Shown here: positions 1-37,864 of the stretch, one piece after another | Layout: every line of letters starts with the position of its first letter | Numbering within the stretch: position 1 is the first letter of the stretch | NCBI GenBank assembly: GCA_944392325.1 | Contig: CALXWI010000010.1 | Location: 1 to 37,864, forward strand | DNA length: 37,864 nucleotides | Source: an uncultured Alphaproteobacteria bacterium | GTDB lineage: Bacteria > Pseudomonadota > Alphaproteobacteria > RF32 > CAG-239 | Direction: 5' to 3' | Program-made: the position numbers and the translations under genes | The notes under the pieces: model-generated | What the model was told of the DNA's origin: nothing | The model's database searches: none | Seen by the model: only the letters and a program-made list of their open reading frames with translations

Positions 1-16
1 CCGGCGTGAGCCGGAG

Positions 17-50
17 GCACAGGCTCCCGCCTGTGTTGGATAATTTTTTA
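17..50 (+). terminator. Possible terminator of a gene upstream of the window
   Basis: A perfect 7-bp hairpin (CACAGGC, loop tccc, GCCTGTG) is followed after a few bases by TTTTTT. It could end a plus-strand gene lying left of the window. A second small GGC/GCC hairpin lies at 1-14. No coding sequence is seen in bases 1-394. Confidence 0.35.
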
Positions 51-109
51 GGATAGCTAAACCATAGATTTAATAAGGAAATATTGTGCTTTCCACAAGC
101 ACCATCTGA

Positions 110-184
110 GCATCGCGTTTTCTTTGCCCCTATCTATCTGGCGCTAACTGAGCGGATCAAACGGCGCCCGTTTGCCCCAGCTTG
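110..184. repeat. Hairpin-bearing intergenic repeat, copy 1
   Basis: This segment matches 309-374: both start GCATCGCG, continue with a TTCT-rich stretch, TGCCCCTATCT and CGCTAAC, and end with CCCCAGCTTG. Inside copy 1 the hairpin CAAACGG-cgc-CCGTTTG sits at 158-174. At the corresponding place copy 2 has a different hairpin (CAAGCT/AGCTTG). The bases between the copies hold a terminator hairpin and AT-rich sequence without a convincing ORF. Function unknown. Confidence 0.6.
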
Positions 185-185
185 A

Positions 186-212
186 AAAGGCTCGTCGCAA
201 TGACGAGCCTTT
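186..212. terminator. Strong bidirectional hairpin terminator
   Basis: A perfect 11-bp inverted repeat AAAGGCTCGTC / GACGAGCCTTT with a 5-base loop has A and T runs on its two sides. It could terminate readthrough from rdgB on the minus strand or transcription entering from the left. Confidence 0.6.
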
Positions 213-308
213 AAAATATGGATTCTAAGAGTTTGATAAACCCTTATGCTACGCCGCAGATTTGCAACAAAATACATACAAAACAAATTAACCACACACT
301 CTGTCTAA

Positions 309-374
309 GCATCGCGCTTTCTCTGCCCCTATCTTGCTACCGCTAACCGATGGGGTCAAGCTGCCCCAGCTTGC
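309..374. repeat. Hairpin-bearing intergenic repeat, copy 2
   Basis: Second copy of the element at 110-184, about 200 bp away and just downstream of rdgB. Its internal hairpin is CAAGCT-gcccc-AGCTTG at 357-373. A third hairpin of the same style (CAAACGG-tgc-CCGTTTG, 396-412) overlaps the last codons of rdgB and differs by one base from the one in copy 1. Confidence 0.6.
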
Positions 375-394
375 AAACTCCCAAAAACTCCCCC

Positions 395-994
395 TCAAAC
401 GGTGCCCGTTTGCAGATAAGCAATAAACTTCTCCATCGCCCTCCCTCGGTGCGACACCTTAGCCTTTTCTTCCGCCTCCATCTCGGCAAAACTCTTGCCA
501 AACCCATCCGGCACAAAAATCGGGTCATAACCAAACCCCTTGTCACCGGTTTTGTTAGGCTGAATATGCCCGTCTACCCGCCCCTCAAAAATCTGGGTCT
601 TGCCGTTGGGGTCAGCCAAGGCCAATACACAAGCAAAATGCGCGGATCTTTTTTTGTCTCCGGTAGCCTCAATCTCCTTGAGCAGCATATCCATCCCTTT
701 ATCAAAATCTCGATTCGGGGCATAACGAGCCGAATACACCCCCGGACGCCCCTGCAAACAATCCACACACAAGCCGGAATCATCTGCCAAACACACAAAA
801 CCGCTCATCTTGGCCAAAGTTTCAGCTTTCAAGCGAGCATTTTCCTCAAACGTAGATCCGGTTTCTTCCACATCCGGCAGGTTCAAATCCGCGGCTGATA
901 CCACCTCGATTCTAAACGGCTTTAACATCTCCGTCATTTCTTTAAGCTTGCCGCGATTATGACTGGCTAACAACAGCTTAGTAATTTTTGCCAT
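395..994 (-). CDS. rdgB: XTP/dITP pyrophosphatase (RdgB/HAM1 family)
   Basis: Non-canonical purine NTP pyrophosphatase that hydrolyses dITP, XTP and ITP to monophosphates and keeps deaminated purines out of DNA and RNA (family knowledge). The 199-residue protein shows the N-terminal SHNRGKLKEM substrate-binding loop, the central DDSGLCVDCLQGRPGVYSAR block and the C-terminal SHRGRAMEKF motif. I start at ATG 994 (MAKITK): it lies 4 bases after the rph stop and has a GGGGGT Shine-Dalgarno-like run, whereas an upstream in-frame extension would overlap rph. It is the last gene of the glgA-rph-rdgB minus-strand run. The stop codon abuts a CAAACGG/CCGTTTG hairpin followed by a G/T-rich tract, so the terminator may overlap the coding end. 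Rph-RdgB pairing is common in proteobacteria. Confidence 0.95.
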   Translation of the reverse strand: MAKITKLLLASHNRGKLKEMTEMLKPFRIEVVSAADLNLPDVEETGSTFEENARLKAETLAKMSGFVCLADDSGLCVDCLQGRPGVYSARYAPNRDFDKGMDMLLKEIEATGDKKRSAHFACVLALADPNGKTQIFEGRVDGHIQPNKTGDKGFGYDPIFVPDGFGKSFAEMEAEEKAKVSHRGRAMEKFIAYLQTGTV

Positions 995-998
995 TTTT

Positions 999-1709
999 CT
1001 ATACCCCCAATACTTGCTTTTGTTTTGCAATCAATTCTGCGATTCCCTTTTTAGCCAAAGCCATCAGCTCTGCAAATTGTTTATCGCTGATGGGCTCGCC
1101 TTCGGCTGTTCCCTGCACTTCAATAATTCCGCCGTTTTCGGTCAACACAAAATTTGTATCCGCCTGAGCGGTAGAATCTTCATCATAATTTTCATCAAGC
1201 ACCGCCTTCCCGTTGCAAATTCCGCATGACACCGCCGCCACAAACTCCCGCACCGGATTCTCGGCCAATACACCGCCTTTGACCAACTTATCAAGCGCCT
1301 GATACAGCGCCACAAACCCACCGGTAATTGACGCGGTACGAGTCCCGCCGTCTGCTTGGATTACATCACAGTCGATTGTGATTGATATATCGGGCATTTT
1401 GGTCAAATCCACCCCACCGCGCAACGCCCGCCCAATCAGACGTTTAATTTCTTCAGAGCGTCCGGAAGGCTTTTTGCTCTCCCGCGGCACACGGGTCTGG
1501 GTTGCCCGCGGCAGCATGGCATATTCGGCGGTTATCCAACCTTTGCCGGAATCTTTCAACCACGATGGCACTTTTTCTTCCACGCTGGCGGTGCAAATCA
1601 CGTTCGTATTGCCGCTTTTAATCAAGCACGACCCCTCAGCATAAGGGTTAAAGCCTGGGGTCATCTCCACCTTTCGCAATTCATCATTATTTCTGCCGTC
1701 TGCTCTCAT
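999..1709 (-). CDS. rph: Ribonuclease PH
   Basis: Phosphorolytic 3'-5' exoribonuclease that trims tRNA 3' ends. The N terminus MRADGRNNDELRKVEMTPGF, the AEYAMLPRATQTR segment, the IGRALRGGVDL segment and the IDCDVIQADGGTRTASITGG block are characteristic. The start is set at ATG 1709 (MRADGR), 236 residues, because GAGGGA precedes it by about 8 bases. An in-frame extension to 1736 would add nine residues (MLKKKRESK) not seen in the family and would overlap glgA. It lies 19 bases after the glgA stop, consistent with one transcript glgA-rph-rdgB. Confidence 0.96.
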   Translation of the reverse strand: MRADGRNNDELRKVEMTPGFNPYAEGSCLIKSGNTNVICTASVEEKVPSWLKDSGKGWITAEYAMLPRATQTRVPRESKKPSGRSEEIKRLIGRALRGGVDLTKMPDISITIDCDVIQADGGTRTASITGGFVALYQALDKLVKGGVLAENPVREFVAAVSCGICNGKAVLDENYDEDSTAQADTNFVLTENGGIIEVQGTAEGEPISDKQFAELMALAKKGIAELIAKQKQVLGV

Positions 1710-1728
1710 TTTCGATTCCCTCTTTTTT

Positions 1729-3768
1729 TTAAGCAATATAACCTTTGTGGAACAACGAATGATACGCCTGTATCGCCCCTTGATTCCAGCTAAAATCTTT
1801 CTGCATGGCGTGTTTTTTCATCACCTTGACAATCTCCGGATTATGATAAAACACATCTAAAATATTTTGCAGCGTGTCAGCATAAGCATTCACATTGTTT
1901 TTAAGGCGCTGAGCCGCCAGATTGCTGCCATAGATTCTATCTTTGCCGACAAAGAACACCTCGGTTCTAAAACCATCAGCCCCGTTGATAATCGTATCCA
2001 CCAAGCCACCGGTTGACATTGCCACCGGCAAAGCCCCCTTAGCCATAGCCTCCATCTGGGTCAAACCGCAAGGCTCAAAGCGGCACGGCATCATATAAAA
2101 ATCCGACGCCAGCTGAATGGCATAAGCAAACTCGTCTTTATAACCTCTGAACACAAAGATTCGCTTTGCCGCTTTAGGGTTAACCTTACTGGCCTCATCT
2201 TTAAGTTTTTTCAGATAATTAAAATACTTGGCATCACCGGCACCACCCATCACAAATACCGGCACCTCAACCTCTTCTGTTGCGTCTTTATACTTTTCGG
2301 TCAGTTTCATAATCGACTTAGCGGCAATATCATAACCCTTCTGCTCCACCATTCGGCTGGTTGCGCAAAAAATCGGTGTTTCAGCCGGATTTTTGACCTC
2401 TCCACTGATGTCATCAAACTTATAAAACTCCACCAACGGCAGCTTTTTTTCTTTATAAGCTTTATCGGAGCTCAGTTTTCCAAGCAGCTTTAAGAACTCA
2501 GCTTTATTATGGTTTTTGGCCTCCAGATTATTTTCATCATACGGCACAAAATCAGTACATTCAAAAAAGGCGTTTACGGCTTTAATTTTCTCGGCACTTG
2601 GGGTGATTTTGACTTTATCATAACCATTGACGATTCCCACAAAAGTCCCGTGGTCTTTTCTGATTTTCAAAACATCGCGAAAATCCCAACCAAACTCCAA
2701 AAACCTTGAAACCTCTTCCAAATAGTTTTTGGACACGGTCACTACTCTGTCAGCCAGATGAAAGTTGCAGCTTGCCTGATTAAAACAATCATACACCACC
2801 AGCACGTTTTGCGTCCGCGGGTTAGTATTTTTAATCGGCTTAGCATTGCGGTACACCATCGCGGTTGAATACTCATACATCGAGTTCAGCAACCGTGCGG
2901 TATTTTGATAATCCCAACCCTGATACCCCAGATGGTGAGCAATATGCACCACCGGAATTTGGCGCAGTTTTTCAGCCAACTTGTGGCTAATCAAGCCTTG
3001 CTCCTCTTGTGCCAAGGTCAAATATTTGAGCAAACCTGCCAACTCTCCGCTATGCCAATCATTAGCCAGCATCAAATTAGGTTGGTCAAACTTTTTATGC
3101 GTGTTTTCATACACATCTTTGAGCAACACATATACCGCCTTGGTAAAAAAGGCAAACCGCTCGGCCTCATTTATGCCATTAGCATTATACACATAGCAAC
3201 CGTCTTGAGCTGACGGATTCTCCTTATGCGGATTAATTGTAAAAAAGCGCTCATTTTCCAGCAAAATATACGTCACACCGCTGACTTCGCACTTCCACAC
3301 AACCACTTTGTGGTTAGAAAGCTTTGCCCCCTCATCACAAAACGGCACCTCAATCACCGTAACTTTATCAAGCATGGCACTTTTGCCCTCAGCACCATAA
3401 TACACTCCATCTTCAAATGATGCTTTTTTCTTGCCGGTATTACCCAAATACAACGGGGTCACCACTTTAATTTCATCACCTTCATTGGCATACATCCGAT
3501 TATACGCCTCCGGCAGCTCAGATGCAATCATACCCAGCCCACCCATTTTCATAAACTGAGCCGTTTCAGCCGAAATCATCCACGCTTTGACTTTATCTAT
3601 TTCCGGCCACGGATTCGCCCCCAAGCATTGGGCTTTCGCAAGGGTTTGCATCTTTTTGAGGTTAGGGGTTTTAGGCAGCAGATAATGGGGAGCTTTTTTC
3701 TTGCGGTTAAAATCCAGCATTAACATTTTAAAATCACCCATTTTCAAAGATTCCAATTTTTCCGGCAT
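1729..3768 (-). CDS. glgA: Glycogen/starch synthase, GT5 family, unusually long
   Basis: Probable ADP-glucose:(1,4)-alpha-glucan glucosyltransferase. Family landmarks are in order: KMGGLG (74-79, the sugar-nucleotide loop normally KTGGL), ANDWHSGELAGLL, VVHIAHHLGYQG, VTVSKNYLEEV, FVGIVNGYD, and near residue 565 EPCGLTQMEAMAKGALPVAMSTGGLVDT. At 679 residues it is much longer than typical bacterial GlgA (about 480). The extra length is an N-terminal extension of about 60 residues and internal insertions, with no second domain I recognise. ATG 3768 is preceded by GGGAG at good spacing. No glgB, glgC or glgP lies nearby, so donor (ADP- or UDP-glucose) and product are unproven. Confidence 0.85.
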   Translation of the reverse strand: MPEKLESLKMGDFKMLMLDFNRKKKAPHYLLPKTPNLKKMQTLAKAQCLGANPWPEIDKVKAWMISAETAQFMKMGGLGMIASELPEAYNRMYANEGDEIKVVTPLYLGNTGKKKASFEDGVYYGAEGKSAMLDKVTVIEVPFCDEGAKLSNHKVVVWKCEVSGVTYILLENERFFTINPHKENPSAQDGCYVYNANGINEAERFAFFTKAVYVLLKDVYENTHKKFDQPNLMLANDWHSGELAGLLKYLTLAQEEQGLISHKLAEKLRQIPVVHIAHHLGYQGWDYQNTARLLNSMYEYSTAMVYRNAKPIKNTNPRTQNVLVVYDCFNQASCNFHLADRVVTVSKNYLEEVSRFLEFGWDFRDVLKIRKDHGTFVGIVNGYDKVKITPSAEKIKAVNAFFECTDFVPYDENNLEAKNHNKAEFLKLLGKLSSDKAYKEKKLPLVEFYKFDDISGEVKNPAETPIFCATSRMVEQKGYDIAAKSIMKLTEKYKDATEEVEVPVFVMGGAGDAKYFNYLKKLKDEASKVNPKAAKRIFVFRGYKDEFAYAIQLASDFYMMPCRFEPCGLTQMEAMAKGALPVAMSTGGLVDTIINGADGFRTEVFFVGKDRIYGSNLAAQRLKNNVNAYADTLQNILDVFYHNPEIVKVMKKHAMQKDFSWNQGAIQAYHSLFHKGYIA

Positions 3769-3804
3769 AACTCACTCCCGCCCGCTGACAAAAAATCATT
3801 CCCT

Positions 3805-3836
3805 CTTGACTTAACAAGATTTAATCACTAAGTTTT
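3805..3836 (+). promoter_or_regulatory. Candidate grpE promoter
   Basis: CTTGAC occurs at 3805-3810 about 75 bases before grpE, with an AT-rich stretch and a weak -10 (TAAGTT or TTATAC) downstream. CTTGAC is the -35 of both sigma70 and heat-shock promoters in alphaproteobacteria. The -10 is too degenerate to tell which, and no CIRCE inverted repeat is visible. Confidence 0.3.
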
Positions 3837-3884
3837 ATACCAGATAAATTAACATAAATCCACAAGATTTAAAGAGGAAAAGAT

Positions 3885-4490
3885 ATGAAACACAACAAAA
3901 ATCACGGCACAGAGCCTGAAGCTGAACACATCTCTCCGGAAGCCGCCGCTGATGCAGCAGAAACCGCTGCTGAGACTGTAGCTGATGCCGCCACGGCAGA
4001 AGCCGCCGCTCCGGAACTTGATGAGCTTGAAGCCCTCAAAGCTGAAAACAAAAAATTGAAAGAAGATTTTTTGCGTGCTTATGCTGATGCAGAAAACACC
4101 AAACGCCGCTGCACTCAAGAGATTGAAAAGAACAACAAATACGCCGTATCTTCCTTTGCCAAAAACCTTTTAAGCGTAGCCGACAACCTTGACCGCGCCT
4201 TAAAATCGATTCCCGAAGACAAAAAGAACGATTGCGAACACTTAAAGAGCTTGCTCTCCGGTGTTGAAATGACCCAACGCGAACTTGATAAAGTTTTTGA
4301 GAAGTTTGGCATCAAAAAGATGGATGCGGAAGGCAAACACTTTGACCCGAACTTTCATCAGGTTATCCAAGAGGTTGAGGACAAAGACAAACCCGCCGGC
4401 ACCATTGTAGCCGAGCTCCAAACCGGATATATGATAAACGACCGCATTCTGCGTGAGGCTATGGTCGTCGTCACCAAAGGCGGCAAATAA
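3885..4490 (+). CDS. grpE: GrpE, nucleotide exchange factor for DnaK
   Basis: Cochaperone that releases ADP from DnaK. Its 201 residues comprise an Ala/Glu-rich disordered N terminus (about 1-45), a long coiled-coil helix (about 46-110, with DFLRAYADAENTKRR) and the C-terminal wing (FGIKKMDAEGKHFDPNFHQ, followed by DKPAGTIVAELQTGYMINDRILR). All are diagnostic. AAGAGG lies 7 bases before ATG 3885. It is transcribed divergently from glgA and ends at a shared terminator (4505-4541). No dnaK, dnaJ or hrcA is adjacent. Confidence 0.96.
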   Translation: MKHNKNHGTEPEAEHISPEAAADAAETAAETVADAATAEAAAPELDELEALKAENKKLKEDFLRAYADAENTKRRCTQEIEKNNKYAVSSFAKNLLSVADNLDRALKSIPEDKKNDCEHLKSLLSGVEMTQRELDKVFEKFGIKKMDAEGKHFDPNFHQVIQEVEDKDKPAGTIVAELQTGYMINDRILREAMVVVTKGGK

Positions 4491-4504
4491 AATCAGCAAT
4501 AAAA

Positions 4505-4542
4505 AAAGAGAGAAAGGTTTTCACCAATCTCTCTTTATTTTT
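4505..4542. terminator. Bidirectional terminator between grpE and the unknown gene
   Basis: AAAGAGAGA (4505-4513) pairs with TCTCTCTTT (4528-4536) around a 14-base loop, with an A run upstream and ATTTTTT downstream. It can serve both convergent genes. Confidence 0.75.
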
Positions 4543-4549
4543 TACAGTT

Positions 4550-5041
4550 TTATTTACCCAATGCTGCAAGCATTTCCGGCGTAAATAATCCGCTCAAACT
4601 GGTTGAAGCCGACACTACTTCCGGAGCCGCATATTTTTCCGCCAGTTCATACTCTGCCATATCTTCCAAGCATTCAATAGCTTCATCGGAAAGATACTGA
4701 CCTTGAGGATTTTCTTTGCTGTACTCTTCCAACAAATCCCAATTCCCCAGTTCAACCAAGAGTACCTCGTTTTCAGGGTGCAAAGAGCAACCGACCACCG
4801 AGCGCCGTACCAAGCCCAAATCAACATCTTCCGCACTCAAAACCGCCGTTACAAACTCTTTACACGGCCGACGCATTGACAAATAAAGATCCAGACTTTG
4901 CTTGTACTCCGGTAAGAGCAACAATTTTTGCGAAGAAGGCAAAAGCCAAAACTCCTCAAAATATTTTTTCTGCTCTTCTAAAGAAGCATTTAAAACTTTC
5001 AATTCTACTTGCTTTGACGGATGTTTTACTGTTGCTTTCAT
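4550..5041 (-). CDS. Hypothetical protein
   Basis: A 163-residue soluble, acidic protein that I do not recognise. It looks mostly helical, with no signal peptide or membrane segment. Short helix-turn-helix units (SSQKLLLLPEYKQSLDLYL, ENEVLLVELGNWDLLEEY, SDEAIECLEDMAEYELAEKY) resemble degenerate alpha-helical repeats, but no family can be named. The reading frame is intact between a promoter-proximal AT-rich region and a terminator, which supports it being real. No clear Shine-Dalgarno precedes ATG 5041. Convergent with grpE, same strand as thyA. Confidence 0.65.
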   Translation of the reverse strand: MKATVKHPSKQVELKVLNASLEEQKKYFEEFWLLPSSQKLLLLPEYKQSLDLYLSMRRPCKEFVTAVLSAEDVDLGLVRRSVVGCSLHPENEVLLVELGNWDLLEEYSKENPQGQYLSDEAIECLEDMAEYELAEKYAAPEVVSASTSLSGLFTPEMLAALGK

Positions 5042-5172
5042 ATATTTATATTTTTTAATTAATAATAATAATAAATGTTAATAATCTCAATTCAGCATCT
5101 CTTATACCACAATCTCCCCCTTGCGTCAACCCCTTAATAGACAAATTTTGCCATTGTAACAAAAATTTAACA

Positions 5173-5208
5173 AAAAAAGGTTCCAAACCAAAACTTGGAA
5201 CCTTTTTT
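5173..5208. terminator. thyA terminator hairpin
   Basis: A 14-bp perfect inverted repeat (5173-5186 and 5195-5208; core GGTTCCAA/TTGGAACC) has an 8-base loop, with T runs on the minus-strand exit side. It sits 2 bases beyond the thyA stop. The rest of 5042-5172 is AT-rich, with an AAT microsatellite at about 5058-5075. Confidence 0.8.
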
Positions 5209-5210
5209 AT

Positions 5211-5996
5211 TCAGACCGCAACCTGAGCTTTAATCGTCGGATGGCATTGATACCCTTCCAAAGTAAAATCTTCAAACTTAAAGTCCTCAATATTTTTCAC
5301 CTCAGGGTTAAGGTGCATTTGTGGCAAAGGATAAGGCTCTCTGGCCAACTGCTCCCTCACCTGCGCAAAATGATTATGATAAATATGCGCATCACCCAAG
5401 ACGTGAACATATTCACCAAGTTTCAAACCGCATACCTGCGCCAGCATCATGGTCAGCAGCGCATAAGATGCAATATTAAACGGCACCCCGAGAAACATAT
5501 CACAGCTGCGTTGATACATCAGCATCGACAATTTTCCATCTGCCACATAACATTGGTAAAACATATGACACGGCGGCAAAGCCATTTTACCCACCTGAGA
5601 AGGATTCCAAGCCGAAACAATCATCCTGCGGTCATCAGGATTATTTTTCAGCTTATTAATAAGCTCTTGCAGCTGGTCGATTCCGTCATTATTCCAGTTT
5701 CGCCATTGCGCACCATAAACCGGCCCGAGGTCACCGTTTTCATCGGCCCATTCGTTCCAAATACGCACGCCGTTGTCTTGCAAAAACTTAACGTTCGTGT
5801 CACCTTTAATAAACCACAACAGCTCATAAATCACACTTTTCAAATGAATTTTTTTGGTTGTGATAAGCGGAAACCCTTGGTTCAAATCAAAACGCATTGA
5901 CCGCCCAAAGACCGAGCGAGTATCCACACCGGTTCGATTGGGCTTGTCATAACCATTTTCCATAATGTCACGTAACAAATCCAAATACTGTTTCAT
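5211..5996 (-). CDS. thyA: Thymidylate synthase
   Basis: Converts dUMP to dTMP using methylene-tetrahydrofolate. At 261 residues it is the standard length. Visible motifs are the N-terminal [19 protein letters not shown] phosphate loop, LWFIKGDTN, the catalytic-cysteine segment [32 protein letters not shown] and the C-terminal [15 protein letters not shown] choose ATG 5996 ([10 protein letters not shown]), the family-typical start, over the TTG two codons upstream. No clear Shine-Dalgarno is seen. dfrA, which often follows thyA, is absent here. Confidence 0.97.
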
Positions 5997-6111
5997 AAGC
6001 AAAATAATTAAAATACAACAATAGATAAAATAATAAACTCATACCCCCAATCTAACACGACAGGCTTTTAAAGCAAGCATAAAATCCTCACCTCATTTTC
6101 AGCAACAATTT

Positions 6112-6204
6112 GATATGCGAGATGGGTAAAATCTGATATATAAAACGGATAAAATTTAATATATAAAACGAGTAAAAATCTGATATGTGAGATGGATAAT
6201 ATCT
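6112..6204. repeat. Four degenerate tandem repeats of about 23 bp
   Basis: Units begin at 6112, 6135, 6158 and 6182. Each starts (g/a)ATAT, carries an aaaac or gagat block, then gataa or gtaaa, and ends in ATCT or ATTT. Units 1 and 4 are most alike (GATATGYGAGATGG). There are no spacers, so this is not a CRISPR. It occupies the thyA-ftsK gap, where no gene is seen. Confidence 0.6.
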
Positions 6205-6478
6205 ATATTAGGTGCCCCAAATACGTGTTTTTGTAAAAAGTTCGGAGAATGAGACATATAATAGGAAACCAGTGAAAATGTGAGGGCGCGTACAAAAGAG
6301 GTACGTAACCGAACATTTTATACGCAGTTTCAATATTAGCGTTATACGTTTATCAAAAAACACGGAGTTTGCGGCAGATAATAAGATTTTTAGAAAATTG
6401 CGACAGGAGTGTACATAGACGTACATGACTTAGCAATTTTATAAAAATCTGTATTAGGTGCCCAAAATACGTGTTTTT
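6201..6478. repeat. Direct repeats flanking two hairpin elements, gene-free region
   Basis: A near-identical 32-bp sequence occurs at 6201-6232 and 6447-6478 (ATCTRTATTAGGTGCCC, then AAATACGTGTTTTT). Between them lie two long hairpins. Hairpin R1 (6265-6331) has stems GAAAC/GTTTC, AAAATGT/ACATTTT and CGTAC/GTACG. Hairpin R2 (6384-6450) has stems AGATTTTT/AAAAATCT, AAAATTGC/GCAATTTT and TGTAC/GTACA. The two halves also share a CGGAG...ATAATA block, suggesting a diverged tandem duplication of about 130 bp. The last repeat reaches the ftsK stop codon, so it may also act at the ftsK 3' end. An ORF at 6208-6426 here is a chance ORF over repeats. Confidence 0.65.
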
Positions 6479-8848
6479 TTAGAGGATTTCGCGACGCCCT
6501 AAATGATCCGGCGCCGACACCACCCCCTCTTGCTCCATCTTGTCAATGAGAGTAGCCGCCCGATTATATCCAATGCGCAAACGCCGCTGAATATAACTGA
6601 TTGAGGCCTTTTTGTCATTGCGCACAATCTCTACCGCTTGCATATATAAATCTTCATCAGAGTTGCCGCCGCCCATATCGCCTTTGTCAAACACCGCTCC
6701 GCCTGAAGATTTATCCGTATTCAAATCACCTTCGGTAACTCCGGCCACATACTCCGGCTCTTTCTGCGATTTAATAAATTCTACAATCTGCTCGACTTCG
6801 CTGTCTTTTACAAATGCACCATGAATACGCTGCGGCCGCTGTCCTGCCGGCATATACAACATATCGCCTCGACCCAACAACTGCTCGGCGCCTTGCTCAC
6901 CCAAAATGGTACGGCTATCGATTTTTGATGTCACCTGAAAACTGATACGGGTCGGGAAGTTAGCTTTAATCGTACCGGTAATAACATCAACCGACGGACG
7001 CTGAGTTGACATAATCAAGTGCAAACCGGCAGCACGCGCCATCTGTGCCAAACGCTGGATAGCCGCCTCCACCTCTTTTCCGGCCACAAGCATCAAGTCA
7101 GCCATTTCATCAACCACAATCACAATGTAGGGCAACGGGGTCAAATCCAGCTCCTGCTCTTCATAAATCGGCTTTCCGGTTTCAGCGTCAAAACCAGTCT
7201 GCACCGTGCGTTTAATCACCTCACCGCTGGCTTTAAGCTCTTTGAGCTTTTGGTTATAGCCCATAATATTGCGCACATTTAGCTGCGCCATTGCCCGATA
7301 CCGCTCTTCCATTTCACGCACAGCCCATTTAAGGCCGACCACCGCCTTAGCCGGATCCGTAATCACCGGTGTCAACAAATGCGGAATCCCGTTATACATT
7401 GAAAACTCGAGCATTTTCGGGTCAATCATAATCAGCTTGCACTCATCGGGGCGCATTTTAAACAGCAGCGACAAAATCATCGAGTTTACCCCGACAGACT
7501 TACCTGAACCGGTAGTACCGGCCACCAACAAGTGCGGCATTTTGGTCAAATCAGCATAAACATTACGTCCGCCGATATCTTTACCCAGCACCACATTCAG
7601 CTCATTTTTGCTGACTTTAAAATTGTCATCTTCAAACAAATCACGCAGCCAAACCGTCTCGCGATTTTTGTTAGGGAGTTCAATACCAATGGTATTAGAC
7701 CCCGGAACCACGGCAATACGCACCGACACCGCCGACATTGAGCGAGCAATATCATCAGCCAAACCGATAACTCGTGCCGTTTTGGTCCCCGGCGCCGGCT
7801 CCAATTCATACAGCGTAACCACCGGCCCCGGACGCACTTTAACGATTTTGCCTCTAACGCCAAACTCTTCCAGCACGCCTTCCAGCTCACGCGCCACGCT
7901 GTCCATTTCTTTTTCAGACATTGTGTTGCCGCCTTTGCTTGCCGGTCTGGACAACAAATTAATATCCGGATATTGGTAACCATCATCAGCGGCTTTGGCT
8001 TTTTTATCAGCGACAGATTGCGGAGCTTTGGCCGGTGCTTTCGATTCGCTTTTGGCCTCATCACTACCAAACTTAGGCTCTTTGCGCACTTTGGCCTTTT
8101 TAGCCTTCTTGTCGGCTTTATCTTCGGCCTCAGCGGTTATAATTTCCGTCCGCGGCTCAAGCACTTCTTCGTCATCTTCATCATCTTCATCACGAGACGG
8201 ACGCAGTCTCATCAACATATTCCATACAAAGCGCAACCCACGATAAGAATAAATACACCATACCGCCACCGCGTGCGATACTTTCAAATAAACCGCTTTG
8301 CTCCATTTCCACCAATCTTTATAAGTAATCCCGACGGCATAATCAAAGCACAACCAAGCAAACAAAAACAGCACTATCGCCACCGGAATTTCCGGATAAG
8401 GGTAAGGATACACATCGCGCACAAAGGTCATTAATAAACCCCAAAACATCTCACCGGCAGCACCTCCGGCCTCAAACCCGAGCCAAGTTTTCGGTACTAA
8501 GGTAAGCACTCCGGCCAGTGCAATAATTCCCAGCAGCCAAGCCAATATCCGGCTATAAGGGTTAATAAACTCACGCAGTCTTAACTCATTAATACCCCAT
8601 ACTATCGGTGCGGCCAAAAACAGCACCAAAGCCATTCCGAAACCAGACAAAACAAAATCCGCGGTTTTGGCTCCACCCACGCCCAACAAATTACGCACAT
8701 TTTCAGCTGAAGACACATTTAAGGCGTTATCACCGGCATTAAAAAATATCACACTCAACAGCGCAAATATCGCCCCAACCGCCAACACCGCTCCGCATCC
8801 ACGATGTAATAATTTGTTAAACCACGTTTTTTTCTTTTTCTTAGCCAT
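6479..8848 (-). CDS. ftsK: DNA translocase FtsK
   Basis: Septum-anchored DNA pump that drives terminus segregation and dimer resolution with XerC/D. The 789-residue protein has four N-terminal membrane segments (about 15-190), an acidic/charged linker (about 215-300, rich in DEDDEDDEE and Lys/Ala), then the motor domain. The motor has Walker A GTTGSGKS near residue 446 and Walker B YIVIVVDEMADL. The C-terminal winged-helix gamma domain (DLYMQAVEIVRNDKKASIS through RIGYNRAATLIDKMEQEG) recognises KOPS. GGTGA precedes ATG 8848. It is divergent from fabD across 215 bp that hold no gene. The partner xerD lies at 25.2 kb. Confidence 0.97.
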   Translation of the reverse strand: MAKKKKKTWFNKLLHRGCGAVLAVGAIFALLSVIFFNAGDNALNVSSAENVRNLLGVGGAKTADFVLSGFGMALVLFLAAPIVWGINELRLREFINPYSRILAWLLGIIALAGVLTLVPKTWLGFEAGGAAGEMFWGLLMTFVRDVYPYPYPEIPVAIVLFLFAWLCFDYAVGITYKDWWKWSKAVYLKVSHAVAVWCIYSYRGLRFVWNMLMRLRPSRDEDDEDDEEVLEPRTEIITAEAEDKADKKAKKAKVRKEPKFGSDEAKSESKAPAKAPQSVADKKAKAADDGYQYPDINLLSRPASKGGNTMSEKEMDSVARELEGVLEEFGVRGKIVKVRPGPVVTLYELEPAPGTKTARVIGLADDIARSMSAVSVRIAVVPGSNTIGIELPNKNRETVWLRDLFEDDNFKVSKNELNVVLGKDIGGRNVYADLTKMPHLLVAGTTGSGKSVGVNSMILSLLFKMRPDECKLIMIDPKMLEFSMYNGIPHLLTPVITDPAKAVVGLKWAVREMEERYRAMAQLNVRNIMGYNQKLKELKASGEVIKRTVQTGFDAETGKPIYEEQELDLTPLPYIVIVVDEMADLMLVAGKEVEAAIQRLAQMARAAGLHLIMSTQRPSVDVITGTIKANFPTRISFQVTSKIDSRTILGEQGAEQLLGRGDMLYMPAGQRPQRIHGAFVKDSEVEQIVEFIKSQKEPEYVAGVTEGDLNTDKSSGGAVFDKGDMGGGNSDEDLYMQAVEIVRNDKKASISYIQRRLRIGYNRAATLIDKMEQEGVVSAPDHLGRREIL

Positions 8849-9063
8849 TTTTTCACCTTATAATCACGCTAAAAAGCCCGCCGTTTTGCCGCCGGATAAC
8901 TCTCAATCTGCGCTGATTATAAACCCAAAACCTCAATTTTATCTTAACAAAAAGGGGTTAAAGCACACGGTTTTTCTGATTAAAACGGTTTTAAAACTTG
9001 ACTTTTGGCACAATATCGCTCAAGCTGAAACCGATGTTTAAACAACAAAGGATATTTATTTAG

Positions 9064-10008
9064 ATGAAATATGCATTTGTATTTCCCGGCCAAGGTTCAC
9101 AATTTGTCGGCATGGGAAAAGAACTGGCAGACAACTTCAAATCTGCTAAAGATGTATTTCAGGAAGTAAACGAAGCTTTATCACAGGACTTGTTCAAAAT
9201 TATGGTTGAAGGTCCGGAGAGTGAATTAACACTCACCGCCAACACTCAACCGGCACTTATGGCTTATTCTATGGCTGTTGTCCGCGTTCTTGAGCAAGAT
9301 TTCGGTATCAAACTCAAAGACAAAGCCTCATTTGTAGCCGGTCACTCTTTAGGTGAATACTCCGCCGCCTGCGCTGCCGGAGTATTTTCTTTATCAGACA
9401 CCGCGCGCCTGTTGCGCACCCGCGGCAACGCCATGCAAGAGGCAGTACCGCTTGGTGTTGGTGGCATGGCTGCCGTACTTGGCGTATCATTCAAAGATGT
9501 CGGAGCTTTGGTTGAGGCTTGCTCAGAAGATGGTTCGGTCTGTGTTGCCGCCAACGACAACTCTGACGGACAAGTTGTATTATCAGGGCACATGGCCGCT
9601 ATTAATAAAGCGGTTGAAATCGCCTCTGAGTTTGGCGCCAAACGCTGTGTCAAACTTCCGGTAAGTGCCCCATTCCACAGCCCGTTGATGCAACCAGCCG
9701 CTGAGGTTATGGCTGATGCTTTAGGCAAAGTCACCTCTCATCCGGCGCAAATTCCGTTGATTGCTAACGTATTAGCTCATTCCATCACGGACAATAAAGA
9801 AATCATCGCTAATCTCATCAAACAAGTCACCGGCAGCGTCCGCTGGAGAGAAAGCGTTATCTATATGCATGATGAAGGCGTAACCGATGCCGTTGAGCTT
9901 GGCGCAGGCAAAGTCTTGTCCAACATCATCAAACGCAGCCAGCCCGACATTCACGCTTATGCGGTTGGTTCTGCCGCCGAGATTGAAGAATTGGCAAAAA
10001 ATTTATAA
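9064..10008 (+). CDS. fabD: Malonyl-CoA:ACP transacylase
   Basis: Loads malonate from CoA onto acyl carrier protein for fatty-acid synthesis. The 314-residue protein begins with FVFPGQGSQFVGMG, carries the nucleophile in GHSLGEYS (Ser95), and has the catalytic His in SAPFHSPLM near residue 205. AAAGGA lies about 10 bases upstream of ATG 9064. It is followed after 23 bases by fabG, so the pair forms a fabD-fabG operon. acpP and fabF, usual next members, are replaced downstream by a terminator and an unrelated convergent gene. Confidence 0.97.
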   Translation: MKYAFVFPGQGSQFVGMGKELADNFKSAKDVFQEVNEALSQDLFKIMVEGPESELTLTANTQPALMAYSMAVVRVLEQDFGIKLKDKASFVAGHSLGEYSAACAAGVFSLSDTARLLRTRGNAMQEAVPLGVGGMAAVLGVSFKDVGALVEACSEDGSVCVAANDNSDGQVVLSGHMAAINKAVEIASEFGAKRCVKLPVSAPFHSPLMQPAAEVMADALGKVTSHPAQIPLIANVLAHSITDNKEIIANLIKQVTGSVRWRESVIYMHDEGVTDAVELGAGKVLSNIIKRSQPDIHAYAVGSAAEIEELAKNL

Positions 10009-10031
10009 CACTAACTTTAAGGAAAAACACA

Positions 10032-10769
10032 ATGTTTAGATTAGATGGAAAAGTAGCTCTCATTACCGGTGCAGCCGGTGGCTTGGGAGACAAAATTGCC
10101 CGCACCCTCCACGCTCAAGGCGCCACTTTGGCCTTGACCGATATGCGTGCTGAACCTATGGAAAAACTCAAGGCTGAACTCGGTGACCGCGTTGAAGTTT
10201 TCACCGCTAACTTAACCGATGCCGAAGCCGTTAAATCTTTGGTTGATAATGTTGAAGCCAAACTCGGCCGTATTGACATTTTGGTAAACAACGCTGGTTT
10301 AACCCGTGACAACATCTTCATCCGTATGTCTGATGAAGAATGGCAGTTGGTACTTGATGTAAACCTCACCGCTGGTTTCAAACTTGCTCGTGCAGCAGTC
10401 CGCGGCATGATGAAACGCCGTTTTGGTCGCATCATCGGTATTGCCTCCGTTGTTGGTGTAATGGGCAACGCCGGTCAGGCCAACTATGCAGCCTCCAAAG
10501 GCGGTATGATTGCCATGAACAAGAGCTTGGCGCAAGAAGTTGCCTCTCGCGGTGTAACCGTCAACTCCATCGCCCCTGGTTTCATCAGAACTCCGATGAC
10601 CGATGTTTTGACCGATGATGTTAAAGCCAAATTAATGGCTCGCATTCCGGCCGGCAAACTCGGTGAAGCGCAAGATATCGCTAACGTTGTAGCCTTCTTG
10701 GCCAGTGATGAAGCTCAATACATCACCGGACAAACCATCAACATCAACGGCGGTATGGCAATGATCTGA
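10032..10769 (+). CDS. fabG: 3-oxoacyl-ACP reductase
   Basis: NADPH-dependent beta-ketoacyl-ACP reductase of fatty-acid elongation (short-chain dehydrogenase family). At 245 residues it has the nucleotide-binding TGAAGGLG (12-19), NNAG (86-89), and the catalytic tetrad Asn111, Ser139, Tyr152 and Lys156 (YAASK). The C terminus YITGQTININGGMAM is typical. A Shine-Dalgarno AAGGA precedes ATG 10032. Transcription probably stops at the hairpin 10792-10818. Confidence 0.97.
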   Translation: MFRLDGKVALITGAAGGLGDKIARTLHAQGATLALTDMRAEPMEKLKAELGDRVEVFTANLTDAEAVKSLVDNVEAKLGRIDILVNNAGLTRDNIFIRMSDEEWQLVLDVNLTAGFKLARAAVRGMMKRRFGRIIGIASVVGVMGNAGQANYAASKGGMIAMNKSLAQEVASRGVTVNSIAPGFIRTPMTDVLTDDVKAKLMARIPAGKLGEAQDIANVVAFLASDEAQYITGQTININGGMAMI

Positions 10770-10791
10770 TTCATATCGGAGTAAAAAAATC

Positions 10792-10818
10792 AGCGGAGAA
10801 ATTTTTCTCCGCTTTTTT
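10792..10818. terminator. Bidirectional terminator, fabG / cysteine-rich gene
   Basis: AGCGGAGAA (10792-10800) pairs with TTCTCCGCT (10805-10813) across a 4-base loop and is followed by TTTTT. An A-rich stretch on the left lets it serve the convergent minus-strand gene too. Confidence 0.85.
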
Positions 10819-10819
10819 G

Positions 10820-11569
10820 TTAACGATAAATTATCGGTAAAGCATAATATTTATCCCGATAACTTCCACCATGACTTTCCCCCACTTCACCACTACTCAG
10901 ACTTACAATATATGTATAATAGGCGCTTGTTAACGGACTTTTGGTTGACGTCCAAAACCACCCACCGGACAACTCTTTACCTCCATAAGTTATCAAAAGG
11001 TTATTCAACGCTACTTTATTATCATAAACCGTAAGCACGCTGTCTTTTCCGGGATAAGTACCCTTTTTACCGTCACAAAATAAGTAATTCTCACATTCAT
11101 ATTTGGCATTATCTCTTCTCATTGTCCCCAAATCCCCCATCGCTATATAAAAATTCATATCCGACGTTTTTACGCCTACGACTTTGCCATTACACTTATA
11201 CACATTTCCATCCGGACCTGTTAAAATTTCTTTCTGGCACCTCTCTTTATCCCACTTATAACCTAAAGAACAAATACAAGCCGCATACTTACCATTACAA
11301 TCCTTTCCTGACCCTCCGGTATATCCCTCACCTAAACAATCAAATTTAAAACCAAGTTCCGGACAAAGAGTTTCTTTAATCTCCTCTTCAGTTTCAAAAC
11401 AACACCACTTATTTCCAAACGGACATTTTACCCCTTTGCCACCGTTGCACGATGTTTCTGTGTATCCTAAAGTCGCGCAGTCTTGGGTAGCCACACATTG
11501 TGCCGCGCTTAAATCCGGAATTAAGGACAACGAAGCCCCCAAAAATAAAAATATTTTATTATTGCTCAT
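10820..11569 (-). CDS. Secreted cysteine-rich protein with DUF1566-like C terminus (A)
   Basis: A 249-residue exported protein with a signal peptide of about 22 residues (IFLFLGASLSLIPDLSA). A Cys-rich head (DCATLGYTETSC, GGKGVKCPFG) follows, then one 45-residue Cys module (CPELGFKFDCLGEGYTGG, CNGKY, CICSLGYKW, C), then a domain ending in GGWFWTSTKSPLTSAYY and LPIIYR. That tail resembles Lcl/DUF1566 C termini (pattern GWFWTST then RPV). There is no lipobox, so probably not a lipoprotein. I start at ATG 11569, which has AAGGA 9-10 bases upstream. The in-frame extension to 11683 would translate the leader RNA terminator and is rejected. It is a paralogue of 18600-19649, with the same start context. 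Function unknown; surface adhesion or binding is a guess. Confidence 0.8.
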   Translation of the reverse strand: MSNNKIFLFLGASLSLIPDLSAAQCVATQDCATLGYTETSCNGGKGVKCPFGNKWCCFETEEEIKETLCPELGFKFDCLGEGYTGGSGKDCNGKYAACICSLGYKWDKERCQKEILTGPDGNVYKCNGKVVGVKTSDMNFYIAMGDLGTMRRDNAKYECENYLFCDGKKGTYPGKDSVLTVYDNKVALNNLLITYGGKELSGGWFWTSTKSPLTSAYYTYIVSLSSGEVGESHGGSYRDKYYALPIIYR

Positions 11570-11597
11570 CACACACATCCTTCTTTTTTTATTAGTT

Positions 11598-11829
11598 AAA
11601 AGAAAAAGCCCGCACCGGTTAACCAGAGGCGCGAGCAGGATGTTGAGAAGCTGTATTGGAATAAACAACTCCGGTATATTCATTCCATAACCGAAGCTAT
11701 AAAACTTATTAGACCGGCATCCTGCCGCATAAAGCAGAAGCCAGCATTTAATTTTTTTTCAGTCGTGACGCTAACACGACTATTCCAATAAAGGGTTCTC
11801 ACACCCTGGTTGGCCTATACTAACCAACT
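11598..11829 (-). ncRNA. Structured leader RNA A (pseudoknot, five helices, terminator)
   Basis: Read on the minus strand from a start near 11829. P0: GTTGG/CCAAC (11828-11824 with 11813-11809). P1: AGGGT/ACCCT (11807-11803 with 11796-11792), with loop gugaga. P2, long range, 10 bp: 11790-11781 with 11663-11654. P3: AGTCGTG/CACGACT, loop uuagcgu (11781-11761). P4: GCTGGC/GCCGGT (11745-11740 with 11718-11713) around CTGC/GCAG. P5: 9 bp, 11698-11690 with 11675-11667. A pseudoknot pairs the P1 loop TGAGAA (11801-11796) with TTCTCA (11649-11644). A 9-bp terminator stem (11636-11628 with 11616-11608) and T tract follow, ending about 30 nt before the start codon. Every helix has a counterpart in leader B with different bases. 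I recognise no known family. Confidence 0.78.
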
Positions 11830-11835
11830 AAAAAC

Positions 11836-11864
11836 AGTTTAACACAGTAAACATTGAAAATCAA
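11836..11864 (-). promoter_or_regulatory. Promoter of leader RNA A
   Basis: On the minus strand, TTGATT (11864-11859), a 17-bp spacer, then TAAACT (11841-11836). Leader B has the same TTGATT, 17 bp and TACACT arrangement, preceded in both by TGTATAT or a close variant. The predicted start is about 11829. Confidence 0.65.
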
Positions 11865-11922
11865 TATACAATCAGACGAAAAACATAAATTTCTAAATCC
11901 AGAGCTAAAAATAAACACCCCT

Positions 11923-12081
11923 TTAACAGGACAAACCCTCCTCTCTCAAACGACGGATTCGCCGCGCTCTTTCCAACACCTTTTTCCTTTTCCGCCAGCC
12001 AAGCTTCATCAACTTGCGATAAGTTCTGAACATTTTTGCCTTTCTGGCCAAATACTGATTTCGGTTTTCTCGATTCCCCAT
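11923..12081 (-). CDS. Small basic hypothetical protein (52 residues)
   Basis: ATG at 12081 is preceded by AGAGGTGATA, a good Shine-Dalgarno. The frame encodes a very basic 52-residue peptide (starts MGNRENRNQYLARKAKMF; contains RKLMKLGWRKRKKVLERARR; ends REEGLSC) with heptad-like helix character, then TAA at 11923. It lies upstream of the leader A promoter on the same strand. Basic content suggests nucleic-acid binding, but nothing is recognised. A longer frame (11861-12106) overlaps it with no ribosome site and a less protein-like sequence, so I prefer this one. Confidence 0.5.
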   Translation of the reverse strand: MGNRENRNQYLARKAKMFRTYRKLMKLGWRKRKKVLERARRIRRLREEGLSC

Positions 12082-12157
12082 TATCACCTCTGCTTACTTT
12101 TAGCAATTCCCCTATTCTGCCGGCAAAAGATTCTCCGGAATATTAATACATCAAGTG

Positions 12158-12186
12158 TTGACTTTTGGCGCAAATTCACCTACTAA
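12158..12186 (+). promoter_or_regulatory. lptF operon promoter
   Basis: TTGACT (12158-12163), a 17-bp spacer, then TACTAA (12181-12186). It lies about 110 bases before lptF. Further down, an AAAGGAG at about 12231-12237 has no start codon nearby, and GTTAGC/GCTAAC makes a hairpin at 12253-12271 just before lptF. Confidence 0.6.
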
Positions 12187-12294
12187 TGCTTAGAGCTAAA
12201 ATAGCATAAGTTTTGCACTCAAACAACCCTAAAGGAGAATAAAATATAAACCGTTAGCTTTTTGCTAACCGATTGTAATTTATACTTCAGCATA

Positions 12295-13431
12295 ATGATG
12301 AAAAAACTGAACTTATACATACTGAAGCAAATTTTTGTAGGCTTTACTTTGGTCACCTTTTCGCTACTGGCGATTTTGTGGCTCACTCAATCATTGCGCT
12401 TTGTAGAACTGGTCACCAACAAAGGCTTACCGGTAGGTCTGTTTGTCACCATGACCTCGCTTTTAATGCCTCGTTTATTTTCGCTTTTATCTCCGATAGC
12501 CATGTTTGCAGCCACCCTTTTCGTATATAACCGTATGCTTTCCGACCGCGAGTTGGTTGTAATGAAAGCCGCCGGCATCAGCCCGTTTAAGAATGCGATT
12601 CCCGTGTTTTATTTTGGGATTATGATGACCATTTTCAATCTTTACGTCAACATCTGGGGCATTCCGCAGGCCGAAGCCGCTTTTACCGAGCTTGAGTGGA
12701 AGGTCAAAAACGATGTTTCGCACCTTATGTTCAGGGAAGGTCAGTTTACCGAGGTTCAGCCCAATCTGACCATTTTCATCACTACTCATGAAAAAGACGG
12801 CTCTATGAGCGACTTGTTGTTGAATGACGAACGCGACCCCAAGACCAAGGTCACCTTGTCGGCTGAAAAAGGGCGCGTCGTTTACACTGATAAAGGCCCG
12901 CGCATTATTCTGGTTCAAGGCGTCCGCCAAGAAGTCAGCAAAGAAAGCAAGCAGTTTTCATCATTGTCATTTGCGCGCTATTCTATCGACTTAGGTTCCA
13001 AACAACAAACTATGGCCAAAGACGAGAGTGTCCGTGAAAAAAGCTTAATCGAGCTCTTAAACGCCAAAGACGATAAAACCCTGACCGAGGCACAAGCCAA
13101 CCGCTACGTGGTTGAAGGCAACAAACGCTTGCTCAACCCGTTTTACAACCTTGTTTTTGCCTTAATTGGCTGTATTGGCCTGATAGTCGGCAACTTCAAC
13201 CGCCGTGGTCAAACCAAAATCATTTCTATATCCATCACGACTATGGTTTGCATTCAAGCCTTGCAGCTGACTTTTGAGAACTTAACCACCAAGAACTTCA
13301 GCTTTTTATTTACCTTATACGCCAACCTGCTGATACCGTTTTTGGTAAGCCTTTACATTTTGCTGTTTTACAATCCGGCGGCAGGCAACAAACACCGCCC
13401 CAAAGCTGAGGATAATCTCTATGCAAACTAA
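12295..13431 (+). CDS. lptF: LPS export permease LptF
   Basis: Inner-membrane subunit of the LptB2FG ABC transporter that extracts lipopolysaccharide. About 378 residues: three N-terminal membrane segments (residues about 10-125, with LSDRELVVMKAAGIS, the coupling-helix motif), a periplasmic beta-jellyroll (LTIFITTHEKDGSMSDLLL, DERDPKTKVTLSAEKG) and three C-terminal membrane segments. The ERDP block fits alphaproteobacterial LptF rather than LptG. Tandem ATGs at 12295 and 12298 lack a Shine-Dalgarno; a TTG at 12262 would add 11 residues. It overlaps lptD by 11 bases (translational coupling). LptG, normally adjacent, is missing here. Confidence 0.88.
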   Translation: MMKKLNLYILKQIFVGFTLVTFSLLAILWLTQSLRFVELVTNKGLPVGLFVTMTSLLMPRLFSLLSPIAMFAATLFVYNRMLSDRELVVMKAAGISPFKNAIPVFYFGIMMTIFNLYVNIWGIPQAEAAFTELEWKVKNDVSHLMFREGQFTEVQPNLTIFITTHEKDGSMSDLLLNDERDPKTKVTLSAEKGRVVYTDKGPRIILVQGVRQEVSKESKQFSSLSFARYSIDLGSKQQTMAKDESVREKSLIELLNAKDDKTLTEAQANRYVVEGNKRLLNPFYNLVFALIGCIGLIVGNFNRRGQTKIISISITTMVCIQALQLTFENLTTKNFSFLFTLYANLLIPFLVSLYILLFYNPAAGNKHRPKAEDNLYAN

Positions 13432-15727
13432 ATACGGATATATTCTCTCAGCTTTTGTAATATCGCAACTTTGCTCTTTGGCATATGCTGAAGACACCGT
13501 TATTTATGAGGAAGAATACGTTGCCGGTCAAATAGTCCACCGCAGCTCCTCATCATCGATTCCCTCGACCGAGGTTCAGCCGCTGAACTTCATCAACGCC
13601 GTTCCGACATCTTCCCCCAATGCTAAAAAAGAGGAAGAAGACACCTACTTTAGCGCTGATGAAATCATCAACAATGACCAACTCCAAACCGTCACCGCCA
13701 TAGGCAACGTCAACATTATGCAAGGTGATATGACGGTCATTGCCGACAAGGTTGTTTATAACCAAAAAGACGATATTGTCACCGCCATTGGCAACGTGAT
13801 TATGGTTGAAAAAGACGGCAACGTTGTTTTTGCGGACTACGTTGAACTCACCGATGAGATGAGCCAAGGCACGATGAACAACGTCAAAGTTGTTATGACT
13901 GATGAAACCCGTGTTTCAGCCAAAAAATTCCGCCGTCTTGAAAAAGACAATAAGGTTATGGATCAAGCCATCTACAGCCCCTGCACCGTCTGCACCGGCA
14001 AAGACCCTTTATGGCAGCTCAAAGCTCGCAAAGTCAAACACGATGCAGAATCTCAAAACATTATTTACAACGATGCTTACCTTGAGCTCAAAGGCGTGCC
14101 GATTCTCTATACTCCGTATTTTTCGCATCCTGACCCTTCGGTCAAGCGCCGTTCTGGCTGGTTGTTTCCGACCATTGGCAGCACCGGTTATCTTGGGCAA
14201 ATGATAACTCCGCGTTATTTTTGGGCAATTGACGACCATCAAGATATTACCTTCTCGCCAAGCTTAACCGCAGACCGTGGTATTTTGTGGGGAGCCACTA
14301 TTAACAAATATTTTGACAAAGGCTATCTGTCAGCCTCCGGTACTTTCATTAATGCCGAAGAGCGCCTCGCCTATGATGATGAATCTGAAAACGAATTCGG
14401 TGAAAAACGCAACCGCGGCAACTTGTTTTTAACCGGCCGTTATGAAGTCAACGACTATTGGGTAGCCAATGCCGACATTAACTATGTTTCCGACCGCTAC
14501 TACCTCAAAGACATTTCCTTACCGCAAAAAGACAACACCTGGCTCACCTCCAGCGTCCAGATGCAAGGTTTTGATAACCGTAACTACGCCAACATTGCGG
14601 CCTATTACTACAAGTTAGTTACTTACCTTGACCTTCCGATCAACGAGGAAAAACCATTAGTAATGCCGCTCATGAGTTATGAGAACGTCGGTGATCCTAA
14701 CAAATACGGAGCTTATACCAAAAACACCTTTGACTTTGCCTCCGTCCTCCGTGATGATGAAAGCAGCGCCCAGCGCTTCACGATGATAAATTCGTGGAAC
14801 TTACCTTACACCAGCCCTTATGGTGAAAAATATAAACTCGTCGCCTCCGTCAAATCTGATGCCTATTATGTTGACAATTACCTCAACCCCAATGATGAAA
14901 CTTATTCCGGTGTTGTCGGTCGAATCTTCCCGCAAATTGGTTTAGAATGGCGTTTGCCTTTTGTTAAAGCAACCGAAACTTCACGCCACATCATTGAGCC
15001 TGTAGTTGTTGCCGTAGCCGCTCCCAACGGCGGTAACAAGGAAGACAAAATTCCTAATGAAGACAGCCAAGACATAGAGTTTGATGACACCAATATTCTG
15101 AGCCTTGACCGTTATGCAGGTTATGACCGCAATGATACCGGCAGCCGCGTCAGCTATGGTTTCAACTGGAGTTCTTATGGCGACATTATGGGGCGTACTT
15201 CCGCCTTTATTGCCCAAAGCTATTACTTTAAGCAAAATGAAAGCTTCAACCAATACATCAATCCTGATAGTTATTTTAGTGATTACGTTGGCCGCATTAA
15301 TGCCTCCCCCAACCAATACCTTGACTTAAACTACCGCTTTACACTTGATAAAGATTCTCTTGATTTAACCTACAGTGAATTGACCGCCGGTGTTGGTCCA
15401 GACCTTTTGCGCGCTTACATTTCTTACATTTATTTGCAAGACAGCCCCAACTCCATTATGCAGGGCTACCGCGAGCGCCAAGAGCTTTATACTTCATTGA
15501 TGATGAAACTAACCCAAGATTGGACTCTCAAAATTTACAATCGCCAAGATTTAGCCAATACCTCACGTTCGCTTGAACACGGCGGCTCAATTATCTATGA
15601 AGATGAATGCTTCAAACTCATTGTTGACCTGCGCCGTTACAACTACGTCAGCTCCGAATACGATGATGACTTAGAATATACCGCCACCTTTGTATTAAAG
15701 ACTTTGGGCAGCTTTGGTTCTGAATAA
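13421..15727 (+). CDS. lptD: LPS-assembly outer-membrane protein LptD
   Basis: Outer-membrane barrel that inserts lipopolysaccharide into the outer leaflet. The 768-residue protein has a signal peptide (FVISQLCSLAYA, about 1-23), a periplasmic OstA/LptA-like beta-jellyroll (about 75-185: FSADEIINNDQLQTVTAIGNV, with repeated AIGNV) and a barrel domain with alternating aromatic strands to the C terminus. CTVCTGKDPLWQLKA and PYFSHPDPSVKRRSGWLFPT are typical of the family. The ATG overlaps the lptF stop. SurA, encoded next, is a chaperone for this class of barrels. Confidence 0.93.
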   Translation: MQTKYGYILSAFVISQLCSLAYAEDTVIYEEEYVAGQIVHRSSSSSIPSTEVQPLNFINAVPTSSPNAKKEEEDTYFSADEIINNDQLQTVTAIGNVNIMQGDMTVIADKVVYNQKDDIVTAIGNVIMVEKDGNVVFADYVELTDEMSQGTMNNVKVVMTDETRVSAKKFRRLEKDNKVMDQAIYSPCTVCTGKDPLWQLKARKVKHDAESQNIIYNDAYLELKGVPILYTPYFSHPDPSVKRRSGWLFPTIGSTGYLGQMITPRYFWAIDDHQDITFSPSLTADRGILWGATINKYFDKGYLSASGTFINAEERLAYDDESENEFGEKRNRGNLFLTGRYEVNDYWVANADINYVSDRYYLKDISLPQKDNTWLTSSVQMQGFDNRNYANIAAYYYKLVTYLDLPINEEKPLVMPLMSYENVGDPNKYGAYTKNTFDFASVLRDDESSAQRFTMINSWNLPYTSPYGEKYKLVASVKSDAYYVDNYLNPNDETYSGVVGRIFPQIGLEWRLPFVKATETSRHIIEPVVVAVAAPNGGNKEDKIPNEDSQDIEFDDTNILSLDRYAGYDRNDTGSRVSYGFNWSSYGDIMGRTSAFIAQSYYFKQNESFNQYINPDSYFSDYVGRINASPNQYLDLNYRFTLDKDSLDLTYSELTAGVGPDLLRAYISYIYLQDSPNSIMQGYRERQELYTSLMMKLTQDWTLKIYNRQDLANTSRSLEHGGSIIYEDECFKLIVDLRRYNYVSSEYDDDLEYTATFVLKTLGSFGSE

Positions 15728-15740
15728 GAAAGGATTAAAA

Positions 15741-16823
15741 ATGAACAAATATTTTCTGACATTTAGTGTACTTCTGTTCAGTTTTGTAAAACAAGCCTAC
15801 GGCTTTGACTTTTCGGCGATTGACCCGCGCTTATCTTCCGACCGCCCGTCATCAACTTCATCAACTGAAGCCGATTCCCCCAAGGCCGAGCCGTCTGTCT
15901 TACGAAGCCCCCAAAAAATGGTTGAAGATGCCGAGCGCCCCAAGGCTCCCAGCCGTATGCCCCTCACCCACAACTCAGTCAAGATTGTAGCAGTTGTCAA
16001 CGGCGAGCCCATTTCTACCGAAGACCTCGACAGCCGTGTAAAGGCCTTTATTATGGCCAGCCAAGTAACCTTAAATGATGACAACAAAGCCGTTATTTAC
16101 CAAAAGGTTTTGACCTCCGCTATTGATGAAAAACTCAAATACCAAGACGCCCTCAAAAACAACATTAATATCAGCGACAAAGAGCTTAATGCCGCAGTTG
16201 CCGGTTTTGAAAACGCCAATAAAATTCCCTCCGGCAAACTTGGTAGCGTCTTAAAGCAATACGGCATCAATGAACAGTCTTTCCGCGAGCAAATGCGCTC
16301 TGACCTGGCATGGATGCGCCTCATCCGCCAAAAGGTCAAGGCCGAAGGCGGTGTATCTCAAAAAGAAGTTGATGAAGAGCTTGCCCGCGCCAAAAGAGAC
16401 TTTTCTACCCCCAAATATCAAATTTCCGAGATATTCATAAGTCAGGCCAATGCCTCCAAACTTCCTCAGCTTGAAGATATCTTAAAGACGGATTCTCGTT
16501 TTGAATATTATGCTTTTCAGTTTTCCGAGAGTCCGACAGCCTCGAGCGGCGGCCGCCTAGGGTGGATAAACAAAGAATCTTTAGCCGGGCCCATTCAACA
16601 AGCTGTTGAAAAAATGTCCGTCGGCGAGGTATCATCGCCCATCAAGGTTGGCAATGACTACTACATCATCAAATTAGAGCAAGTCTACAAGCCAGATGCC
16701 AATACCCATATGCCAACTGAAAAAGACATCCGCCTGTTTTTGGAAAACCAGCGCATAGATGCTTTTGCCAACAAATACATTCAGCAACTGCGCCAAAAAG
16801 CAGTTATTGAGTTCAGGGGCTAG
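15741..16823 (+). CDS. surA: Periplasmic chaperone / peptidyl-prolyl isomerase SurA
   Basis: Outer-membrane-protein chaperone. 360 residues with signal peptide (FLTFSVLLFSFVKQAYG) and a Ser/Pro-rich linker. The SurA N domain follows (VNGEPISTEDLDSR, then YGINEQSFREQMRSDLAWM), then one parvulin-type domain (ISEIFI, SGGRLGWINKESL, VGEVSSPIKVGNDYYIIKL). Only one parvulin domain is present, as in most alphaproteobacterial members. ATG 15741 has AAAGGA 6-7 bases upstream; the TTG at 15714 would overlap lptD. It is followed after 4 bases by rsmA. pdxA, which usually lies between surA and rsmA, is absent. Confidence 0.9.
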   Translation: MNKYFLTFSVLLFSFVKQAYGFDFSAIDPRLSSDRPSSTSSTEADSPKAEPSVLRSPQKMVEDAERPKAPSRMPLTHNSVKIVAVVNGEPISTEDLDSRVKAFIMASQVTLNDDNKAVIYQKVLTSAIDEKLKYQDALKNNINISDKELNAAVAGFENANKIPSGKLGSVLKQYGINEQSFREQMRSDLAWMRLIRQKVKAEGGVSQKEVDEELARAKRDFSTPKYQISEIFISQANASKLPQLEDILKTDSRFEYYAFQFSESPTASSGGRLGWINKESLAGPIQQAVEKMSVGEVSSPIKVGNDYYIIKLEQVYKPDANTHMPTEKDIRLFLENQRIDAFANKYIQQLRQKAVIEFRG

Positions 16824-16827
16824 AGCA

Positions 16828-17685
16828 ATGACATCTTTACCCATAGCTGAAGCTCTTCAAACTCTTCCCAGCCTCCGCCTCACGGTTGAGGCTCATGGTT
16901 TAATGGCTAAAAAGGCTCTGGGGCAAAACTTTTTGCTTGACGGCAATATTACAGCCAAAATCATCAACCTCTCACTCAGCAAGCAAAATAAGGCCTCCTA
17001 CGCCGGAGATTTTGTGTACGAAGTCGGCCCCGGCCCTGGGGGATTAACTCGTGCGGTTTTGAGCCACGACCCGCGCAAGCTGACCGTGGTTGAAATGGAC
17101 GAGCGCTGTATTGCGATTATGGAAGATATCAAAAGCAAAGTCGGGGATAAATTATCCATCATCAACGGTGACGCTCTGCAACAAAACTTTGCTGAGCTGG
17201 ATTCCGCCCCGCGTCACATTGTCAGCAACTTGCCTTACAACATTTCGGTTCCGTTGCTCATCAACTGGCTCAAAGACATCAAAAGTTTTGCAAGCCTCAC
17301 GCTTATGTTTCAAAAAGAGGTTGCCGAGCGCATTATGGCACCGATAAACAGCAAAGACTACGGGCGGATTTCCGTTTTAGCGCAGCTCAATTGCCGCATT
17401 ATCAAATTGCTGGACTTAAACCCCGAGTGCTTTGTTCCGGCTCCCAAGATTTGGTCAAGCATTTTGCTTTTTACGCCCAAGGAGCAACCTCTGTCAGCCG
17501 CGCAAATCAAAAAGCTTGAGCACTTAACAACTTTGGCTTTTGGCCAGCGCCGCAAGATGATTCGCCAAAGCCTAAAATCGATTCCCGATATCATTGCCAA
17601 ATTGCAATCCTTAAATATACCGGAGACTTATCGCGCCGAGCAGCTCACTCCGGAGCAATATTTGGCTTTAGCTGATATAATTTAA
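16828..17685 (+). CDS. rsmA: 16S rRNA dimethyladenosine transferase (KsgA)
   Basis: SAM-dependent enzyme that dimethylates A1518/A1519 in helix 45 of 16S rRNA (E. coli numbering). 285 residues. Motifs: KKALGQNFLLD (N-terminal loop), EVGPGPGGLTRAVL (SAM site), VVEMDERC, NGDALQQNF, and the catalytic SNLPYNISVPLL (motif IV, NLPY). The C-terminal domain has FGQRRKMIRQSLK. Start at ATG 16828, four bases after the surA stop; in-frame codons further upstream lie inside surA. Final gene of the lptF-lptD-surA-rsmA run; AT-rich sequence follows. Confidence 0.96.
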   Translation: MTSLPIAEALQTLPSLRLTVEAHGLMAKKALGQNFLLDGNITAKIINLSLSKQNKASYAGDFVYEVGPGPGGLTRAVLSHDPRKLTVVEMDERCIAIMEDIKSKVGDKLSIINGDALQQNFAELDSAPRHIVSNLPYNISVPLLINWLKDIKSFASLTLMFQKEVAERIMAPINSKDYGRISVLAQLNCRIIKLLDLNPECFVPAPKIWSSILLFTPKEQPLSAAQIKKLEHLTTLAFGQRRKMIRQSLKSIPDIIAKLQSLNIPETYRAEQLTPEQYLALADII

Positions 17686-17704
17686 TTTTTTGTCAAAAAA
17701 TTTC

Positions 17705-17733
17705 TTGCCAAACCGCAAAAGCTATGCTATTTT
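17705..17733 (+). promoter_or_regulatory. Promoter of the unknown gene at 17782
   Basis: TTGCCA (17705-17710), a 17-bp spacer ending in GCTATGC, then TATTTT (17728-17733). The spacer end GCTATGC also occurs directly before the -10 of leader B (18341-18347). Confidence 0.55.
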
Positions 17734-17781
17734 GCTGCTGTTTTAATTATTTTTATGTTTAACTAATAATATTTTATCATT

Positions 17782-18270
17782 ATGAAAACATCTGAATTTG
17801 TAGAAAAATTGAATGCAGCAGAAACAGCTTCTCTGGCTGACGTCGACAAAAAGCGTTTTTTCAGTACAATGATTCCTCTCATCGGCAACAAAAAAGCAAC
17901 TCAGCTTTGGACTCTCCGCTGGGGAATTCTGGTTTCGGAACTCGAACAAACCATCAGCGAATATCCGGTTTTGCACAAAAAACAAATTATTCGCCTGTTT
18001 GAAAAAGAAACCCATACCAACAAAAACGACAACATCCACGGCGGACGCATTCTGCGCGGTTTGCTGATAGACATAGTTTATGCTCTGGAAGCTTACACCG
18101 GCAAACAAATTGCCCAGGACAGCCATGCACCGCTTGCTTACCTGGAAGAAGCTTGTGCTCCCGGAGAAGTTATCACCGTTGAAGACTTCGCTGACTTTTT
18201 CTCCGGCCGGGAAAACAACAAACTCTCCAGACTGAAAGAAAAGGCTCAAAAGACAGCTGTTGTTTGCTAA
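17782..18270 (+). CDS. Hypothetical protein
   Basis: A 162-residue soluble protein with no recognised family, no signal peptide and no membrane segment. It looks helical. Distinctive stretches are ADVDKKRFFSTMIPLIGNKK, GGRILRGLLIDIVYALEAY and VEDFADFFSGRENNKLSRL. It has its own promoter and a clear terminator (18286-18316), so it is probably expressed alone. It directly precedes leader RNA B; whether they are functionally linked is unknown. Confidence 0.7.
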   Translation: MKTSEFVEKLNAAETASLADVDKKRFFSTMIPLIGNKKATQLWTLRWGILVSELEQTISEYPVLHKKQIIRLFEKETHTNKNDNIHGGRILRGLLIDIVYALEAYTGKQIAQDSHAPLAYLEEACAPGEVITVEDFADFFSGRENNKLSRLKEKAQKTAVVC

Positions 18271-18285
18271 CCACTCAAATTCACC

Positions 18286-18316
18286 AAAAGGAGACCTCAC
18301 GGCCTCCTTTTTTTAT
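18286..18316 (+). terminator. Rho-independent terminator
   Basis: AAAAGGAG (18286-18293) pairs with CTCCTTTT (18304-18311), with an inner CC/GG pair, and is followed by a T run to about 18314. It separates the 17782 gene from the leader B promoter. Confidence 0.8.
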
Positions 18317-18324
18317 TGTATATA

Positions 18325-18353
18325 TTGATTTTTAACCTTTGCTATGCTACACT
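18325..18353 (+). promoter_or_regulatory. Promoter of leader RNA B
   Basis: TTGATT (18325-18330), 17-bp spacer, TACACT (18348-18353). This is the same -35 and spacing as the leader A promoter. Predicted start near 18360. Confidence 0.65.
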
Positions 18354-18359
18354 TGATCT

Positions 18360-18571
18360 TAGCGGACAAAGTCTGTCTGTTAGGGTTTGCAAGCCCTTTA
18401 TAATCGGGTCGTTTTAGCATAGCGACTTTAAACTAATATGCTGGCATTTGCATATTCATCATATGCGGGTGCCGGCGGTTAATAAGGCTCTGCACGAAAG
18501 CGTCGGGGCTGTTCGATTATACAGTCTTGCAACACCCGCTCCTCTAGAATTTAAAGAGGGGCGTTCTTTTT
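18360..18571 (+). ncRNA. Structured leader RNA B (pseudoknot, five helices, terminator)
   Basis: P0: CGGACA/TGTCTG (18363-18368 with 18374-18379). P1: AGGG/CCCT (18382-18385 with 18394-18397). P2, long range: TATAATCG/CGATTATA (18399-18406 with 18514-18521), extended by two G-U pairs. P3: GTCGTT/AGCGAC, loop uuagcau (18408-18426). P4: GCTGGCA/TGCCGGC (18440-18446 with 18470-18476) around GCATAT/ATATGC. P5: GCTCTG/CGGGGC (18487-18492 with 18504-18509) around ACG/CGT. The pseudoknot pairs the P1 loop TTGCAA (18387-18392) with 18527-18532. Terminator stem GCTCCTCT/AGAGGGGC (18538-18545 with 18555-18562), then a T tract to 18571. The gene start is at 18600. Conserved unpaired pieces shared with leader A: TTAGC(A/G)T loop, TAATAAG between P4 and P5, and CAACA before the terminator. 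Confidence 0.78.
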
Positions 18572-18599
18572 AACCCATAGAAAAGATAAGGTGTGTGTG

Positions 18600-19649
18600 A
18601 TGACTAATACTAAACTATTTTTACTTATCGGGACTTCTCTGTCCTTTTTACCTCAAACATTGAACGCTCAATGTGTATCTCCGATTCAAGATTGTTATGC
18701 TCTGGGCTATACCCAAACCTCTTGCCCCAATGGCAAAGGAGTCAAGTGCCCTTTCGGCTCGGGCTGGTATTGCGGCGGCACGGCGGCACAAGATTGCATT
18801 AAGCTAGGGTACGACAAAGACTGTACCGGCACCGAAGAAAGCGGTAATGGTGAAACTTGCAACGGCAAATACCAATCCTGTAATTGTGCAACAAATTATA
18901 CCTGGAACGGGAGCAGCTGTACCCTTTCTTGTTCATCTTCCTATAAATATACCTGTACCGGAACAGGATACAACGGCGGCAAAGGAACAGCTTGCGGCGG
19001 AAAATATACGTCCTGCACATGCTCAAACGGCTATGAATGGAAAAGCGGAAAGTGCCAACAAAAAGCGCCGGATTATTCTCTCTGCAAAATCGGAACTCTG
19101 TTTTATTCTGACGAAACCTGTTCTGATGATAAACTCAGCAATAAAACTTTGCTCGGGGTCGTCGTCTATGAAAAAACAGACAGTGAAAACGGCTGGGTCA
19201 TGACAATTAACCCGATTGCCACAAATATTGCATGGTCTACAGAATATACAACAACAGGAGTCACAGACAAAACAGCCGGTGCCAGCTGCACAAATACAGC
19301 AACATTAGCCGCCAAAGGAAACAAATACCCGGCAGCCACAAAAGCCGACAATTATAATTTTGGAGGCAAAAAATGGTGCCTGCCGTCATATGATGTTTTA
19401 AATAAGATTAACAACGCAATAAATTTAACTAAAGTAAATACAGGCATTACCACAGCCGGAGGAAAACCTTTGGGAAAGGGTGCATATACAGCAGGCAGTT
19501 ATTCAGAAAAAATTTGGTTATCATGTGAACATTATAGCAACAATGCATGGAATTTTTTCAACACAGAAAATGACTTCTTCGGTATAACCAGTGATGATAA
19601 AAGTGATGCATCCGCCACAAATACCGTTCGTCCGGTATTCGCTTTTTAA
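18600..19649 (+). CDS. Secreted cysteine-rich protein with DUF1566-like C terminus (B)
   Basis: A 349-residue exported protein: signal peptide (LFLLIGTSLSFLPQTLNA), Cys-rich head (DCYALGYTQTSC, KGVKCPFGSGWYC), two 45-residue Cys modules (CIKLGYDKDCTGT to NGSSC, and CSSSYKYTCTGTGYNGG to KSGKC), then a C-terminal domain. The latter has GWVMTINPIATNIAWS, KKWCLPSYDVLNKI, IWLSCEHYSNNAW and NTVRPVFAF, the Lcl/DUF1566 layout (W-LPS, W-S, VRPV). Compared with protein A it has one more Cys module and a different C-terminal subtype. Start ATG 18600 follows AAGG and GTGTGTG; the GTG at 18591 is less likely. Function unknown; many such domains are surface binding modules. Confidence 0.8.
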   Translation: MTNTKLFLLIGTSLSFLPQTLNAQCVSPIQDCYALGYTQTSCPNGKGVKCPFGSGWYCGGTAAQDCIKLGYDKDCTGTEESGNGETCNGKYQSCNCATNYTWNGSSCTLSCSSSYKYTCTGTGYNGGKGTACGGKYTSCTCSNGYEWKSGKCQQKAPDYSLCKIGTLFYSDETCSDDKLSNKTLLGVVVYEKTDSENGWVMTINPIATNIAWSTEYTTTGVTDKTAGASCTNTATLAAKGNKYPAATKADNYNFGGKKWCLPSYDVLNKINNAINLTKVNTGITTAGGKPLGKGAYTAGSYSEKIWLSCEHYSNNAWNFFNTENDFFGITSDDKSDASATNTVRPVFAF

Positions 19650-19663
19650 CACACCAAAAGCCC

Positions 19664-19690
19664 AGGGCTCGGTAACACCGGGCCCTTTCA
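19664..19690 (+). terminator. Terminator of cysteine-rich gene B
   Basis: AGGGCTCGG (19664-19672) pairs with CCGGGCCCT (19678-19686) across 5 bases. It is GC-rich with only a short T tract, so possibly a weak intrinsic terminator. Confidence 0.55.
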
Positions 19691-19720
19691 CCCGGCCACC
19701 GGCTTATATCTCAATTTTTC

Positions 19721-20359
19721 TCAGGCTTTCCGCTTGTCTTCCGAATGGCAAAAACGACTGACCGGACAATTCATGCAATCCGGCCGCTGCGCCTTACAAA
19801 CATACCGCCCGAACAACACCAGCCAGTGATTCGCCCGCTTAACATATTCTTCCGGCAGCACTTTAAGCAAATCTTGCTCTACTTCCAGCGGCGTTTTACC
19901 ATCACTAAGTTCCAAACGCTGAGCCAAGCGCAACACGTGCGTATCCACCGCCAAAGCAGGCTTGCCAAACCACACATTCAGCACCACGTTAGCCGTCTTG
20001 CGCCCCACACCGGCCAAGCTCTGCAAATCTTCACGATTATCCGGCACCTCACCGCCAAATTTATCCACCAACTCTTTACTCAAGAGCATAATGTTCTTGG
20101 CTTTGTTGTTAAATAAGCCAATGGTTTTGATATATCCCTTGAGCTTATCTTCACCCAAATCCAACATTTTCTGCGGAGTATCTGCCACTTTGAACAACTC
20201 TTCCGTTGCCTTATTGACACCTTTATCTGTCGATTGCGCAGACAAAACCACCGCCACCAGCAGCGTATAAGCATTACTAAAATTCAGCTCACAACGTGGA
20301 TTCGGGTCATCTTGCTCAAAGCGACGCATAATCTCCAAAATCTCGGATTTTTCCCGCAT
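19721..20359 (-). CDS. nth: Endonuclease III
   Basis: DNA glycosylase/AP lyase that removes oxidised pyrimidines. 212 residues with the helix-hairpin-helix LAGVGRKTANVV (catalytic Lys121), the catalytic Asp139 in AVDTHVLRLAQR, and the C-terminal 4Fe-4S ligands Cys188, 195, 198 and 204 (C-x6-C-x2-C-x5-C). All catalytic parts are present. Its ATG overlaps the tsaD stop (TAATG), so it is translationally coupled as the second gene of tsaD-nth. Confidence 0.97.
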   Translation of the reverse strand: MREKSEILEIMRRFEQDDPNPRCELNFSNAYTLLVAVVLSAQSTDKGVNKATEELFKVADTPQKMLDLGEDKLKGYIKTIGLFNNKAKNIMLLSKELVDKFGGEVPDNREDLQSLAGVGRKTANVVLNVWFGKPALAVDTHVLRLAQRLELSDGKTPLEVEQDLLKVLPEEYVKRANHWLVLFGRYVCKAQRPDCMNCPVSRFCHSEDKRKA

Positions 20360-21435
20360 TATGCTTTTACTCCTCCGGCACCGGCAGCCTTTGGCGCATT
20401 TTCATCTAAAGGCCAACGTGGACGCGGCTTAAAGTCCAGCTCATTGACATATCCGTTTTTAAAGCGCTCCAGTCCGGCCCAAGCAATCATCACGCCGTTG
20501 TCGGTGCAAAAGCGTACCGGAGGCGCGGCAAACGTCATTTTATAACGCTTGGCCAATCGTTCCATCGATTCCCGCAAATAAGTATTTGCCGCCACACCGC
20601 CGGCAACCACCAAGTCTTCCGCCTCGGGGTACTCCTGCTTAAAAATTTTGATTGCTTTTTCCAGCTTCATCAGCAAGCACTCTGTCGCCGCTTTTTGGAA
20701 ACAAGCACAAACATCAGCCACATCTTGCTTGGGCAAAATAGCATGCTCGACCATTCCGTCCGGCGCATAAGATTCGATTATTTTGCGCACTGCGGTTTTT
20801 AAACCTGAAAAAGACAAATTGCAGTCACCTGAATTTTGCAATGGACGCGGCAAACTAAACCTATTTTCATCACCTTGCGCGGCCAATTTTTCAATCATCG
20901 GCCCCCCAGGGTAACCCAGCCCGAGCATTTTTGCCACTTTATCAAAAGCCTCACCGGCGGCATCATCAATGGTTGTCCCCAAGCGCTGATAATCGCCAAC
21001 ATTTTTCACAATCAAAATCTGGCAATGCCCACCTGACACTAACAACAATAAATATGGATACTCCACACCGGCGGTCAAGCGCGCCGTCAAAGCATGCCCT
21101 TCCAAATGGTTTACGGCCACAAACGGCTTGTTCAAAGCCAAGGCCAAGGCCTTAGCCGCCATTACGCCGATAACCACGCCGCCAATCAGCCCCGGCCCGC
21201 TTGATGCCGCAATAGCATCAACATCTTGCAGTTTTACACCGGCTTTTTTCAAGGCCAGCTCAATAATTTCATCAATATGTTCCAAATGCGCACGGGCAGC
21301 AATTTCGGGCACCACTCCGCCGTATTTTTTATGTTCTTCTTGCGACAAAACACTCTCGCCCAAAATCTCGCGTTTATCATTCACCACGGCGGCGGCGGTT
21401 TCATCACAACTGCTTTCGATTCCTAAAACAATCAT
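20359..21435 (-). CDS. tsaD: tRNA threonylcarbamoyladenosine transferase subunit TsaD
   Basis: With TsaB/TsaE, transfers the threonylcarbamoyl group to A37 of ANN-decoding tRNAs. 358 residues of the ASKHA fold: VLGIESSCDETAAAVV (N-terminal phosphate loop), AVNHLEGHALTARL (metal ligands H-x3-H), YLLLLVSGGHCQILIV, LVVAGGVAANTYLR and FCTDNGVMIAWAGLERF (C-terminal Asp). Divergent from the Mic60-like gene across about 100 AT-rich bases that must hold both promoters. tsaB is not nearby. Confidence 0.97.
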   Translation of the reverse strand: MIVLGIESSCDETAAAVVNDKREILGESVLSQEEHKKYGGVVPEIAARAHLEHIDEIIELALKKAGVKLQDVDAIAASSGPGLIGGVVIGVMAAKALALALNKPFVAVNHLEGHALTARLTAGVEYPYLLLLVSGGHCQILIVKNVGDYQRLGTTIDDAAGEAFDKVAKMLGLGYPGGPMIEKLAAQGDENRFSLPRPLQNSGDCNLSFSGLKTAVRKIIESYAPDGMVEHAILPKQDVADVCACFQKAATECLLMKLEKAIKIFKQEYPEAEDLVVAGGVAANTYLRESMERLAKRYKMTFAAPPVRFCTDNGVMIAWAGLERFKNGYVNELDFKPRPRWPLDENAPKAAGAGGVKA

Positions 21436-21534
21436 TAGTATTATCCAAATATCTTATTGCTTTTTTTATAATTATTTAAGATTATATACACTATAAATTT
21501 TGATATGCCAAGTAATATTGTAAAGGATTTTGCC

Positions 21535-22638
21535 ATGTCCAAAAATAAATCTGCCGCTGCCAATACCGAGGCACCTGCTACCACACCCCAACCGGCACCG
21601 GCTCCTACCCCTCAACCTATGCCAACCTACCACTTTGGTATGATTTTCGCCCGTATTGTACTGTGGGTGATTTTTATTGCCGTTATTGCGTATTTGTGGC
21701 TCAAGCCTGAAATTGTTTACAACATCGTCAACCATTTCAGCCGGCCGCTTCCGGCTCAAATTCAGGCTCCGGTTTCCCCCTCATCTCAGAATGAAGAGCA
21801 AGCCGCCCGCCTGCGCCGCTTAAACAACCGCTTAAACGAGGTTGAAAGACGCTTGGATAAAGCTACCCTAAGTTCTTCAGATTCTACAGCTGCTGAGGCG
21901 GCTGTTGCCGAGCTTAACCAGCGCCTTAATAATTTTGAAAAACAAAATATCGCCATTATTGACAGCAAGGCTGATGCCGCCAGCGTTTTAAGCCTGACCA
22001 ATCGTCTTGATAAAATCGAACAACGCCTTGATAATATGGCCAAAATCTCTGACCAAGGCGCTTTAATCATCACCACGGTAATGATGATAAAAGACGCCGC
22101 CGAGCGTGGCAACAGCTTTACTTATGAGGCTGAGGTTCTCTCCTTGCTCACCCAAAAGGAAAACTCTTTGCAATCACCTGTTGCGGAGCTGCTAAAATTT
22201 GCTGATAAAAAGCTCCCCTCTAAGGCTGAACTCACCCACAACTTCGATTCTCTTTATCAAGAAATTTCTGCCGCTGAAGAAGATAAAGCCCTCGCCGGTA
22301 AAGACTGGAAACAGCGCCTTAATATGAAACTCAGCGAATACGTTACCGTCAAGCGTACCAAACCAGAGGCTAATGAAACCGCAAATGAACCTCAAAATAT
22401 ATTGTCTGAATTAAAACAAAATGTCGACACGGCTCATTTTGCGCAAGCTATCTCTCTTTTACAAACACCGGAAGGACAAACGCTCAGCCAAGCTTACCCG
22501 TCATTGCACGGCTGGCAAGTTGAAGCCTCAGCTCACGTTGATTTTTACCAAGCCATCGGCCAAATTTCAACCTATTCTCTGGCTTTGATGAAGCTCAACT
22601 ATGTCCACCCCGAAAATACTAATAATCTTAACCAATAA
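21535..22638 (+). CDS. Mic60/mitofilin-like inner-membrane protein
   Basis: Bacterial relative of mitochondrial Mic60 (COG4223 type), which in alphaproteobacteria shapes membranes and contacts outer-membrane proteins (family knowledge). 367 residues: Pro/Ala-rich cytoplasmic N terminus (about 1-40), one membrane helix (FARIVLWVIFIAVIAYLWL), a coiled coil (about 80-170; LRRLNNRLNEVERRLD) and a C-terminal helical domain. The C-terminal pieces MMIKDAAERGNSFTYEAEVL, LNMKLSEYVTVKR and LHGWQVEASAHVDFYQAI match the family pattern. ATG 21535 has AAAGGA 7 bases upstream, better than ATG 21505. Usually found beside hemC-hemD; here it is between tsaD and an ADP-dependent kinase. Confidence 0.72.
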   Translation: MSKNKSAAANTEAPATTPQPAPAPTPQPMPTYHFGMIFARIVLWVIFIAVIAYLWLKPEIVYNIVNHFSRPLPAQIQAPVSPSSQNEEQAARLRRLNNRLNEVERRLDKATLSSSDSTAAEAAVAELNQRLNNFEKQNIAIIDSKADAASVLSLTNRLDKIEQRLDNMAKISDQGALIITTVMMIKDAAERGNSFTYEAEVLSLLTQKENSLQSPVAELLKFADKKLPSKAELTHNFDSLYQEISAAEEDKALAGKDWKQRLNMKLSEYVTVKRTKPEANETANEPQNILSELKQNVDTAHFAQAISLLQTPEGQTLSQAYPSLHGWQVEASAHVDFYQAIGQISTYSLALMKLNYVHPENTNNLNQ

Positions 22639-22647
22639 GAGGATTCT

Positions 22648-24045
22648 ATGACCAACGAAGAATTAAAAAACATCTGGCTTGAAAAGTTCAAAACCGTACC
22701 GCAAAGCCTGCAAAATATGCGCACCGTCAAAGCCGTAGCCACAGCTTTCAACACCAATGTTGATGCCGTCTTAAAAATCAAAGGCAATAAGATTGCCGAA
22801 CTGGCTAAACAACTCGGCCTCTCATTGGCTGATTTGCAAAACATCACCCGCACCAAGCTTGAAACCGCTGATGACGTTATCAAAGGCTTATTCAGATGTT
22901 TTACGCGCGGCATTGCCGAAGAATGGCTCACCGAAGATAAATTAGTCTATGATTGGATGGTTGAAAATTTGGGTTATGACCGTTTGCAAATGGGCGGTCA
23001 GGGTGGTATTGTAGCCAATGCCTTGGCTGTTACCGGAGTATCCAAAGTTTATGCACACACCAACTCTTTGCCTGAGCTTCAGGCCCAACAGTTCTTAAAG
23101 CTTGACAACCTGCTCTCGTTTGATGAACACGGCCACGCTCAACCGGCATATAGCATTAATCGTGAGGTTGATATCCCCTTAATCCATTGGATTCTGGAGT
23201 TTGACAAAGGAGATAGCGTCACCATTGACGGACAAACTTTCACTTGCCCCAAGTCCAATCGTTTTATTGCCACTTATGACCCGCTCAACCTGCACCTGGT
23301 TATGGATAAACACTTTGTAGAGCAACTCTCCAAAGAACCGGTTGACTATATTGTATTATCAGGTTTCCACGCTTTGACCGAGCGCAACAACGGTGTCAAA
23401 TTGCAAGATGACGTTATCCCGATTATCCAACAATGGAAACGCAACGGCGACCTCGTCCACCTTGAAATCGCCTCCACCCAAGATATCGCCGTCCGCAAGG
23501 CCATCATCAAAAAAATCGCTCCGATTGTCGATTCGATAGGTATTAACGAGCGTGAAGCGATTGATATTTTGGAAGTCACCGACTTTGAAGACTTGGCCGA
23601 AAAATGCAACCAAGATACTCACAGTATCAATATGTTTGATGCTTTAATGAACATCAAAAAACATATCAAAGCTCCGCGTATTCAATTGCATATGTTTGGA
23701 CTTTATATCACCATTCAGGACAAAGGTTTCAAAATCTCACCTGAGGCCAACCTCCGTGGTATGATGTTAGCCGCCACCGTTGCGGCAGGCAAAGCCGGCA
23801 CCGGTAATATTAATGACGCCAAGAACCTGTTGTGGGCTCAAGGCCAAAAAGTATCTGATGTTGGCTTAAACGAGCTCAAAGACCTTGCCGAACACTTGCA
23901 TAAGCCAGAACTTTTGAGCAACGGCATTGCCGAAGTTGACGGCCACGATGTTATTGCCATTCCGACGATTCTGGTTGAAAAACCGGTAACCTTAGTCGGC
24001 ATGGGCGACACCATCTCATCCATCTCATTGGTCGGCGCCCGCTAA
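22648..24045 (+). CDS. ADP-dependent phosphofructokinase/glucokinase family sugar kinase
   Basis: A 465-residue ribokinase-fold kinase that uses ADP rather than ATP to phosphorylate glucose or fructose 6-phosphate in archaea and animals (family knowledge). Family motifs visible: RLQMGGQGGIVANALA (substrate-side GGQ block), HLE at 271-273 (HxE), NERE at 300-303 (NxxE), and VGMGDTISS with the catalytic base Asp454 in GxGD. All are intact, so it should be active; PFK and GK activities cannot be told apart by eye. AGAGGA lies 4 bases before ATG 22648, and it follows the Mic60-like gene by 9 bases, so it is probably co-transcribed. Bacterial members are uncommon, which hints at transfer, although base use matches its neighbours. 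Confidence 0.85.
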   Translation: MTNEELKNIWLEKFKTVPQSLQNMRTVKAVATAFNTNVDAVLKIKGNKIAELAKQLGLSLADLQNITRTKLETADDVIKGLFRCFTRGIAEEWLTEDKLVYDWMVENLGYDRLQMGGQGGIVANALAVTGVSKVYAHTNSLPELQAQQFLKLDNLLSFDEHGHAQPAYSINREVDIPLIHWILEFDKGDSVTIDGQTFTCPKSNRFIATYDPLNLHLVMDKHFVEQLSKEPVDYIVLSGFHALTERNNGVKLQDDVIPIIQQWKRNGDLVHLEIASTQDIAVRKAIIKKIAPIVDSIGINEREAIDILEVTDFEDLAEKCNQDTHSINMFDALMNIKKHIKAPRIQLHMFGLYITIQDKGFKISPEANLRGMMLAATVAAGKAGTGNINDAKNLLWAQGQKVSDVGLNELKDLAEHLHKPELLSNGIAEVDGHDVIAIPTILVEKPVTLVGMGDTISSISLVGAR

Positions 24046-24067
24046 ACAACACAAGCCTAAACTAACC

Positions 24068-24097
24068 AAGCCCACCGAATAGTGGGCTTTTTTTTAT
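24068..24097 (+). terminator. Rho-independent terminator
   Basis: AAGCCCAC (24068-24075) pairs with GTGGGCTT (24082-24089) across 6 bases, followed by a T run. Ends the Mic60-like / ADP-kinase transcript. Confidence 0.9.
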
Positions 24098-24098
24098 A

Positions 24099-24464
24099 TT
24101 AGATAGAGTAATTTTAACGGCAGAAAAAGCGCCGTGTAAAAACTAGTTCTTTGATCAAGAAAGTCTTGTTTAATGAGTTGAATAGTAGGCGTCAAGAGCA
24201 AAAGTACCGCAGCGTACAAACTGGTTCTTAGGTCAAGAAAGTTTAATATGTGAGTCGAGTAGTAAGATTTCAGAGTAAAGAAAGCGCAGCGTACACCGTA
24301 GTACGTGAGCATTTCTTTAACTCGCAAAATCTGTACTAATCGACCATAGAGTAAACTAAAAACTGTGGAGAGTGCGTTAGATAGAGTAATTTTAACGGCA
24401 GAAAAAGCGCAGTGTACAAAAAAAGTACATGAGCATTTTTCTGACCGGAAAAAATTGCTCTAGA
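24099..24464. repeat. Gene-free repeat region with long hairpins and 34-bp direct repeats
   Basis: An exact 34-bp sequence (TTAGATAGAGTAATTTTAAC, continuing to AAAAAGCGC) occurs at 24099-24132 and 24377-24410. Hairpin R3 (24265-24332) has stems AGATTT/AAATCT, AAAGAAAGC/GCATTTCTTT and CGTAC/GTACG. Hairpin R4 (24384-24460) has GAG..AATTTT/AAAATTGCTC, CAGAAAAAGC/GCATTTTTCTG and TGTAC/GTACA. Between them a unit of about 60 bp (CGTG/CGTACAAACT, GGTTCTT, TCAAGAAAGT, TTAAT, GAGT) is duplicated at about 24130 and 24206. The family is the one at 6201-6478. A short ORF at 24094-24327 is read through repeats and rejected. Confidence 0.7.
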
Positions 24465-24471
24465 TGACGTA

Positions 24472-25002
24472 CTATACACAAGTTTTATTTAGGGCGTCTA
24501 GAACCCTCAACACAGTATTCTCCACCGCTTCTTCTTTGGTCTCGACTACTATGTCCGCTTCAGAATAAAAGGGATATTCTTCCTTGATGTATTCCTCTAA
24601 TTTGTTGCGCAAGTGGGAGTCATCACCTTCCAAAAAAGGACGATGCTTGCGTCCGGCCGTGCGGTTGTAGAGTACATTAACATCAGCTTTCAGCCACACG
24701 GTAATGGCGTGCTCTTTGGCCAACAGGCGCGTTTGCTCAGCCACAAAAGACCCTCCGCCGGAGGCCAAAACACAAGGCTCACCTTGCAGCAGTCGCTTCA
24801 TCACTCTGGCCTCGCCGGCACGATACTCTTCCTCACCAAAACATTTTAATACATCAATCAGCGACAAACCGGCCGCTTTTTCAATCTCTTGATCCCCATC
24901 CACAAAAGGAAGGTTAAGTTTTTTGGCCAGTCTTTTACCGACGCTGGTTTTACCGCTCCCCATCAAACCGACCAACAAAATTATTTTATTATTTTTTATC
25001 AT
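24472..25002 (-). CDS. aroK: Shikimate kinase
   Basis: Phosphorylates shikimate at O3 with ATP in the chorismate pathway. 176 residues: Walker A LVGLMGSGKTSVGKRLA, the shikimate-binding FVDGDQEIEKAAG (DxD), ASGGGSFV (GGG motif), the lid RKHRPFLEGDD and the adenine-loop region near the C terminus. Full length, all motifs intact. aroB, its common partner, is not downstream: a repeat region follows the stop. Divergent from the small membrane ORF and xerD, resembling the xerD-aroK neighbourhood of rhizobia. Confidence 0.95.
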   Translation of the reverse strand: MIKNNKIILLVGLMGSGKTSVGKRLAKKLNLPFVDGDQEIEKAAGLSLIDVLKCFGEEEYRAGEARVMKRLLQGEPCVLASGGGSFVAEQTRLLAKEHAITVWLKADVNVLYNRTAGRKHRPFLEGDDSHLRNKLEEYIKEEYPFYSEADIVVETKEEAVENTVLRVLDALNKTCV

Positions 25003-25101
25003 TGCGTTTATTATTTTTTTAATGGTTCTTTCAAAATATTTATGCTAAATATATAAACAGATTATTTTTTTATCAATACACTTTTTTAAAAAGGTTTGCA
25101 A

Positions 25102-25245
25102 ATGAGACAGAAAAAATCAAATTTATGGATATACATTATCTTGGTTGTATTTGTTGGCTTGGTTTTATATGTAGCCTCACATGAAGCTCCGATTAAACAA
25201 GAACACGTTGAACAAACTCTGGATAATACCTTTCTGGATAAATAA
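25102..25245 (+). CDS. Small single-span membrane peptide upstream of xerD
   Basis: 47 residues: a short basic N terminus (MRQKKSN), one membrane helix (IYIILVVFVGLVLYVA) and a charged tail (HEAPIKQEHVEQTLDNTF). AAGG lies about 8 bases before ATG 25102. Its TAA overlaps the xerD ATG (TAATG), which implies translational coupling. Topology is probably N-in with a periplasmic tail. Family not recognised. Confidence 0.65.
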   Translation: MRQKKSNLWIYIILVVFVGLVLYVASHEAPIKQEHVEQTLDNTFLDK

Positions 25246-26153
25246 TGCCGGCTGACCCACAGATTGAAGACTTTTTAGAAATGATGTCGGCCGAGCGCGG
25301 AGCCTCAGACAACACTCTGCAAGCTTACCGTCGCGATTTGGAGCAATTTTGGGATTCTTACCCCTCCCAATCACCGGCAGACATCTCAAAGTCTGATATC
25401 TCGTCATTTATCCAAGGCTTATCAGCCCAAGGATTCGCCCCCAAGACCATTGCCCGCAAGCTTTCAACCTTGCGTGAATACTTCAAGTTTCTGTATTCGG
25501 AAAAACAAATCAACGCCTTGCCCACCGGCAATATTCTCTCCCCCAAACAGCACAAACCTCTGCCCAAATACCTTTCCGCAACAGAAATCAAACAGCTCAT
25601 ATCCACCGCGCGTGATTCTTCGGATTCTCGTTGGCAGCGGCTTTCGGTTATGATTGAGCTTATGTACGCTTGCGGACTGCGAGTATCAGAGCTTGTATCT
25701 TTGCCTGAAAACTGCATTAATTTTGAAAAGAAACAAATCCTCATCCGTGGCAAGGGTAACAAAGAGCGCCTAATTCCGATTGCCTCCTCCGCCATGGAAA
25801 GTGTTTTAATGTACTTTCAATTCCGCGATGACTTTCTGAACAAAGGACGCAAATCGCAATGGCTTTTTCCATCACGCAGCCATTCCGGCCACTTTACCCG
25901 AGATGCTTTTTTCAAAGACTTAAAAGAGCTTGCCACCCGTTGCGGAATCTCACCGGAGAGAATTTCTCCGCACACTTTGCGCCACTCTTTTGCCACACAC
26001 CTCATCAACAATCACGCTGACCTCAGGTCTGTCCAACAAATGCTGGGGCACAGCAGTATTGCCACCACCGAAATTTATACTCATATCATTGATGACCAAC
26101 TCATCAATACCGTCTTGCACAACCACCCTTTGAGCCACAAAAAAAGGAGCTAA
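25245..26153 (+). CDS. xerD: Tyrosine recombinase XerC/XerD
   Basis: Site-specific recombinase that resolves chromosome dimers at dif with FtsK. 302 residues: an N-terminal SAM-like core-binding domain (1-90, with GASDNTLQAYRRDLEQF) and a C-terminal catalytic domain. The latter has Arg in MYACGLRVSELVSL, Lys in RGKGNKERLIPI, HxxR in SPHTLRHSFATHL, His in MLGHSS and the nucleophile Tyr in TEIYTHI. Naming XerD over XerC relies on length and on the aroK neighbour. It ends at a terminator shared with secB. Confidence 0.88.
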   Translation: MPADPQIEDFLEMMSAERGASDNTLQAYRRDLEQFWDSYPSQSPADISKSDISSFIQGLSAQGFAPKTIARKLSTLREYFKFLYSEKQINALPTGNILSPKQHKPLPKYLSATEIKQLISTARDSSDSRWQRLSVMIELMYACGLRVSELVSLPENCINFEKKQILIRGKGNKERLIPIASSAMESVLMYFQFRDDFLNKGRKSQWLFPSRSHSGHFTRDAFFKDLKELATRCGISPERISPHTLRHSFATHLINNHADLRSVQQMLGHSSIATTEIYTHIIDDQLINTVLHNHPLSHKKRS

Positions 26154-26172
26154 AAGCCCCTTTTTATTTTTT
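26138..26172. terminator. Terminator between xerD and secB
   Basis: AAAAAGG and CCTTTTT flank a GC/GC inner pair and a short loop (about 26139-26165), followed by ATTTTTT. Lies between the convergent xerD and secB genes and overlaps the last codons of xerD. Confidence 0.75.
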
Positions 26173-26187
26173 AGATTTAGCCTAATA

Positions 26188-26709
26188 CTATTCTGACTTA
26201 TTAGCCGGTTCAGGCTGTGGCTGCGCAGCCGGCTGTTGAGCCTGACGATTCTGATACATAGCCACAAAATCAATCGGATTAAGCATAAACGGAGGCAACC
26301 CGCCATCAACCAAAGCATTGGTAACAATACTGCGTGCAAACGGAAACAACATCCGCGGAATTTCTACCAACAAAATCGGCTCCACATGTTCTTTCGGTAC
26401 ATTCAAAGATACAACCGCCGCATATTTAAGCTCCAAAATAAACAACTTTTCATCAATCAAATCACCATCCATGGCAATACTGAGTTCAACATTAAAAAAG
26501 TTTTCATGCATATGACTGGCGTTCACATCAACGTGGATATTCACCGCCGGTGCCTGATTAAGGTTTCTGAATACTTCCGGTGCATGGGGAATTTCTAAAG
26601 AAAAATCTTTAATATACTGCGTATTAATCACAATCGGTGGAACTTGCTGCTGAGCATTATTATCTTGGTTCGGATTATCATTGGCAGATTTCACATTCTC
26701 ATCACTCAT
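26188..26709 (-). CDS. secB: Protein-export chaperone SecB
   Basis: Tetrameric cytoplasmic chaperone that holds preproteins unfolded for SecA. 173 residues with IKDFSLEIPHAPEVF near the N terminus, VELSIAMDGDLIDEKLFILEL, then HVEPILLVEIPRMLFPFARS and the hydrophobic tail GGLPPFMLNPIDFVAMYQ. The C-terminal tail is Gln/Pro-rich, as usual in alphaproteobacteria. Divergent from the Tim44-like gene, an arrangement conserved in alphaproteobacteria. Confidence 0.97.
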   Translation of the reverse strand: MSDENVKSANDNPNQDNNAQQQVPPIVINTQYIKDFSLEIPHAPEVFRNLNQAPAVNIHVDVNASHMHENFFNVELSIAMDGDLIDEKLFILELKYAAVVSLNVPKEHVEPILLVEIPRMLFPFARSIVTNALVDGGLPPFMLNPIDFVAMYQNRQAQQPAAQPQPEPANKSE

Positions 26710-26852
26710 AAAAACATCTCCTTAAATTAAAAAATTAACCACATTATACCCAAATAAGCACAAAGGTCAAATAATTATAGTTGATAATCAAAGCAAAAAA
26801 CGCTATATAAAATATAGGAATTAAAACATCATATCACAATAGAGGGAAACTT

Positions 26853-27524
26853 ATGGCACAATATCTTGACATTATTATCTTGCTTCTGGTTGTAATTTTG
26901 CTTTTCCAAAAATTGCGCAGCCTTTTGGGTACTCGCCCGACCGAAACTGAAAAGAAAATTGCCGAAGAAAAGGCCGCCAAAATCTTTGATATGATAGTAC
27001 AAAAAGCTGAGGCTCAAAAACACCATACAGAGCCAACAACAGAGCTTGAAGCCACCCCCATCAAAGACGATTCCGAACTTTCTGAAACCGATAAAGTCTT
27101 GAGCAAGATTCCTAATTTCAACAAGAACCACTTTTTAAACAGTGCCAAAAAAGCCTTTGAAATGATTGTATCATCATTTAGCCAAGGTGATACTGAAACC
27201 CTTGAAATGCTGGTTTCTAAAGAGCTGGCCAAAAAATTTCAGCAAGTTATTGAGCAAAGACGAGCTGATGGTATTACCGCCGAAACCGACCTTATCGGTT
27301 TTGACAATGCCGAAATCACCCACGCACAAATCTCTGCCGACAACATTATTTCCATCACCGTCAAGTTTATCTCTGAACAAGTAAATATCTTAAAAAACAA
27401 AGACGGAGAAGTCATTGAAGGTGATGAACAATACATCCAAAACATTACCGACGTCTGGACCTTTGAAAAAGCCTTAACCTCCACCAGCCCGAACTGGCTG
27501 CTTACATCTACCAAAAAATCATGA
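26853..27524 (+). CDS. Tim44-like domain protein
   Basis: 223 residues: an N-terminal membrane helix (YLDIIILLLVVILLFQKL), a charged linker and a C-terminal Tim44-like fold (NHFLNSAKKAFEMIVSSFSQGD, then LISIT-type strands ending in VWTFEKALTSTSPNWLLTST). Relatives in alphaproteobacteria sit between secB and mltA and are the bacterial counterparts of mitochondrial Tim44. The role in bacteria is not firmly known. GAGGGA precedes ATG 26853. Its stop overlaps the mltA start (ATGA). Confidence 0.9.
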   Translation: MAQYLDIIILLLVVILLFQKLRSLLGTRPTETEKKIAEEKAAKIFDMIVQKAEAQKHHTEPTTELEATPIKDDSELSETDKVLSKIPNFNKNHFLNSAKKAFEMIVSSFSQGDTETLEMLVSKELAKKFQQVIEQRRADGITAETDLIGFDNAEITHAQISADNIISITVKFISEQVNILKNKDGEVIEGDEQYIQNITDVWTFEKALTSTSPNWLLTSTKKS

Positions 27525-28687
27525 TAAAAAAACTTTTATATTTTGGCTTGATTTTAGGCCTTGCCGCCTGTGAGGAACAAACCCCTCCTCCACCGGCCGA
27601 ACCAAGCCTTGACTTAACTCCCGTATCTTTTGACCAACTACCCAATTGGCAGCACGACAACTTGGCTTTGGCTATTAATCCGTTCAACGATTCTTGTATC
27701 CGTATTTTGAATGAAAATACGCAGTATCTTTCCAATGCCAAGGCTCAGATTTCAACCTCCGCCTACCAAAATATCTGCCGCGATTTTATAGCCAACCAAC
27801 CCCAAAATACCGAGGAGTTTCACCGCTTTATTACCGAGCATTTTACCCCTTACCAAGTCAGTTGCCAAGGCTCAACTGAAGGCAAGTTCACCTCTTATTA
27901 TGAGTCCTCACTGTCAGCCTCATTGTCCAAACACGGCCCTTATCAATATCCGGTTTATGGCAAGCCATTTGATTTGGTAGAATTCAACCCTCATGATTTT
28001 GATAAATCAGCTCCCAGCAAACGCTACGTCGGCAGGGTTGAAAACCAAAAATTAGTCCCTTATTACACTCGTCAAGAAATTGACTCCCAACCGCTCAATG
28101 CACCGGTTATTCTTTGGGCAGACAGCAAGGTTGATATTAACATTATGCAAATCCAAGGCTCGGCAGTTGCCACCCTTGATGATGGTCGCAAGGTGCGCGT
28201 CGGTTATGCTGACAACAACGGCCACCCGTTCAAAGGTATAGGCTCGATTCTTCTTTCTAAAGGACTGCTTAAACCTGGTGAAGCCTCAATGTCTCACATC
28301 AAAAAATGGCTTGAAGCTCACCCCGACCAAGCTGATTCCATTTACCACGAAAACGCCCGTTTCATTTTCCACCGCTTGCTTAATACCGAAGGCCCGCTCG
28401 GGGCTCACGGTGTTCCGCTCCATGCCGGACGCAGCTTGGCCGTTGACCGTAGTTTTATTCCGCTCGGGGCTCTGCTGTGGCTTGACACTACCGGCCCTGA
28501 TAAAGAACCCTTGCAAAAACTGGTTGTAGCTCAAGATATCGGCAGCGCCATCAAAGGCTGCGTCCGTGGTGACTACTTCTGGGGTTCCGGCGCTGATGAT
28601 GTTTTGGATAAAGCCGGCCGCATGAACTCTCAAGGGCGCTATTATCTTTTTCTGCCCAAAATAACGGAGACCCCTAATGCTCAATAA
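27521..28687 (+). CDS. mltA: Membrane-bound lytic transglycosylase A
   Basis: Peptidoglycan-cleaving lytic transglycosylase anchored to the outer membrane. 388 residues: lipoprotein signal LLYFGLILGLAAC with the lipidated Cys at residue 17, then the MltA barrel domain (YPVYGKPFDLVEFNP; VILWADSKVDINIMQIQGSA) and the C-terminal 3D domain. In that domain the aspartates fall in AVDRSFIPLGALLWLDT, LVVAQDIGSAIKG and YFWGSGADD. Starts by 4-base overlap with the Tim44-like gene and ends by 11-base overlap with the next gene. The order Tim44-mltA-Smr is conserved in alphaproteobacteria. Confidence 0.96.
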   Translation: MIKKLLYFGLILGLAACEEQTPPPPAEPSLDLTPVSFDQLPNWQHDNLALAINPFNDSCIRILNENTQYLSNAKAQISTSAYQNICRDFIANQPQNTEEFHRFITEHFTPYQVSCQGSTEGKFTSYYESSLSASLSKHGPYQYPVYGKPFDLVEFNPHDFDKSAPSKRYVGRVENQKLVPYYTRQEIDSQPLNAPVILWADSKVDINIMQIQGSAVATLDDGRKVRVGYADNNGHPFKGIGSILLSKGLLKPGEASMSHIKKWLEAHPDQADSIYHENARFIFHRLLNTEGPLGAHGVPLHAGRSLAVDRSFIPLGALLWLDTTGPDKEPLQKLVVAQDIGSAIKGCVRGDYFWGSGADDVLDKAGRMNSQGRYYLFLPKITETPNAQ

Positions 28688-29207
28688 CAAAAAAAACACT
28701 AAACCCAATAAAGCCGAACAACTGATGTATAAAGCCCTCAATCGCGCCATTCAGGCTGACGACTTGCGCATCTATCTCGACTACGGCAAAATCAACCGCC
28801 CCGGTTCTCCGGTTTATGACCCATGGGAAAATCTGCTGCCGATATTAACTCCGGTTATTATCGGACTGATTTTAATTTTATCAGCCGGTGTTTTGTTTGG
28901 GCTGATGTTTATTATTGCTATGCTGATGATATATACCTCCTATTTCAAAAAGAAACTCTACCACCGACTGATAGAGCGCACCAAAGCATATATCACCTCC
29001 GGCTATGAACACTGCCAAGAATTATGGGACTTCGGCGGCTTGGTATTTGTTAATGCCCACAACAAAAAACAAGGCTGCGTTGCTCCTGAAGGCGATTGGA
29101 AAGACTTTGTCGTCCAACACTTCTCTGATTATATGACCGACAACAACAATCAACCGGAAACTTCCACCGATGAAACACCTGCAGAAACTGAAACTAAAAC
29201 AGCCTGA
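28677..29207 (+). CDS. Hypothetical membrane protein
   Basis: 176 residues with a basic N terminus (NKKNTKPNKAEQLMYKALNR), a hydrophobic block of two membrane helices (LLPILTPVIIGLILILSAGV and FGLMFIIAMLMIYTSYF), then a cytoplasmic segment (YHRLIERTKAYITSGYEHC, DFGGLVFVNA) and a Thr/Glu tail. No family recognised. It begins inside mltA (11-base overlap) and contains the start of the Smr gene (38-base overlap), so it is tightly coupled to both. Placement suggests an envelope role, but that is inference. Confidence 0.7.
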   Translation: MLNNKKNTKPNKAEQLMYKALNRAIQADDLRIYLDYGKINRPGSPVYDPWENLLPILTPVIIGLILILSAGVLFGLMFIIAMLMIYTSYFKKKLYHRLIERTKAYITSGYEHCQELWDFGGLVFVNAHNKKQGCVAPEGDWKDFVVQHFSDYMTDNNNQPETSTDETPAETETKTA

Positions 29208-29724
29208 TTACGATTCTTCGGACTGGGAAGCTGTGATTAAAGATGTGCAAAAACTGCCCAAAGATTATCCTGAGCCCCAAAGTGCACCTCTTATCATCGA
29301 CATATCCACCGAACATCATATATCAGCAACAGAGCTCAAAGATGTTGACGCTGAATTAGTTATCGATTCTACAGATAACATCGATAACCAAACCGCCAAA
29401 AAATTCAAACGTGAAGAGTTTAAGGTTGAAGCCGTACTTGATCTCCATGGCCAGACCGAAAAAAACGCCTACGATAAGGTTGTCAACTTTATCAAACAAT
29501 CTTATGCCGACAACAAACGCTGCATTATCATCATCACCGGCAAAGGAATTAATCCTCATAATGATGAAGATATTTTCGCCGCCCGCGGCATTTTAAAAAC
29601 CGCCGTCCCTAATTGGCTTAATTCACCGGAAGTACGCCCCTTAATTTTGGCTTATAAACACCCATCCGAGGCCAAAGGCGGCAGCGGCGCTTTATACATT
29701 TTACTCCGCCGCAAACGAGGCTAA
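29170..29724 (+). CDS. Smr-domain protein
   Basis: 184 residues: an acidic N-terminal region (about 1-85) and a C-terminal Smr domain with AVLDLHGQTEKNAYDKV, the nuclease-type IIIITGKG and HPSEAKGGSGALYILLRR. Smr domains cut or bind nucleic acids; in this chromosomal context the gene is usually annotated only as Smr protein/DUF2027-like. Its start lies in the preceding gene and no Shine-Dalgarno is clear, so coupling is likely. It ends in a 4-base convergent overlap with dnaQ. Confidence 0.9.
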   Translation: MKHLQKLKLKQPDYDSSDWEAVIKDVQKLPKDYPEPQSAPLIIDISTEHHISATELKDVDAELVIDSTDNIDNQTAKKFKREEFKVEAVLDLHGQTEKNAYDKVVNFIKQSYADNKRCIIIITGKGINPHNDEDIFAARGILKTAVPNWLNSPEVRPLILAYKHPSEAKGGSGALYILLRRKRG

Positions 29725-30431
29725 GCCTTCCATAAAGCATTAGTCAATTTGTTTTCAATAAAAGCCTCATGCGCGGCAATTTCTTCCTCACTAAGCGGAA
29801 AATTCCTTGCCGGACGAAACTTACGTGTCGTATTTCCTTCAGCAACAACAGCTGCCATTTCCGTATGATGATACTCGGCCGGTTTATCATCCATCAACAT
29901 TGATGGTTCTTGCCCGCCCAATAGCTCCAAATACACTTCAGCCAACAGCTGAGCATCAAGCAAAGCCCCATGCAAAGTGCGAGCCGTATTATCCACACCA
30001 AAACGCTTACACAAGGCATCAAGATTTACTCTGGCACCGGGGAACTTTTTACGGGCGATTTCCAAAGTATCGACTACCCTCTCCCACGGATATTCTTCAT
30101 ACCCCAAGCCTTTGAGCTCAAAGTTAATAAATTTCATATCGAAGGATGCATTATGCGCCACCAAAATTCCGTCGCCGACAAAATCAACCCATCCCTGAGC
30201 AGCCTCACGAAAAGTCGGAAAATCCTTCAAATAATCATAACTCAAGCCATGGATTTTGAACGCATCTTCAGGCACCTCGCGCTCCGGATTTATATATTGG
30301 TGATAAGTCACCCCTGTCGGAATATGGTTAATCAGCTCCACAGCGCCGATTTCCACCAATTTGTCGCCCTCTTCCGGATGAAAACCGGTTGTTTCCGTAT
30401 CAAAAACAATTTCTCTAATCTGGTTTACCAT
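29721..30431 (-). CDS. dnaQ: DNA polymerase III epsilon subunit (proofreading 3'-5' exonuclease)
   Basis: 236 residues. The DEDDh exonuclease motifs are intact: ExoI EIVFDTETTGFHPEEGDKLV, ExoII HNASFDMKFINFEL, and ExoIII HGALLDAQLLAEVYLEL with the catalytic His and Asp. The clamp-binding/polymerase-binding tail is short. It lies 9 bases after coaE on the same strand, the conserved coaE-dnaQ pair found near alphaproteobacterial origins. Confidence 0.96.
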   Translation of the reverse strand: MVNQIREIVFDTETTGFHPEEGDKLVEIGAVELINHIPTGVTYHQYINPEREVPEDAFKIHGLSYDYLKDFPTFREAAQGWVDFVGDGILVAHNASFDMKFINFELKGLGYEEYPWERVVDTLEIARKKFPGARVNLDALCKRFGVDNTARTLHGALLDAQLLAEVYLELLGGQEPSMLMDDKPAEYHHTEMAAVVAEGNTTRKFRPARNFPLSEEEIAAHEAFIENKLTNALWKA

Positions 30432-30440
30432 AGCTTTTTT

Positions 30441-31022
30441 TTAACACCCCAACTCATTAACAATTTCAGCCATTTCAGCGCGCAACACATTTATTGGCTT
30501 ATTAGTATCAACAACCACATCGGCCATCAACTTTTTTTGCTGATTCGACATTTGCACACGGTTAATTTTTTCAAAATCCTCCGCTGAAATTTTATCTCTC
30601 AACATCACTCTTTTTTTCTGAATTTCATAATCAACATCAGCCACAATCACGGCATCACAGTATCTATCCCATCCTTGTTCATAGAGCAGAGCCGCATCTA
30701 TAAAAGCGATTCCCTCGCGGCAAGCATTTTTACGAATAATCGAGCGTAAATTTTCTTTCAGAAACGGGTGGATAAGTGCCTCCAATTTTTTTAGCTTTTG
30801 TGGATTATCAAACACCTCGTTGCGCAGCTTTCGTTTATCGATTCCCTCCCCGTTTTTCACATTAGGGAAAGCCTCCGCCACGACCTTAATAAAACTTTTT
30901 TTATTATATAATCTTCTGACCCACCCGTCAGCATCATATACCACAAACCCCAAAGATTTTACCTGCTCCGATAAAGTTGTTTTTCCACATCCGATAGAGC
31001 CGGTAATCGCCACAATTTTCAT
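30441..31022 (-). CDS. coaE: Dephospho-CoA kinase
   Basis: Last step of coenzyme A synthesis: phosphorylates dephospho-CoA. 193 residues with P-loop VAITGSIGCGKTTLSEQV, the substrate region YDADGWVRRLY, LEALIHPFLKE, IAFIDAALLYEQGWDRYCD and VMLRDKISAEDF. Start ATG 31022 (MKIVAIT) has GAGG about 8 bases upstream; an in-frame ATG at 31064 would add 14 residues unlike the family. The promoter must lie in the origin-like gap to the right. Confidence 0.95.
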   Translation of the reverse strand: MKIVAITGSIGCGKTTLSEQVKSLGFVVYDADGWVRRLYNKKSFIKVVAEAFPNVKNGEGIDKRKLRNEVFDNPQKLKKLEALIHPFLKENLRSIIRKNACREGIAFIDAALLYEQGWDRYCDAVIVADVDYEIQKKRVMLRDKISAEDFEKINRVQMSNQQKKLMADVVVDTNKPINVLRAEMAEIVNELGC

Positions 31023-31054
31023 AAAACCATCCTCAAAACAAAGAGTTACAACAC

Positions 31055-31412
31055 TTATGCACAAACAGGCCTAATTCTGTGTATAACTTGTCCTTTTTAG
31101 ACATTTATACAAATTAATCCTCGTAATGTAAAATTTATTCTACAAACTTACCCACAAGCCTTGCGCAGATTCGGTTTCAGGGTTTAAAAAAATTTTTTTG
31201 GAGTCGCCAAATTTTGTTCTTTACAAGGGCTGACTCGACAGAAAAATTTACATTTTGTTAATTTCTTTAAATTTAGACATCGATTCGTTAAAAAAATATT
31301 AACAACGTCTGAAGAGAGCCTTTTAAAACTTATCCACATAACTCACAGGCATATACAAACCACTACTAAAATTTTAAAATTTAAATGATAGGGCAGGTCG
31401 GTCTGTGCATAA
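31055..31412. other. oriC: Probable chromosomal replication origin (oriC)
   Basis: A 528-bp gap between the divergent coaE and rho genes holds five sites matching or near TTATNCACA: TTATGCACA 31055-31063, TTATACACA (minus) 31078-31086, TTACCCACA 31148-31156, the perfect TTATCCACA 31330-31338, and TTATGCACA (minus) 31404-31412. Very AT-rich stretches (31183-31203, 31241-31272, 31368-31388) could unwind. A TTAA-N7-TTAA site, the CtrA form, is at 31288-31302. GC skew of plus-strand genes changes across it (C-rich to the left, G-rich to the right). In Caulobacter and relatives the origin lies in the same neighbourhood (hemE/rho/mnmE/parAB). No protein-coding frame is visible here. Confidence 0.78.
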
Positions 31413-31432
31413 CCTTTCATCAAAACAAACAA

Positions 31433-31461
31433 TTGACTCTTTTCAATTTAAATCATATAAA
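31433..31461 (+). promoter_or_regulatory. rho promoter
   Basis: TTGACT (31433-31438), a 17-bp spacer, TATAAA (31456-31461). This gives a 5' untranslated region of about 85 bases. It is the best sigma70 match in the window. Confidence 0.7.
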
Positions 31462-31550
31462 CAAACCAACAAGGGAATAATACTTCAAACCATCATCCCT
31501 TTACAATTCAATTCTTAAATTAATCATCATAATATATATAAGGTAAGCGA

Positions 31551-32804
31551 ATGCATTTACAAGAGCTTAAGCAAAAATCCCCCAAGGCCTTGCTTACACA
31601 GGCTGAAGAATTGGGAATAGAAGACGCATCATCAATGCGTGTCCAAGACCTGATTTTTGCCATATTAAAAAAAGTCGCCTCTGACGATGAGGTTATTTTG
31701 GGCGACGGTACTATAGAAGTTTTACCAGACGGATTTGGTTTTTTACGCTCAACGGAGTCCAATTATTTAGCCAGTCCGGATGACATTTATGTATCACCTG
31801 TACAAGTCAAAAAATATGGTCTTCGTACCGGCGACACGGTTGAAGGAGAAATCCGTGCTCCCAAAGACAACGAGCGTTATTTTGCTTTGACCAAAATCAA
31901 TCGTATTAATTTTGAGGATCCTGAAAAGTCCAAACTTCGCGTTAACTTTGACAACCTCACCCCTCTTTATCCAACCCAAAAGCTCAATTTTGATATCATC
32001 TGTGGTGAAAAAGATTATACCACAAGAGTTATTGATTTAGTAGCTCCACAAGGCAAAGGTCAACGAGGCTTGATAGTAGCTCCGCCACGTACCGGTAAAA
32101 CAGTTATGCTGCAAAATATTGCTCATGCGATTGCTGCCAATCATCCAGAAGTCTACTTAATGGTTTTGCTGATAGATGAGCGCCCGGAAGAAGTTACGGA
32201 TATGACCCGTTCGGTTAAAGGCGAGGTCATCTCTTCTACTTTTGATGAACCGGCAGCTCGCCATGTTCAAGTAGCTGAAATGGTTGTTGAAAAAGCCAAG
32301 CGCTTGGTTGAAACCAAAAAAGACGTTGTTATTTTGCTCGATTCCATCACCCGTTTAGGTCGAGCTTATAATGCCGTAATCCCCTCTTCCGGCAAAGTTT
32401 TAACCGGTGGTGTTGACGCCAATGCTCTTCAACGCCCCAAACGTTTGTTGGGTGCTGCCCGTAATGTTGAAGAAGGTGGTTCTTTGACTATTATTGCCAC
32501 AGCTTTGGTTGATACCGGTTCTCGTATGGATGAAGTTATATTTGAAGAATTCAAAGGTACCGGCAATTCAGAGATAATCTTGGATAGAAAACTGGTTGAT
32601 AAAAGACTTTTCCCAACCATTGATATTACGCGTTCAGGTACTCGTAAAGAAGAGCTTTTGGTTGACCGTCAAACCTTATCCAAAATGTGGGTATTGCGCC
32701 GCGTTTTAATGCAAATGGGTATGACCGACGGTATGGAGTTTTTGCTTGATAAGCTCAAAATCTCCAAAGACAACCACGACTTTTTCAATAATATGAATAG
32801 TTAA
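31551..32804 (+). CDS. rho: Transcription termination factor Rho
   Basis: Hexameric RNA-dependent ATPase that ends transcription. 417 residues: an N-terminal Rho-N helix bundle ([20 protein letters not shown]), a cold-shock-like RNA-binding domain ([38 protein letters not shown]), then the RecA-like motor. The motor has Walker [28 protein letters not shown], Walker [17 protein letters not shown] and the Q/R-loop region [21 protein letters not shown] run stands in for a Shine-Dalgarno before ATG 31551. Full length, adjacent to the origin, transcribed away from it. Confidence 0.98.
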
Positions 32805-32811
32805 AGATAGC

Positions 32812-32845
32812 AAAAAAGGAGAAGTATTAAACTTCTCCTTTTTTT
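32812..32845. terminator. Strong terminator between rho and the unknown gene
   Basis: A perfect 14-bp stem (32812-32825 with 32831-32844) has a 5-base loop, with A and T runs on opposite sides. It terminates rho and, in reverse, the 32827-33471 gene. The last codons and stop of that gene lie inside the stem. Confidence 0.9.
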
Positions 32846-33471
32846 AAGGTTTCAATAGCTGTGTTTATCCATGGCTCAAAAGATTGATTTTTCTGCAAAT
32901 TATCAATAATTCGATTTTTAAAATCATAGTAATCAAATCCTGCCGCATTTTTGAAGAATAAGATAGCCATCTGCTGCCTCTGATCTTGAATTAAATCAAT
33001 ATGACGAGCAATAGCTAATACCATTTTTTCAAATGCCGAAGATTTTGTTTCTTGCACAAAATTTTTGACCGTATTAGAGCTTAAAATCCCATAAATAGAC
33101 ACCCAATTCCAGTTGAACATCAAAGTATGGGTTAATCCCCCAACATTATTCTCCACATGTTGTTTAACCAATTCAAAAAACTTGTCTTCGCAATTGATCA
33201 AAATCTCAGGATGTTCATCAATCAACTTGTAGAAAGCTTCAATATCAAAATCTTTACAATCCATACAAGCTTTAAAATTCTCCGGAAATTCTCTAACAAA
33301 AATCTCATGAGTATTTTTCATTAAGGATTCAGCCGAATGATAAATACACACATAATTGTTACGTAGTTCAAAATTTTTGTTTAAAGACAACGTATCCAAA
33401 ACCTTTACAGCTTCTTCAAAAGCCTGAGCTCCGCTTGTATAAAAAGCAGCAATTTTTTTTGTATCCATCAT
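32827..33471 (-). CDS. Hypothetical protein
   Basis: 214 residues, helical, soluble, no family recognised. It contains a Cys-rich turn (FKACMDCKDFDIEAFYKLI), ILINCEDKFFELVKQHVEN and YYDFKNRIIDNLQK. The start is either of two adjacent ATGs (33471 or 33468). It differs from neighbours in high Asn/Lys/Phe content and lower GC, which may mark a lineage-specific acquisition. The stop lies in the terminator stem shared with rho. Confidence 0.65.
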   Translation of the reverse strand: MMDTKKIAAFYTSGAQAFEEAVKVLDTLSLNKNFELRNNYVCIYHSAESLMKNTHEIFVREFPENFKACMDCKDFDIEAFYKLIDEHPEILINCEDKFFELVKQHVENNVGGLTHTLMFNWNWVSIYGILSSNTVKNFVQETKSSAFEKMVLAIARHIDLIQDQRQQMAILFFKNAAGFDYYDFKNRIIDNLQKNQSFEPWINTAIETLKKGEV

Positions 33472-33546
33472 AATATAAAAAATTATAGATTATAAAAATA
33501 AAACAATGGAGCCTAGCATATAGACAATAAATCTTTTTGTCAAATA

Positions 33547-34221
33547 TTAAATTTGCAAAAATTGCTTTACCTCTTGCATATCAAAGCAAATCTTGGCCAC
33601 ACCGAGACTTTTTACCTTATCAATATATTCCTGATTTTGGTACATTTTTGACCCCAAGAAGGCAATTACGGTCATTTTAGCCTTTAGTCCGGCGGTCATA
33701 CCGGCAATAGAGTCCTCAATCACCACGGTATTTTCAGGTTTTTCACCCATAGCCTTTGCGGCATATAAAAACAAATCCGGCTCCGGCTTTCCTTTTTCAA
33801 CCAAGTCCACGGTAAAAATATTTTCTTTAGGGATTATGTCACCAAAATTAATCGCTTTCAGCTTCATCAAGGTTTTGCTTAAAATTCCGCCGGTAGCAAT
33901 ACATTGTTTTATTTGGTTATTTTTCAAAATATCCATCACCCCCGGCATTACTTCCAAGCCGTATTTTTCCATATATTGCGTATCCATTTGGAGTACGTCT
34001 TCCCAAAACTTATCATTGGTCGGGTATCCCATTTTGAGGAGAGTATCTCTTTTGGTTTTGTCTGCCTGCCCGCCGAACAGCCGATTAATTTTCTCAAAAT
34101 CCCAATTAACGCCAAAACGCTCATTGAAAAATTTTTTACGATTCTCCAACCAAATTTTTTCAGAGTCGGCGATTACGCCGTCAAAATCCCATATAATCAA
34201 CTTATAAATATTTTTATTCAT
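33547..34221 (-). CDS. HAD-superfamily hydrolase, beta-phosphoglucomutase-like
   Basis: 224 residues. HAD motif I IWDFDGVIADSEKIW (nucleophile and acid/base Asp), motif II around IKQCIATGG (Thr), motif III Lys in EKGKPEPDLFLYAAKAMG and motif IV VVIEDSIAGMTAGLKA are all intact. A helical cap lies between motifs I and II. The DFDGVIADSE signature is that of the PGM/phosphoglycolate-phosphatase-like group; the substrate cannot be told. It lies in the rho-mnmE interval where hemH is common in relatives; hemH is not present. Confidence 0.85.
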   Translation of the reverse strand: MNKNIYKLIIWDFDGVIADSEKIWLENRKKFFNERFGVNWDFEKINRLFGGQADKTKRDTLLKMGYPTNDKFWEDVLQMDTQYMEKYGLEVMPGVMDILKNNQIKQCIATGGILSKTLMKLKAINFGDIIPKENIFTVDLVEKGKPEPDLFLYAAKAMGEKPENTVVIEDSIAGMTAGLKAKMTVIAFLGSKMYQNQEYIDKVKSLGVAKICFDMQEVKQFLQI

Positions 34222-34355
34222 TTTTACAATCCAAACTAGAAAAAAATCGAGTCCGTATAAAGCCCGTACAAGCGAATTTAGCCTAGTCTATGATAGTTTG
34301 GTTAACTTTAGATAAACAAGCGCTGTAGAGTCCCTAAAAACGCGATTTTTAAAAC

Positions 34356-34384
34356 TTGCATAAAATTTTGAAGTTTACTATACC
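34356..34384 (+). promoter_or_regulatory. mnmE promoter
   Basis: TTGCAT (34356-34361), 17-bp spacer, TATACC (34379-34384), about 40 bases before the ATG. The remaining gap 34222-34355 shows nothing else I can support. Confidence 0.55.
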
Positions 34385-34422
34385 TTAGTCATGCAATAAA
34401 AATTTTTTTAAGGATAGGTATT

Positions 34423-35766
34423 ATGGATAACAAGACCATTTATGCACTTTCAACCGTTTTGGGCAAATCGGGAGTAGCGGTGATTCGCATTTCCGGCAGC
34501 AAGGCGTTGGATGTTGTGCGGCAAATGACCAAGCTTGACACCTCCAAGCTCAAGGCTCGCTACGCCTATTTCCTTGATTTAAAATCACTTTCCGGAGTTG
34601 ATACCTTAGATAAATGCCTATTGTTATATTTTAAGGGGCCAAATTCGTTCACCGGAGAGGATATCGTCGAGCTGCATACCCATGGCTCCCGCGCCGTGAT
34701 TTCGAGTGTTCTGGACAATCTGAGCCGGATTCCTGATTTTCGTATGGCCGAGGCCGGAGAATTTTCCAAACGAGCCTTTTATAATCATAAGATGGACTTG
34801 ACCGAGGCTGAGGGTCTGGCTGATTTGATTGATGCCGAAACCCAAGCCCAGCAAAAATATGCCCTGCGCCAAATGGAAGGCAGCTTAAAAAATCTGTATG
34901 AAGAATGGCGCGAGCAACTGGTTAACATTATGGCTCATCTTGAGGCTTATATTGATTTTCCGGATGAAGAGATACCTGAAACCGTTGTTGCAGATATCAA
35001 TAACACTGTATTTAAACTTCGCCAATCCATAGAACACCACCTTGCCTCAGATAATATCGGAGAAAGATTGCGTGAAGGTTTTCGGGTTGTTATTGTCGGC
35101 CGTCCCAATGCCGGCAAGTCCAGCTTGCTTAATGCCATAGCCAAGCGCGATGTTGTAATTGTTTCAGATATTGCCGGCACTACCCGAGACGCTATTGATA
35201 TCCACCTTGATTTGAATGGTTATCCGGTGATTATTACCGACACCGCCGGCATTCGAGAAACCGAGGAAGCCATTGAGCGCCAAGGTGTCGAGATAGCTTA
35301 TCAAAAAATCCAAGACGCTGATTTACTGATTTGTTTATATGATGCTTCACAAGACACTGTTCAGGTGTTTGATAATATAGCTAAAACATTCCATAATAAA
35401 ATGTTGTATGTAGCTAATAAGAGCGACAACCTTACCGCCGAGCAATGTTCATCTTTACTTTCGGCCGGCAATTTGGTTATCTCAGCCAAGCACCAACAAG
35501 GTATTGATAGCCTGCTTAGCGCGATTGGCAATATTATCAGTGACAAGTTTACTTCTAACTCTAATATTCTGATAACCCGAGCCCGTTATCGTGAAGCTTT
35601 GTCCGCTGCCCTCGCCTCTTTAAAGCTTTTTAACCTTGATAAAGAGATAGAGCTTTCCGCTGAGGATATCCGCTTAGCTGCGAGAGAAATCGGTAAAATC
35701 ACCGGCCGCATAGAGGTTGATGAAATCTTAGATAAAATCTTCGGCAGTTTCTGTATTGGTAAATAA
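34423..35766 (+). CDS. mnmE: tRNA modification GTPase MnmE
   Basis: With MnmG forms 5-carboxymethylaminomethyl-uridine at tRNA wobble U34. 447 residues: an N-terminal folate-binding domain (1-120: YALSTVLGKSGVAVIRISG, then FTGEDIVELHTHGS), a helical domain and an inserted G domain. The G domain has P-loop VGRPNAGKSSLLNAI, switch SDIAGTTRD, DTAGIRETEE and NKSD. The C terminus ends FCIGK with the catalytic Cys. Strong AGGATAGG precedes ATG 34423. The 15-bp motif at 35004-35018 lies inside the coding sequence. Confidence 0.97.
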   Translation: MDNKTIYALSTVLGKSGVAVIRISGSKALDVVRQMTKLDTSKLKARYAYFLDLKSLSGVDTLDKCLLLYFKGPNSFTGEDIVELHTHGSRAVISSVLDNLSRIPDFRMAEAGEFSKRAFYNHKMDLTEAEGLADLIDAETQAQQKYALRQMEGSLKNLYEEWREQLVNIMAHLEAYIDFPDEEIPETVVADINNTVFKLRQSIEHHLASDNIGERLREGFRVVIVGRPNAGKSSLLNAIAKRDVVIVSDIAGTTRDAIDIHLDLNGYPVIITDTAGIRETEEAIERQGVEIAYQKIQDADLLICLYDASQDTVQVFDNIAKTFHNKMLYVANKSDNLTAEQCSSLLSAGNLVISAKHQQGIDSLLSAIGNIISDKFTSNSNILITRARYREALSAALASLKLFNLDKEIELSAEDIRLAAREIGKITGRIEVDEILDKIFGSFCIGK

Positions 35767-35883
35767 CAGTGTATTTAAACTTTGTTTATATTTGATAGAA
35801 TATTTGAACGATGTATTTAAACTTATATTCCTAAAAATCATTTAAAATCAAGCTTGTATGGCCGATTCTCATTAAAATAAGGC

Positions 35884-35912
35884 TTGCAATCCGCTTCAAG
35901 CTGTTGTAAAAC
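35884..35912 (+). promoter_or_regulatory. Candidate mnmG promoter
   Basis: TTGCAA (35884-35889), 17-bp spacer, TAAAAC (35907-35912), 33 bases before the ATG. The 178-base gap before mnmG otherwise holds two copies of the 15-bp motif. Confidence 0.45.
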
Positions 35913-35944
35913 CTGATACAAAATCAATAAAGGCTTTATGAGAA

Positions 35945-37801
35945 ATGAATAACAATCAAGATTTTGATGTAATCGTTGTTGGCGGCGGTCATGCCGGCTG
36001 TGAGGCTTGTGCTGCGTCAGCCCGAATGGGAGCCAAAACAGCTCTGGTTACCCATAAACTATCCACCATTGGTGAAATGTCATGCAATCCGGCTATTGGC
36101 GGCTTGGGCAAAGGCCACCTTGTGCGTGAAATTGATGCCCTTGACGGCTTAATGGGACGTGTTATTGATAAAGCCGGTATACAGTTTCGTATGCTTAACG
36201 CCTCTAAAGGACCGGCTGTTCGAGGCCCTCGCGCTCAGGCTGACCGAGAACTTTATCGCCATTATATGCTGGAAGCCCTGCAAGCTCAACCTAATTTGAC
36301 TTTGATTGAGGCCGCGGTTGAAGGACTGCTGATTGAACATAATAATGTCTGCGGAGTCATTTTGGCTGATGGTTCAACCATCAAATCTAAGGCAGTTGTT
36401 TTAACCTCCGGTACATTTTTGAATGGTGTAATGTTTACCGGACATCAAGCCACTATCGGCGGCCGCGTTAATGAAATAAGCTGCACCGGTATAACACCGT
36501 ATTTAAACGATTTAGGCTTAAAAGTCGGCCGCTTAAAAACCGGCACGCCGGCACGTTTAAGCAGCAAAACCATCAATTGGGATATCTTGCCCAAACAAGA
36601 CGGTGATGCTAATCCGATACCTTTTTCTTTTCTGACTAAAAGCCTGCCTCAGCCGCAAATTCAGTGTGGCATAACTCGTACCAATTTGCGCACTCATCAA
36701 ATTATTCGTGATAACTTTGAAAAATGCGCCCTCTTCTCCGGTTTAATCAAAGGTATCGGCCCGCGCTATTGTCCCAGTATTGAAGATAAACTTGTCAAGT
36801 TTCCGGATCGTGACAGTCACCAAATTTTTCTTGAGCCTGAAGGTTATAATACCGATGTTGTCTACCCCAATGGTATATCGACATCTCTGCCGGCAGATGT
36901 TCAAGAGGCTTTTATTCATACTATGGAAGGTCTGGAGAACGTCAAAATTCTGCGCTATGCTTATGCCATAGAATATGACTATGTTGACCCGCAAGAGCTC
37001 AACCATTGCTTGGAGCTCAAAAAAGCCCCCGGACTTTTCTTGGCCGGACAAATCAACGGCACTACCGGTTATGAAGAAGCCGCTGCCCAAGGTGTTGTTG
37101 CCGGCATCAATGCCGCGCTTAAAGCCAAAGGCGACGGACAAGAGTTTGTCATTGACCGTAGTGAGGCCTATATCGGCGTAATGATTGATGACTTAATCAC
37201 CAAAGGTGTTGATGAACCATACCGTATGTTTACTTCTCGCTCTGAATATAGATTATTGTTGCGAGCTGATAATGCGGACTTGCGCCTGACTGAAAAAGGG
37301 CACGATATTGGCGTTGTCGGTGAAGAGCGATACACTGTATTTAAAGCTAAAAAAGCTGCCTTGGACAAGTATCGCACTCTTACTCAAGAGCTCAGCACCA
37401 AGCACGCTGATATTGAAAACATCGGCTTAAAAGTCAAGCAGAACGGCACCAAGCGCACAGCATATAATTTAATGTCATATGATTCTGTTTCACGTGAAAC
37501 AATCAACCATTTTTGGCCTGAGCTGGCATCTATGCCTGATGATATTTTTGAGCAGCTTGAAATTGAGGCTCGTTATTCCGGTTATATCAAACGCCAAGAG
37601 GCAGATATTGAAGTCTTCAAAAAAGATGAGAAATTAAAAATCCGTGATGATATAGATTATAGTCACATCGGTGGCTTGTCGCGCGAGATGGTCCAAAAAC
37701 TAACCAAAGTCAAGCCGTCAACCATTGGCGAGGCATCTCGTATTCCGGGGGTTACTCCGGCCGCTATTGCTGCCATTTTAGGCTTTATCAAAAAAGCTTA
37801 A
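35945..37801 (+). CDS. mnmG: tRNA uridine modification FAD enzyme MnmG (GidA)
   Basis: Partner of MnmE in wobble-uridine modification. 618 residues: FAD-binding [21 protein letters not shown], the [23 protein letters not shown] loop split over the active-site region, [46 protein letters not shown] and C-terminal [19 protein letters not shown]. Full length. A perfect parS lies inside codons for SVSRET near residue 515. Followed closely by the next gene at 37845. Confidence 0.98.
37486..37501. promoter_or_regulatory. parS: parS centromere site inside mnmG
   Basis: TGTTTCACGTGAAACA is the exact 16-bp palindromic ParB binding consensus of bacterial chromosomes. It sits within the mnmG reading frame about 6.4 kb from the proposed origin, on the side where parAB is expected. 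Confidence 0.93.
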
Positions 37802-37844
37802 ACACTGTATTTAAACTGCTTATTATATTGAAAGAGGTTCTATT

Positions 37845-37864
37845 ATGAGTTTTCCGACTATTGC
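37845..37864 (+). CDS. Start of next gene, probably rsmG (truncated by window end)
   Basis: ATG at 37845 is preceded by AAAGAGG at about 8 bases and reads MSFPTI before the window stops. Only position suggests the product: in alphaproteobacteria mnmG is followed by rsmG (16S rRNA m7G527 methyltransferase), then parA-parB. The sequence itself is too short to confirm. Confidence 0.45.

What the first reader, a model, noticed from the sequence alone, without database searches (positions are those of the whole stretch)
18360..18571. Two diverged leader RNAs share a pseudoknotted fold held by compensatory changes
Leaders A (11598-11829 minus) and B (18360-18571 plus) align end to end in structure though not in most bases. 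The long-range helix P2 is TATAATCG/CGATTATA in B and TATTGGAATA/TATTCCAATA in A. The P1 loop pairs with the 3' strand as TTGCAA/TTGCAA in B and TGAGAA/TTCTCA in A. P4's inner stem is GCATAT/ATATGC versus CTGC/GCAG, and the terminator stems also differ in both strands. Unpaired pieces (TTAGC(A/G)T, TAATAAG, CAACA) are conserved. Paired changes in several helices are strong evidence of a functional RNA. I cannot assign it to a known riboswitch, tmRNA, 6S or RNase P.
Basis: seen in the sequence. Interest (0 to 1): 0.9.

Follow-up and report, generated by a model that had tools for sequence, protein, structure and literature searches.

The report
Private-code antisense leader RNAs
The two leaders belong to a large, apparently undescribed alphaproteobacterial branch of the phage C4 / sRNA-Xcc1 type of antisense RNA, and this one genome carries more than 30 of them, nearly all in front of surface-protein genes, each with its own private pair of matching sequences.

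Summary
Leaders A and B are two of about 31 copies in this 1.5-Mb genome. The RNA occurs in 131 of 153 genomes of the order. Two long-range helices (x/x', y/y') change sequence between paralogues yet stay strictly Watson-Crick. In 23 copies the x core has 59 double changes, none one-sided and none broken. Their stability is nearly constant. In four genomes 87 of 88 copies have distinct codes, and every copy's best partner is itself.
Rfam does not recognise the window copies. Intermediates in other families hit RF02221 sRNA-Xcc1 at 51.7 bits (cut-off 53), and RF02221 or C4 (RF01695) hits fall in register on leaders. Sampled RF02221 and C4 loci share the plan: 5' x,y; antisense y',x'; downstream RBS. 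The window branch differs: the RBS copy of the code has shrunk to an anti-SD/SD pairing that covaries across the family.
Best reading: C4-type antisense translational switches of surface-protein genes, a new variant of a known kind. No transcript data exist; the switch direction and trigger are inferred.

The parts
18325..18348 (+). Leader B promoter: -35 TTGATT (18325-18330), -10 TATGCT (18343-18348)
   Evidence: sequence; conserved in nearly all paralogues; consensus match only
18360..18540 (+). Leader B RNA core (P1a to P8)
   Evidence: R1 191.5 bits, R2 123.5 bits
18387..18393 (+). x strand TTGCAAG, in the loop of hairpin P1b (AGGG/CCCT, 18382-18397)
   Evidence: pairs with 18526-18532; covariation
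18399..18406 (+). y strand TATAATCG
   Evidence: pairs with 18514-18521; covariation
18408..18442 (+). P5 hairpin (GTCG/CGAC) and P9: loop AGCATA (18416-18421) with TATGCT (18437-18442), H-type pseudoknot
   Evidence: covarying variants across copies
18441..18475 (+). P4 long hairpin; its 3' strand GCGGGTG (18465-18471) is also the 5' strand of P8, the C4-type closing stem
18488..18508 (+). P6 hairpin
18509..18524 (+). P7 hairpin (CTGT/ACAG) presenting y' CGATTATA (18514-18521) in its loop
   Evidence: equals the last hairpin of RF02221
18526..18532 (+). x' CTTGCAA
   Evidence: pairs with x
18531..18539 (+). anti-SD AACACC (18531-18536), overlapping the P8 3' strand CACCCGC (18533-18539)
   Evidence: family-wide covariation with SD and with P4 3' strand
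18537..18571 (+). terminator-like hairpin CGCTCCTCT/AGAGGGGCG and U tract
   Evidence: sequence; fold
18588..18595 (+). SD region AAGGTGTG, complementary to the anti-SD
18600..19649 (+). Regulated gene B: secreted Cys-rich protein with a C-terminal C-type-lectin-like region
   Evidence: weak Pfam Lcl_C hit on a paralogue
11635..11830 (-). Leader A core: x TGAGAA (11796-11801), y TATTGGAATA (11781-11790), y' (11654-11663), x' TTCTCA (11644-11649), anti-SD AACATCC (11638-11644), P8 GCAGGATG/CATCCTGC
   Evidence: R1 95.5 bits, R2 73.6 bits; coordinates
11574..11582 (-). SD region AAGGATGTG of leader A, complementary to AACATCC
10820..11569 (-). Regulated gene A, paralogue of gene B

Best explanation
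Each leader is a self-contained antisense switch of the phage C4 / sRNA-Xcc1 type, transcribed ahead of its own gene. The 5' part carries two short strands, x and y. The 3' (C4-like) domain carries their complements: y' in a hairpin loop and x' next to it, followed directly by an anti-SD (AACATCC, AACACCC and so on). Shown by sequence comparison: x/x' and y/y' pair in nearly every intact copy, are strictly Watson-Crick, differ between copies and have nearly constant stability; the anti-SD covaries with the SD and with the strand that would close the C4 fold (P8). Inferred: the RNA chooses between a silent form, in which x'-y' is clamped by the 5' x-y and the anti-SD covers the SD below the terminator-like hairpin, and an open form, in which P8 closes the C4 domain, takes up the anti-SD and frees the SD. 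Inferred: codes differ because RNAs with the same code would misfold with, or silence, each other, the logic of phage heteroimmunity and plasmid incompatibility. This allows about 30 surface-protein genes in one cell to be controlled separately. The trigger is unknown.
For: Covariation. 31 copies in the genome; 131 of 153 genomes of the order; 26 of 385 drawn from the class. Homology bridge: L315 is found by R2 (51.5 bits) and by RF02221 in register (51.7 bits, E 1.2e-8); L316, L314 and L317 also hit RF02221; RF02221 hits five own-genome long leaders in register (offsets); the C4 model hits the G060 leader (E 1e-3). Four further own-genome loci are compact C4-type leaders with the same x/y plan and GGAGCT/AGCTCC SD pairing; three precede the same surface-gene family. 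RF02221 and C4 loci of other Pseudomonadota show x,y - y',x' - RBS. Anti-SD/SD classes covary: AACATCC:GGATGTT, AACACCC:GGGTGTT, AACTTCC:GGAAGTT, AACTCCC:GGAGTT. The base after GGATGTT follows x (45% against 26% permuted; six-base match P<=0.023 in each of five groups). Cognate pairing -19.7+-1.4 kcal/mol against -8.1 non-cognate in G000. Copies interrupted by inserts or with swapped 3' parts lose the complementarity.
Against: No transcript, probing or reporter data. The window leaders score below Rfam's cut-offs for RF02221 and RF01695. A y copy at the RBS, present in many RF02221/C4 loci, is absent here, so targeting in trans by the code is not supported for this branch; only the shared anti-SD and about one base of x reach the RBS. 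P4 is very stable, so the P8 form may need processing or a trigger. Within-genome codes are no more dissimilar than between-genome codes, so active avoidance is not proven.
Confidence: 0.7

Rival explanations
1. A ligand-sensing riboswitch: conserved core (P5/P9 pseudoknot, AATAAG junction) as aptamer, x/y helices as structural stems whose sequence does not matter, P8 against the terminator/SD as expression platform.
For: Highly conserved core, several pseudoknots, P8 overlapping terminator and SD.
Against: Homology to antisense RNAs; mixed downstream genes with no common metabolite (lipoproteins, autotransporters, OMPs, pilin-like, XRE regulators); a compact form in the same genome lacks P5 and P4 but keeps x, y and the anti-SD.
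Confidence: 0.12
2. The code is neutral: x and y are variable stems under a stability constraint only, and gene conversion homogenises the rest of the leader, so paralogues look alike except there.
For: Codes are no more dissimilar within than between genomes; evidence of exchange between copies (chimera L061, spread of promoter modules).
Against: y' differs at 53-59% and x' at about 39% of sites between type-III copies whose interior differs at 2.5-4%, although each step must keep both pairing and GC count, which should slow drift; x is more uniform in the sampled low-copy genomes and more varied in the many-copy genomes.
Confidence: 0.35
3. An RNA thermometer: the nearly constant stability of x and y sets a common melting point.
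For: Narrow GC count and free energy of x and y.
Against: Does not explain distinct codes, the C4 homology or the conserved core.
Confidence: 0.05
4. A DNA-level site, such as an integron attC-like or recombination site, folding as single-stranded DNA.
For: Inverted repeats with variable centre; sRNA-Xcc1 lies in integron cassettes of Xanthomonas (PMC12444791).
Against: G-U pairs are common in P1a and P4; the anti-SD/SD covariation makes sense only in RNA; conserved promoter and gene order; the GTT/AAC ends are oriented differently from attC as I recall it.
Confidence: 0.02

Closest known systems
sRNA-Xcc1 (Rfam RF02221), integron-cassette sRNA of Xanthomonas and others
   Same: 3' domain: closing stem (= P8), middle stem, last hairpin carrying y', then x', then the closing strand; x and y upstream; upstream of a gene
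   Different: RF02221 models only the 87-nt 3' domain; many members repeat x and y around the SD of the next gene, the window leaders do not; the window leaders add P1a, P5/P9 and a P4 hairpin that competes with P8, and a terminator-like hairpin before the SD; described in the literature as a trans-acting sRNA
C4 antisense RNA of phages P1/P7 (Rfam RF01695; c4-a1b1 of Weinberg 2010)
   Same: a1/b1 upstream, a'/b' in the antisense RNA, RBS target; sequence changes define specificity
   Different: C4 controls phage antirepressor operons and has a2/b2 around the RBS; here chromosomal, many copies, surface proteins, anti-SD instead of full a2/b2
Acinetobacter baumannii Group 1 sRNAs (C4-like, many copies; PMC5320573)
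   Same: Many C4-like RNAs in one genome, varying in the specificity loop
   Different: Reported as free sRNAs with unknown targets; here each copy sits in cis before a surface-protein gene and keeps its own 5' complement

Membership tests
RF02221 sRNA-Xcc1 | score at or above the gathering cut-off (53 bits) | tested here: not met
   window: no hit; best own-genome leader 37.3 bits; L315 51.7 bits
RF02221 sRNA-Xcc1 | three-stem fold with long closing stem, variable last loop and x' before the closing 3' strand | tested here: met
   P8, P6 and P7 present and complementary; in-register alignment of L316
RF02221 sRNA-Xcc1 | upstream complements x and y of the antisense loops | tested here: met
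   window copies; RF02221 loci of other Pseudomonadota
C4 antisense RNA (RF01695) | score at or above the gathering cut-off (45 bits) | tested here: not met
   no hit in G000; G060 leader 29.5 bits in register
C4 antisense RNA (RF01695) | second target copy a2/b2 around the RBS | tested here: not met
   no y copy above permuted level; only SD plus about one base of x
C4 antisense RNA (RF01695) | antisense base-pairing with the SD region | tested here: met
   covarying anti-SD/SD classes
C4 antisense RNA (RF01695) | RNase P processing to a roughly 77-nt RNA | not testable with these tools
   needs RNA-seq, Northern blot or an RNase P assay
Known Rfam riboswitches, tmRNA, 6S, RNase P | match to the family model | tested here: not met
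Riboswitch (as a class) | direct ligand binding | not testable with these tools
   in-line probing needed

The most novel reading that the evidence does not exclude
A cell-wide private-code system: about 30 paralogous surface-protein genes in one bacterium, several of the type diversified by diversity-generating retroelements, are each locked by a C4-type RNA whose two-helix code is under diversifying selection at constant binding energy, so that the locks do not cross-react and surface proteins can be expressed one by one.
Probability: 0.35. Interest if true: 0.87.

Novelty: new variant of a known kind. Interest (0 to 1): 0.73.

Why it matters
It links two separate Rfam families (C4 and sRNA-Xcc1) to a large chromosomal branch that Rfam does not list, and suggests that sRNA-Xcc1 is part of a cis switch of the next gene rather than only a free trans-acting sRNA. 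It offers a natural set of dozens of antisense pairs of nearly equal strength that rarely cross-react, which makes the question of how antisense specificities diverge directly testable and would be useful for RNA engineering. It also points to a control layer for large surface-protein repertoires in uncultured gut Alphaproteobacteria.

Tried and rejected
Rfam at gathering score and at E up to 10 on the window leaders (only chance hits). A riboswitch was the working idea until the RF02221 hit on L315. A direct DGR link to the leader: the downstream proteins look like DGR targets and relatives have a DGR reverse transcriptase, but the variable helices show no obvious sign of adenine mutagenesis (by eye) and no RT was found in the window's genome. 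IS110 bridge RNA and attC were considered and dropped (guides pair with each other within one RNA; RNA-type covariation with the SD). Active avoidance of shared codes: within-genome against between-genome similarity gave no difference. Orthologous loci of G000 and G006 mostly carry different codes, so locus-specific ages could not be traced. A y copy at the RBS was sought and not found in this branch. BLASTN of L315 against plasmids found nothing. Literature searches found no report of this branch, but the library is partial; Weinberg 2017 and the 2011 sRNA-Xcc1 paper are not held.

Full report
OBSERVATION. The quoted helices are present at the quoted places. Both leaders fold much better than dinucleotide shuffles (z -6.4 and -5.9). 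A search of the window's own genome (G000, 1.53 Mb, 83 contigs, 91% complete) shows that A and B are two of many: BLASTN finds about 25 and a covariance model built from 23 of them (R1) finds 31 full copies. Nearly all are preceded by a similar promoter and followed by a terminator-like hairpin, an SD and a gene for a secreted, cysteine-rich protein.

ANATOMY. From 5' to 3': hairpin P1a; hairpin P1b (AGGG/CCCT) whose loop is x; strand y; hairpin P5 whose loop pairs with the strand before P4 (P9, an H-type pseudoknot with an A-rich linker); the long hairpin P4; P6; hairpin P7 whose loop is y'; x'; then AACACC or AACATCC; a hairpin with a U tract; the SD. x/x' and y/y' are nested, so together they form one interrupted long-range helix; the pseudoknots are with P1b, P7 and P9.

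COVARIATION. On 23 copies, the five core pairs of x/x' have 59 double-changed cells, 0 one-sided and 0 broken. y/y' has 56 double-changed cells and 1 one-sided; its broken cells lie partly where the alignment has gaps. Sliding partners by 1-3 columns drops standard pairs from 91.5% to 35-42%. P1a and P4 contain many G-U pairs; x/y contain almost none.

THE VARIABLE HELICES BEHAVE AS A CODE. Type-III copies differ at 2.5-4% of interior sites but at 53-59% of y' and about 39% of x'. In four many-copy genomes 87 of 88 (x,y) codes are distinct; cognate pairing is -19 to -20 kcal/mol against -6.5 to -8 for non-cognate, the cognate is the best partner in 88 of 88, and only 13 of 1958 non-cognate pairs come within 3 kcal/mol. 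The stability is held nearly constant while the letters change: the y 7-mer has exactly 3 G/C in 14 of 17 distinct type-I codes, exactly 2 in 9 of 10 type-II and 15 of 19 type-III codes, and the variance of G/C count is 0.1-0.4 against 1.2-1.4 after column shuffling; all seven type-I x codes have 3 G/C; stem P1a shows no such constraint. Copies interrupted by an inserted MITE-like element (G007) or with their 3' part replaced by a promoter module (G006) have lost the complementarity, a natural negative control. What is not shown is avoidance: codes are as similar within as between genomes.

EXPRESSION PLATFORM. AACNNCC is complementary both to the P4 3' strand (P8) and to the SD, and the three change together: AACATCC with GGATGTT (67 copies), AACACCC with GGGTGTT (19), AACTTCC with GGAAGTT, AACTCCC with GGAGTT. 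SD matches of 7 or more occur in 104 of 173 cognate cases against 393 of 2375 non-cognate ones. The base after GGATGTT follows x more often than within-group permutation gives (45% against 26%; the six-base match is significant in each of five groups). There is no copy of y at the RBS in this branch.

DISTRIBUTION. A second model (R2) finds the RNA in 131 of 153 genomes of the order, 26 of 385 genomes drawn from the class and 2 of 398 drawn from the phylum (G000 itself and G219, both of the same class). A pattern scan of named genomes found more than 100 loci, nearly all listed ones in MAGs titled uncultured Alphaproteobacteria or Proteobacteria, many from animal guts. In low-copy genomes many downstream genes encode lipoproteins, autotransporters, outer-membrane beta-barrel and pilin-like proteins, with some XRE regulators and others (judged by eye from the translations).

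IDENTITY. The window sequences have no Rfam match. Distant members do: L315 hits RF02221 sRNA-Xcc1 at 51.7 bits (cut-off 53, E 1.2e-8), in register with the R2 hit at the same place; L316, L314 and L317 hit it at 40.6, 34.4 and 32.2 bits. RF02221 run on G000 gives nine hits, five of them in register on leaders found by R1; the other four are compact leaders with the same plan (x, y, C4-type fold, y', x', anti-SD AGCTCC, SD GGAGCT), lacking P5 and P4, and three of them precede the same surface-gene family. The C4 model RF01695 hits the G060 leader in register (E 1e-3). Sampled RF02221 and C4 loci of other Pseudomonadota carry x and y upstream, y' and x' in the RNA, and very often x-SD-y at the next gene, which is often a phage-antirepressor-like protein (gene type judged by eye from the translations). 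This is the published C4 plan as summarised in PMC5320573; Weinberg et al. (PMC2864571) list C4 as RF01695 together with a c4-a1b1 motif.

MECHANISM. Shown: complementarity, covariation, near-constant stability, homology. Inferred: a silent state (5' x-y holds y'-x'; anti-SD on the SD) and an open state (P8 closes the C4 domain and takes up the anti-SD). The direction of the switch, the trigger and any RNase P processing are unknown. The most natural reason for private codes is to prevent cross-pairing between about 30 paralogous RNAs, as in phage heteroimmunity and plasmid incompatibility; neutral change under a stability constraint is the main rival.

KNOWN OR NEW. It works like a C4 / sRNA-Xcc1 system and is homologous to it, but the window leaders fail the Rfam cut-offs and lack the a2/b2 copy at the RBS, so they are reported as a new variant, not as members. 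No description of this branch was found in the papers held, which is not proof of absence.

LIMITS. MAG assemblies may contain chimeras (L061). E-values of R1/R2 are rough. Loci fetched by the pattern scan are biased towards the pattern. No expression data exist for these uncultured bacteria.

Noticed in passing
window 18600-19649 (+) and 10820-11569 (-); paralogues in L034-L062, L163: The downstream proteins form a large family of secreted Cys-rich proteins with a C-terminal C-type-lectin-like region (..WSST..VRPVLxSW) that looks like a diversity-generating retroelement target; relatives carry one reverse transcriptase each (L280 and L282 read GLPIGNLTSQ, with an Avd-like gene in L280), none was found in the window's own genome.
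   Followed up: partly
L153, L154, L155, L157, L159 (G007): A MITE-like element with terminal repeats AGACCTAAAATATCCCCTTACAG is inserted at the same place (in P7) of five leaders; at least two (L155, L157) then have an extra promoter and a strong SD before the gene.
   Followed up: partly
L106, L108, L109, L110 (G006): Four leaders share an identical or near-identical replacement from the P4 3' strand onward that brings a new promoter and SD to the surface-protein gene, apparently spread by gene conversion.
   Followed up: partly
L084 (G010): An element that looks like IS110 by its translated sequence is inserted within x' of a leader.
   Followed up: no
L061 (G000 C5:19098-19291): Leader whose 5' half has its own x and y but whose 3' half is identical to leader A, so neither helix can form: a recent chimera or an assembly artefact.
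   Followed up: partly
L356-L359 (G000 C45, C19, C14, C3): Compact C4-type leaders (no P5/P4) with SD GGAGCT; three precede the same surface-gene family, so two leader architectures control one family in one genome.
   Followed up: partly
L321, L326, L328, L329, L344 and other RF02221 loci: sRNA-Xcc1-type RNAs precede genes that look like phage antirepressors (BRO-N, KilA-N, Rha types), with the code often repeated around the SD; RF02221 appears to model only part of a cis switch.
   Followed up: partly
L083:1256-1399: A second, weaker match to the leader model lies about 100 nt upstream of a full copy (tandem or decayed leader).
   Followed up: no
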